Source: Antedon bifida
Lineage: Eukaryota > Echinodermata > Crinoidea > Comatulida > Antedonidae
NCBI GenBank assembly: GCA_963402885.1
Contig: OY727103.1
Span: 13,852,085-13,916,084 of the forward strand
DNA: 64,000 bases
Direction of reading: 5' to 3'
Shown here: positions 1 to 64,000 of the stretch, piece by piece
Position numbering within the stretch: position 1 is the first letter of the stretch
How the letters are laid out: the number at the start of each line of letters is the position of its first letter
Made by a program: the position numbers and the translations under genes
Notes under the pieces: generated by a model
Databases searched by the model: none
What the model was told of the DNA's origin: nothing
What the model saw: only the letters and a program-made list of their open reading frames with translations

Positions 1-51
1 AATAAATTTTCTTGATAAATGAATTGGATGATAATAAAAGATAAAGCATAC

Positions 52-3000
52 CCACTCCAAATGATTCACATACTGGCACTGACTGTAAAACTTTCAGATT
101 GTTTTCGACATCAACCTCCTCAACCTACCAAAAAAAATGACATTTAATTGTTCAGATTTTATAGAGCTAAAGAACCAACGAAGTGTTTTATAGGCATGTA
201 CAGACAATAGTGTGAGCAAGTATTGAATAATAGGGAGCCTTTGATTAAGTATTGATGCACCATCTTTTTCTGGCCGCAGAATAGCAATTCTAGCACAGTG
301 AAAATAACAACCGAACTTGTTCCTAGGCCGCCTCAAATCAAAAGCTCCTACTGAGAGTCAATGGTAAACCTTACCTGGTTGTTATCCGATACACAGAGAG
401 CCACTAGACTAGCATTCAACGCATAGAGCACTTCTGATCTTGGCACTTGAAAATGAGGCATGTGTATTGCTACTTGTGTCCACGGCAACACTATAGGTAC
501 CATCGCTGTGAGAGGTACAGGTTTTTCTGGGAGAGGGTTTGATTGAAGGTCAAACAATGCGGACAGAAGTGCAAGTGTCCGAATTTCAGAATTCTTATAC
601 TTTTGACTGAAACAAAAGAGAAATAGAAAATTTAATTAATGTAGGTAAAACAAAACTAAATTTAATCATATATTAAAGATAGCAAGTACTTACTTTGTAG
701 GATGTTCCATTAGGACATTAATTTTCAGTAACTGAGCATTATATGTTAATCCCTCTGATTGAAAGCTTATAGCTTTGTTCTTGAGGCCTGCATTCTGAGT
801 CTCAACACCATGAGACTCCTGGTGTTCAATCTCTGGTTCTGAACCTTCAATGTCTGATTCTACACCATCACTCTCTGCATCCAAGCCAACACCTTGTGCT
901 TCTAAGCACACACCTGTGTCCCAGCCTTCGGCTGAACTCAGGTACTTGGTGTCCAGTGGGGGAGGTGTGGTTTGTACCGGTAAAGTAAACTGTACAATAT
1001 GTGTTGGCTTAGACAAACGAATTGTGTCAATTAATAGCATCAGACCCAAATCTAAAACAGGATAAATAAATGAGAAGATGTAAAGGCTAAGAGATATGGA
1101 TGCAATATATGTTGCAGTGGTGACCTAGAAAGACCAAGACACTAGACCTGAAAGAGTAATAATAACAACAGAATAAGTCAGTGAGGTTACCATACCTTGT
1201 ATCCATCCCATTGTGTTGATCACCAGTGGGATATCACTGTAACACTGTCTATAGTGACTAAGAATATACTTAATGCATGAAACGTATCTGTCGGGAGAAT
1301 CATTTACGCTAACACCACCAAAGTAACACTTTCTGAAAAGACAACAGAAATTATTGTTTATTCTACAGTTTAGACTCTGTAAATCAATCAGGTATAAAAA
1401 AAAAACAATACAATTCTATGGAGTAAATAGAAGGCCTACAGATGCTAAGTATCAAACCTTTTAGACTTCTTATGATGGGTGAATGGAGGGCCTACGATTG
1501 GCTGCGACACTTGAGTCAGTGATACAAATCCTGGTGATGAGAATTCAGTTTGACCAATGTCACATTCTAAGTACATAACATTTCCACACCTGAAGTTAAA
1601 ACATAACAAATGGTTTTTGCTTGGTTACAGGATACGTTGCATCTTTTAGGTCAGAAGAGTTAGGCCTACTGGTTAAGATATTGTGAGCGGTAACCATCTT
1701 ACTTGTTTAGCATAGAGTTGATGAGATATCTACAGAAAGTAGATTTGCCAACATTCTTCTTGCCGCAGATCAGAACTACAGGTGTCAATTCTGTCAAACT
1801 ACTGGAGACGACATCACAAACGTTATCATACTGACTAGAAGGTTGCATTGTGCTCTTAAAGTCCTTGTCTGAGACTATTAGCTCAAGTCCAACACTAAAG
1901 GCAATTTCTATGTTACTCGTCTAATAAAGAAAGACATTATTTTTTGGAATGTAATTAGAATCGAGAACACCACCATTCTAAAGTTTAACTCAAAGTTTAC
2001 AAGTACAGTAGTGCCACCTGACAAGATGCTTCTTTGTGGCATTCTATTCCTAGGCAGGCTAAAGATTTTGCAACTCACATAAGGCACTTTGAACCAGAAG
2101 TTTACTGGCACATTTAACAAAGATAATAAAAACACTCTCTTACCCGCAAATGTGTCTTTGGTAATTTAGTATCAAAGAGATCTTTGAAGTCACTGAAGGA
2201 AGTTAAATAACAGGACAAACCAGAGGTCATCTTCACTATAGAAAGTAAACAGCAGTCACCAGCAGACATCTGATCTTTTATGTCCAGTCTTACCGAACTA
2301 TCAGTAAACTGTATCGTATTCAAAATATTTTCTAATTTATCGTTATCTACATCAGATTGTCCTGTTGTAATTGTGATGGCGCTGTGGCTTTGCGGACAGA
2401 ATACTGGAATATAATCATCGACATTCGTCATTTCATAGCCTAGAATATTAGCAGTACCATACATAACTTTGATAAATGCTTTTCCATAAAATGCAAAAAC
2501 AGCTCCAACTGAAACCACAGCTAAACACTGTGAGGAGTCCTCCATCTTGTACAACCTATACAATTTAAAAACAAAAATCAATTATTTAAAATAGTGTGAT
2601 GTGCCAAAATATGATATACATATATATATAATATACCCAAATATGGTAGTGATATGACTTCATCATGTTCATATATGGGCACATCACATTTGCTTGTCAT
2701 AATGTTTGATAGTGTAGAGCTTAAGAAAGTTTAAGGAAGGAATAAAGGAAAAGAACTAGAAGTGTTTTTTTTAAAAGAGGAATTAGTACTCACTTGTACT
2801 TTACAAATTCAGATGTAACATTAGGTTTTGCACTCTTTGATTTATTCTGTGATTGTGAATCAGCAACAACTTTACGTTTAAGTGAGCGTGACTTATGAGA
2901 TTGATCTGTTGAAGGGACTTCTTCGTGCTCGATGACCGACGTCTCCATATCCTCATTGAAGAAACCCCACTTCTCTTTTGGTGTAGATGTTAACAGTGAT

Positions 3001-6000
3001 GGAAGCATACCACTAGTAAACTTCAAAGAGTCTACATACAGTATCTCACTGCTCAAATGTTTGTCATCATTAGATTTCAGTTTCTTTTTTGTGATCTTTT
3101 TTATTTTTTTTCTAGATGGTTTTAATCTCAAATTTGTTGCAGCAAGGTCAACAACACCAACGTCACTTTTAAAGCAGTTTGTATAATCTATTTTTAGATC
3201 ACCATCACCTAGACTGGTGGATGGTATTTCAAGATCACCATCACTGCCATCATTCCCTTCAATGTGACTGACATCGATCCAAGAGTTGTCTGCAGATTTC
3301 TGCTTGAAACCTTCAACAACACAAACTTTCTCACCAATGGCCGACACATAATTGTTGTTAACATTTGTTACCTTTTTTACATTTTGGTTAAAATCCTTTT
3401 TATTTTTCTGCAATTTATTTTTCTTTTTAATATGTTTATCCTTTTTGGGTTTTAAAACACTTTTTACTGTTTGTGCAATTGTTTTAACAGTTTTCTCTTT
3501 TTTCTTAGACTTCTTTTGTTTCGCTGTTTTGTTTCGAATTTTATCCGATTTACCTTGACCTAATAAAAATAATAGATTGTAATTATCTTATGAATTGTTA
3601 AGTTAAGAGAGAGGGATATTATTTTAATTTTCCTTTGAAATTCCATAAACCTACTTTTGTTACATTATTACTACAGTACCTCGAAAAGAAGTCTTTAAAA
3701 TATCTCCACATTTGAAGAAGAAGATGAGCTTCTTTTCCAGATAACTTTTTCCAGGGGGCTTTTAATAAGATGGGCTTCTTTTAGACGTTTTATGATAACC
3801 ATTCGTTTGAACTTAAGGTCATTTTTTTAGGAACGGGTGTCGATAGATCTTAGATAGAGGGAGAATTTGTATGATTATTAATTATATCATCAATTGATAC
3901 AAACCTTTCGTTGATAGATGACTACTTCCATGACTCTTAGACAGGTCATTTTTTTTAGGAATGGGTGTTCGTTTTAGATTCAATGAGTCTGCAATACTTT
4001 TTACTTTCTTTTCTTTTACCTTCTTCTCTTTTCCTTTTTTGATTAACTTGTTCTTGGTCTTATGGAGAATATTGAAAGAAAATCCATCTCTGTAAAATAC
4101 AAATTGACTTAATACTTGGCCTAGGCTAGTAGTAGGCATATTATTATTATTAAGTCCACTGCATTATTTACTTACTTGTTTACTTGTTTCCCGTACACTT
4201 TCGTCTACTGGATCGAGGCGAAGCACTCAGTGCTTAAAAGCCCCTCTTAGCAATAAAATCATATTCAATATAGGGTGAAAACTTCAGCGGGTGGTTAGAC
4301 CATGCGACGTTAAGTTTTGCTTTGAACGAGTTCACCGTAGCACATGAAACTACATCCGTAGGCAGAGCATTCCATAAGAGAATAACTCTCCTGGAGAAGG
4401 TGTCCCTCCTAATATTAAGACGAGAGCTTTTAAACTTGAGTTTATATGTGTGTCCACGGGTCCGAGATTCTAGATCAAATTCAAAAAATGTGTTGATCGA
4501 GATACGATCGAAACCCTTAACAATCCTAAAAACTTGGATAATATCCGCTCTCTGCCTTCGATATCTCATAGTAGGAAGACCAAGAATTCTCAAACGTTGT
4601 TCATAAGGGATATTTCGGTACCTAGGAATCAATCTTGTTGCTCTTTGCTGGACCTTCTCTATTTCATCCTGATCTCGTTTTCTAATAGGATTATAAACAG
4701 TGTTACAATATTCAAGCGTTGGCCTGACAATAGACTTATACAGCTTCAAAAATCCATCTTTATTCAAGAATTTAAAAGATCTATAAATCATTCCTAGTTT
4801 CTTATTAGCCCTTTTACAGATATCCGCTACATGCAAATTAAAGATTAAACTAGGATCAAAGGTAACACCCAGATCTTTCTCCTGCTTTACCTCATGTAGT
4901 AAATTACCAGCCATTGAATACAAGAACTTAAGATTATCACGACCATAATGAAATACCTTACACTTAGTGTCATTAAATGGCAATTGCCAAACATTAGACC
5001 AATGGGAAGCACTGTCAATGTCTCTCTGAAATAAATCCGCATCATCAATGTTATTGACCACTCTATACAACTTAGTGTCGTCTGCAAATAAACGTATACT
5101 AGATTCGACAACATCAGGTAAATCGTTAATGAAGATTGAAAATAAGATTGGGCCCACAACGCTACCCTGTGGAATTCCACTTAATACTGGAGCCTGTGAT
5201 GATAATTGACCATTGACACTAACTCGTTGCGTTCTATTTGACAAATAATTAGAGAACCAACCTAGTAGATTTCCCGTAATACCAAAACCTTTCAATTTGA
5301 CTAGAAGCCTTTGGTGTGGCACACTATCAAAAGCCTTTTTATAGTCTAAATAGACACAATCAAAGCTATCATGGTTATCCAGGTTAGTAGTCCAACTCTC
5401 CAGGACATCAAGTAGTTGTAATGCACATGATCTACCTTGTCTGAATCCAAATTGTTCGTTGCACAAAAGACCATTACTCTCAAGATACATTACAAGTTTA
5501 TCCCTAATAATCCTTTCCATCATTTTCCCTATGACCGACGTTAAACTAACCGGTCTATAGTTAGCCGGGTCCTCCTTTTTGCCTTTTTTGAATATAGGTA
5601 TTACAATTGCCTCCTTCCACGATAGAGGGACCTTCTGATCATTGAATAATCTAGTGAATATTAGACTGAGAGGGTAAGCAATTTGATCCTTTAATTCAAT
5701 CAAAACCCGTGGGTGAAAGCCATCAGGGCCAGCTGACTTATCTATAACTAAGTTAGACAACAGCTTGTGAATATCTTCTACACTAAACTCAATATCTGAC
5801 AAAGAAGCCTCAATCTTTTTATCCAGATTTGGAACATTCGATAAGTTCTCCTTACAAAAGACACTGCTAAAAAAAGAATTAAAAGACTCGGCTTTCTCTT
5901 GGTCATCTACAACAAGTTTACCCTCAAAATTTCTAAGAGTTGGAATACCAGTTCTGGTTTTTAACTGAGAATTTACATAGCGCCAGAAAGACTTTTCATT

Positions 6001-6540
6001 GACTTTAACCTCATTTGCAATCTTATTTTCAAGGATGCTTTTAGAACTCTTAATCAAGTTGACAGTATCATTCCTTACTCTAATAAACGTGTTCCATTTG
6101 ACACTAGCACTTTCATGCCCTTTACGCTTTGCTTTGATATACTGTTTCCAGCATTTATTCTTCTGTTTAATAGACTTATCAACCTCCTTAGTAAACCACA
6201 AATTATTATGTGGAATGTAGTATTTCTTTTTTATCAAGTAGGCCTGGCTGGGAGTAGCCAATGTTAGGCCTAGTAGATCTACCTACTACTATAGGCTACT
6301 TCTATCATAGATCACCTAGGAGGCTAGACTAGTAGGCCTACTACTATTAGGCCTATGTCTTGGGCTCGTGGTGGCAGCCAGGCAGAGTACATCAGCCAGG
6401 CTGCCACCGATTCGCGATAGGATAGGCTACCGCATCGTGGATAACGAGGGCCGCCCTATACGCCATAAATTTATTTATTCATGTGTAAACTGAAGAAACT
6501 AATGACAATATTATATTATTTACCGTGTTTTAGATGACAT
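52..6540 (-). CDS. NOL9: NOL9-like polynucleotide 5'-hydroxyl-kinase (3' end outside window)
   Basis: The NOL9/Grc3 family phosphorylates RNA 5'-OH ends during ITS2 removal from pre-rRNA in the nucleolus. Coding exons in transcript order: 6524-6540, 3905-4089, 2794-3559, 2144-2555, 1703-1920, 1458-1589, 1196-1332, 694-1051, 375-606, 52-124, continuing off the left edge. All junctions are GT-AG and every phase matches, giving about 843 residues here. The P-loop is CGKKNVGKST (about residues 512-521). It is followed by family blocks YLECDIGQTEF, PIVGPPFTH and VINTMGWIQ, then MLLIDTIRL and, near the edge, VPVCESFGVG. The N-terminal third (exons 2-3) is Lys-rich and low complexity, consistent with nucleolar targeting. 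Exon 694-1051 carries an acidic Ser/Glu insertion. The 17-nt first exon (MSSKTR) is inferred: its phase fits exon 2 exactly. An alternative start is the in-frame ATG at 4137-4139. Family assignment is firm; the extreme N-terminus is less so. Confidence 0.93.
2590..2723. mobile_element. MITE family A copy (NOL9 intron)
   Basis: Contains the family core (gtgatgtgccc, caaatatggtagtgatatgac, a central tcatcatgt, then atatgggcacatcacat) and a right end gatagtgtagagctt. The left terminal repeat is eroded and a TA microsatellite interrupts the core. It is related to the copies at 23490, 24559, 30598 and 41035. Confidence 0.7.
4138..6236 (-). mobile_element. 5'-truncated CR1/L2/jockey-type non-LTR retrotransposon in NOL9 intron 1
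   Basis: The insertion lies on the NOL9 coding strand, inside its first intron. The 3' end is a short run of TAA repeats (minus strand, about 4138-4152), as in CR1/L2 elements that end in microsatellites rather than poly(A). The heptamer AGTAGGC occurs just outside both ends (4131-4137 and 6237-6243) and is the likely target-site duplication, though similar words are common nearby. The endonuclease half of the polyprotein is absent, so this is a typical 5' truncation. The remaining RT and C-terminal region is open throughout, which suggests a fairly young copy. Confidence 0.85.
4234..6261 (-). CDS. Reverse transcriptase ORF of the non-LTR element (N-terminally truncated)
   Basis: The open frame has 675 codons with no stops or frameshifts and ends KRGF-TAA. 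RT-family motifs are in order: SAGPDGFHP, then PIFKKG with NYRPVSL, then EQFGFR, then DYKKAFD, then GIPQGSVVGP, and the catalytic box FADDTKLY (F392-A-D-D395). Downstream lies the usual C-terminal region, with WNALPTDVV and FKAKLN near the end. The apurinic-type endonuclease that normally precedes the RT is missing. The putative ATG and the first eight or so codons lie outside the inferred element boundary (6236), in host intron sequence, so the start is accidental and the ORF is probably not translated as drawn. The function would be target-primed reverse transcription of the element's own RNA. Confidence 0.9.
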   Translation of the reverse strand: MATPSQAYLIKKKYYIPHNNLWFTKEVDKSIKQKNKCWKQYIKAKRKGHESASVKWNTFIRVRNDTVNLIKSSKSILENKIANEVKVNEKSFWRYVNSQLKTRTGIPTLRNFEGKLVVDDQEKAESFNSFFSSVFCKENLSNVPNLDKKIEASLSDIEFSVEDIHKLLSNLVIDKSAGPDGFHPRVLIELKDQIAYPLSLIFTRLFNDQKVPLSWKEAIVIPIFKKGKKEDPANYRPVSLTSVIGKMMERIIRDKLVMYLESNGLLCNEQFGFRQGRSCALQLLDVLESWTTNLDNHDSFDCVYLDYKKAFDSVPHQRLLVKLKGFGITGNLLGWFSNYLSNRTQRVSVNGQLSSQAPVLSGIPQGSVVGPILFSIFINDLPDVVESSIRLFADDTKLYRVVNNIDDADLFQRDIDSASHWSNVWQLPFNDTKCKVFHYGRDNLKFLYSMAGNLLHEVKQEKDLGVTFDPSLIFNLHVADICKRANKKLGMIYRSFKFLNKDGFLKLYKSIVRPTLEYCNTVYNPIRKRDQDEIEKVQQRATRLIPRYRNIPYEQRLRILGLPTMRYRRQRADIIQVFRIVKGFDRISINTFFEFDLESRTRGHTYKLKFKSSRLNIRRDTFSRRVILLWNALPTDVVSCATVNSFKAKLNVAWSNHPLKFSPYIEYDFIAKRGF

Positions 6541-6730
6541 GTCACAACTTTTTTAGCTAAAGGACTAGGCTAGGCCTGTCTTTTCCCCCGAGAAACTGTT
6601 GACACGTGCGTCTCTGTCACCGGGTCGAGTTAGTTTGATTGTTACGCTTGGGTGAATATTATTGGTATGGAACGCAAAAATTGCATTTAATGTTACGCTT
6701 GAGTGACTACTATTGGTATGGAACGCAATA
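6541..6730 (-). promoter_or_regulatory. Candidate NOL9 promoter with duplicated CCAAT box
   Basis: Immediately upstream of the inferred NOL9 start, a 38-bp block is repeated at 6640-6677 and 6691-6728 (51-bp period). Each copy contains ATTGG on the plus strand, that is CCAAT on the NOL9 strand, at 6661-6665 and 6712-6716, about 120 and 170 bp from the ATG. A CACGTG E-box lies at 6603-6608. CCAAT and CACGTG are usual in housekeeping promoters. That this segment is the promoter is inference from position. Confidence 0.45.
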
Positions 6731-9700
6731 ACTGCCTTTTAACTCAGAATTGAGTAAGATCATTCAAAACACTTCAAATAAAACACATTTTCAATCACTT
6801 AATACAACTAAAAATACCTAGTTTTTGGATTTTGTCTAAATTACAATCATTTCAAATTGTATCTCCTTTTGCAAAGGAATAAACAAATTCTTAAACAAGA
6901 AAACAAAGAACACATAAATATAACCCAAGAATCATTTATTGTTCCATTATTTACAATTTTAATATTTGAAAAATGTAGAAATGAAAAAGTTACTTCACCT
7001 TCTAAACAATCTACTTGAACTATTGCTTTACAGAACATGCTGTTGTACAACCCGTATAAATTGAACCAGTTGTCATAGGCATATGCCTATCATATTCATT
7101 TGAACAAATTCATTTAAAAATCGCCATCACCAATGATGTGCATCAAAGAGTTTGACAAAATAAGTTCTGAACAATAACTACTTAGAGCCAACTTTAAATG
7201 GTTAAAGTAATCAAAATTTACCCTGTAACGTATAAATTATGCATAAAGTATCTTAAAATATATCAATATATGTTCTACTGTGAATAATAGAAAAACATTT
7301 TGAAATTGGCTAATTATAAATGACATTTTTGAATTAATGTTGTTTCCATTTTCTATGAACATGTGGTTAAATAGAAGGGTATCCGAAGCACAAACAAAAG
7401 TTTTATGATATAAGTACTTTCTGAATATTGATGTCTGCTCAACCAAAATGTCTATCTTCCAGATACAATTATATATATTAATGTGAGCATAGTAGTTTTT
7501 GTAATTTTGCTATTTTAAACTATGATACTGTAAAGTATTTTCTAATATCTATCTATTTAAATACAGTATGGAAGAATATGAGGAATCCATATATAACGAC
7601 CATGTCTAAACTATACCAGCCATTATAGGGAGAAGTTTGGCCAACTACATTGCAGGCGCCATTTTGTGACCAGCGCAACTCATGACGACAAAAATCTCCT
7701 TACAAGGCCCTGAAATAGACTACACTAACCAGCTACGACACACCATATTAAAAAATATGCTCAAACTGCTCGCAGATTGTTTTTAAATTATCTAAATTTC
7801 CTTGGTTTGAGCTATCAAACATCAACACACCACCAAACGCTTATTTGGCACCATTAATACGTATTCAAAATAAACATCAATTCTTGAAAGGGCCAACATT
7901 TAATTGGACGTAGCTCACTGCAAGTAATTTGACCAATCATGATGCGTGGATCATCCCTAACTGTCGCTTGTGATTGGTCAAACATTGTTGCGTTGCATCC
8001 AAATAGGACACAACACAAGGATGCAAGTCGCAATTGATGGTTAGGTTGATTTCAAGCGAATTGAGCATTCAAAAGCAATGGACTATTTGTCACTTTCGTT
8101 TCTGATTGGTCAATTCATTTGCATTGCAGCTTTATGTTCTCTTGTGTTGCATCCTAATGATACCATGCTAAAGGGGACACATGTGCTATTGAACCTGAAG
8201 ATCAGTTTAATGTTACGGTCACAAAGTGGTGCCACTGACTATGCCTTGTTTACCTCCACGTTCTTTGTTACACCTGTCGAAAACCGTACCCCAAATTGGA
8301 CAAAATCGATGCCAATATTAATATACAATACTTATAATTGTAGCCTATAATTCCAGTATACCAATTAAAAACCCTAGTTATATTTGCTCAACTTTTAAAA
8401 TTTTGTAATATACCAATGAATATTATTAGATAAAGAGGGTTTTGTACATAAGTTATTCAACAATAAGGATAATCAGAAATTGTTCAGTTTTACTGTTAAA
8501 ATGTAAAATACCAATAATTAAATTCGTAATAACTTACTCTACAAAGATGCTGTTGTTACATTATAGCATTACACCAAATAAAACCGATAAAATTCACTTG
8601 TTACACCACATTATGGAAGACTATTGGTCAAAAGACAATCACAAATATCAGCAGCCGACTCCCAAAAAAAAGTGAAACATAAAATCCAAAACAATTTAAA
8701 ACATACTGCAATATAAAAGCATTTTAAAAATGTTGATTATTAATGATAATGCTGTTTTATTTATAACACACCTATATAATTATATCCTTGTCATATATTG
8801 GTTGATTTTTCATCATGTACCATGCATTATTTTCTCCCATTCAACGATTGAAAAGGTACTATTGCATGTTCAGAAAATGTTGTGGAATGCAATAGGTCTG
8901 AATATTGCATGGCTGGTAAGACACCTGTAGAATGTTCAGTCTATAACTGTTTTACTCAATCAGCAGCCACAATTGGTCAAGTCTTCCACATTCAATAAGA
9001 TGGAATCAACTGAATAAAAGTTTATTCCAGAACAGTAGGTGTGTTATAAAACAAATAATGACCGTTTTGTATTTGTTGAATGTAGAGAATATTTTCATTA
9101 GTTGATAGCATGACTGTACTAATCCACTCAGCTTCTCGTTGTTGAATAGAACAGTCAGTCTTTCAACTTATCAAATAGTCTCCCCATTTAACTCATAAAC
9201 ATTCATTATTTGTATAATGTATGATGGAATTGTTTCTTTATATATAACTCAAATAATTGGAAGTTTAAATAAATATCGATATAAATGTTGTAATCGATTA
9301 AAATAATTAATGAAGAAATAAAAGCTATATGTTCCATAGTAACATATTATAAACTTTCACCTATTTAAAACTACTTGTTATTTCAGAAACAAATCCTACT
9401 TGCATAGTGTGTTTAACAACAGAAGGGAAAATGGTCGAATATGAAGCAAGTGAAACAACATTGCCTTAAAAGTTTAAATATTAATTTTGAAAAAGTGCAT
9501 AATTTGCCAAAACACGCCTTGCAAATCTTAGCTTCTTTGGCTACATAGGCATTTAAAAATACATTCTCATTCTAATTGAAAAATAAATAAAATTAGTTCA
9601 CACATTATGCATTTTTTTAATTGCACACTAAATATTACCAGGAGATATTATAATGCAATGCAGAAAAAACACCATTATGATATAATACCCTTAATAAGTA

Positions 9701-10760
9701 CAATAGTGGTTAACCTTTTTCTGTAATTGTATGTACTAATTTTTATTATTAAATACTATTTCTATAATTTGGTTAAAACATGCTATGTAAGGTAAAAGTG
9801 TAATTTTATGTTGAAAAATTTGTATTGCACATAAATATATAATACTTAAAATAGTAGAAAGTGTCTTTAAAATGTATGATGTACTATAGCAATCAAGCAA
9901 ACCATAAATTACTATGATAGGGTGCATCAAAATAATTTGCAGATTGTGAGAGTGTTTGTTGCTCTGGTGTTATACTGCGATAGTGATAATGATAATTATA
10001 CTGTATGTCCATTTTGTATATAGTATCATAAAACAATTATTGATGATGGCGCTGTGGATTCAGATATTACACTTTTCAACGACATGATTCTCCCCTAAGG
10101 GTCACGTCATGTCAACTTATATTACAATTATAGAGGTGTACTCCACAGTTTTAAGTTTACTTAAATTTTGATAAGGAATCGTAATAATAATAATATTCAA
10201 TCTACTGTAACGGCAGTAATACTCAATTTGTTAGATAAATGATGTTTACATTGTTGGAGGTACAAATAAATAATATATAAAAATAAATATCTTTATAAAG
10301 CCTACACACAAAATAAAAATTCTGTGTGTTTTACTCACTTAATTGAAAAAAAAAGATTTAAATATATATATACATTTTGTAATGATTGTTGTGTGTTGTG
10401 AATGTTTTAGCAGATATTATATGTACTTATAAATACTTGTACTATCTTATATTAGACATGTATTCTATTCTTAGCCGGTTAAATGTACTTATGATACAAT
10501 ATACTCAGAAGAAATCAAGATGTTAATTACTGCTAATTTGCATATTATAATAAATAAATATGTAAATAAAAAGAAATAAATAATATGTACAAAAAGGCAT
10601 TGTTTTGTATACAATGATGTTTTTGGACTTTTGTGGAATGTCTGTATGGTAATATTGGTTTGTTTTTTTTTTTAGGTCAAAAGCAATGCATGATGTATAA
10701 AATCTTTTTGGTTTTGGTTATGCTTGTAATGCTTGTCCGCTTGCGAGAGGTCATTCAATG
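6731..10760. other. Intergenic region between NOL9 and the alpha-2/delta gene
   Basis: I see no conserved coding sequence here; the ORFs are short and AT-rich. On the minus strand no AATAAA occurs in the first kilobase past the alpha-2/delta stop; the nearest is at 9742-9747, so the 3' UTR may be about 1 kb long. A short stretch at about 7920-8160 is richer in GC and carries three TGATTGGTC-type words on alternating strands. Confidence 0.6.
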
Positions 10761-13700
10761 TCATAACATCCTGAGATGTTGCAGACAAAAGCAAGCCAAC
10801 AATAACAACAAACTTGGCTTTATGAAACTAGCGCCTCCACAATCACTCGAGTCCTCCTATAAGACAAAAATAAAACCAAAAAAATTACTGAGTGTGCTGG
10901 TCCAAGACACCCTAAATTTACCTCTGGAATTGTTGTAGACATATTGTTAACATCTAGAAAATCATCATAATCATCATCATCATCGAGCAGATTGATCGAA
11001 GAAGTGCAACATGAAAACGCATGGAGGCTGAACCAGACAATACTGGGAAATTCAATACTTACCCCCATAACACTATTGAAACATTGTGGCGGCCGCCTTC
11101 GATGTCGTTGAACTTTTAACCTCTGACATTCATCTGTTGAATTGTAATCTGTTGGTGTAATGTCAAGTTGTTCTATCGGATCGCAATTACAATCGTTATC
11201 CATGGCTACCAATACCAAGTTACTTTTAGGAACCTCATGGATGGAATAATTTCTGCAATTAAAAATAACAAATTAAAATGACAAATTAAATTCTTTAATG
11301 AAATAGTAAAAATATGATGGTAAATTCAACTTCAACTAATTTGGTGGCTATAATAATGTTAGCTTAGAAATCGAGTCGAGTGGCCGAGCAGATAAGGCAG
11401 GGCGCCGCAAACCATAGCTATACAATTGCCACAGGTTCAAGTCACTCTTCGACCATTGTTCTGGTGGTAGTACAAGTCTTCTCGGATAAGGACTTAAAAC
11501 TGGCTTGTGTGCACTTTAAAGAACCCAGTACATCTTTCGGAAGAGTAGGGGGTTACCCCGGTGTACTGGTCCATTCAGCCCCTGTTGTTGGACAGATGAA
11601 CAGGCGCCGTTTGGTGGCAGCACTCGACACGAAGGAACACTTAAGGAAGTAAAAACTTGTGGTATGTGTGGTCCATACGCAATTCACCTAAAAGACAGTT
11701 AATATTAAAATGATCACGACTTACAGTTTACAGGAATCGCATGCCTCTTCAATGAAACCAGTAAATGGAAGGCTTTCTGGTTTCAATTTGAAGTAATCAC
11801 GACTTTGATCACATGGAAATAAAAATATCTGCGGTTGAAGATCTGCAAAATTTTACATCAAAAAATGTTAAAATATTATCGTGAGTGACAAACATGTTTT
11901 CAGTATTGACTGGAGTCACCACAATTGCACTGGTGTTTACTGTGATTTCATTGGTGACTTCCTTCTTTTGGTGGATGGTAGTGCAATTCAGTGATTTCAG
12001 TCAGGAATAACAAAAAATGTAGGGCCTACTAGTATTCACTATTCACACTAAAAAACTCATTTAAACAAACTAAGTAATTAGAAATATTTGTATTACTTAT
12101 TAAGGGAAATTTGTGATTGTTAGATACAGTCACTGGATCATAGCTGGTTTGTAAATCTATCGCTAAAATTAACATTGTGGTAACTTATGTCAAGGGCGCT
12201 ATCAAAATTTCTGTGTTCGTAGATACATTTTTCTTTATGTTCCATCAATAAATAAAATTGAGCTTGACTCACATTCCGCATGAACTGTACTTGAGTACCA
12301 CCAGTCATACACACTAAACTGTACAAGAAACCTGTAACAAACAAATACAACTTTTATCAAATTTGTCTTGCAAAAACACTAGCTACCTAACAATAACTTT
12401 GATTTTACATTTTAAATGTTCTTTTACTGTGCCTTTACATATTTTTTGTCACAATGATTTTTTGTCATCCAAGGTTGTCAAAAATCAAAATGTATCCTTC
12501 AAACTTTTATCAGAACCTCATACTTACATAACAAATTGATGAAACCACCAGGAAACCATAGCAGTTATTGAGAAAAATGGCTGAAAGAAAAAAAAGTTTA
12601 AAAAACATTCAGTTCAAAGCTGAATGGAAAGATCTAGTATAATTTAGCAGATCAGACATGTCCATCACAAAAAAAACATTTAAACATGGGATTTTTTTAC
12701 AGCAATACAAAATATGTAAGTAACGTAACATTTCAAACTCACATCAAAGATTGTGGATCCTGCACTAGAAAACACCTCTGTCTCTGAACACATGCCTTGG
12801 TAATCTATCAACTGGTATCTACAACAAAATATTCATACAAAATATAATTTAACACAAAATCCAGTAAAGCACAAAATGGCATTTAATTAAAATGGTCATT
12901 TTGGTGTTTATGGGAGGTAGTTTTGTAACTTACTTTTGATATACTGAGACATTCACTAACTCTGTCATAAGTCTCAGATATGGCTTTCCTAAAGGTGATC
13001 CAACCTGAAAAAGTAAGCATGCTGTAAGTAGTATCTTACATCTTAAAAAATGAAAATGATACATATGTTGCTCATCAACAGCTGGACTTTTGAATATAGT
13101 ATAGCTTTATATATGTGTATCTTGCTTAGTTTCAGTTCATTATTAAGTCTTGGAACAGTAGGTTCTGATTAATAAGTTTTTATATTTTATGTATTTAAAG
13201 ATCCCTATCTCATAGTCGTATGTCATAGTGTATGTAAAGCAATAGAAAATAATCAGTGTTCTCCTTCTATTACAGGGACATGGTCTATCACAGAATATTA
13301 CACAATATTTGTTTCTTTAGTAACTTCACAATATAAAGCAAACTCTGAATTGATAAATATTATATTAGATTAATTATACATATAACCTACCTGAGTTTCA
13401 TCCTCAGAAAATAATATGTAGCCATTCTCATCTAACAACAAGCAATCAATATTCTACAAGTTAAAGGAATTAAATATCAAATTAATATAAGTAATATAAT
13501 TCATAATAATAATGCAACGTGCAACAAGAACTTCAACCAAGTATAAAAAACCAAGTCAAACTATGCCAAGACGGATTGAAATACATAACATTTACAATTT
13601 TTTTTATAATTCTTGCTTGTAATGATGGGTCAATGTGTGTGTGCTCCATGAGAAAGTCTCAAAATTCTATAATAAAGTAATTTTCACTTTACCTCATTAC

Positions 13701-16700
13701 TACAAGTCTGTGATTGCATAACCTTAGATGCAAGTTCATCCCATAACATTTGAAATCCAACAGCTGAAAGGAAACAAAAATCATTATTCATCTATGAGAG
13801 CAGTAGCAAAACCTTTTTCAACACTGTCACCTCTCAATTTAACATCATTAAACCTGGAACCTCTCACTTATAATTTCAAAATCATACAATAATAATATTA
13901 TAAACACAGTTTGTAATCTTATTTAACATGTTGATGTAGTTTACTTACTCCCTACTACTGTTGGTCCTACACCATCTTTAGTAAAAGTAATTATAAACAC
14001 AATTCTAATCTTATTTAACATGTTGATGTAGTTTACTTACTCCCTACTACTGTTGGTCCTACACTATCTTTAGTAAAAGTAATTATAAACACAGTTCTAA
14101 TCTTATTTAACATGTTGATGTAGTTTACTTACTCCCTACTACTGTTGGGCCTACACCATCTTTAGTAAAAGTTACGATTGTACTAGCTGTCACCTTTATT
14201 GTAGAGTTAATTTCTGAAAAAAATAAATGAAAACATAATTAACATTAATAATATCATATGCAAAATATTGCTTGGTTGTTATGGTTCGTATGTTGCTCAC
14301 AAACTGTCTGGGTAACTTTTATTGTGAAAGTAGGATTGTGCAGCTTGTAAATGTCTTCCAGTTAAGTAAAAATTGTTAACACAAGAGTTATTATGGTCAA
14401 ATTTACTATTCAATCAGTAAAGCTCTGTCTACACTATAGAACTTTATGTGACAACAAAACATGATGTGCTCATATATTGACACGGTGACATCATATCACT
14501 ACCATATTTTGGCTCACAAGTACCTGAACAATACTATACAATTTCAAAATGGTATAAAAGGTTGCATAAAGAATAAATGAAACCGTCTGACCCAAGTACA
14601 TCCCTTTCAAATAATAAGCTAATACTTCACCTGGTGTAGAGCCATCTGTCATTAAAGGCACAGAGTAGAGTATACTGTCATTCCCTAACTCAACTGCTCG
14701 CCAATAATAATCTTCTTCTATTGTTTCACTGTATTCTTCACTGAAGCTATAAGCACTATCAAAATCTGGATTGTTGTACCAGCGTGACAACCCACTACGC
14801 ATTCCAAGAAAAGATGTCAGGATTCCATTCCTTGGAAAAAACAAAATACAGGATTACAAAGAGAAGGTATTTTGGGTTGGGGGTGGGGGTGGCGTGGTAT
14901 GGTTGGTGGTCGGGATGTAAGGAGGTATATGGGAGATGAGTTTTGTAGAGTATTTATCTCATACACATCCAACAAGAATTTTATAAACAAACTTTACAGC
15001 AAGGATATACACCTCTTCATGCGTAGGACCTATATTAAACTAAGTCTCATTTGCAGCTAAGAAGTGGATTAGTTTAACAGTTATGACACTGATACTAGGT
15101 CAGGATTGAACCATGGGCCTTGGGATTGAAAGGTAAGCACGTTTTACAACTCCACTAACATACAGTTTAATATACTTACCCCGTAGCATCTTCTTCAGCG
15201 TATTTTGTTTCCCAGTGGTTTTGTACTTCTTCTGTGATCGTTAGGTCAAGTAACAAATGATTTATCATATCAACATCACCTAGACACATTATTAAAATAA
15301 ATGATAACATATTGACAAAATGCGGCACAACTTGTTGGTAATGCTAGTGTTTAGAAGCAAGAGTATGTCAAAAGACTTCACTATCTTTATGCAAACTACA
15401 ATATGTAAATTGAGGATCAACAGTGTAAAAGTAAGATTTATGTACATAAGATTGAGCCATCATTCAAATATCTAATATATAAAAAAAATCTTTTGTTAGC
15501 ACCATGGAAAAACAGGATGCAAGTTTCATACACCTTTTTAAAACAAAAATATAAATGATCTTACAGTCAGGATCAAGTTCAGTTTCGAGGACTGAAAAAT
15601 AAAGCCTTTCTACCAAAGCAACTTTACGCAGGTACTTGTTTTCTTCTGTCGACCAGGAGCAGTACGGCCTAGACATAATAAAAACAAAGTGGTGAGAGAA
15701 AGTTACTTAAGTGGACATTCTGATTTGATCTTTCCTATCAATTATTTTAACATACAGACCTTTCAATAAATAAAAATGTTTATAATGCAACTATTATTTA
15801 TTTAATTTCCAACCATTTGTATCTATTATATTTATGTATGTGTTTGCATTATGTGAATAAATTTGAACTTGAACTTGAACTTGAATGATGGTGGTACAGA
15901 ACTGAAGCATTATTGAAGACTCTCTTTTAGAGAGGAATGTCACAAGCGGTAGACCCCAATACTGTAATATGTTAAAGTGCCGGTAGGAGGAGCAATGCCT
16001 GTCAATCATTCTTTCTTTGTTTATCATCATAAACAAGATTGCTTACCAATATCGAGCAATGGTCACATTTCCATTAAACCGCCAGTCAATTGCTATAAGA
16101 TAAATATAGATAATATTAATAACGTTTTTCTTCTATAACTTTTGAGAATAGTACCATCAGTCTCAGCCAAGATAACATAGAGAACCAATCAAAACCAGTG
16201 CACCCTGTAACCACGTACAAAACCAGTGCATACTCGCCAAAAACGATTTTAAATAGAAAGGTTTGGTGTAGTATGCGGCCTATGGTAAATGTGTTCAATT
16301 AAAACAAAACAATGCGAAGGTGCAGTGTCTATTGAACACATAACATGTTCTAATGCAAATTAGAGTTCTAATGTGAATATTGAGCATACAAAATGTTCTA
16401 TAATGAAGGTGTGGTGTCTATTGAACACATAACATGTTCTAATGCAAATTAGAGTTCTAATGTGAATATTGAGCATACAAAATGTTCTATAATGAAGGTG
16501 TGGTGTCTATTGAACACATAACATGTTCTAATGCACAGGTGCGGTGACAATTGAACACATAACATGTTGCAAAGGTGCGGTGTCTGTTAAACACATACTA
16601 ACTAGTCTAATTAAAAGGATGATCAGTAGAACTTTAAAAATCCAATGCAAACAAAAGCAAATATGGGGAGAAGTAATCAAAGGAGCTGCAAACCAGGGTA

Positions 16701-19700
16701 AAAACAAACTTACATGCTAGTATAAGAAAACCAATTATAATGAAGATAAATAATATTTTATATAGGTTTTTGGAGAGGGTAAAGATGCAATATGTTTCAA
16801 ACAGAGATATATTTTGGAGGAGTGTAAGTTAAGTTATATCAAGCAAACCAGAAAAACCTTTTGTGTAGGTTTGGTGAAGAAGGAAAATCTAATTAGGTAA
16901 AAATGAGAATGCAAAAAGGAGTGGTGTATATATTAAAAAAGGTGCTCGACACCACACATGCAAACAGGCGAAAAGGATCTATTAACTAAAGGTCATTTCA
17001 ACCAATCAGATTAAACCATTGAAAGGTCTCACCTTCTCGTAACACCGAGGCATTGTTCTCACGTCCAACGTCAAATTCTTATAAAACACATATAAAGCAT
17101 TTTGTTTTCAATTAATGAGTTAGATCTTATTAATAATTATTTATAGAACTCATGCATAATATATTTATTATTATTTATTGCAACAAAATTACATACAAAA
17201 AATACAACAAAAACTAAGGGAGTAGACAGGAACCTAAAGTGAACCCGTCTTATTGACATCATTTAGGAAAATGTTAACTTTAAAGTTAAAGTTTTGTTAG
17301 AGAAAATTAATGAAGCAAAAGTAAGTTGTATCATTATGCCAGGGAGATTTGACAAAAGTATATCTGTATATGCATACATAATTTGCATACATAATTTGCA
17401 TACATATTCTGTATAACAAGCATTTTACTTCATCACCTCAGTCACATGACCATTGTGACATCAGACAATACAGTTGTTGTTAAATGAACGAAAGCTTTAA
17501 TAAAAAAAAGTGTTGAAATGCTTACCACTGTATAGTTTATCTGTATCCGGTATATGATTATCATCAAAGTACTTTTCAGTTGACTCAAGGATGTAAAAAC
17601 CAAATGGTTCGACAAGAACTATGGCAAAACTGTAACATAATTTAAATAGTTTTTATATAACAAATCTCATACCATTTTACATAGAAGATATTCTGTACAA
17701 TGTTTAGATAGAAGATATTCCATATAATGTTTAGATGGAAGATTTTCCATACAATTTTTAGATGGAAGATTTTCCATAAAATGTTTAGATGGAAGATTTT
17801 CCATACAATGTTTAGATGGAAGACATTCTATACAATGTTTAGATGGAAGGTATTCTGTATACTTTTTTAATGTCAATAAGACGTACTTACCTAAAAGGTG
17901 TTTCATCAAGAAAGGTGTAGAAGTAGGAATTATTTCTCACTGATATACGGGTCTGTTAAAACAATTGTATAGTAATATTAACTTTTATTTATTAGTCCAA
18001 AGAATATCATCATCATGTATATCATCATCATCATGTATATCAACATCATCATCAACATCTTCATCATGTATATCATCATGTATATCATCATCATCATCAT
18101 CATCATGTATATCAACATCATCATTATCATTATCATGTATATCATCATCATCATCATCATCATCATGTATATCAACATCATCATTATCATTATCATGTAT
18201 ATCATCATCATCATGTATATCAACATCATTATTATCATTATCATGTATATCATCATCATCATCATGTATATCAACATCATCATCAACATCTTCATCATGT
18301 ATATCATCATGTATATCATCATCATCATCATCATGTATATCAACATCATCATTATCATTATCATGTATATCATCATCATCATCATCATGTATATCAACAT
18401 CATCATTATCATTATCATGTATATCATCATCATCATGTATATCAACATCATTATTATCATTATCATGTATATCATCATCATCATCATGTATATCAACATC
18501 ATCATCAACATCTTCATCATGTATATCATCATCATCATGTATATCAACATCATCATTATTATTATCATGTATATCATCATCATCAACATCATCATCATGT
18601 ATATCATCTTCATAAACATCATCATGTATATCATCATCATCATGTATATCATCATCAGGAAAGTACAAAAGCAGCAGAAGCCACTGTCACAAAATAGGTG
18701 TGTAGGCCTACTTTCTCAATAGATGTGTATAGTCAAATTCATCTGGAAAAAAGCTGGGTTACTCAAGACAGATATAGGAGCAGTGCCATCCGACACTTAA
18801 GTATCCTAGCTGGGGGAGAGGAGGTGTCATGAAAAAATGTTGAAAACTTACCAAATTGGATGTATGCATTACAGATTCTATTTTCGTTTCACCCGTCAAT
18901 GTGTTAATCATTGCATTTCGCATCTTTAAAACAAATAAAACATAACTTAACAACTGCGTTTTGTAAGAATTTTTGAATACCAACCATTATTGGGAGGTCC
19001 AAAAAGTTCAGATTTCCAGAAAGTTTGAATTCTGAAATGCATTTCCCATTATTCAGGTAGTTCTGTTTTGAGGACAGCCGTTACAAAGGATTGATAACAA
19101 CAGCAGCATTACCATAGTTGTTCTTACTGAGATGCTATTAAGTGAACATTGAATGAAGCTGAATTGTATCACACACATTCTTATGATCTTAAATATTCAT
19201 TTTATATTATATATTTATTTATGTTCAGTCGGTAGGATTACCCTCTATAAATACAGTAGAAATAAGTACTGATTTTAATAATTAACTTTTCAGACTGCTT
19301 AATTACAAGTACTGAAAGTTTAGATTATTATGAAACAAAACAACTTACAGTAGTAACAATGTTACTCCCAAGGTCATTTGTGATTATTAATTGTTAATAT
19401 TCATAGCAGAATACATACATGAAACAAATTACATTATCGTTTTATTTAATCAAAATTGTATTATAACTTTTCCCAAGATAACTAATAATTTCTTATCACA
19501 AACGATAGAAATTCTAGCAACCTATTCACATGAACGTGTGACTTGCATGTAAAGAAATAAAGTCATCCATACAGAACTGCTAAATTCTTCAACACTAGAC
19601 ATCTAATAGAATTTATTAAAATAATTATCCCTTTGGGAAACAGACGGTTACTCAAAATATGCATATGTGCAAAACTTTTCATACTGTTTAAATGATAAAC

Positions 19701-22700
19701 TAATGAGAATGGAAAACAAGACTGTCTTGTCTGGAAGCACCATGTTCTGTGTCTAATGCCACATGGCATTGTAGGTAGGCCTACTAGAAGCAGAGTATGC
19801 GCTTGCCAAAGCACACAGTGTGCCAGACTGTAGCACCATTGTAGTGTTGCCTAAATCACATCAGAGAGAGTACAATATTATCATTTGTAGCGTTGCAATA
19901 CTATTATTTGTAGTATAACTTAAAGTGCTACATGGGAGTCCAATATTATAGTTTGTAGAGCTACCTAAAGCATCACTTGAGAGTGCAATATTATCATTTT
20001 TTTAGTGCTGCCTAAAGCGTCACATGGGAGTGCAATAGTATCTTTTTTTGTGCTGCCTAAACCGCCACATGGGAGTGCAATAGTATCTTTTTTAGTGCTA
20101 CCAAAAGTGCCACATGGGAGTGCATATTATCATTTTTAGTGCTGCCTAAAGCGCCACATGGGAGTGCAATAGTATATTTTTTAGTGCTGCCTAAAGCGCC
20201 ACATGGGAGTGCAATAGTATATTTTTTAGTGCTGCCTAAAGCGCCACATGGGAGTGCAATATTATCATTGTAGTGATACATAAAGCGCCACATGGGAGCG
20301 CAAGTACAATCTTTTTAGTGTTACATAAAGCGCAACTTATGGTTGTGAGTACAAACATTGGTGCTACTTTGAAACACCACAAGAGTGCAAAGTATTGCTA
20401 GATAAAGCGCCACATTGGGCATAGCATATAGTTCATGGCAACGCTAGCAACCTAAGGGTATTGAAGACATACAGCTGACTATTTTCTAAAATACATTATG
20501 AAATAATTAATTCATTTCTCCAGTCTTTTCTAAACACTAACCAAACAATTGCTTTGAAAAGAGGAGATAATTAGGATGAAATAATACTGTTTACTTCATA
20601 GGCTGCTGTACCATATGTTATGAATACTCTGTACAACAATATTATGATATATTAGTATACCATATGTTTATGTCTATATAATCACAATATTGTCTTAATA
20701 ACACAAACAAACATACTTTGTTTTGATTAAAATCAGGAATAATTCTGCAAACAACCAGATGTGATGTATTTTCATGTTTTAATTTAACTAGCCAGAATTT
20801 ATTTTCTAAAAGTTTGAATAATAACATTTTGGAGTTTGTATACATGAAAAAGATCAAAATAAAGGTTGTTATCTACGAGTCAGTCTGGACTTAACAAATC
20901 ATCCTGAACATTCTGTTTTCAATAATGCTAACCAAACTTGTTATTTCATCTTATAATATCACATTAAATCAATATTTAATATGTAGTAAGCTATGTATCA
21001 TGCCATGCGCAAATTCACATTGCAAATTATGAGGATGAAAGTAGTCAATATAAATGAAATGAATAAAAATGCTTTGTGTAATAATAAAGTATACATATTC
21101 AAAAGGAATGAAAAGAATTAATAAATATAATTTAAATGAGAAATGAAATGAGAATAATCATAGTACTATAGTTTCATACAAAAAAAAATGTTTTTTTGTA
21201 GCACGAATCCTAAACAAGTGATTTAACACAAAGAAAGAAAAATAAATTAAATCCTAAAAACTGCAAGAAAACAAAAATGAACAAAATGTTGTGATTTTGA
21301 AGAAACTCAAGATCTCACATTTATGTAAAACCTTGAAACTAAACACAGGTGCTGAAAAGCATGATAATGAAACTTATAGACACATTTGCAGCCTGAGTAA
21401 TATAATGCAATTGGCATCTCACATGCACAACCTATCTTGATATCAATGATATTAGCTACAATAACTCAGCCATTTAATAGTTCATGCAAAAATAAAATAA
21501 TTTGATGAAAACCAAAAACCCTTCTGATAAGTTTATAAACACTAAATGTTAAGTTTTTTTTAAAGATAAATTCTTTTACAAAGAAGAAACTTGAGCCATG
21601 CAACCATTCTTTTTCCAACCTCAACCTAAAACTTTAAAATATCTAAAGTTCAAACTTGAACATATATACTGTTTTGAGCTGAATAGATACAAACATTTAA
21701 AAACCAAGAATTTTTACAATATCTATTAATTTTTTAGTAAATGAATTGAATTAGAAAATGGTTAACACTTATATCATCAGTGAACCCGATGATAAGAACG
21801 TCTACATGCATGTACAAATACTATCTTTTGATAATATTGTACGTGCATTATGTGCATAGCAGTTTGCCGAAATCAGTGACAACAAGTTTTATTCGGGAAT
21901 AAAGAGAGCGTTAATTCTTTTAAATATTCAATAGAAAAATTCTTGATTTACATTTAAATAGAACAAAACAAACAATTTGATACACAAGAATACACATGGA
22001 TATATTAAGTATTAAAAAGTGAGATTTGATAGAAATATGGAGAATATATAAGCAATGGCGTTATTGAAATGCTAGTTATTATCACCTCCATATTATAGTC
22101 TGCCACGTATTCTTGTAGAACCTAATGATTGGAGAAATAGAGTGCAAACAAAAATGAACACAACAGATTGATATCATTGAACCAATCAGCTCTCATCGTG
22201 CTGATTATTTAAACAATATCTGATCCAATCAGATGACATCATTTCACACTATAATTGCCAACTCTCCCAATACCCAGCTCTCCGAAAATTCTCCCAAAAC
22301 AGGACTTTTCTTAAGTTCCAAAAGGTCCCAAAAATCTTTAACATTAAAAGCACATTTGGAACACCAGAATTTGTCAGATATTTGGGAGAGTTGACTGTGT
22401 AACACTGAATATAAAAAAAATACAGGACGTTTCAAATTAGTGGTCTTCAAATCATCTGGAAGTGTTTCAGCCTCTTGCTTGTGAGTTTCTGGTTCAAATG
22501 TTATGCTCCCCATTGAGCTTTTGTGTCTTTGGAAAGACTTATGTGTTATGAGTCATAGAATTTGTGTCAACATTTTAAAACAAGTAAATTAAATAAAACA
22601 TGTGCCTTAGATCTGAAAAACAATAACAAAATAATATTTGGTGATTATTTTAATAAAGAAGACAAACTCCTACCGTGTCATTGGCATCAGATAACTCAAC

Positions 22701-25700
22701 CTCTGCTAAGTCTACACTATTGTAGTTCGGTTTGATTTCATCTCCCCATTTAGGTCGTAGGTCAGGATGGAATAAAATATAACCATTGTTGGTGATAGCA
22801 AACGGGTAACCGCGAGCACCGAGCTACAGTGTAATGAAGAGAATGTTTTAGTAACTACTTTGTCCACGGATAATGACATGAATGTGTCCGTATGTGTGTA
22901 AGTTTCAAATGTTGTAACAATACACATAGATGCTGCTCTGACTTTACCCAAGACTGAATATCGAATATTTAGAACAAACAAATCTAAAATAGAACAATCT
23001 TGGTGCTGACATTCATTCATCTACAACTCTACACTCATTTACATGTGAGGGCGTGTTGCACAGTGTTTTGGACTACTGAACACTCGTCGCATATTGCTTG
23101 TACACTTTACTTACGTTATCTCCACCCACGTGTATAAATGGGTACCTGGTAAGGTCAATACACAATATGGGTTTCTATACGTGTTTGATTAAAAAAATGA
23201 CCGGAGTAATAATGTACTTAGAGGCTATTATCACGAATAGTGAACTTTGTTAAAATTGTGTATTTTTGTGTGTGAACAAAAGGAAGAAAAACCTTGAGTC
23301 AATCTGGACCTCCATGGTAAAATAAAATTTAAATTTTTAATAGAAAATATTACCTTGTACACTGGTGTTAATTTGAGAATTTCCAAAATCGGTACATCTA
23401 CACCAACAACCCCCAGCAGAATACCTTTCTCCGCCTGAAACAAAATGACAACATGTTCATTTTGAAATTATACTACTATTTCCATATCTTAAGCTCTCTC
23501 TACACTATCATTTGACAAATAAAGTGTGATGTGCCCAAATATGCTAGTGATATGATGTCATCGTGTCCATATATGGGCACATCACATTTTTTTGTCCCAT
23601 AAAATTTGATATTGTAGATGTGTTAAAACAACAAATGTTTTGTATTTGTTGATAAATTGATGTGTATACAGAGAAACAAAGAAATACTTACTGTATCGTT
23701 CTTCTTGTCAAACACAGGCTGGGCAACAGTTGTCATCAAAGCTAAGCCCTTATTTCAAAATAATAAAATCACAATATAAATCAAGCATTTAGAGCTGTAG
23801 TAATATTGTTGAATTCATTAGCATATAGACTGGATTTCTTTTAATGCATCAATACCCTGGTGGCTAGACATGTGACAAATTAAATATTGAACAATTGGTG
23901 AATACGATGCAATGGTTGTGAAAGAATTTCCTATTCTATATAATATGATAACTTCAAGGATAACGTTTAGAAGAGAGAAACTTGTCTTCGAAATTCATAG
24001 TCCTGGGTACAAATCTTGTATGAGTCATGTTCTGTTCATGTTTTGCACAATTATAGTATCTCTATCAGTTTTATTAAAGAAGTAAGTTCTCAGGAGAGTG
24101 TTATAAATTGGGAGTCTTAAATTGAAAGTGTCCTTAATTGGGGTCATTAATTGGAGGGGTCATTAATTGGAGTGAGATCACAATTTAAAGATCTACCTCA
24201 TCACTTGCTGCATCATCCATATATACATTCGTCCAAATGGTGTTGTATATTTGCTGAATTACCATTGGCCGACTAAGAACGTGAATGTATTTCTACAAAG
24301 AACACAATATAACAATTATTATCAGAGTAGAATTATTAGAAATATTTTAATAATGGCCTGCGGCTTCCACCATCAGTAAACCTGCCAACATTCCCATACT
24401 CCTTCCAAATAGTTTTTTATCATGGTACACATGTTAACCAACAGCTTTACATCTCATTCAAAGGATGAAGCAATGAGAATAAATCACCTTGCATAGGTAT
24501 GCAAGCAATATGCCATAGAAAGGTTTTAAACAAAGGTCTATCACATTTTTCCGATTACTTAAGGTCTGTCTACACTATCAAACTTTATGACAAAAAAATA
24601 TGATGGCCCCATATGGACATGATGATGTCATATCACTACCATATTTGGGCGTATCACTACTATTATTTGGACACATCAAACTTTTTTTGTCAAACTAGTT
24701 TTATAGAGTAGACAAAGCCTTATCAAATGCCATGTCATTCTCACTCTCTCTCTTTTGGTTTTCCCAGGTCCCTCATTCTATCTTTATCACTTTCTGTGAC
24801 CACATGTAAATCTATAACTGAAGCATATATTTGTTTTGAAAGATAACAAATTAACAAAAAACACTGGTTGTGATGCAAGTTTCATGTAAACAAACGGTAC
24901 CTGGATATGAAATATTAAATACATTCATTAGAACTCACCGAGACATTCTCGTCTACATCAGCAATAGTGGCTATTTGCGTATAATACCCTAGACAAAATA
25001 AAAAAAATATTATTATTGAAAATTGGCAACAATAACAGTAATAAGTAATTTGAGATTTTGCATACATATTAACTGAATTTGATTTAATTCAATATGTTCA
25101 ATATAATATCCACATAAAAATGCAAGAATATGCCAGGGATTTATTTGTTGCAATTTTCATAGGGACTGTAATAAAATCTGAAGCATTTTAGGAAAATATT
25201 TGGATAAATTCAAATTGCTCCACATAGATATATTATTATACATCTGAGATTTGCCCACATTCGTCTGTAAGCTTAACAGGAGCCGAGATGGACCAGTACA
25301 ACGGGGGTAACCCAAGTGCACACGATACTGATTTGTACACTGGACTCCAGTTTAAGCCCTTAAGTCTTTGTTCTACCACAAGAATCATAGTCGAGGAGTG
25401 CTTTGATCCTGTGCCGATTTTATGGCTATGAATTGCGTGTTCGCTTCAACAATCAAATCACGTATTTACCTCTGTTATTACACGCCATCCACTTGATTGC
25501 TTCAGCGCCTCCAACTTCACGTCCCATAAGATACGTGAACACACGAACTCTCTCATCCTCATTATATTGTTCAAATATCTCTTCATGTCTTTTACTAGCA
25601 CCATCTGTGATCACTATGATAGCTTGGTTACACTCGCTTTCAATGGTCGTTTCTTTGTACTAAATCAAATGCAATTCAAACAATCATTGTATAAACATTT

Positions 25701-28700
25701 TTTATTTAAATTAAGAAATTCTGAAAATATTAATTTCTTGGAAACTGATATTATTGGGCAAAATATGGGTGGCAAACTTATACAGACTTTTCAATTCTCA
25801 CCATGTGACACTATGCAGCTATCAAGTTAAAAATTGCGAAAAAGTTGCTAATTATAAATAATATGAAACTTACAATCTAATGTGTAATATTTTTTTTTTA
25901 ATCGATCAACAACATATTGCCATTCCAAATCATGTTATTATTGTTATTCCCGAAGATAAACCAATAAAGTTTGAGGTATAGAATCACAATGACTTCACTT
26001 TATTCAGAATTTAATTACATTCTCAATATTATTATTATTAATATTATTTAAATAAAATGCAATACCTTGTCTAACAGTTCAAATGCATCCTTTAATCCAT
26101 TTCCAAATTCAGCCAGTCCACCAGCTTTTAAATTATCAAGACTATCCTTGAGTATCTGTTAGGAAAAACAAGTAAAAACATCTTAAACAATACGCAACAA
26201 ATCCCTTTATTTAGAGAAACAGTGCTCTTTAAATTATGAAAAAAAAGCAAAATAATAAGAAAGTTACCTTTCTGTTGTCTGCATTTGCTTGTACCAACAT
26301 TCCTTCATTTTCAAAACACGGCTCAGTATAACTTGTTGTGTCATTAAACTAAAAGAAAACATATAAAGATCTATGCTCTAGAAGAAAATCTTGTAACTAG
26401 CCATTATAGTATATGCCCTTCTTATAAGTTCCAACTTTATGGTAATTCTCATGAGTAGAATGATCCATTCAAGAAACGAGTTTGGTACTGTCAATAGACT
26501 TTGGGACACCTGTATTCATGGGAAACCCGAATTAAGGGACACTTTCCATTAAAAACGAATGCAGGGAAAATATATGTTTTAACACTAAAGACAACCAGTG
26601 AGAGTGAGATTGGAAACATGGTCCGAAATGAAATCATAAATACCAAGTCAGTCAACACGTTTAATTCTGGGCTGATTAGAATAAACTGGTCTGCTCACCA
26701 ACTAAAGTTCAGCCCGTATGTATACAAAGAAGATGATGAAAGAGGGCAAGCGGGCATAGGCCATGAAGTCTCGCAACCAAGGTAGACAACCTGAGTACAC
26801 CCGAATTTAAGGAAATGTTGTGTCCCAAATGTGGCCCCTTGATAGGAGTTTAACTGTATATGTTAAAAAAGAAGAGAGAGAGGGAGAGAGAAAGGGGAAT
26901 TCTAACCAAGTCATATTATTAATAGAAGACAATGACACGTTAACTTACAGCTAACACATTGAAGAAATCGTCATCGCCTAGAGTATCAATGATGGTACGT
27001 GCTGTGTGCTTTGCAATTTCCAGTAGAATTCCAAGCATGCTGCCGCTTTTATCGATCAAAATCACAATGTCTTTGGGTGACGTTGCGGCCGATATATACC
27101 TATGTAGATCAAGTTTATTAACATTATCGACAGTTATATAATATGCTAACTAACAGCAATTCTTCTAATTACTCCTGTTACAAGCCTTTGAAATATACGC
27201 TTCTTATGGAAATCAAACTGCATAATATTTCAATAGTAATGTGCATATTGGCATTAATGATCCCATTTATAATCCTTGGTGAGAAGACAATGTCAATTTC
27301 TTCCTCAAGGAATATAACTTTCATCAGAAAGACAAGTTAGAAAGGCATGTACACAGTTTGCATATTTTAAAATAATTTTAAGTGTGCTTTATTTAATTTG
27401 TATGTACATATATGATGTCATATCACTACCATATTTGGGCATATCACTACCATATTTGGGCATATCACTACCATATTTGTACAAACTTACCATGGTCGTT
27501 TTCGGCAATCATATTCATCAAAATCAGCTTCGCCTAAATCCCACTTTATACCTTCAACAAAAAATAATGGCGTATTAAGAAATGTCTCAATTTAATAGAA
27601 TTTTAAAATGTGCGCTAATACTATAATAATTCAATCAAGACAATTTTGAATTTTTAAATGAGAATGGTTCCATGATGGTTCCGAAACGTCGATCTTATTT
27701 GTTATTTTAAAGAATATATAAAGCATTTATTTATGATTTTTCTGCAAAAATAAGTCTGTCAAACAATATATTATGTTCAATTTCATTCATCAGTTATTTG
27801 AGAAAGTCAAATAAAAACAATACAAAATGTTGCCATTTAAATATCCTACAAAGGTGAAACAAAAATATGTAGATTCAATAGAACTAATGCTTTTGTCAAT
27901 CAACATATAAATAAGTTTTTTTGTTTCTTTCTTTCTATCTTATATAATTAGAACACAATCAATACCAAATTCAATAATAATGCTAATCGACAGAAAAGAC
28001 AATTTGGAGTTCAGCATTTGCATTGATTAGAATGGAAGAATGGAAATAAGATATTAGGATACTAGAGATACTATGTTGATTTTGCTAATTTACAAAATAA
28101 TACATTACACTGTATGTCAAAATGCCACAACTTTTTCAGGTCATACCATTTCATAATAGGGTATTCCCAGGGCAATCATTGTTAAATTTACCTGGAAAAT
28201 TCCTAAAATATCCAGTTTTACAAAATTATACATTACACTGTATGTCAAATGCTGTATAGCAAGAGGGGAAAATGGCACAACTTATTTGGGTCATACCATT
28301 TCATCATAGGGTATTCCCAGGGCAATCATTGTTAAATTTACCTGGAAAATTCCTAAAAAATCCAGTTTTACAAAATTATACATTACACTGTATGTCAAAT
28401 GCTGTATAGCAAGAGGGGAAAATGCCACAACTTATTTGGGTCATACCATTTCATCATAGGGTATTCCCAGGGCTATCCTCATTACATTTACCTGGAAAGT
28501 TCCTGAAGAATCCAGTTTTACTACCAAAATACTGCCACGTTAACGTTGGATCTGCAAGGTAGTTTGCTTCAAAAGTGGAATCTAATTCGTCAGTGAATTT
28601 AATATGATTTAATACTTCAGTACCTAAAATAAAATATTTAAGGTAAAAATTATTTAGCATAAATATATAACAGTTGATTTGAGTTGCTGAACAGTAACAC

Positions 28701-31700
28701 AGGGACGCTGCAAACCATTATTCATACACCGATCAAGACTCTCCTCGACTATGGTTCGTTTGGTAGAGCAAGTCTTCTTGGATAAGGATTGGAGGGCTAG
28801 TAATACACATGGCTTTTGTGCATTTAAAAAAAATATCTCTATGAAAGAACCCAGCCCATGTCGAATGAGCGCTGTTTACTAACAGCCGTACGACACAAAC
28901 ATTTGGTAATTCCCCTTCATTTACATGATTAACAAAATAAAATTTATGTTAAATTTTTTATTGTACATTTTGAACACTGTCAATATAACCATAGAGATAC
29001 TGCATTCATTCGATCTCCATCATGGCTGACGGCTCGTGAATGCAGAGATACTGCATTACAACATAACAAAAACCGACATATTTCATTACAAGGTCTTCAA
29101 CTTTAGAGAAATGTAACACGTTGTTCAATGATCTACATTAGCTATGGTTCACCTATTAATTAACACAACTATTAAATAACAATAGAGTTAATATCAAGTA
29201 CTGTACTTCCAAGCAATTTACTTGATTGACATTTGGAAGAGAAGCAATTCTCCAGCTAAAGCTCATCGTCATCATGGGAGGAATAAGTCTAAACATTTTT
29301 CCATCACATCATCACACAAAAATATGTTTATTTATTAATTAAAATAACAAGAGAAAGCTCTTTTGATTTTATCATAGAACCAACTTAAAGCCAACGTAAC
29401 GATTTAAAGGAATAAACATTTACAAAATTGTACTTTTAAGAAAGGCGTAAAGTAAAACATACAAATTAAACAAACAATTTGTAGTGTGAACCATCTTAAC
29501 ATAATTGCGGTGTGAACCTTTACATAATAACTCAGATATTTTTAAGGTGGACATTTTGCAGGAAAAAATATGTGAAAAAGAAGAATAATCAAGAAAAGGA
29601 GCACATTTTGAAATGCGTAATGTGTGTCAGACGACGCCGGAGTGAGTATGTACTTTGTACTTACCCATGTTATATACATTAGTTGGTACTTGTACTGTAC
29701 TGTGTGTAAGATTAACTTCAATTCCATTAAAATGGTCATCCGGTGTCAAGATGAATTCTCCTCCCAATGGTAAATAGTCTCCATTATTATCCTTATCGTT
29801 TATTAGTAGTGCATTAAAATATTCATACTGTAAAAGAGAGAACACCAATAATTATTTACACAGCAAAAATGTAAATAAATTGATATAAAAGACACTTATG
29901 ATATAAGGAGACCAGCTTTATCTTGATGATGTCTGGCAACCAATAAATTACTTTATTTGTAATATAGATATATAATGAATAAAAATGATAAAACCAAAAC
30001 CCTTTTTAAATCTCATGTTGATTAATTTCATCTCTGCAGTCAATCATACTTCTGAAAGGAGTTTCCATCATCAGTGTAATATATATGGTACATATTTATA
30101 CCGAACATGTATTTAAATTTAATGATGCCAATTGTTAATGTAGAAGAATGCTTGAGCAAATCAGGTTAAAGAATATTACATCTGCAGTAATATGCAATTA
30201 TTGAAGTACTGCAGAAACTGTTTAAACAGAAGTAAATGATTTAAATTCATACTATTCAAAGTGTGAAAGTGAGGAAACGCATTTCTGAGTGGGTCGACCA
30301 GCAGGCCATGTTTGTCCATCACATAAACAACCTGACCAACACAAAACATTTCTCCAACAGAATAGTGAATGGTCAATATTTGCAATACGTGCTCAGTGCT
30401 CAAACATCAACTAATCCAGCGATTAATTCAACCAAATCAATATCTGATGATGACCAGTTTTGTACACATCCAACAAAAGACTGGCCAAATATAACAACGT
30501 GGATCAAGAATGCATCAAACATTTAAATATTTGCAGGCTTCTCATGAATATTCAAACAGTTCATTGATGGTTATAGCAAAGAATGACAATTCATCAGTAA
30601 AGCTTTATTGTCTACACTATAAAACTAGTTTGACAACAAAAGTGAGATGTGCCCAAATATGGTAGTGCCATTCCCAAATATGATAGTGATATGACATCAT
30701 TATGTCCATATATGGGCACATCACATTTTTTGATAGTGTAGACAAGACTTAACAAACCTCATTTTTTCCTGAAAGGCCTGTTTCAAACTAAAGACCATCC
30801 GCAAAGCGATGATGGTAGTTAAATATTTGCATGATCTTCATGAATATTCAAACAGTTCATTTGATAGCGTAGACAAGACTTAACAAACCTCATTTTTTTC
30901 TGAAAGGCCTGTTTCAAACTAAAGACCATCAGCAAAGCGATGATGGTAGTTAAATATTTGTAGGCTCCTCATATAACTTTCCTGAAAGGCCAAACTAAAG
31001 ACCATAGGCAAAGCGATGATGGTAGTCCAAAAATTGGGGTTTTTTTTGCTCTCTGATGGTAACATTGGTATAAAGTGTAAATTAATGCGAAAATGAAAAA
31101 CATAATATTTCAATGTGATCTACAGTGTGTCTGAATTTAGCATAAAATTTAACCGATAGTGAACACGAAAAATTGGGTTTATTCTGTGATAACCCATTGT
31201 AAGCTTATGAATTCATAGAGATATGATATAAATGGGGAGAAAATAGGCAGTAACAGCAACCATGATTATAAGTATAACTTACAGCATTTTCAATTGTTAG
31301 AAAAACAACCTGTAGAAATCACTATTTACAGGAGATACACCAAAACAATTGTTGGATATTTGGGATTTAATTTGATCAATTGCTTTGCAATTCAAAACTA
31401 ACCAGCATAATAAAATGTCCATCATTTTCTATGCATTATTTAAATTTTTCAAGTTAATGACATGCCATAAGTGGCTTTTATGGAAAGTTATAAAAAAATG
31501 CTAACCATCGATTGATCAGCTTCAAATGGCAGCAGCAGCAGGCTTTTAATAACTTACAGTTGGTGGCCTTTTTAATAAGAGGAATATTAACCTTTCAGTT
31601 TAAACATGAAATGCTCACAGCAACGTTTTTAATAACATTGAATTTTGTTAACATGGAAAGCGAAGCATTTGCTGTATTAACATGGAATCAAGATCTATGG

Positions 31701-34700
31701 AACGCTCCCGGTGTTTAAATAACAGACAAAAGGGATTTCAATAAATGCAATATGCCTTTGGCATCTCAATGAAATCAGACAGAATATTGACCTCTAAAAG
31801 CATGAAATGATGGTTTTGATGCATACCCGCTCTTGGAACTTCAATAACATGGAATTTCCTGATCATCATAATGTAATTTAGCTCTCAGCATTCATACAAC
31901 ATGAAACTATCTCTCATTTGTGATGATCGTAGCAGTTCACTTACCTCTAAAGAATCATTATATTCCTGATCAAAATTTGCTCTTTCTGCAGCATCTACTA
32001 ATTTCTGAAAAGATAAAATAGAAAAAGTAAATAAATAAATAATAATAATAAATGAAACTTATATAGCGCCGGTATCCTCCACCCATGAGGAGCTCATGGC
32101 GCTTTGTGCATTAACGTATATAAATTAAGTATATAAATTATACATAAAAAAAGCATAGAAATAACTAGATTCATAACTTATCACCAGAACAAGTTAGATG
32201 ATTTTGCGCAAACGTAATATAGATTTAACATGGACGCTAAAATATGTGTACGGAAATTGAAGAATAAGAAAATTATTTACTAAAAATTTGTGGAGGTGCT
32301 TAACTAACATTTATATCAGGATGTAAACATAGTCACGCTAAACTCCCATCATCATTCTTATTTACGTTGCCATTAACAATTAATTTCTAATGTCTTCACA
32401 AGAAACATCAAGCAATAATGTTTCACAAATATAAACATGTGAGATATATTCTCTCCACAATGATAGCCTGTACAACATGAACATTGACAAAGGTGAATGT
32501 ATTTACAAAGTTAACTATGTTCATAGTGCATTAGCCTATTATAATCATCACTCTCAATACATAGGATGTTTATAATTTGGAATATCAGTAATTGTAATAT
32601 TTATTGCTCTCCGTATAAAACAAAGCAGACAAAAATAAACAACGTTCTATCAATAAGTAAACTAACAGAAACATATGGAAAGCAGAGGATGGGGTCCACA
32701 ACATAAACAAGAACAAATATGAAAATCATAATCTACACAGAGAAAATTAATTTAATTTAATAATAATATAAGTGTAGATAACATTTGTATGAGTAGATAT
32801 ATTGAGAAAATATTTCGTTCATGTGACCTTTGTGTGATTTTTAGTGTGAAAGTTAAATCAAAATCCACTAAATTCAATTTTCTGTTGAATAAAATTATAT
32901 TTTGATACCCTGCAGAGAACAATCATCTATAAATATAGATGTATGTTAGTTTGTTTACTGTAATAGTAACACATTTTTAATATTATTATTTTAATATTAT
33001 AAATTCAGTCATTTATAATATAATTATTTCAATATTATAAATTCAGTTAAGCTTTAATATTTTAAATATTTAGAATTGCCAATTAACTTGAATTTTGAGT
33101 AAAAAATGTAGCTTTGTATAACATTTATTGTCACCATTATGTAGTAACAAAGGCAGAATTTAGTATGCTGTGCTGTTGAATATGTTGCCTGTATAATAGC
33201 CGAGTATTATAAAGCCAGTGCATATTCAACCTTCAGTTTCTCCGCCTGGATGCAATAAGACAGGCGTTAAAATCAATAGGCAAAATAGACGTTATTGATT
33301 TACTGCTATTGAGAACTTAGTAGTTTATGAGAAATTAAAAAAAATATAGTCTTGTTGCAGAATTAGTACGTACTGTCAAAGTTATTAAAAATTATAACAA
33401 TGGGTTAAAGCAAAACATAATTAATTGTTGATTACAGAATGTTTTCGTGAAATATGACTACACCGACAAAAGCAACAACCAATACACCAATGAGGAAAGA
33501 TAACATTGGAGTGTTGCTGCTGTCTTTATACAATGTTATCTATACAATGTACGATAATGATTATGATGATAAGGGTGGCTGATTCATTTCAGTTACAGCC
33601 ATGTATTTTGCTTAAGCTGCCCCTGCCCAGCATTTTTTCATCTCTTTTTTTTTCTTTTTTCATATATATATATTTATATTATATTGATTTTATGCTGGTC
33701 GAATAAATAAACAAAACAAAATGATTATGACAATGATGATGTATTATGTTGATGATGATGATGATGATTATGATAATTATGATGTATTATATTGATGATG
33801 ATAATTATGATTTAAGAGATGGTGATGATGACAATGACAACAATGGTGATGATTAAAATATTATTATGGTACTGATGATGAGGATGATGATGATTATGAT
33901 GATGATGATGATGATGATTATGATGATGAAGATAAGAATGAAAATAGTGGTGTAGTAACAATGATATTGATTATAATAAAAGGAACAAAAATCTGAGAAT
34001 AGGAAGAAAAAAATATAATCTGTAATCAAAATGATTTGAAAATATCAAAAAACCCAGTTTTGAAGATTTATCTAAAATATTTTGCAACCATAAAAGCAAT
34101 AAATAGCTTATTCATAAAGTGTATCATTTTGATATGCAAATGAGAATCAATTTGTCTCCATTTACATGAGGACATCATTATAGTGTGAATAGTGCTACAA
34201 TTGATTTTAATATTTTAAGATTACTAGAACGACGACGACGTCAAAACAGAATGCTACTGCGACTCAATCAAAGGCGTAGTGAAGCATTTAATTGCATCGT
34301 CAACATCAAATATGATACAATACCGCTACATCATTGTACAACGTCTATGACATCATTGTAAACATAGAAACAATCTAATCAAGAAATGATTGTATCAAAT
34401 CATGTGAGCAAATCAGTGTTGCTACTTAACCGTAGTTATTGGGATTGTTGCTTGATAAAGTATCACATGTTCATCACATGTTACAACTGTTTCCTTTTTT
34501 TTTTTGTCTTGTGTGTGGGTTTGTCCGACTATTATTACATGATACTTTGTTATGTGTACATTTATAACTTTTAAAAGGTTTTTTTTTTCTTATTTGTATG
34601 TTATAGTGTTATAGAAAATAGTAGTAGTATAATAAATATATATACAACTGTTTCCTATAACTATAAGTTATAGGTTAAGGTAAAAACAATGCCATATCTG

Positions 34701-37700
34701 ACAATGTATTTATAAATGTTCATATGATCCTGCTATATATAATAATTTGGCTATAAATAACTAGGAGAACCGGTTTATTTTATTTCTTGGTCATATTTTA
34801 TTTGTTTATTATTAATTGGAAATAAAGAGATTCTCTGAATTAACATCTTATAAAATAAGTCTTCATAGTTCAATGAACAGTGACTCGTTTAGCATGGTAA
34901 ATTATTACGACGAGTTAGCAGTGAAGGAAAACTATGTAAATTAATTACTGGATCCGGTCTAACATCTCATAAAAGAATTACCAATAGTTTATAGAAAGTC
35001 AGGATGTAAAATATTATTATTATTACACTAGCGGTGAAGGAATTTTTGTAAATTAATTTGAAACAACATAGGCCATCTGCTTCAGTATGTAATAACACTG
35101 CAAATTAAGGATGCATTAGAAGACATACACGTGCAAACAGAAAATAACATAGCAAATTTTATAACAACAAAATATAATGAGCTTTTTTAAAACACGGAAT
35201 TACAACCCCTATCTGATAATCTAATGTAAACATCATGATGGAATACAACCCCTCTCAATCAAACAATATTCAATCAATCATATTAATTTTATTTTGGTTT
35301 TGAATAACAGATAAGTTGTTTTAGCTCGTGAACGGTTGCGTATGAGGTGTCAACGATGGGCTTCTAACAGCCTAGAAATATCACAGCTGTCTACGCACGC
35401 TTTAAGCTGGATATGAAAGAATGCCTTAATCAAATTATGACTATATAATAGGCTTAGATAATTGGCAATGTCAATATATATTAATTGTGTATTCACCAGC
35501 CATGTACATCTACTAAATAAGGTGTAAACTATCGTTTTAGGCTAAAAAAAACCCTTATAAAACAATTACTATTTAATTCTGTTAAATTATCACCTAATTC
35601 AACCTAATTTGTAATTGAATATCATAATTAAAACGATTCAAAGAAGAATGAAATTTAAGATACATTATAGAGATAATTAATTTGTACGACAGTATTCTAG
35701 CCTGCACAATCAATACTCTAGTTGTGTTGGCGATTTCTTGAAACTTGAAATTGAATGTAATCTTTTGTTAAAATATAATTTTTTCACTGTATAGAATCGT
35801 ATTAATATCAATAATATATTATTTTTCTGCATGAATTCTAAAATAATGTTGACCTTGAAAATAAATATAAATTGTAATATTGATTTTTAATAATCCTAAC
35901 AAAATCTTCTAAATTACATAATAATGTTTTTACATGGCAACATGTAAATAAAAATAATTACTGTATATATAACTACCTATAAATTAATTTATAAAAAAAT
36001 AAAAAATAAGTATTGACCATATTTTACTTGATTATTAACATTCTGTCATAGGCCTAAGTGGTACAGTAGAACCCCTATTAAGGGGACACCTTCTAGATCA
36101 AACAAAATGTACTGTACCCTTAAATATAATAGGGTTGTCCACTAATAGGAGTTTGGCTGTAGTGATAAACATATATTTCTCTTCGTATATTTTGGGTTAT
36201 ACTGTGTGAAAAGGTTCATTATTTAGGCTATAAAGGAGGGAGAAGATGGTCCTAGCGCTTACTCTCCCTCCCCACACTGCTTTTAATCTGCTTTCTGTTA
36301 AACATAATTTACATTAAATTTGTCCTCAAAATAAATATTTTTTTATAAATCAAAGAATAATTAAATAATCTGGTTTATTATTATGCTGTATTATTCAATC
36401 ATTATTATACACTGTCAAACATTAATTAATTATGCATAAGTTATTATATACCAGGTGTTTATTTAAAACAGTTGTTATTTCTGCAATCAAAATAAATATA
36501 TTCCGATTCCACAAAAACCATCCGACAATTTATTTATAATTATGCAAGATTTGTCTTTTTCAATATTGATCCAAAAAAGAACAAGACAACAAATGTTATG
36601 CACAATTGTTTTCCCATGGAAGGTGGAGTACTCACAAAATAATTGATTTCAAAATATTATTGATATTTTCTATGGTTGAATCAATAATATGACACATACC
36701 AAAATCTGATGTAATCTCGTACGCATTAAACAATTGAAATACGTGCTGAGAACATCATGATGACGAATTTATAATCTACTATACTACAAAAAACGCCCCT
36801 TTGTTTTAAAATTTAATGACGATTATATTTTACTGTAAACGGAAAATCATAGTGTTGGGAAGACACCAAAATTCATGTTCTTTCGTATTTCTGAATTTAA
36901 AAAACAAGACAAAATTTTGATTGTTTTTTTGGAATTTACCGGTTTTCAGTTAATGTGTTTTAGTTAATATTCCCATATATTTAATGAAACTGATAATTTT
37001 ATTTAAAAATGTGTTCTTTAAGAATCTATATCTTCACCACTGCATTTGTACAGATCATTATATTGTATATTATTTGAATGAATGCCTCATTATAATGGTA
37101 TAAACGGTCTCTATTGTGAGAATACATATATATCATTAGATATGTAAGCAACTTTAAAAGTTATCGATATTTACATTAAAATATACATCCCTATATAATT
37201 GTTAGTGTTGTAATAAACTTTAAAGGAATGAATATTCGATAATTATGTCATTTATACAGTATCATAGGCAAATCCTGTAATACAGTGTGTCATAGTATGT
37301 GACAGCCTGTATCCTAGGTCATGTAAGCCTATCCTAAGCCTGACATTAGTACAGTATGTGACACTAAGATTTGCCTATGGTACTCTACAGATAATGTTAT
37401 ATTATATGGATACACAGGCCTACAGAGTGACATCTTAAAGTACAACTGATGGGTAAAATGAAATAGCAATATACTAAAAAAAAAATTTGGGTATCAATGG
37501 CTGGATCTCAATGGATATAAATAAAATAAGTAAAAAGCTAAATCAAAATGAAAAAGTTAACGGCCAGAAAGAAATTGAAGAGCTTTCGGGTAACACTAAC
37601 CCTTCTTCAGTGCAAGTATCATTTCAAATTAAATTTTTAATCGGTTTAGAATTTATTCTGTGCCTGTAAATTTATAATTATTTCCTTCAAAAAACATAAG

Positions 37701-40700
37701 ATGATAAAATATATAGTTTGACATGCTAAGAGGGTGCTACAGACCAGAATGCTCTAGCTCCTGGTCTGTTTTGAAAACTTTGAATGGTATCATACGTCTA
37801 TGGTTTAGCAATACAATCTAGATAATACTCACTTCTACTGCTTTTACTTTGTTGTCAAGCATTCTCTCAACTTTTTCTGCAATGTCTAACACCATTTGAG
37901 TTCCATTTATCTCTTTTACATTTAAGGTATCTGAAGACATGTCAAATTGCTGAAATACAAACAAATAAAATTAAATTTTGACCATCCTTGCTGTTAGAAT
38001 ATGTTGTGCTACTAACAGTCAACTATCCACACAATACTGGACACCATTGGGCAATGAACTTAATATCTGCTTTTTCCAGAAATTTCCAGCATGTTCTGCA
38101 TGTTTTTAATGGTGAAAATTTAGAACCTTTAGGACGTTAAAAAAAGTCAGGTTTTGAGAGAGTTTTTGGTTTACAGAGATAGGAAAAATCGACTGTAAAA
38201 AACTTAAAACAAAACTCTGAAGCAATTTCTGATGAACAAATAAGCAAGATTTACCATAACAAAGTTTGTATTAAAGAGTTTAAAGAAAACCTTTGCATTA
38301 CATTTTTTGAAATTACTCATTCTGGTATAAAAAAAACATTATAAAACAAGTATTAAATAAGCCTATTTGTTTGCCTTAACTATGGTAATTGAAGTGAGAT
38401 CTAATGTTTGGGGAAGGAAAGTCTCAAGAATAAAAATATACAGATAGAAAAACTAGACAAGGACTAAGTATCAAAAGGTACAACAGAAATTAAAGCAGAC
38501 AAAAAAATGTAATTCTGTGAGATTTGGTATTTTTTTTAATGTTATTAGAACTGACATAAATTAATTGTCGGTCAGATGTTTGCCCAGACATAATTTGTAC
38601 TTTATACCAAGTACATTTAAAGTCTAAAGTCTTATTCTGTTAATTATTAGCAATTACCAAAAAGAGTTGTTGTTCGCACCTTTCAATCCATCTCTACCAA
38701 GCTTATAAAAGCCTAAATGTCTCAACATATATGCATTATACACATAGTAATATCCTATTACACATTCTCACTAGGTACCCCATGTCACTCGCAACAAATC
38801 AATAGTATATCTTTACAAAATTGAGGCATTACCTTGGAATTAATTGATTTTTTCGCCTTTAAAAATTTGCCACCAATTGCAATGTACACTCACTTGTTTT
38901 ATGACTATAGTAGAATAATATTTGTCTGCCATTTTTTATACAAAGAACAATTTACTATACTAAAATTGAAAATCAGTCTCAGTTATTGGTATTAATAGCT
39001 TACTTGATATAAAAATATAATTAAAATAAACACATTTTTATGCTGAAAACATTTCAAACCTTGTATCAACTTTGAGTAATTTACAATAAAATGAACTAAA
39101 TTATCAACCACATACAGGAAATTATATTGAAGTTATGAATTTGCTAGTTAGGATTTAATATTCTAACATTATTATGTCATCATCATGAATGTATTCTCTG
39201 TGATTCTCCATGAGAAAGGAAAGTTATTCAAATCATAATGATATATGATATACGAATGATGAGACATAGAGAATTATGAATGATATAACATCGTGAGAGG
39301 AACACATTAAAAAGTGTTAAGTTATTGATTAACTAACAGGCCCTTACAGACATGCTCATACACCGTCAAATCACTGCCAACTGAACAAACATGCTTATCC
39401 AGTCTAAGGTTGACGAAACTTATGAACCACATGCTAGATAAACACAAACTAGTAATATTATGCATTAATAAACGTCCAATATGTATCACGACGATACTGA
39501 ACTTCGTTGCGCCCAATCAAACATAATGAAACGATTTGTTGTATGGTTAAAAATAGTATGAAATGGAAAACCTACTGTTATAAATTATAGACCAACATTG
39601 GGGCCAGCTTACGTAGAATTCAGCGCCAAATTATATTTGATCAATATGCTTGCCTCTACACGGTCTTGCATAAAATATAGAAGGTGGTAACAAGGACGAG
39701 TGTGAAGAGGCTTAAAGATGGGTACTGGGATCAAGGTGGTAACAAGGACGAGTGTGAAGAGGCTTAAAGATAGGTACTGGGATCAAGGTGGTAACAAGGA
39801 CGAGTGTGAAGAGGCTTAAAGATGGGTACTGGGATCATCATTAAAGTAAACTCAACCTTCTTATTAAATGTATTACTAAATATCATTTGCCCTCAGTTTA
39901 ACTGGGAATTTAGATTGAGGTCCTTCTGCAGACCCACGACAGTCATAGTGCAGCGCCTAACATGATCAGCACACCAGGAATTGATGTGCAGACCCACGAC
40001 AGCCATGTGCAGCGCCTAACATGATCAGCACACCAGGAGTTGATGTGCAGACCCACGACAGCCATGTGCAGCGCCTAACATGATCAGCACACCAGGAGTT
40101 GATGTGCAGACCCACGACAGCCATAGTGCAGCACCTAACATGATCAGCACGCCAGGAGATGATGATAGTCTGTGCTGATTATACATGATTCAGAATACTA
40201 ATAAAGCTTAACTACTCAGTACCAGTGTATACCCTTTACAAACACAAAACATTGCAAGTGTTAAGATTCAGCATAGTTTATACAGGTGACATATGTTGAA
40301 CAGGTACATGCTAGAGCAGGTGGTATCTATTTTATAATCATAATCTGTAAACTTAATTAGCTTGTAACAGTGAACCTCTGTCACTTTATATTCATAAAGT
40401 ACACTGTCCCTTTTGTTAATTACCTTCTAAATACATAACTAATTATTGTGATCTGTTGTAGCAGAACCCCTCTAAGAAGACTAATTGTAGACATAATGCA
40501 ACATTAATAGGTCACATGACGCTAGTCTTAAAGATGTTGTAAAAGAAATCCTTTAGGGTGTCATACAGTATATATGTAAATCCAAAGGCAAAATACTGAA
40601 AAAATGACAATGCTGTGGGTATCAGTGGCTGGATCTCAAGCTAAATCACAATGATATAGTAAAACAGCCAGAAAAGTTAGCAGAGCTTTCGGGCAACACT

Positions 40701-43700
40701 AACCCTCCATCAGTGCAAGTACAGTACAGTTCAGTACAGTATATATGTATACTGTATCTACTGTATGTACAACATACTGTAACAAAATACTGTATTCTCT
40801 AAATTAACACATGGTATAACTGTTATTTACATCAAAATAGTTCAATCTCTATAAACTTCTCTTTTCTAAATTAAAAAGCATTTTATTTTTATTAGCAATA
40901 CAGTATGTCTCTGTAACCAATAGACCATAAAGTTGATATCATTCTAATTTAGAAAATACAAGTTTATTCAGGTTGAACTACTATGTTGAATCTAGATAAC
41001 TTTTCATAAAATTGCCTTTATTTATTTTAGATTAAAGTTCTGTCTACACTATCAAACTAGTTTGACAAAAAAAGTGTGATGTGCCCAAATATGGTATGAT
41101 ATGGCCAAATATGGTAGTGATGACATCATTGTGTCTATATATGGGCATATCACATTTTTTTGTCACACAAAGTTTGATAATCTAGACAGAGCTTTAGGGA
41201 TAGGTCATATCTTGTATCTTGAAAGTCCTCTATTGAGACCATTTCAAACTTTATGCAAATTAGCTTTAATATTAACCTGTCACAAATCACATTGTCAAAT
41301 TATTCAAATAAAATGAGAATTATAAAGTAATTATAAAATTGCAATAACAAATTGAACCACATATTTATTTAATTGTAATTATGACCTGAAATACTCCTAA
41401 GTTTATGACTCCTTACATCATTCAAATTCTGGTCACGTTTGTGCAAACATTGCCAAGTTCTAATATCCTTTGATACAAATAGTTTGATCTATAATTCACT
41501 ACATCTTTTAATTAAACTCAAGTGTTATATATATATATATATATATAATATTGATGTTTTAATCTTTATATTAATCAAAATACGTTATAAGCACCTTACA
41601 AAAATGTGCGAGTGTTTTGGTAAACATTGTGAACTAGATTCATCAGGCCTACACTTTGACATTAATATATTATATACTATATATTATATTATGCCAAGTC
41701 ATGTTTTGTGAATATATTAATACACAAAGAATGAATATATTGTTTCATTTTTTTAACGTTAAAGATGTATTGTCCCTTGAAACACAAAAAATGGAAAAAA
41801 AATATCCTAAATTTAAATTGGCCATATCAAAGTAATATTAAAGTTATTCACTTTAAGTCGAAAATTTGAGCCAAAAACAACATGTTTACGTAATTAACAG
41901 GTAAATTAATTTGATTACATTTCGTCTGGAAAATCGTCACAAGCGAAAGTAAACAAAGATTTCAAACCATGAGTATGCATTATGCATGATGCTAATTAGG
42001 ATTGTTTACAACTCGTTGCGGTTGAGAAGGTGTTTTCACACAGATCGCAAAGAAGTTTTTTTATTATGCATACAGAGTAGCCAAACAAGCGCGTTGCATT
42101 ATGAGATATGTTTTGATCGAAAACTTTGACTGGAAGTCAAAGTTATTTTTTGAACAAAAAAACGTCTGTATTTCGGTTAAATTAAGTTTTTTTCGACTAA
42201 TTTTTGGTGAAAGTTAATAACTATTATGATACTTCAAAATGACCCACTTTTTTTCGAAATATTAAAAAAAATTTTTTTTTTGAATTAGTCAAAGGGACAA
42301 TACATCTTTAACCTTTTGTATTAATTTAATTTATAAAAAGCAAAGAAAATTAACTTTGTTTATGTTGGGCCAAATTAAGTATGCATATTGAAGAAAAATA
42401 ATTAATCTATTTCTCTTAAAATGTTAATTTTCATTGGTTTTTTTTCTAAATATTACTCAACTTGTTAATAAATAAAGTAGATGTGTGTGTATTTACTGAC
42501 CCAATTTCTTGGCTCTATATTCAACTAGGTCGACAATCATTATTAATTATTTTCTCTTTAGATTTTCTATAATTAAAATACACCAAACGTCAATGGCTTC
42601 TTTAATATCAGCATTATCATAGGGATCAGCTGGCTAGATATAGCTCTTTGTATTTAAAGATTAAGTATTCATTAATTATTCATTATTGTTTTCTCACTAA
42701 TTAAAATTAAAACAAATATTGATATTAATAGACACTATATCTCAGTAACTGATCATTAGTTTGGGAACAAACATTTAATAATGGGGACATCATAGCCAGA
42801 TGTTTATTCTTTCTTTCAGTCTGTCCTATATTTACTATGTCATTGATAATTACTTTCTCCCTAGATTTTCCCTAATTAAAATGAAACATTTCAAAAATAG
42901 AAAGAAGGACAATAGCTTCAATTATTGACAACACATGTCTCAATAATAATATTTTCAAAATGACAGTTGTATTTCATGCCCAGTTCTTTTGGAATAGTTA
43001 TTTCATTTTTTTCCTGATATATATAAATAAAATAAAATCAATGACACAAATGATAACAAGATAAAGTACAGTGTTTAGAATAGTTTTTTCTGAAATTATT
43101 TGAAAGAAATCCTGTTGATAAAATGAAGTAGAGAAATGGCATTTATACACCTTATTTCTCGCCTCAATGTTTCTGGGCAATTTAGCAGTACATAATGACG
43201 GTTGACTTGTATTTATATTTTGCATATCCGGAAAACATTTTTTATAAAAAAAAACTTGATGTACCAAATTGGATATCAAAATGACATGTTTTAAAATTAG
43301 TACTGTTTTTAATACTTTTATTCATGTCTGCATGAATAAATTTTCCAGAAAATATTATTTAGGTGTGTATCGACGTAACTTTAGTATCATCAATATACTT
43401 ATGATTCTACCAGGACAGTGTGAATTCTGGAAGAAACTATAGATCTACTTATCAGCAACAAAATGTAAGTTGCTTTAATTGTTGAAGCATTTAACTGCAT
43501 ATTTTGCGGTTTGTCTGATTGTCGGAAAAGGTGTTTGTAAAGTATAAAAGTATACTTGAGAATAAATTACAGATTGTTCATCATCATACCTTAATTTGTT
43601 AGCTTAATTTGATGACACAATCTTGATGACCTAAACAACTAAATAGAGACAATTTGGAGTCGCTTATAATATTATTGCCATATATGGAAAAATTAATGAT

Positions 43701-46700
43701 GGGTGACAAGCACGTATAATCACGCAATATGAATAAGCATCTATAATATATATTGAAATACAATACAACAAAATAGGTGAAATGACTGCGAATGTTTATC
43801 TTAGATTGGGTTGTATAATAATAATTTATTTGGAAGCTACACTTTTGAAACAGTGGCCAACTTCTTAAATGAAGGTGCATTCAGTAAAAATGATTTAACA
43901 ATATTAGGCCTATTTACAAGAAAATTTAAACTAAATTATGTACAAGATATAAAAAATAACATTAACAAAAGTAATACAGGATTTAAAAAACAAAGAACTA
44001 ATAATTTTCATTGTTGATTTCCTTCTCTTTTTCCATGCCCATAAATCTATCGAATGCAACTACATTAAAATATCTATATATTTCAAATGTCGGTTGGAAT
44101 GGCTTTTTCTCATTTTCTAAGATTTCCTCATCTTTATCATTCCACATTAATTAATCACTATTCAACTGCCAATTTATATACATATATATCTGTTTGTACG
44201 TTTGTTGATATGGATGAAATATTTTCGAAATAAAATGAAATTGATATACATATATACCTTTACTTTCAACCATATTTGTACCTTGAAAATGGATAGAATA
44301 TATGATCATAGCGTAAAAAGTAATGGGTCATAATGTTAAACACTATGGTACTAAGTTCCTTACCTGTACTTTATACAGTAGATTGAATACAATGGAATTA
44401 GGATCAAATTATAAAAAGGGATTAACCATATTGCAATAAAATTATTATTATATGTTTATGGTCTTACTGCTTCTGTTTCATATTTGTTTAAATTATTCAT
44501 ATTTTTTTAAATAAATTGATTGAATTTCTAAACAACTTAAGTCGCAGAACTAATTACAGAAAAAAATAAGCCAGATTTCTCAATTTCAATATTTACAACA
44601 ATGCAACCAAAACAACAAGTATTTTTGTTGAAATCATAAAAAAATCAATCCAATTTAGTTATATAAATTACCAATCATTCAAGTTGCTGAGGATAGTATA
44701 TAGTTCAAATTAGGTCAGGCATAGAAATGCATAATAATCAATATCTACATTACAAAAATATGCAAATTGATAAGGATCAATAAACAAATATTCTGTTTAT
44801 TTTTAACATATTCTACTAAAATAGTAATTGGTAAAGCCATAGGATTGAGAGCAGGTAATTGAACATATAAGTGCCAAAGAATTAAAATGTTATATATTTC
44901 ATTATATTTGGGGTTCAAAATGCTCATTCATAAACATTTTTTATAGATGAGATAAGTTGTGAGAAATCATTACCTAATCATCAACAAAACATCCTCATCA
45001 AAATTACAATAAATTATACAATATGTTGGAAAATATTTTGATGTTTTTGTCTATAAAAAATGAGTATGCATGATATATATTTTTGCACAGGGGAATACTG
45101 TACTGTACATCTCAGGAATCAACTAAGTAAAAACAACAAAAATGTGCAATTTGATGTCCAACTCTTTAGTAATACAATATAATGACTTCAGGCAATGAAC
45201 CTACAGTATTAATATTTATGAACATGATGATTTAATCAAAGTATTCAGTTCTTAAAATATGCATGGCAGACAAAGTGGAAAAACATCAAAATGGTAGTAT
45301 TTTTGGAGTTGGATTGTAAATATCGCATCCCAACCCGATTGTTATACTAGAACCACTAATTGTCAAAATGATATAACCCTTCATATGGTTCTACGTCAGC
45401 CTTGCTGAAGTGCTAAAATAAAATCAAAATATAATTGACAGTGGAAAGAATTAAAACAAAAGAACACTCACTTGTTTTAAAAAGTCTCTACCACTAAATT
45501 TTATACTCAGGTCATACATGTTATTACCAAAGTCTGAGGCAGCTTCTGCAACTCTGAAAAATAATATACATTTATACTTTTAGCATTTTAAAAACAAATA
45601 TCAAATCATATTTTATCATTATTATTATTAGTTTTATTATCATATTTGACAAGTAACAATCCCATATACATGTATATGATCCAACATGCAAATTGAGATT
45701 CAATTTCAGCATGTTTGTTCAGGCTCTAGCCCCATGGACTGTTATTGGTCAGATCAGCACTGCACCGACCGACTTAATAGAATAAATGGTCTAGATTTTT
45801 ACTACACGTTTAGTTAATAATTATTTGAATAATAATTATAAGGCGCTCTTTACCAAGACACAGCGAATAAAAAAGATGAGTTTTAAGACCAGAATTGAAT
45901 TGTCTCATTGACGAGAGACATGCTATAAGGTAGTGCATTCCTAAGGTGCAGCGGCAAAAATGCTCTATAAAAATTAAGAAGAATTTGCAAAGTTTGTACT
46001 TCAAGGTACTATAGATATTATCTCTGATTTGGTACCATTAATACACCATGTGTATATACAGTATATACATATATACAAACATAGACATACATAAAGTTAT
46101 CTTATACCAATAGCTCACAAGTTTAGTAATGTTTGCACCATCAAACCACCAACAGGATGACAGTTTGATTAACACGAAGGAAAACAAGCCTAAACTGCTA
46201 TAAATACCTATATTTGTCGTATTACATAATTATACATTGTATAAAATGATATATTCGTAAAGCTAGACTGTACTGGTACTTCACTTGCTAATTTAATTGG
46301 ATCATTAAAATTTGATTTAGAATTTCTTTGACTGAGGATGAATAATTATGTGTATTTACATACATTTACATTTTCAGATTTTGATAATGTCATTGTCCTG
46401 TTAGAAGAATAACAGTCGCTGTCCTTTATTCTTAGAATAAATTTCTGTTGGCCTCAATTATCAAAACACAATTCAGATATCCACGGTCAAAAAAATACCA
46501 ATAAGATATAAACAGATATTATATTTTCATTGAACGATCGTTTAATAGTGCGTATTATTGCACGCCATGTGACCCAAAATCGTCCAATCAAATTACAGGA
46601 ATTTATTTAGGTGTTGTACAAAAACAAATATTATATTTCCATTGAATAATAATTTGGTATAAGATCGTTATTCAAGTGTAAAGAATTGATTTTCTTGATT

Positions 46701-49662
46701 GGCGAGCCACACAATAGTAATCAACAAAACACTGTTTAGGGCAAAGGGTGAATGTTTATCAAATGAATCGAACAAAAATACAATAATCTTGACACAGAAA
46801 CATACTAGGTAAAAATATCATGTTGCTCAATTATTGACATTTACATTGCACGGTATTAACACAATCATATTTAGTATGAAATTATTATTTTTCAGGTCTA
46901 GACAAAATAAACTAAACTTAACTTGTATGTAAACGGAATTTTCAATATTAATTTTCAGGTGGGTGGTACGGGCAGCGTCAGACCACTTGTCAATATCCCT
47001 TACAGATTATGGAGATTCTTCATACATACTGGATTAATAGGCCCTCTCTATGCCCTACCAATTACAAGGGCCCCTTCATGTTATGGTAATGTCAATGCTA
47101 TTGCTGCCAGCAAGGTTTGAAAACCTTATTCAATACTCAACTCTGTATACTTATTGATTTTGAATAACATATTTTTGTTTTTTCTTTTGTTACTATTCGG
47201 TTATCCAATTCCAATTTTTTTAATACTTATACCATGGAAAAATAAACTTATTTCTTCACCCTTTACAGTGTTCATGGGATTCACCCGATCTCACTTCAGA
47301 TTCATCCGCTGTCACTATAGACTAACATCTAGAATATCCAGTAATTTCCAACAAAATTTGAATATTCTGCCAAGATTAGAAATGTTGTTTCAGAGTTGTA
47401 GAGGATAGAGTTTTTCCAGGGAGTAAAAATTAATCATTAAAAAAAGGCACATTTCCTTCTTTGCTTCCTTTTTTGTGCCTTGTTTTTTTGAATCACCCTC
47501 TTGAAATATGGTGAAATAAATAAATTGCAAATATCTAATTTTGCCAAATGCATAAAAAACTCATCTTGTCATGAAATCTATAAATCTAGAGGTATAATAA
47601 TAATATTATGTAATACAAGAAATAATCATTTGGGGATAGAAACGTCATAAGAGGTTTAACCTTGACTGTGCTATCTCAACAATATAGCCATTAAAATTGA
47701 TACGAATATAAATTATAGAAATATATTTTTAAAATGCATATTTTTAAAGTAAAAAAAAAATATACACACAATAAAAAAATATATTATACGACATTTGCAT
47801 TATTAATCATTAAATAATAAAAGAAAATAAAACATTCAAGAAATACTGTTATTATAATTTAAAATTTATTATTCATTTTGTTTCCTGGCAAATATTTCTG
47901 AAGGAAAGTACAAAAACATTATTTCTATTCAAACAATTAAATTCTTTTACTATTGATTATTTATAATAAATTTATGTAGGATAAGTAGGCTGGGTCATCA
48001 CTCACACCCATTTCTGCCTTGTAACTCAATATGAATTTGAATATAAGTACACAAATGGATATGCTACCATCCCAATACTGTGACCAGGGAGCTATAGACT
48101 GTGGCAATCAATTAAAAAATGAATGCAAGAAAATCAATTATGCAAATTACTTCAATTCACTTTCCATAATAAAAATACATAAAAGTACAATGAATACAGT
48201 CAATAAAAAGTACATATGTATTAAAAAGTAAATTTGTACTTGAACTATATAGTAAATTAAAATTTGAAGGAGATCAGTGAAAAAAAATATTATTTTTTTA
48301 ACAGTGAGTTGATTTCCACTTTTACAATTGGTAATCTTCATAGTTTATATGCAATTATAAAACTATCACTGGGATTTTTTCTCTGCCTTAGAAAGTAATG
48401 ACAAAGTTTAGTGAATCTGTATTCATCTTGTTGAATTACCATTTGTTGAGATAAAGGTTAATATTGATTTGCTGTGTCACTTTATTCTTTAATGAGTGCT
48501 TTTTAAAATAAGACCTATATACACTGAGAATGTCAAATGCATCCTCACATAAGGTTTTCAGTCAGACAGGCTCATTGATTTTATCACTCATATGCAAAGT
48601 AGGCAATGTGACATCTCTAATGTACATGTGTATAAGATTGACTGCAAAACCTTAGGTTGTTGAGAGGGGAGGCCAACACAAATGTTAATGAAACAGTATC
48701 TGTCGCAAATATCCATACTGGCAAAAAGATAAAAAAACAGGGATTTAATCTAGACTATGTAAGGAGAGAAGATGTTGAATAGAACTTTCAAAAACCTGCT
48801 GAAGTTAAAAATCTATTGATAAAATATTGAGATAAGAGATGGAAACCTGAAATAAGTTTGTTTAATTGTTGATGAAATAACCAACTATCCTAAATAAGTT
48901 ATTTGTAAGGTGTTGTAAGAAGAGGAGGTTGAAAGATTTGAGAGTTAAACAAAATAAGTGTGTATATTGTGGCGAAATAACAAATAAATAAGTAATTTGA
49001 AAGCACCATGTCAGCAAAATAGAAGTTCAACAAAGATTTTCCAAAGGGATGGAGATGTTACTTATGTTACTTGTTAAACCTTATTGGAATAAAAAATATT
49101 TTCTAAACTGTTTCATTCAGTAGAAGAATGGCGACATAGAAAGATATGGTAAAGAAAGCATGGGAATCGGTTTTGAGGAAGATGATGCAGAAGAAAGTGG
49201 AGAGTTTGCTGTCAGCATGGATCAAGTGACAGTCAGTAATGCCTTGGAGGTGGAAGAAAATTTCCTTTGCTGTATAAAGCACTTAAATTTCACTGTAGCT
49301 TTCGCACGGTATATGCTTTATCAACAGCAGGCAACAGGTAAACATGTATGTCTACTAGCACTGCAGATTGTCTGCCTGTAAATAAGGTGGAGTAAAAACA
49401 TACCCCAATTCAAAGATACCTACTGTCAAATTTGCATTCCAACCTTTACATAATATTATCAATTGGGTATATAATAAGTAGGCCTACAATGCTTCAACAA
49501 CAATTCAATACATGGACAATACACGATATCAAAATACATCACACATAATATGCAAACAAAATAAAGATTGTATACTAACGATTGAGGATCAATAGTAGCC
49601 TGAGTTTGTGGTTTCCAAATAAACATGAAACTGACTAGAACAAGCCAAATTTTAGCCATCAT
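10761..49662 (-). CDS. CACNA2D3: Voltage-gated calcium channel subunit alpha-2/delta (alpha-2/delta-3-like), complete
   Basis: Extracellular, membrane-anchored subunit that raises surface and presynaptic abundance of CaV1/CaV2 channels. The 34 coding exons are: 49580-49662, 45472-45553, 37833-37949, 31945-32004, 29665-29827, 28492-28623, 27491-27551, 26949-27099, 26268-26348, 26066-26155, 25470-25659, 24939-24988, 24197-24292, 23692-23748, 23354-23434, 22674-22823, 18852-18923, 17891-17952, 17526-17629, 17033-17077, 16047-16092, 15565-15668, 15180-15279, 14631-14830, 14133-14213, 13693-13763, 13391-13453, 12934-13004, 12743-12818, 12528-12580, 12273-12331, 11725-11842, 11063-11252, 10761-10856. 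All are GT-AG with matching phases and total 1084 residues, against roughly 1090 for vertebrate alpha-2/delta-3. Signal peptide about 1-22; VWA-N about 95-210; VWA about 243-425 with MIDAS DKSGS (D249, S251, S253) and TDG (D359); Cache motif [15 protein letters not shown] within 499-548. The C-terminal CGGAS (1059-1063) plus a Leu-rich tail matches the family's GPI-type end. Paralogue assignment is by similarity and tentative; the family is certain. Confidence 0.95.
11371..11655 (+). mobile_element. tRNA-derived SINE (family S1), near full length
   Basis: The plus strand starts with a pol III A-box-like TGGCCGAGCAGA (11381-11392) and a B-box GGTTCAAGTC (11434-11443), about 42 bp apart, as in a tRNA head. 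A body follows that recurs at 25262-25440 (minus), 28690-28900 (plus) and 56935-57040 (plus). Shared body words include ctcggataaggac, tgcactttaaagaaccc and ccggtgtactggtcc. It lies in the intron between alpha-2/delta exons 32 and 33. The 90-codon ORF through it is not a gene. Confidence 0.75.
13897..14178. repeat. 92-bp tandem repeat carrying copies of an alpha-2/delta exon end and donor
   Basis: About three copies (landmark catgttgatgtag at 13927, 14019 and 14111). The highest-coordinate copy includes the real 3' end and GTAAGT donor of coding exon 14133-14213. The other two copies repeat about 43 nt of exon plus donor in what is now intron. Copies differ by one or two bases, so the duplication is recent. 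Confidence 0.9.
14418..14515. mobile_element. MITE family A, partial copy
   Basis: Begins taaagctctgtctacacta, the family A terminal repeat. It runs through gatgtgctcatat and gacatcatatcactaccat, and lacks a clear right end. Intronic in the alpha-2/delta gene. Confidence 0.65.
15050..15170 (-). mobile_element. Possible tRNA-derived SINE fragment
   Basis: On the minus strand, GGTTCAATCC (15103-15112) resembles a B-box, preceded by tRNA-like spacing with CGTGCTTACC. No matching body is recognised and no folded tRNA is evident. Weak call. Confidence 0.3.
16315..16580. repeat. 89-bp minisatellite, about 2.8 copies
   Basis: gtgtctattgaacacataac recurs at 16325, 16414 and 16503 (89-bp period), with the last copy truncated and rearranged. 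The unit contains tgttctaatg and ttctaatgtgaat words. Intronic, between alpha-2/delta exons 20 and 21. Confidence 0.85.
17678..17865. repeat. 30-bp minisatellite, about six copies
   Basis: Unit tagatggaagattttccata plus about 10 bp. Because 30 is divisible by three, the minus strand stays open and would encode a decapeptide repeat like ENLPSKHCM. It sits between the donor of exon 17891-17952 and the acceptor of exon 17526-17629. An in-frame stop directly after the exon donor argues against translation. Confidence 0.85.
18005..18660. repeat. Compound ATC/TGTATATC satellite with higher-order repeat
   Basis: About 650 bp of ATC triplets broken by tgtatatc and attatc blocks. The distinctive segment atcaacatctt recurs at 18051, 18282 and 18504, giving a higher-order period of about 222-231 bp. 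Several frames are open on both strands purely because of composition. Intronic in the alpha-2/delta gene. Confidence 0.95.
19840..20425. repeat. 45-bp minisatellite, about 12 copies
   Basis: The word cacatgggag recurs at 20021, 20066, 20111, 20155, 20200, 20245 and 20289 (44-45 bp apart). Flanking copies are more diverged. The unit includes gtgctgcctaaagcgcca and a T-run. It lies in the 3.75-kb intron between exons 16 and 17 of the alpha-2/delta gene. Confidence 0.9.
23490..23630. mobile_element. MITE family A copy
   Basis: Starts ttaagctctctctacacta, includes gtgtgatgtgcccaaatatg, a central atgatgtcatcgtgtc and gggcacatcacat, and ends in a degraded gatattgtagatg. Intronic, between alpha-2/delta exons 14 and 15. 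Confidence 0.75.
24559..24722. mobile_element. MITE family A copy
   Basis: Left end ttaaggtctgtctacactat, right end agtagacaaagcctta. The centre repeats the catatttgggcgtatcacta motif. Intronic, between alpha-2/delta exons 12 and 13. Confidence 0.75.
25262..25440 (-). mobile_element. SINE family S1 copy, 5' part degraded
   Basis: The reverse complement contains agcactcctcgactatgatt, gtggtagaacaaagactta, ggagtccagtgt and gtactggtccatc, colinear with the SINE at 11371-11655. It ends close to the donor of alpha-2/delta exon 25470-25659 and does not overlap it. Confidence 0.65.
26480..26856 (+). mobile_element. Composite: CR1-type RT 3' remnant inside a CAGT-ended DNA element
   Basis: On the plus strand, about 26600-26730 encodes [24 protein letters not shown] and nearby residues. 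These align with the C-terminal end of the RT in NOL9 intron 1 (VNSFKAKL, NHPLKFSPY), so this is a fragment of a related element. The right edge (26817-26856) reads ccccttgataggagtttaac then ctgta, an inverted match to the terminal repeat of the element at 36064-36159. Intronic, between alpha-2/delta exons 8 and 9. Confidence 0.55.
27408..27485. mobile_element. MITE family A fragment with internal triplication
   Basis: catatcactaccatatttgg is repeated three times in tandem after gatgtcat. The termini are missing. It abuts the donor of alpha-2/delta exon 27491-27551. Confidence 0.6.
28088..28525. repeat. 150-bp tandem repeat carrying copies of an alpha-2/delta exon end and donor
   Basis: gtattcccagggc recurs at 28161, 28311 and 28461 (150-bp period). 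The highest-coordinate copy contains the true 3' end of coding exon 28492-28623 (KTGFFRNFP, then the GTAAAT donor). The two intronic copies keep about 30 nt of exon-like sequence followed by GTAAA. Confidence 0.9.
28690..28900 (+). mobile_element. SINE family S1 copy
   Basis: Matches the 11371 copy in gcaaaccat, ctcctcgactatggttc, gtagagcaagtcttcttgg, ggataagga and aaagaacccag. The central part is shortened. Intronic, between alpha-2/delta exons 5 and 6. Confidence 0.7.
30598..30752. mobile_element. MITE family A copy
   Basis: Left end taaagctttattgtctacac with caaactagtttgac nearby; the core gagatgtgcccaaatatgg is partly duplicated; right end gatagtgtagacaagactta. Intronic, between alpha-2/delta exons 4 and 5. 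Confidence 0.8.
30732..31031. repeat. 131-bp tandem repeat that includes a MITE end
   Basis: gatagygtagacaagactta begins units at 30732 and 30863. Each unit continues through ctgaaaggcctgtttcaaac, gcaaagcgatgatggtag and aatatttg. A third, shortened unit ends near 31031. Because the unit starts with the MITE right terminus, the tandem duplication came after the MITE insertion. Confidence 0.8.
36064..36159. mobile_element. 96-bp pogo/Tigger-like MITE
   Basis: Left end CAGTAGAACCCCTATTA. The right end, reverse-complemented, reads CAGCCAAACTCCTATTA; both then continue toward GGACA. TA dinucleotides flank both sides (36062-36063 and 36160-36161), as expected for a TA-targeting family. CAGTNGAACC-type ends are known from pogo/Tigger elements; class assignment rests only on those ends. 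Confidence 0.65.
37486..37660. mobile_element. Dispersed repeat R1, copy 1
   Basis: Shares gtatcartggctggatctca, agagctttcggg, aacactaaccct and cagtgcaagta with 40617-40735. Its end, tttagaatttattctgtgcc, recurs as tttggaatttattctgtgcc near 51275. A ctttcggg-type motif near the 3' end is seen in Penelope-like or LINE tails, so a retroelement origin is possible. Confidence 0.6.
39681..39836. repeat. 52-bp tandem repeat, three copies
   Basis: aaggtggtaacaaggacgag starts units at 39681, 39733 and 39785. Copies are nearly identical (one g/a difference seen). Confidence 0.95.
39928..40166. repeat. 59-60-bp tandem repeat, four copies
   Basis: gcagacccacgacag begins units at 39928, 39988, 40047 and 40106. 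Each contains gcgcctaacatgatcagcac or a one-base variant. The array is notably GC-rich against its surroundings. Confidence 0.95.
40617..40735. mobile_element. Dispersed repeat R1, copy 2
   Basis: Colinear with 37486-37640: gtatcagtggctggatctca, then agctttcgggcaacactaac and ccatcagtgcaagta. A TACTGTA-rich stretch follows directly. Confidence 0.6.
41035..41194. mobile_element. MITE family A, best-preserved copy
   Basis: A 160-bp element between TA dinucleotides at 41033-41034 and 41195-41196. The left end aagttctgtctacactatca is inverted at the right end as gataatctagacagagctt. The inner core gtgatgtgcccaaatatgg is inverted as atgggcatatcacat, so most of the element is one imperfect palindrome with a short unique centre. 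Confidence 0.85.
41759..42311. mobile_element. MITE family B copy 1 (553 bp)
   Basis: Left end ttaaagatgtattgtccctt; right end aagggacaatacatctttaa is its exact reverse complement. Inner arms also pair (aagttattcacttt against gaaagttaataact). TTAA or TA at the ends suggests a TA- or TTAA-targeting transposase. A second copy is at 57546-57898. Confidence 0.85.
45554..49579. other. Alpha-2/delta intron 1
   Basis: Mostly AT-rich unique sequence. Two plus-strand exon-like open stretches are present, at about 46957-47116 and 49123-49337. I recognise neither; see findings. Confidence 0.5.
45836..45995 (-). mobile_element. Dispersed-repeat fragment
   Basis: Contains ggcgctctttaccaagac, a gatgagttttaagacc block and gtagtgcattcctaagg. 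This composition resembles abundant interspersed repeats rather than host exons. Intron 1 of the alpha-2/delta gene. Confidence 0.35.
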
Positions 49663-52600
49663 TCTTAATCCTTAGTTCAGTGTCCGCATCTCAAAAGTTA
49701 TCATTCTCCTGCTAAGACCATGCGGTCTTCTTTTATTTTCTCCTAGCGATATTTCAGTAGCAAGATTTATTCAATAACAGCATTTCCATAGAAGTAAAAT
49801 TCAAACAGTTTATTGCTTGCGTATATCCTTTAAATGCAGCAGCAGTACAATCATTGATTTTTATTCTCTCTAGTGGCCTTAATAAGCAGCTCGTATGATA
49901 GTGTGAGAGCTATGAGTTGTTAGACTATTGATAGTAGTAGTCAATTTCTAGCTGCAGGGATTATGCTAATGTGCTCATTCATGCATGCATATGCCGTTCA
50001 GAAATCCAATGCAATCATAATCCCCATTGGTATATCAAAATGGGAGGGGCTATGTTCTAAACTCAACCAATGAAAAGTAAAGGAATATTCCATAATATCA
50101 ATGGGTAGAAATATATTCATTAATTTTATTCTGATTGTAATTTATTTGTAAATAATTGGAATATCTTTTGTAAATTTTATGTGTGTTATATTACAACAGG
50201 TATTGCATTTTTTTTTTTATCCAGCAATTAAGTGTATTGCAAAAAAACTTTCATTTTTATTATTTTATAATAATTCTATTAATAATAGGATACTGGCAGA
50301 AAACACATGATTACAATGATTGTAAATTATCTGTTAATTGGTTGAAAGTTCCTTAAGTAACTCCTCGTAAGAGGCTTATCATTGTCCTCCCGTTGGGAAA
50401 CAAAATTGAATCATGTTTTGGGATTTAAACGTTTTTTTTAGCCTGTCCTTGTCAACAATTTCACATGAAAATCACTTCAAGAACAGCAGTATTTACTTAC
50501 ATAAAATAACACATATTTTTTACTTTTATAATTTTGCCTCAAACTATATTTTGCAATAAAGTTACAAATTTAGATAATTTATGGCTATTTGTAACTGAAA
50601 TTTCTGTGGTGCATTTATACCCCAGGAGGGGTTTATGATAACGACAAGACTTAATCGTATTTGGGTCAAGAGAGGATGGATATTAAATTTGTTAGCGATA
50701 AATTAGCTTAGCGAATTCCCGAGGGTATAGGGAAAGTTACACAACGTGCGTGATTGATTTAATTTCTAATGACCTTTCACAAAGTGCAAGTTCTATTAAT
50801 ATTAAAAAATAATAATGTAGCTATCTACCTTGTGTGTAATATATATTTTATAACCCATTATTGAGGCAATGCATACAACAATTTATTGGCCATTTTAACA
50901 ACGACATGACAATACTGTATCTTTTATTACAAGTTGTAATTTTATACAAGGATACTAGCGGGATTGCATTCATGTTAACGAACTGTTTTAACGAAGTAAA
51001 TTGTTAATATTGTTGGTGGAACTGTAAAAGATGGTTCAAAGGTGCATCTTTTGTGTTAGCAGCGTAGCTTATGTTTAATGGTAATAGGGAGTTTGGTGGT
51101 AGTTTAAAGGTGCATCTGCTGTGTTAGCAGCGCGGCTTACGTGTAATAGGGTATCTGCATATCAAGCTGAAGGTTCAGAGTTAAAATCTCGGTTGGGGGA
51201 TTTTCTCATTCTCACAGATTTGCGCATCTTTACCGTTTCAAATTAATTCATTAATTAATATTCAGTATTATCAGGCCGTTTGGAATTTATTCTGTGCCTG
51301 ATTGAATTGATTAATGTGTATAAGAAAATAAAAATAAAAAAGGTTGAAACTGTCTCAATCTTAAAGCAAACTGAAACTTTAGTTTAAATAACGTGTAATA
51401 TACAAAATACCGAATTCATTAGAAAATAAAATTTTTGTCAAAAACACAAATTATATACAATGAATAAACTGTAGGATAGCAAATGAATGAACAAACTTAC
51501 TTCTTAGTTTTTTAGATTATCTTGTGGTACTTGGTTGTCAATTTCACCTATCTAGTCAGCTACATGTCTCATCTGTAAAATGCAAATGAGTTATAATCAT
51601 AGGGAAAGGGGGAAGAGTTGGTTCAGACGCCGTTTGAAAGGTGAAACACGGGAAAAAGGGGCTTACCAGAAAGACATAGAACAATGCCATGTTTTGGCTA
51701 CCACTTTAGAAATTTCTAGGATCTGATAATAGTACACATACTTCTACAGTATGAAATTACTTGGCATGTTCTTTTTATAAACAGTATTTAGTCAACATTA
51801 CTCAAACAATATTTTAATAAATCAACAACTTAATTTAATTTTAAAAGGAGTTAATTTTAGCTATTTTCTCTCATTTTATCATGTTTTCAATATCAACTGA
51901 CGATTTTAAAAAAGGCACCAGCTATTATAGGCCTATGTAACATCGTCTTTTCAATCATTCTTCCCCCAGTCTGTCATTGTCACAATATCATGATAATCTT
52001 ACAAATCACATATGAAAAACTAATGTACATTTCTATAATTTTTATTTAGCACGAAACTTGTTGAATTGCACGTAATAGAATCATATCATAGAATCATACT
52101 ATCTTCTCACTATGCACGAAGACATTTTGCACAATTATTTATTTCAACGATAAATGGTAATAACAAGTGTAATACTATAATGAATAATACAGCATAAAAT
52201 TGAATAGAAGCTAAGCACAAAAAAATGATTAAATAATAAATTGTAATATTAAATATAATATTTTAATGCATTTGTTTTTACTGTATCCATAACTATGCTT
52301 AGAATTGTTTGTTCATGTGCAGTGTTAAATGTATAAAAAAAACCGAAAGTAAATTTTATATTGCAACCTCTTGCTCTGATTTGTAACTTACGAATAATGA
52401 TGTGTTCATGATTATAATATTGATAATAGCAACAATGATGATCTTTATTGATCACAAGATAATAAATAAACATGCTATGCAGTACAATAAAAGCTAAAAC
52501 GATTCTTAACTTAACTATATACCATGCAACAGCGAATCTAAATCTATTATTTGCATTAAGTTTGAACTGCATTATAGCTGCCAAAGCTACAAAAGTGTAC

Positions 52601-54936
52601 TCTCAATAAATTATATAAAGTTGTCATAAATTATGTTAATTACTGAAGTATTACAAAACACAGTCACTATTACAGTATATAAACATCTATGATAATTATT
52701 ATTGCCAAGGTTTAACTTACAAAGAAATCAACTACAATAAACTGCTAAGCCACGCCCATTTTCAGAAAGTGTCAATCAAACACTGCAATTTGTCCAATCA
52801 ATATCTTTGAACATTATTGAATAATAATAAAGTGACTGGTCCATTTCTAAATTTATCTCTATAAAGGTAAAAGTACTAGAAAATAAATATTTTATTAGTC
52901 AGTACATTGACCAGCCATCATCGATACTACTGTACTGATACACAATGTGTTACAGTAATTATTATCTTCAACAGAAATAATAAACTAAACATGTTATTTT
53001 TGGCAACGAAGAAAATCCTGTTACTGAATTAAACCACTCAGATTTAAACCTATGGCACGCTACGGCAGCAACTACGTAGACTCCCAATCAGGTTTTACTG
53101 TGTTTGATTAAAACCAGAATATGAGCGTGACTTAGCATTACTAGTGTTATCTACATATTTAAGTGCTGATTTTTCAATATCAAACTAGATAGTATATATT
53201 ATACAATGTACATCATGATAATTATTAAGTGGGAGGGTGTAGGGATACCGTATAACAAAGTGCAATGGTTATGCACACGTTGATGGGCAGTTACATCAGT
53301 AAAGGGGTTTAGACTGGGTATGGGATGGAGTATGTTTGGCAGTAATGCTGAGTTAAGGGGAGAGGTGTGGTAATTGGCAAAATGGTTCAAAGGGTGTATT
53401 CAAATTAATACCCTGATTATAGTTTTAATAAATAAGTTTCTCATCTTTTAATTTTAGGAAAAATCTGGATTTTTACAAGAAGTTTAATTGCATTATTTAA
53501 GGTAGTTTCTCCTATCAACTTCATCCAAATAATTTAATTTCTTTATCATTTTACTATCAATTAAAAATGTTCAACACAATAATGTTAAATACAGTATATC
53601 ACTGTTTTAACAGTTAGTTTCCATACTTCAAACTCATATATTTGAATAACTTAAAATGTGTCTGTTTCACTGAGATCATTTTAACTATTTACACTTTCGT
53701 TTTCAAACAAAAATAATGGTAGTAGTATAATATGCGATAGATTCATAACATTTAAAAACTATTATATATATAATTTAAAATGTGACCATAGCAAGCAACA
53801 ATTGCATAAAATACAAACTGAATAATCTCATATTTTTTGGAATAACGCATTAAAGATGAAAAAGAAATACTGGATTGGAATAGTATTTGTGGTCCATTTA
53901 TGTTGGGAATGTACTTTGAATATTTATTATATCATAATATTATATAGTATGGGGAATGTCTATGCTTTACTTTACTTTTATATCAATATATAGATTTATA
54001 ATAAGTAAACAGTAAAGGTGGTAACTGGCCGCTTTTACATTTTATCTCCTGTTAAAATATTTTATTGTTTACTTAGTAGATACTCAGTTCAACAGGATAG
54101 TTTAATACAATTATGTATTACATTGGTAATCTATAATTCTCTATTATATTACTGATTTATACAAAGGTCATAGTTCATTTCATTTGTTATTCATGTTGAC
54201 ATACAATTGCTTAAAATACATTGTTAGAATTTATTCAATAAAGAAACAAAAATTGCACATAAATATTGAGATGCATTGTTAGAAACATATAATGTTAAAT
54301 AATTTACGTTTTAATTTCTACTATTCAATTTTAAATATCCAATGTTAATAAATTTTGATTACATAATTGTATAAATACAGAAGGAAGGTTATATTATAAT
54401 ATGTCACAGTTAGTTAGTTAGTACTCTTTTCATTAGCACACTTCATTAGTCGTTTCCTATTTTTAATAATTAAACATTGCACTAAATATTTCATACATTT
54501 TTCATAGAACACAAATTGGTTACTTTAGGGTATGTGTAACAAGTTAAAAGTCGAGATTCGGTTGAAGCTTTCAATTTACGATGACCTAGAAACATTTAAG
54601 GTCATTGTGAGCATACAGGGAAATTGGAACATGCTTCTCCACTGTATCCCGCAACAGAGTTGTGGTGGCTTCTAAAATGATGACCAGCAACACATGAATG
54701 CATAGGTATTAGGACATCGATCGTCGCAAATCAAAAGATCCATATTGTTTGTATCAGCATGGTGTATTATAACATTTAAGAAATTTAAAAAAAATATTAA
54801 AATGATATGTAACACAGCAATGGCATGTTGTGGACTATTACTGTTTGTAACAATAAATTATACAGAACATACACTAAGGCTTAGGAATGTGTAATATTAA
54901 TTTCAAAGGATTATTCCATGATATTGACACACAATT
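49663..54936. other. Intergenic region upstream of the alpha-2/delta gene
   Basis: The leader and promoter of the alpha-2/delta gene should start here. A 16-bp inverted repeat (aagacc-atgc-ggtctt, 49714-49729) lies about 50 bp upstream of the ATG. A SINE-like segment at about 51035-51225 repeats ggtgcatct and gtgttagcagcg twice and has a B-box-like ggttcagagttaaaatc. A fragment of repeat R1 lies near 51275. The remainder is unremarkable. Confidence 0.5.
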
Positions 54937-55290
54937 CATATGACTGGGTTTATGTTCTATTGAACATAGTATCTCTAGTTATAACAATATGACTGGGTTT
55001 ATGTTCTATTGAACATAGTATCTCTAGTTATAACAATTCATGACTGGGTTTATGTTCTATTGAACATAGTATCTCTAGTTATAACAATTCATGACTAGGT
55101 TTATGTTATATTGAACATAGTATCTCTAGTTATAACAATATAACTGGGTTTATGTTCTATTGAACATAGTATCTCTAGTTATAACAATTCATGACTGGGT
55201 TTATGTTCTATTGAACATAGTATCTCTAGTTATAACAATTCATGACTGGGTTTATGTTCTATTGAATCTCTACTGTAGTTTTGAACATAG
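54937..55290. repeat. 49-51-bp minisatellite, seven copies, beside the CADPS 3' end
   Basis: tgactgggtttatgttctat starts units at 54941, 54990, 55041, 55092 (variant), 55141 (variant), 55192 and 55243. Each unit contains the small hairpin atgttc-tatt-gaacat. It starts about 25 bp beyond the inferred CADPS polyadenylation signal. Confidence 0.95.
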
Positions 55291-55312
55291 TATCTCTAGA
55301 TATAACATTTTC

Positions 55313-55318
55313 TTTATT
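55313..55318 (-). promoter_or_regulatory. Candidate CADPS polyadenylation signal AATAAA
   Basis: tttatt on the plus strand reads AATAAA on the CADPS strand, 87 nt past the stop codon at 55405-55407. The position is plausible, but AATAAA is common in AT-rich DNA. Confidence 0.45.
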
Positions 55319-55404
55319 TTCGATAGAAGTTGGTCTAAAAAAGTGGGAAAGATGATAGGGCTTCTGATTGGACGAGATGGAACACACGATACATAGTAAT
55401 AATC

Positions 55405-58400
55405 TTAATCATCATCTTCGTCATCTGAATCATTCTTCTTTGAGAATCCGTTGTAGACAATTTTGCCTTCGCCTTGCATGACGGACGCAGTCGCTTCTTC
55501 AACCTGCAAACGTTGCTTGATTGTCTCGTACGTTCGACTATTCAGTATCTTCTCTGCCACGCAATGGAGTTCCATGTCCGTGTACATTTTCTGATAAAAT
55601 AAAAATGAAATGGACGCATAACGTAAACATTTAAAGCGGTCAGGAAGCTAGCTAGGCCTAAAGATAACACAAACTAAAAAACTAAAGTTATAAACTAATA
55701 CAGAGATCCTAAAACAGAAATGTCAAATATGACAAAGCAAGTGATAATTACTTTAAGCCTAGCCTAAGTAAATGACAGACAAATTGAGTCACATCTCTGA
55801 GAAAATCGCTGAGACATATGAATGACTACATGTAACATACGGTAAGATTCAAATTTGTTTACGGAAAATAATTTGACCAAGTTCACCCTCAATGAACCGA
55901 ATTATGAAACTTACTTATATTAATAAAAACTATGCTGGGCTGTGGCAAGCAACTAGTGGCAGCTTGCTCGTTGAACTTTGAACTCTACCTCGCGTTGATA
56001 CGGTTCATTGAAGGATAATATAAGATGCGAGTCGGATACATATATCACTAATAACAACATAGGGTATAAATACATATCCTATTGTGCGAGTACATCAAAC
56101 AGCTCAATTGTTTATTCTACTGTATAAATAATGATTTTCTTTAATTTTCCAACACAATTTCTCGTCTAAGCTTATCTGTGCAGTTGGCTAGGCACAACGT
56201 ATAATGGTTGAATGTGACTCAACTAATGTTGTTATTTATCTTGTTTCAATTGTACATCCAACAGCCATTTGCCAATTACAGGATGTCTTAAACAATAACA
56301 TTTCAAAATTCATACAGTTACAGTAAAAAATGATTATGTCAATAGTTATACTGTTTTTAACAGTATAGATTTGCTTCAATTCTTTGAGAATTTGACTCAC
56401 CTCCTTTCAACGTTACAAGGATGTGTCGAGGACGGAAGCGGAATAACGTAAGGAGGAGAGTTGGGTGGGTAAGCGGTAAAGGATGAGGAAGGCTAGAGAA
56501 GAGACATGGCACAAGAGACAAGTTTAATCTATAAAAAAAAAACCTTAGTGATCCTGAGGAGTGTGTTGAGTTGATAGATGTGTAGTTGTATTTCCATTCT
56601 ATCCGATAGCCAATCACAAAGCAGATTCATATTTGAGGTGTACCAAGCTTCGTAGAGACACAGTAAGAATTGATCATCATGAGTTCTAGCTGTGATGTCT
56701 TCCAGGTTGTCGCAGATAAATTCTGCATATGCATCTGCGAGTTCCATTCCTGGATTCTGAAAAATATTATACTTGATAATAATGTATGATTTTCCTACAA
56801 CCAAATTTGGGGGTGGAGTTCTATTACAGAGTGGTTTATTATAGGTATGTTGCTATAAAAATAAATAGAAATAAACATATCAACAACTACTAATCTCTAT
56901 TGAGTTCATAGCTAATTTTATTTCTAGGGGTTTACATAGTGCACATTAAAGAACTTGGTACACAATTCACAAAGAGTAAGGATCGTCTCCCGGTGTGCTG
57001 ATCTGGCTTCTATGGGTCCGTAGAGGGCCTAATCCGAAAAAAAGCTTGAGGACAAATATAAATACAAAAAAAACTTACCGTGAAGGATAGAATCGAAGCA
57101 AAGAATGTGCCTTCATCATACCGTGCTAACTTGTCTAGGACGTTTCGTAGCACTTGTGTAAGTTTCGTTACAAGTTCATTCACCATCTTTTTGTTCTCCC
57201 CTTGGATTACAGATTCAATCTGAGTGTGGTACTGATACTAAGAAAAAACATATACACATACAAATAAAACAAAGAATCATTAACTTTACGACGTATGCGA
57301 TCAGGATGACAATAAATGTCATTTTCACAAAATTAACACCCCTAGAAATGAATGGAACAGTCAGTTACAAGAAATACATTTACATTGGGATTTGTTGGTA
57401 AATGGCCAGAATACCAGAATATGTTAACACTTATGTGTTTCATAATGTTATTCCACTTCCAAGTACAAAACAAAGTGTGATGTGGCCAAATGCGGTAGTA
57501 ATATGACATCATCATGTCCATATTAGATAGATGGTTTACTGATGGTTAAAGATATATTGTCCCCCTAAAAAAATATTTTTTTAAATTTTTTTGTTGAATA
57601 TGTCATTTTAATGTCACATAATAGTTATTCACTCTCACAAAAAATTTGGTCTGAAAAAAATTTATTTACCTGAGAAAAATGTAATTTAAAGCAAAAAATG
57701 GTCAAACTGTCTGGAAGACAATGAGTTTTTGGGTAATTTAACTGTTTATTTTGTCTTTTTATAGGTGAAATAATTTTTTTTCCCCGTTTTTTTTCTTATG
57801 GAAGTGAACAACTTCATTAAAACTGCAAAATGGCCTATTCAAAGTCTGATTTTAAAAATCTTTATTTTTCATGATTTTGGGGGACAATACATCTTTAAAT
57901 AAAAACGACTACTTACGGTTTCTTGATCCCTATTGGGTGGACAGAGTTTGAGAGATTGGTTTCTTGCATCATTTAAGACATTGAACATAACGCAGATCTC
58001 TGATGGTACTCTGTAGTCAGTCGTTGTGCGACCTTTTTTAATCCAACACTCAAAAGCCTTCATGGTCCTTAAAGAAATACAATAAAACTAATTTAATTTT
58101 TATCAACAGATCGCTTAATTGGTACCTATATACCTGTTTCAGTACCCATTAGCAGACAGTATTGATGTCAGTTAGCCTAAGTTTATAACCAGGATTATAT
58201 AATACAGAGTATCTACCAGGGATGTAGCTAAAGAAGTCTAGGGGTTAAACAAGTTAGGCATGGGTTGTAAAAGTACTTTCAGGGTTCTTGGGTGGGTGCT
58301 AGGCTGAAATTAGGTCATAAAATCATTTTTAGGATGGCATTAATGTTCCACTGTACCTGTTTACACAGGATTCAACCATGTCGGCTGCCATCTGCTTGAG

Positions 58401-60632
58401 CCTGTGATCCAAGTGTCGAGCAAATTCCTCATCTGGCCAATGAAGCTCTCGAATGAATGACTGAAGGGCGTCCAACTTCCAAAATATCTCTTCTGATGTT
58501 GGAGTGCCATTCCTGTTAGCAGAAAAATTTTCAATTTCATTGATAGTTTTATTCCAAATGAGAGAAAATGGAATGATGGGATAAACCACCACCAGGAAAA
58601 ATAAAGAAATAATAAAATAGGGAAATAATAAAGACAGAGATTCGAACTCGGAACAGTCTGCTTGACATGCAGTTGTTCTAACCATTAGACCACTCAGGTT
58701 TCTATGGTATTGTTCAAATTTGATTGGATAGCTACTCTTTAACACTCTCGTAAATATGATTGTGACATTGGCAAATTAGGCTACCACAAGGTATTTTGTC
58801 TCTATCTTTTTCACAATTATTTTTTCGAGAAATAAATAAATGAAATGAAGATATGATTGCTTACCCTTCAGGCTGCCAACGTTCCTTTTCAAAGCCCTTG
58901 TGTATTGACTGGGCAATCGATGACTCCATCAGGTCCACGTACCGAATCACTTGTGATGCAAATGTATCGCGTAAGTGCTGGTGGAATCGACCGCCATTCA
59001 AATTAGCTGGGGAAAAAACCAATTCAAATCTTCATGCTTATTGTAATACAAACCATTATATAATTATTCTGCAAACTTTAGACACGTTTTGAAACTCCTA
59101 TCAGTGGGTTGATCCAGAATTTTAAAATAGGGCCAAGGGGGGTTGCCTGTAGGGCTGAGTGGGGTGCCTACTGTAGGGCCGAGGGGCGTGCCTACTCGGC
59201 CGTTCCAAGGCAAAACCACGTAACTCGCATTTTGGTCAATTTTGAGATTTTTTCATTTGGGGAATTATTACAAATTTATGAACAACCTGTAAAAATTTCA
59301 GGTTTCAGAGATCATTATTTTTAGAGATAGTACCACGTATCTTTAAGCAAAAAACAAATAATTCTAGTATTTTCCAAGGCAAAACAACGTATCTACCAGA
59401 TACGTTGTTCTGCCACGGAAATGCATACGATTTTCGCTTCAAATTCTCACAATCAGCTAAGTTACGTAATTTTTAGACAGAAACCGCTGATGCATGACAA
59501 TATGCATAGCAACGACCTCAACTAAAAGTAAAAGATATATTAAACAATACTAGGCTTATTAGGCTAGACAACTAATTTAATGTATTAAAATTTATTCTAA
59601 GAATTAACTATATTTACGAAAAAGTTCAGGCAAGCTTGAAACTAGGCTATTATTTTTGACAGACCTACCTAATCTAGCCTAGGCCTAGTATCCCAGTACT
59701 GTCAATGGAACTAGGCTAGGCCTAGGCTAGTAGGACGGCCGTTTTTGCATTGTTGTACGTGGGCCTTGTAGTAGCAGGTTAGTACCGTAGGTAGGCTATA
59801 ACATAATAATGTAAGTCTATATCATAAATAGTAGATCAAAATGGCTAAGCCTAGCTTCAAATGCACTCTTTGTTAAGCCAACCTAGTTGGTAGGCATTAT
59901 TAGTGATTGCAGCCCTCCCTGTTGTTCAAAAAGAGTTTCAATCCATTGTTTTTAAAATCATCACAGTTACGTTGTTTTGCCATGGAATGACCACAGTTAC
60001 GTTGTTTTGCCACAGGATATCGCAGTTACGTTGTTTTGCCTAAGAAATGACTTTCATTCTATACACGTCATTTCCAAGGCAAAACAACGTATCTGTTAAA
60101 AGTGGTAATAACTTTTGATAAAATTGTTTAAATTATTCAACATTTCGTATTTATTAATAATTATTATTTATATATACTCATGCAAAATTTCACATCATTA
60201 CGATAATTTGTTGCTGAAATGCAAACACTAAAACTTCAATTCAATTTTTCTCGAAAAGCAACATTTTGTAGTTACGTTGTTTTGCCTTGGAACGACCGTA
60301 CTGTAGGGCCTAAAAATTGCAAAATAAATTTCTATTTTGTGACTATGCATACTGTATTATAATAATTTGTTTAATAGGAAATAGTATTTCAATACTTTGT
60401 TTGCAAGAGTATATTGTTTAAATAACATTCGTCCCTTCCCACAAACATAAAGTGTGAAAAATGTTTAATATTTACGATCACTTCTTATATAGTCGTTGAG
60501 TAGCTGGAAGAGAGGGAAACTGTCCCAAGTGTCTTGTGGCTGAGCCTCTAACGCTGCGTCCATGTCCACTGCATACAGTGACCAAAACAACTCAGCATGT
60601 TCGATAAGCAGGTCGCTAAACCAGGCAAATGC
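55405..60632 (-). CDS. CADPS: CADPS (CAPS) calcium-dependent secretion activator, C-terminal exons (5' part outside window)
   Basis: CAPS primes dense-core vesicles for Ca2+-triggered exocytosis through its MUN/MHD region, acting on SNAREs. Seven coding exons: 60476-60632, 58865-59006, 58357-58512, 57917-58067, 57079-57237, 56544-56756, 55405-55590. They are phase-consistent and give 387 residues plus a TAA stop. Family blocks in order: [20 protein letters not shown] and [82 protein letters not shown] with IQLHIYQL; and the hallmark tail [19 protein letters not shown], then an acidic end DSDDEDDD. The donor of exon 56544-56756 is a weak GT followed by a T-run. The join between 57079 and 56756 gives SFT-NPGM, shorter than I recall for vertebrate CAPS, so a small exon could be missed. 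C2, PH and early MUN exons must lie beyond 64000. Confidence 0.95.
56935..57040 (+). mobile_element. SINE family S1, 3' fragment
   Basis: gtgcacattaaagaacttgg, a diverged middle and cccggtgtgctgatctggc match the body and tail of the SINE at 11371. It lies in the CADPS intron just 5' (transcript-wise) of exon 56544-56756. Confidence 0.5.
57471..57530. mobile_element. MITE family A fragment
   Basis: caaagtgtgatgtggccaaa, then tagtaatatgacatcatcat and gtccatat match the left and central parts of family A; the right half is missing. CADPS intron. Confidence 0.6.
57546..57898. mobile_element. MITE family B copy 2 (353 bp)
   Basis: Left end ttaaagatatattgtccccc; right end gggggacaatacatctttaa. 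The interior shares atagttattcactc and aaaatttggtctgaaaa with copy 1 at 41759. The right end stops 19 bp before the donor of CADPS exon 57917-58067. Confidence 0.85.
58545..58706 (-). mobile_element. tRNA-Asp-like SINE next to a CADPS splice acceptor
   Basis: The minus strand carries a tRNA-like head (about 58634-58706): A-box TGGTCTAATGGTTAGA, an anticodon-like loop ATGTCAA between CTGC and GCAG (GTC), and B-box GAGTTCGAATCTC. The acceptor arm does not pair and the D and T stems have mismatches, so this is not a working tRNA. The T/pyrimidine-rich tail runs toward the acceptor of exon 58357-58512. Confidence 0.55.
59197..60298. mobile_element. 1102-bp TIR DNA element with reiterated internal motif (CADPS intron)
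   Basis: The 29-bp terminal inverted repeats begin CGGCCGTTCCAAGG (left) and CGGTCGTTCCAAGG (right, reverse-complemented) and differ at two positions. TACT directly abuts both ends (59193-59196 and 60299-60302). A core CCAAGGCAAAACAACGTA-like motif recurs inside at 59374, 59401, 59968, 59998, 60027 and 60074, in both orientations, besides the two termini. There is no long ORF, so it is non-autonomous. I do not recognise the superfamily. Confidence 0.85.
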
Positions 60633-63600
60633 CTACATATAAAAACAATTACATATTTATAACATAATGATAATCATTCATTTCTTTTATTTCGGATAGT
60701 ACATCCATATAGCAAAACATACAAAACAAAGAAAAACTTCAACCAGATAATTAACAAGAACATCTTCCACAATCACAACCTAAAATATTAATTTGCATCA
60801 ATGCTGATGAAAGTTACTTTATTATACTTTTATACTATTATTTAATTACGGTTACAATTATTTATTTATAAAATCTCCCAAGCTATTGGTATACCATAGA
60901 TGAGCAGAAAAGAGAGTTATGGAGTGAACTTGGTTTTCACCTTAAATTGGCTAGAACTTTATGATGAAATTTATATTCACCTCAATTGTGTTTTTCAACA
61001 ACATCATAGGGATTTTTCTACAATTACACTACATACACTTATAGAATAAATGTTGAAACAACTTGATTTTAAGCATTTAAAAAGTACAATACAATATGTA
61101 TAACTTGTCAACAATTATTTGTGAAGTGAAAACAAATTGTTAAAAGAGCCTCAAGATGTTAAGAATATTTTATATAATAACAATTTATACTAGAGCGTTA
61201 AAATAATCAAAATATGTATAGTTTTCACAACAAATTACTGTAATTACAATATTCAACTGAATTCCACAAACAAATGCAATAATTCAGCATTGTTACTTGG
61301 CTATTATTAGAATGTCATTGTACAAAAACAGCTGCTGTGCTAAAACAACAGACACATCTGTGACAATCTATTTTAGTACTGGCGGCACTGTGACATACAC
61401 CCATTTTGGTAGCCACTGTGTACAGTATATGCATCCAACTTGTGAGCATTATGGATGTGTGTAGTGAATAGTGTGTGTAGCACTAGATACACAAAATATA
61501 ATTGCAAAAGTGTAAAAATACTGTAAACACCTATTTTTAATTTTAAATTTATGCAATTTTGGAAATGAAAATACTTTGCATTCGTTAAGTGAGGACCTTG
61601 AAAATGGAAGACACATAAAATTAAATGAATTTTTTTTTATAGCTTGCTAGTTTTTTTGCTTACGTGATAAAAAAATTATTCGGAAAGTAAAATATAAATA
61701 AAATCTATTATCTTTTTAATTATTATTATATAAGGGGTGAATGCATAATTTCTGAATATATTATTATATATATATTATACCTATAAAAAATATTGAATAC
61801 AATACACAAAATAGTATCCCTATTTTAAGTCTAAAAAGGGCCAATCTGGGAAAAAATTAGAAACAAGTGTTTCTCAACTGATTTGAGTTATATAGGTTCT
61901 ATATATCCACCAAAAAAAAGTTCCAGCTCATTTGGCCTGGGGAAAGCCGCCATTTTGGATTTTTAAAATGGCCGCCATAAAATACATATTTTTGCTCATA
62001 TATCAGCTTCCACATCATGTATGGATATGATTTTGGTGGCAAAGTATATGTTTTGAGGGTCAATGAATCCAAATACAGCATTTTGAAGTTTACTGAATGT
62101 CCGCCATCTTGTTTTTCAAAATGGCCGCCATAAAATACAGATTTGTACTCATCTCAACTTCTACATCGTGTATGAACGTGATTTTAGTGACAAAGTGTAG
62201 TTGTGAGTGTCAAGAAATCGAAAAACAGCATTTTCGTAATTCACTCAATGGCCGCCATTTTGTTTTTCAAAATGGCCACCATAAAAATACAGATTTTTGC
62301 TCTTATCTCAGCTTCCACATAATGTATGGAAGTGATTTTGGTGGCAATGTATATATTTTGAGGGTCAAGGATTTCAATTACAGCATTTTTTTTAAGTTTA
62401 CTTAATGGCCACCATTTTGTTTTTCAAAATGGCCGCCATAAAATACAGGTTTTGCTAATTTCGTAGCTCATATACATAATGAAGACATGATTTTGATAAC
62501 TAAGTCTATGTTTTGATTGTTACAGAATAAAAAATCAGCATTCTAAAATACAGAGTCGGAAAGTGATCAGATCTTCTTATTCCATTTAGGACCAAACTTC
62601 ATAGTTGAAGGCTACTGCTCCACTGGCTTTAGATGTTGCTTTTTTTTGCATACAGTTTGTTAAATACAGTAATAGTTTTAAAATTCCCAATCAAACTGGC
62701 ACAACATATAATAATAACAACATTTATGTACAATCCCCTTTGTCTAGTCTCCAAGATCTATCGCTATCACAATCCTCATTATTACTATGTCAACGTCGTG
62801 AGTTAATCACAAGATCGAGTTTCATACTGATTAATACCAAAGAGGTACACAAGAAGATACCAGAGAGTGTACTGTAACTATCATTCGCGAGAAGAAACTA
62901 ATAAACAAGATATTCAAAAGAAGTTACATAGAGATGTAAAGATATTTTCCAAATATAAAGAGAAGCATGGTCAACTTGCAGTTAAAAGTACAACTTATGG
63001 ATAAAGCAAGTAACATATCTTATGGATACATGGTAATACACTGGGAGATCAACACTAGTCACCCTAAATGGTCTGCATTTATGTATAAATCTAGCTGCTT
63101 ATCTGCCATCCTAATAACCTTCGATCAACCATTGTGACGTAAAGTAATGCAAATAGTTAGAGAAAGAAAACTGTCATTTGTCGTCAAACAAGAGCTTTCT
63201 GGGAAAGTCAAAAAGATATCAAGAACATTTAAGCTGTGGCTGTATCATTAGATGGTATAACTTTTTAGGCATGATTGTGCAATTGGGAGCTCCAGGTTCA
63301 GATATAGCATCTACAGTATGCTTTCATATTTGCAGCAGCTGGTCATGGCCAAAATGCCAAAAGTGGAAGGCTATATCTGGAAATGCTGAAAGACAAATTT
63401 CAAGATACAGAAGGTTTTCTCTATTGTGCTCATGTCTGAAAACTGATTCTTCACCATTATAACACGTTGCATGATATCCATTCTTTTTGAACATCTTGTA
63501 TTGTATGTATATGGAAATTTGTCGTTCAGGCATATTGGCCATCATGGTCAATTGTCCTATACTGTGTCTATATCTGGAGACAAAATGGTACATCCTCATC

Positions 63601-64000
63601 TCGTGTCATCATTATATGATACATAGCTGCATCCTCTAAGAGCTTTAGAATATACAGCTCTCTTTAAAGTAGGTTATGCACAACTTCAAAACCTCAACCC
63701 ACCAGTATGTCCAATATAACCAAGAAAGCTCCTGAAAAGATAAACTCCTCCGTGTCTGATTATTATGACAGCTAGATATACGTTTTCAGAGTGTCTGTAC
63801 CATTGTATAAACTGTTGACATGTTAATTGGATAAAAAAGAATGATCGGCATAAACTATCGTCGATTTGTCCAGTTATCGCATTATACCTACATGCCTAAA
63901 TCCAGACCAGTTATGGTGAAGTAGTGTTAGTCCCCAGTGTATTAGGTAACCATCCATTCAGTCACATAAGATATGTTGCTTTAAATTGCTTTATCTATAA
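60633..64000. other. CADPS intron sequence to the window edge
   Basis: No CADPS exon is recognised here. It includes the palindromic repeat array at 61900-62480. A region at about 63330-63600 has weak inverted similarity between atggccaaaatgcc (plus) and atggccaatatgcc (minus). Otherwise it is unique AT-rich DNA. Confidence 0.55.
61900..62480. repeat. About 153-bp repeat, four units, each with a GCCGCCATTTTG hairpin
   Basis: The inverted pair gccgccattttg and caaaatggc(c)gcc, separated by a short T-rich loop, recurs at 61946-61976, 62101-62129, 62249-62280 and 62406-62439. Between hairpins the units share ataaaatacag, ctcatatctcagcttccaca and gattttggtggcaa. Confidence 0.9.

What the first reader, a model, noticed from the sequence alone, without database searches (positions are those of the whole stretch)
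59197..60298. Non-autonomous TIR transposon with eight copies of one motif and a reconstructable empty site
The ends are defined three ways: 29-bp TIRs, a TACT duplication at both sides, and flanking DNA. To the left is a local repeat (gtgcctactgtagggccgag). Removing the element plus one TACT restores gcctactgtagggcc across the join, which continues that repeat. The core motif (ggcaaaacaacgta) occurs at both termini and six times inside, on both strands, with one close inverted pair at 59374-59415. Dense subterminal motif copies resemble transposase-binding arrays, but here they span the whole element. A 4-bp TSD with CGG ends does not match the common families I know.
Basis: partly seen in the sequence, partly recalled or inferred. 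Interest (0 to 1): 0.75.

Follow-up and report, generated by a model that had tools for sequence, protein, structure and literature searches.

The report
Recently active non-autonomous transposon, superfamily unassigned
The stretch is one of roughly forty copies, whole or broken, of a short jumping-DNA family that encodes no protein of its own, moved recently in this animal genome, and must be moved by an enzyme whose gene we did not find; it is a clean example of an ordinary kind of element rather than something new in principle.

Summary
Of 27 fetched copies with both true ends, 26 have a perfect 4-bp target-site duplication (TSD), one 3 of 4; 24 of 25 after collapsing a segmental duplication. 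Four copies lie in a roughly 88-bp satellite whose other units are empty sites. Target preference is palindromic, aAC-ARYT-GTt. All eight motif copies are kept in 22 of 23 full-length copies; the inner ones vary less than the other interior (8% against 20% of columns). They form two clusters and do not 'span the whole element'. Copies at separate sites are up to 100% identical, so movement was recent. No autonomous partner was found: all 22 convergent pairs of the exact terminal 11-mer are copies of this element; looser ends were only partly searched. Features tested do not fit Ginger, piggyBac, MULE, P or Tc1/mariner; Sola stays open. Best reading: moved in trans by a 4-bp-stagger transposase that binds the motif array. 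New member of a known kind.

The parts
59193..59196 (.). left target-site duplication TACT
   Evidence: identical to 60299-60302; 26 of 27 two-ended copies have a perfect 4-bp duplication of varying sequence
59197..60298 (.). non-autonomous TIR transposon, 1,102 bp
   Evidence: DNA-level copies in the own genome, same boundaries in copies
59197..59225 (+). left terminal inverted repeat, CGGCCGTTCCAAGGCAAAACCACGTAACT
   Evidence: 27 of 29 paired with the right end
60270..60298 (-). right terminal inverted repeat (read on the - strand CGGTCGTTCCAAGGCAAAACAACGTAACT; nearly all other copies have CGGCCG)
60299..60302 (.). right target-site duplication TACT
59372..59394 (+). inner motif copy 1 (TTCCAAGGCAAAACAACGTATCT)
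59398..59420 (-). inner motif copy 2; with copy 1 a near-perfect inverted pair, 3-nt loop
59965..59987 (-). inner motif copy 3
59995..60017 (-). inner motif copy 4 (30 bp after copy 3)
60024..60046 (-). inner motif copy 5 (29 bp after copy 4)
60072..60094 (+). inner motif copy 6; opposite orientation to copy 5
59147..59194 (.). 24-bp host tandem repeat (2 copies, 88%) into whose next unit the element inserted; joining the flanks restores GTGCCTACTGTAGGGCC
   Evidence: D4; sequence
58320..60650 (-). three exon pieces of a CADPS (calcium-dependent secretion activator) orthologue; the element lies in the intron between the exons near 60.5-60.6 kb and 58.9-59.0 kb
   Evidence: translations; PDB 6a68_A E 6.3e-64; Pfam MUN E 2.9e-53

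Best explanation
It is a non-autonomous cut-and-paste DNA transposon (a long MITE, 1.07-1.12 kb). SHOWN: exact ends, a 29-bp TIR, a 4-bp TSD, a palindromic target preference aAC-ARYT-GTt, recent multiplication (36 left-end and 38 right-end matches in this genome), and conservation of eight copies of one 23-bp motif. INFERRED: a DDE-type transposase supplied in trans makes 4-bp staggered cuts; the motif (TTCCAAGGCAAAACAACGTAACT, the TIR without its outer CGGCCG) is its binding site; only the two outer copies next to CGGCCG are cleaved, while the six inner copies, in a left and a right cluster, raise transposase occupancy and help pair the ends, or damp activity. The element has no coding remnant that I could see, so it is moved by another element's enzyme, which was not found in this assembly.
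For: Copies and ends. TSD in 26 of 27 two-ended copies, 24 of 25 independent (the script's 28th row, L042, is a false right end at an inner motif). Empty sites for L009, L023, L027, L028 in the tandem array of L002 (the array around L009 itself), best spans 93.7, 95.3, 98.0 and 94.3% over 300-301 bp; flanks of L028, on another contig, also show the empty site of L009 at 95.0% over 200 bp. Target palindrome over 24 perfect-TSD insertions: TSD position 2 purine / position 3 pyrimidine 37 of 48, p 2e-4; C at -1 / G at +1 52%. Motif: 22 of 23 copies keep all eight, L020 keeps seven. Variable columns: inner motif 11/138, other interior 179/906, TIR 3/58; 17 of 1043 rotations and 0.6% of random block placements are as low. 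Recency: L019 and L021, with different TSDs, 1112 of 1112 identical; L027, L028, L029 99.82-99.91%; window and L009 99.64%. Exact 11-mer of the end: 73 hits (control 7), 22 convergent pairs within 30 kb, all copies of this element. No stop-to-stop frame over 80 aa overlaps the element.
Against: Nothing here shows that a transposase binds the motif. Low variability could partly come from gene conversion between repeats; the left 200 bp is low in variation outside the motifs too, and the test treats related copies as independent. Some divergent relatives have lost motif copies: L041 shows 3 of the 5 its stretch should hold, the nested C7 copy A 5 of 6, the C15 right end 1. No transposase was found, so the DDE mechanism rests on the form of TIR and TSD alone.
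Confidence: 0.88

Rival explanations
1. The partner is a MULE-type (ZSWIM/ALS2CR8-like) transposase element, and C8:19327109 is a decayed autonomous copy of it.
For: C8:19327109 starts with the exact TIR end, its first 198 bp are 88% identical to the window copy, and 1.6 kb inside it a 118-aa frame matches Pfam PF21056 ZSWIM1-3_RNaseH-like, E 8.5e-6, 26.2 bits against a cut-off of 27.2. It carries four motif copies that all read CCAyGTA, as if motif and binder changed together.
Against: The locus is a mosaic: the stretch before the MULE piece (query 1023-1633) also occurs at C8:19325882 and in part at C8:478786, both ending at the same base, 1633, where the match of C8:21065700-21066118 to the MULE piece begins (40 of 445 candidates scored). 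The other six places with the frame (eight matches) show no such end with fewer than 6 of 20 mismatches in the roughly 9.9 kb fetched around each. No right end with up to 5 of 20 mismatches within 9.6 kb. MULEs make 7-12 bp TSDs (PMC10741241, passages seen), not 4.
Confidence: 0.12
2. It is a non-autonomous member of the Sola superfamily.
For: Sola is described as having 4-bp TSDs, TIRs of 11-1124 bp and very variable termini (PMC10741241, passages); Dictyostelium Sola2 elements have AWWT TSDs (PMC3627910, passages), not far from ARYT here.
Against: No Sola transposase could be linked; I had no Sola model or protein to search with, so this was not tested at protein level.
Confidence: 0.35
3. 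It belongs to an undescribed superfamily.
For: No tested terminal/TSD rule of a named superfamily other than Sola fits (membership test), and no longer element with the same exact 11-bp ends within 30 kb was found in this assembly.
Against: Absence of a partner in one assembly is common for non-autonomous families (recalled); Repbase itself was not available to compare the 11-bp ends.
Confidence: 0.12
4. The eight motifs are an unrelated dispersed satellite or host regulatory repeat captured by the element.
For: Three copies lie 30 and 29 bp apart as in a short tandem array.
Against: The motif is the TIR itself without its outer 6 bp, absent from the rest of the window, and in 101,711 bp of other fetched loci its only hits are known ends.
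Confidence: 0.04

Closest known systems
Sola DNA transposons (Sola1/Sola2) and their non-autonomous derivatives
   Same: 4-bp TSD, TIR of variable sequence and length
   Different: no transposase linked here; terminal sequence could not be compared; membership untested
P element (Drosophila) and its internally deleted copies
   Same: about 30-bp TIR plus separate internal transposase sites and subterminal inverted repeats (PMC7776569, passages)
   Different: P makes 8-bp TSDs; here 4 bp; here the inner sites repeat the TIR sequence itself and number six
Elements with subterminal motif arrays such as piggyBac, Tol2, Ac/Ds, En/Spm (piggyBac from passages and Tol2 and Ac from the reference list of PMC11707139; the rest recalled)
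   Same: several short copies of a binding motif near both ends
   Different: hAT makes 8-bp and CACTA 3-bp TSDs (recalled); here the motif equals the inner 23 bp of the TIR
Ginger1/Ginger2
   Same: 4-bp TSD
   Different: Ginger ends follow TGTNR and the TSD is CCGG/CCGT (Ginger1) or the target RTATAY (Ginger2) (PMC2836005, passages); neither is met

Membership tests
Non-autonomous TIR DNA transposon (MITE-like) | defined TIRs at both ends, shared by copies | tested here: met
Non-autonomous TIR DNA transposon (MITE-like) | constant-length TSD and empty sites | tested here: met
   26 of 27 two-ended copies, 4 bp; empty sites for four copies
Non-autonomous TIR DNA transposon (MITE-like) | no transposase gene inside | tested here: met
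   no stop-to-stop frame over 80 aa overlaps it; the 80-aa frame runs across its left end
Non-autonomous TIR DNA transposon (MITE-like) | an autonomous element with the same ends exists | tested here: inconclusive
   22 convergent exact 11-mer pairs within 30 kb, all copies of the same 1.1-kb element; ends with mismatches only partly covered (one search lists 100 of 130 matches; the looser search did not complete)
Sola | 4-bp TSD | tested here: met
   rule from PMC10741241
Sola | Sola DDD transposase | not testable with these tools
   no partner found, no Sola model or protein at hand
Ginger1/Ginger2 | TGTNR termini; TSD CCGG/CCGT (Ginger1) or RTATAY target (Ginger2) | tested here: not met
   ends are CGGCCG; TSDs vary; rules from PMC2836005
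piggyBac / Kolobok / Sola3 (TTAA group; Kolobok and Sola3 recalled) | TTAA TSD | tested here: not met
   0 of 26 perfect TSDs are TTAA
MULE (Mutator-like) | TSD 7-12 bp | tested here: not met
   0 of 28 rows has an exact duplication of 5, 6, 7, 8 or 9 bp (10-12 not tested); rule from PMC10741241
MULE (Mutator-like) | MULE transposase between the TIRs | tested here: inconclusive
   one mosaic locus, C8:19327109
P superfamily | 7-8 bp TSD | tested here: not met
   rule from PMC5199201 and PMC7776569 (passages)
Tc1/mariner | TA TSD | tested here: not met
   rule from PMC5199201
CMC/Chapaev | CAC-type termini (recalled) | tested here: not met
   ends CGGCCG; the rule is from memory
Academ | 3-bp TSD (PMC5199201) | tested here: not met
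   4 bp, not 3; descriptions with 3-4 bp are recalled only

The most novel reading that the evidence does not exclude
The family is the visible part of an undescribed transposase superfamily that makes 4-bp staggered cuts at AACARYTGTT-like palindromes and reads an array of TIR-identical sites. Its autonomous member is absent from this assembly although copies moved very recently. The C8 relative, whose motif copies all share another base, hints that motif and enzyme change together.
Probability: 0.12. Interest if true: 0.55.

Novelty: new member of a known kind. Interest (0 to 1): 0.33.

Why it matters
A small, clean, recently active family with exact ends, empty sites and a readable target preference is a good test bed for what inner copies of a transposon's own end sequence do, helping or damping; PMC11707139 (passages) notes that such arrays are assumed necessary in many uncharacterised systems although an inner site damps piggyBat. 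It also shows a family active very recently without a recognisable autonomous member in the assembly. It should be masked when the CADPS intron is annotated.

Tried and rejected
Nested copies of 4.6, 12.0 and 14.3 kb on C7 looked at first like an autonomous element; they are one insertion in a segmental duplication. All three carry about 1 kb of extra sequence inside the element; in that extra sequence the two longer ones hold another transposon (about 12.5 and 10.3 kb), while the 4.6-kb copy has another 2.8 kb with tandem-repeat frames. Copies at C10:13458319 and C10:9011970 hold inserts with 1,627-aa and 1,535-aa polyprotein-like frames, described only.

Orphan ends at C15:880429, C7:19143766 and C1:10680986 have, among frames of 60 aa or more left after a composition filter, none that reads as a transposase by eye within about 9.5 kb; these frames were not run against Pfam. 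Interior DNA next to the C15 end gave, among 40 of 4,406 candidates scored, only short dispersed matches, none near another known end. The C8:19327109 lead was weakened as told under rivals.

Viral contigs (IMG/VR): 0 exact matches of the inner TIR. No tRNA and no Rfam match at gathering score in the window. A first table of ends was wrong because fuzzy matching shifted the left ends by a few bases; it was redone with substitutions only, and identities were recounted on the corrected copies.

A looser end search (CGGCCGNTCCNNGGCAAAAC, 2 mismatches) did not complete, so partners with changed ends are only partly excluded. Bao et al. 2009 (Sola) is not held.

Full report
What is there. The window holds at 59197-60298 a 1,102-bp element with 29-bp inverted ends (27 of 29 paired), flanked by TACT on both sides. 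A 23-bp motif, TTCCAAGGCAAAACAACGTAACT, is the inner part of each end and recurs, with changes, six times inside: 59372-59394 (+), 59398-59420 (-), 59965-59987 (-), 59995-60017 (-), 60024-60046 (-), 60072-60094 (+). Its 14-bp core with at most 2 mismatches occurs 8 times in the element and nowhere else in the 64-kb window. Copies 1 and 2 form an inverted pair with a 3-nt loop, z-score -8.3 folded as DNA. The middle, 59421-59964, has no motif.

Surroundings. Exons of a CADPS orthologue lie on the - strand on both sides; three exon pieces joined as protein match PDB 6a68_A (calcium-dependent secretion activator 1, E 6.3e-64) and Pfam MUN (E 2.9e-53). The element lies in an intron.

Copies. A 28-bp end pattern with up to 3 mismatches gave 130 matches, 0 for the reversed control (it lists 100, many of them inner motifs).

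Ends and TSD. One search examined 36 rows. It scored 28 as two-ended; one (L042) is not, its right end being an inner motif. Of the 27 left, 26 have a perfect 4-bp TSD and one (L029) 3 of 4. Three rows (A, B, C on C7) are one insertion copied by segmental duplication, leaving 24 of 25 independent insertions. No row has an exact duplication of 2, 3, 5, 6, 7, 8 or 9 bp at that place. Eight rows lack one or both ends and were left out: L030, L032, L033, L035, L040, L041, L043, L044.

Empty sites. Flanks of 24 copies were joined with one TSD kept and compared with all fetched DNA. For L009, L023, L027 and L028 the joined flanks align across the junction to many units of a roughly 88-bp tandem array in L002, best 93.7, 95.3, 98.0 and 94.3% over 300-301 bp. 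L002 is the array around L009 itself; the other three copies are elsewhere (C15, C9 and C13), and flanks of L028 show the empty site of L009 at 95.0% over 200 bp. L010, L015 and L019 also gave junction-spanning matches, but only inside their own places (L003 and L008 are the same places as L010 and L015), so they add less. The other 17 of 24 gave none. The script ended with an error after these lines, in a second comparison that I did not repeat.

Target. Over the 24 perfect-TSD independent insertions, symmetrised, the site reads aAC-ARYT-GTt: C at -1 / G at +1 52%, A at TSD position 1 / T at position 4 27 of 48 (p 0.001), purine at position 2 / pyrimidine at position 3 37 of 48 (p 2e-4). Such a palindrome is what a dimeric enzyme with a 4-bp stagger gives (inference).

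Motif conservation. Of 23 full-length copies, 22 keep all eight motif copies (at most 2 mismatches) and L020 keeps seven. Variable columns: inner motifs 11 of 138, other interior 179 of 906, ends 3 of 58. Rotating the motif mask gives a value as low in 17 of 1043 positions, random blocks in 0.6%. Copies are related, so this is supportive, not proof; the most variable part is the motif-free middle, and the left 200 bp is quiet also outside motifs. Divergent relatives (the number expected is my reading of the stretch each covers): C10:16126 (L040, 75% identical) 6 of 6, C11:1834 (L044) 3 of 3, C10:17994 (L041) only 3 of 5, the nested C7 copy A 5 of 6, the C15 right end 1. C8:19327109 has four within its first 260 bp, with an extra unit of about 29 bp, all reading CCAyGTA where the inner copies of the window element read CAACGTA.

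Age. L019 and L021, at two places with different TSDs, are 1112 of 1112 identical; L027, L028 and L029, at three places on two contigs, 99.82-99.91%; window and L009 99.64%. The family moved recently.

Partner. Exact CGGCCGTTCCA occurs 73 times (control 7). These give 22 convergent pairs within 30 kb; 21 span 1,065-1,124 bp and one of 6,627 bp is the same element with a nested insert. Twelve hits lie on no known relative, not far above the control number. So no longer element with these exact ends within 30 kb was found; masked stretches and partners with changed ends are not excluded, because the looser search did not complete. The one lead, C8:19327109, has the end, 88% identity over 198 bp and, 1.6 kb inside, a 118-aa frame like ZSWIM1-3 RNaseH/MULE (E 8.5e-6, just under the Pfam cut-off). 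But the locus is a mosaic with its joint exactly at the start of the MULE piece; the eight further matches of the frame, at six places, show no such ends in the stretches fetched; and MULEs make longer TSDs. I give it 0.12. Two more divergent right ends, C8:11377769 (82%) and C15:880434 (77%), and divergent left ends such as C9:14430558 (86%) remain without a known other end; C8:11377769 and C9:14430558 were not read.

Comparison. TSD length and termini were held against rules seen as passages in papers: Ginger, Sola and MULE, Sola2, Academ, P, piggyBac and Tc1/mariner, P. Only Sola is left open, and for Sola the defining transposase could not be tested. Subterminal arrays of transposase sites are well known (P, piggyBac, Tol2); in piggyBat an inner site lowers activity. 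So the working is familiar; the number of TIR-identical inner copies is a detail of this family.

Verdict. Observation confirmed; interpretation supported with one correction (two clusters, not the whole element). A new member of a known kind: a recently active, non-autonomous TIR family of unassigned superfamily.

Noticed in passing
G000:C7 copies L036-L039 (14.3 and 12.0 kb): Inside extra sequence of these copies lies another transposon, about 12.5 kb (10.3 kb in the second), with about 48-bp TIRs beginning GGCGTCATGTCAAAATG and, by eye, a TAA duplication; it has a 386-aa frame with a weak DDE match (E 0.19) and a frame with a BEN-domain match below the Pfam cut-off (E 6.6e-4).
   Followed up: partly
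L032, G000:C7:36657204-36658167: A copy about 2-3 kb from the end of contig C7 (36,660,255) has telomere-like CCCTAA repeats on both sides and lacks its left 150 bp or so.
   Followed up: no
L002 / L009, G000:C9:12262423-12266530: A tandem satellite of roughly 88-bp units; L009, L023, L027 and L028 are four separate insertions of this element into such units at four places in the genome.
   Followed up: partly
G000:C8:19325882-19326528 and 19328132-19328741: Duplicated exon-like pieces that resemble the C-terminal part of a tyrosine recombinase (by eye; no Pfam match up to E 1), joined directly to a MULE piece in the second copy.
   Followed up: partly
L066, G000:C8:12037500-12047400: ALS2CR8/ZSWIM/MULE-like frames of 231 and 226 aa (the first PF21056 E 1e-17), possibly a less damaged MULE-type element or a host gene derived from one.
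   Followed up: no
window 4234-6282 (-): 682-aa reverse-transcriptase-like frame of a LINE (by eye from the translation).
   Followed up: no
window 17944-18722: Open frames on both strands over a simple trinucleotide-type repeat; not genes (by eye).
   Followed up: no
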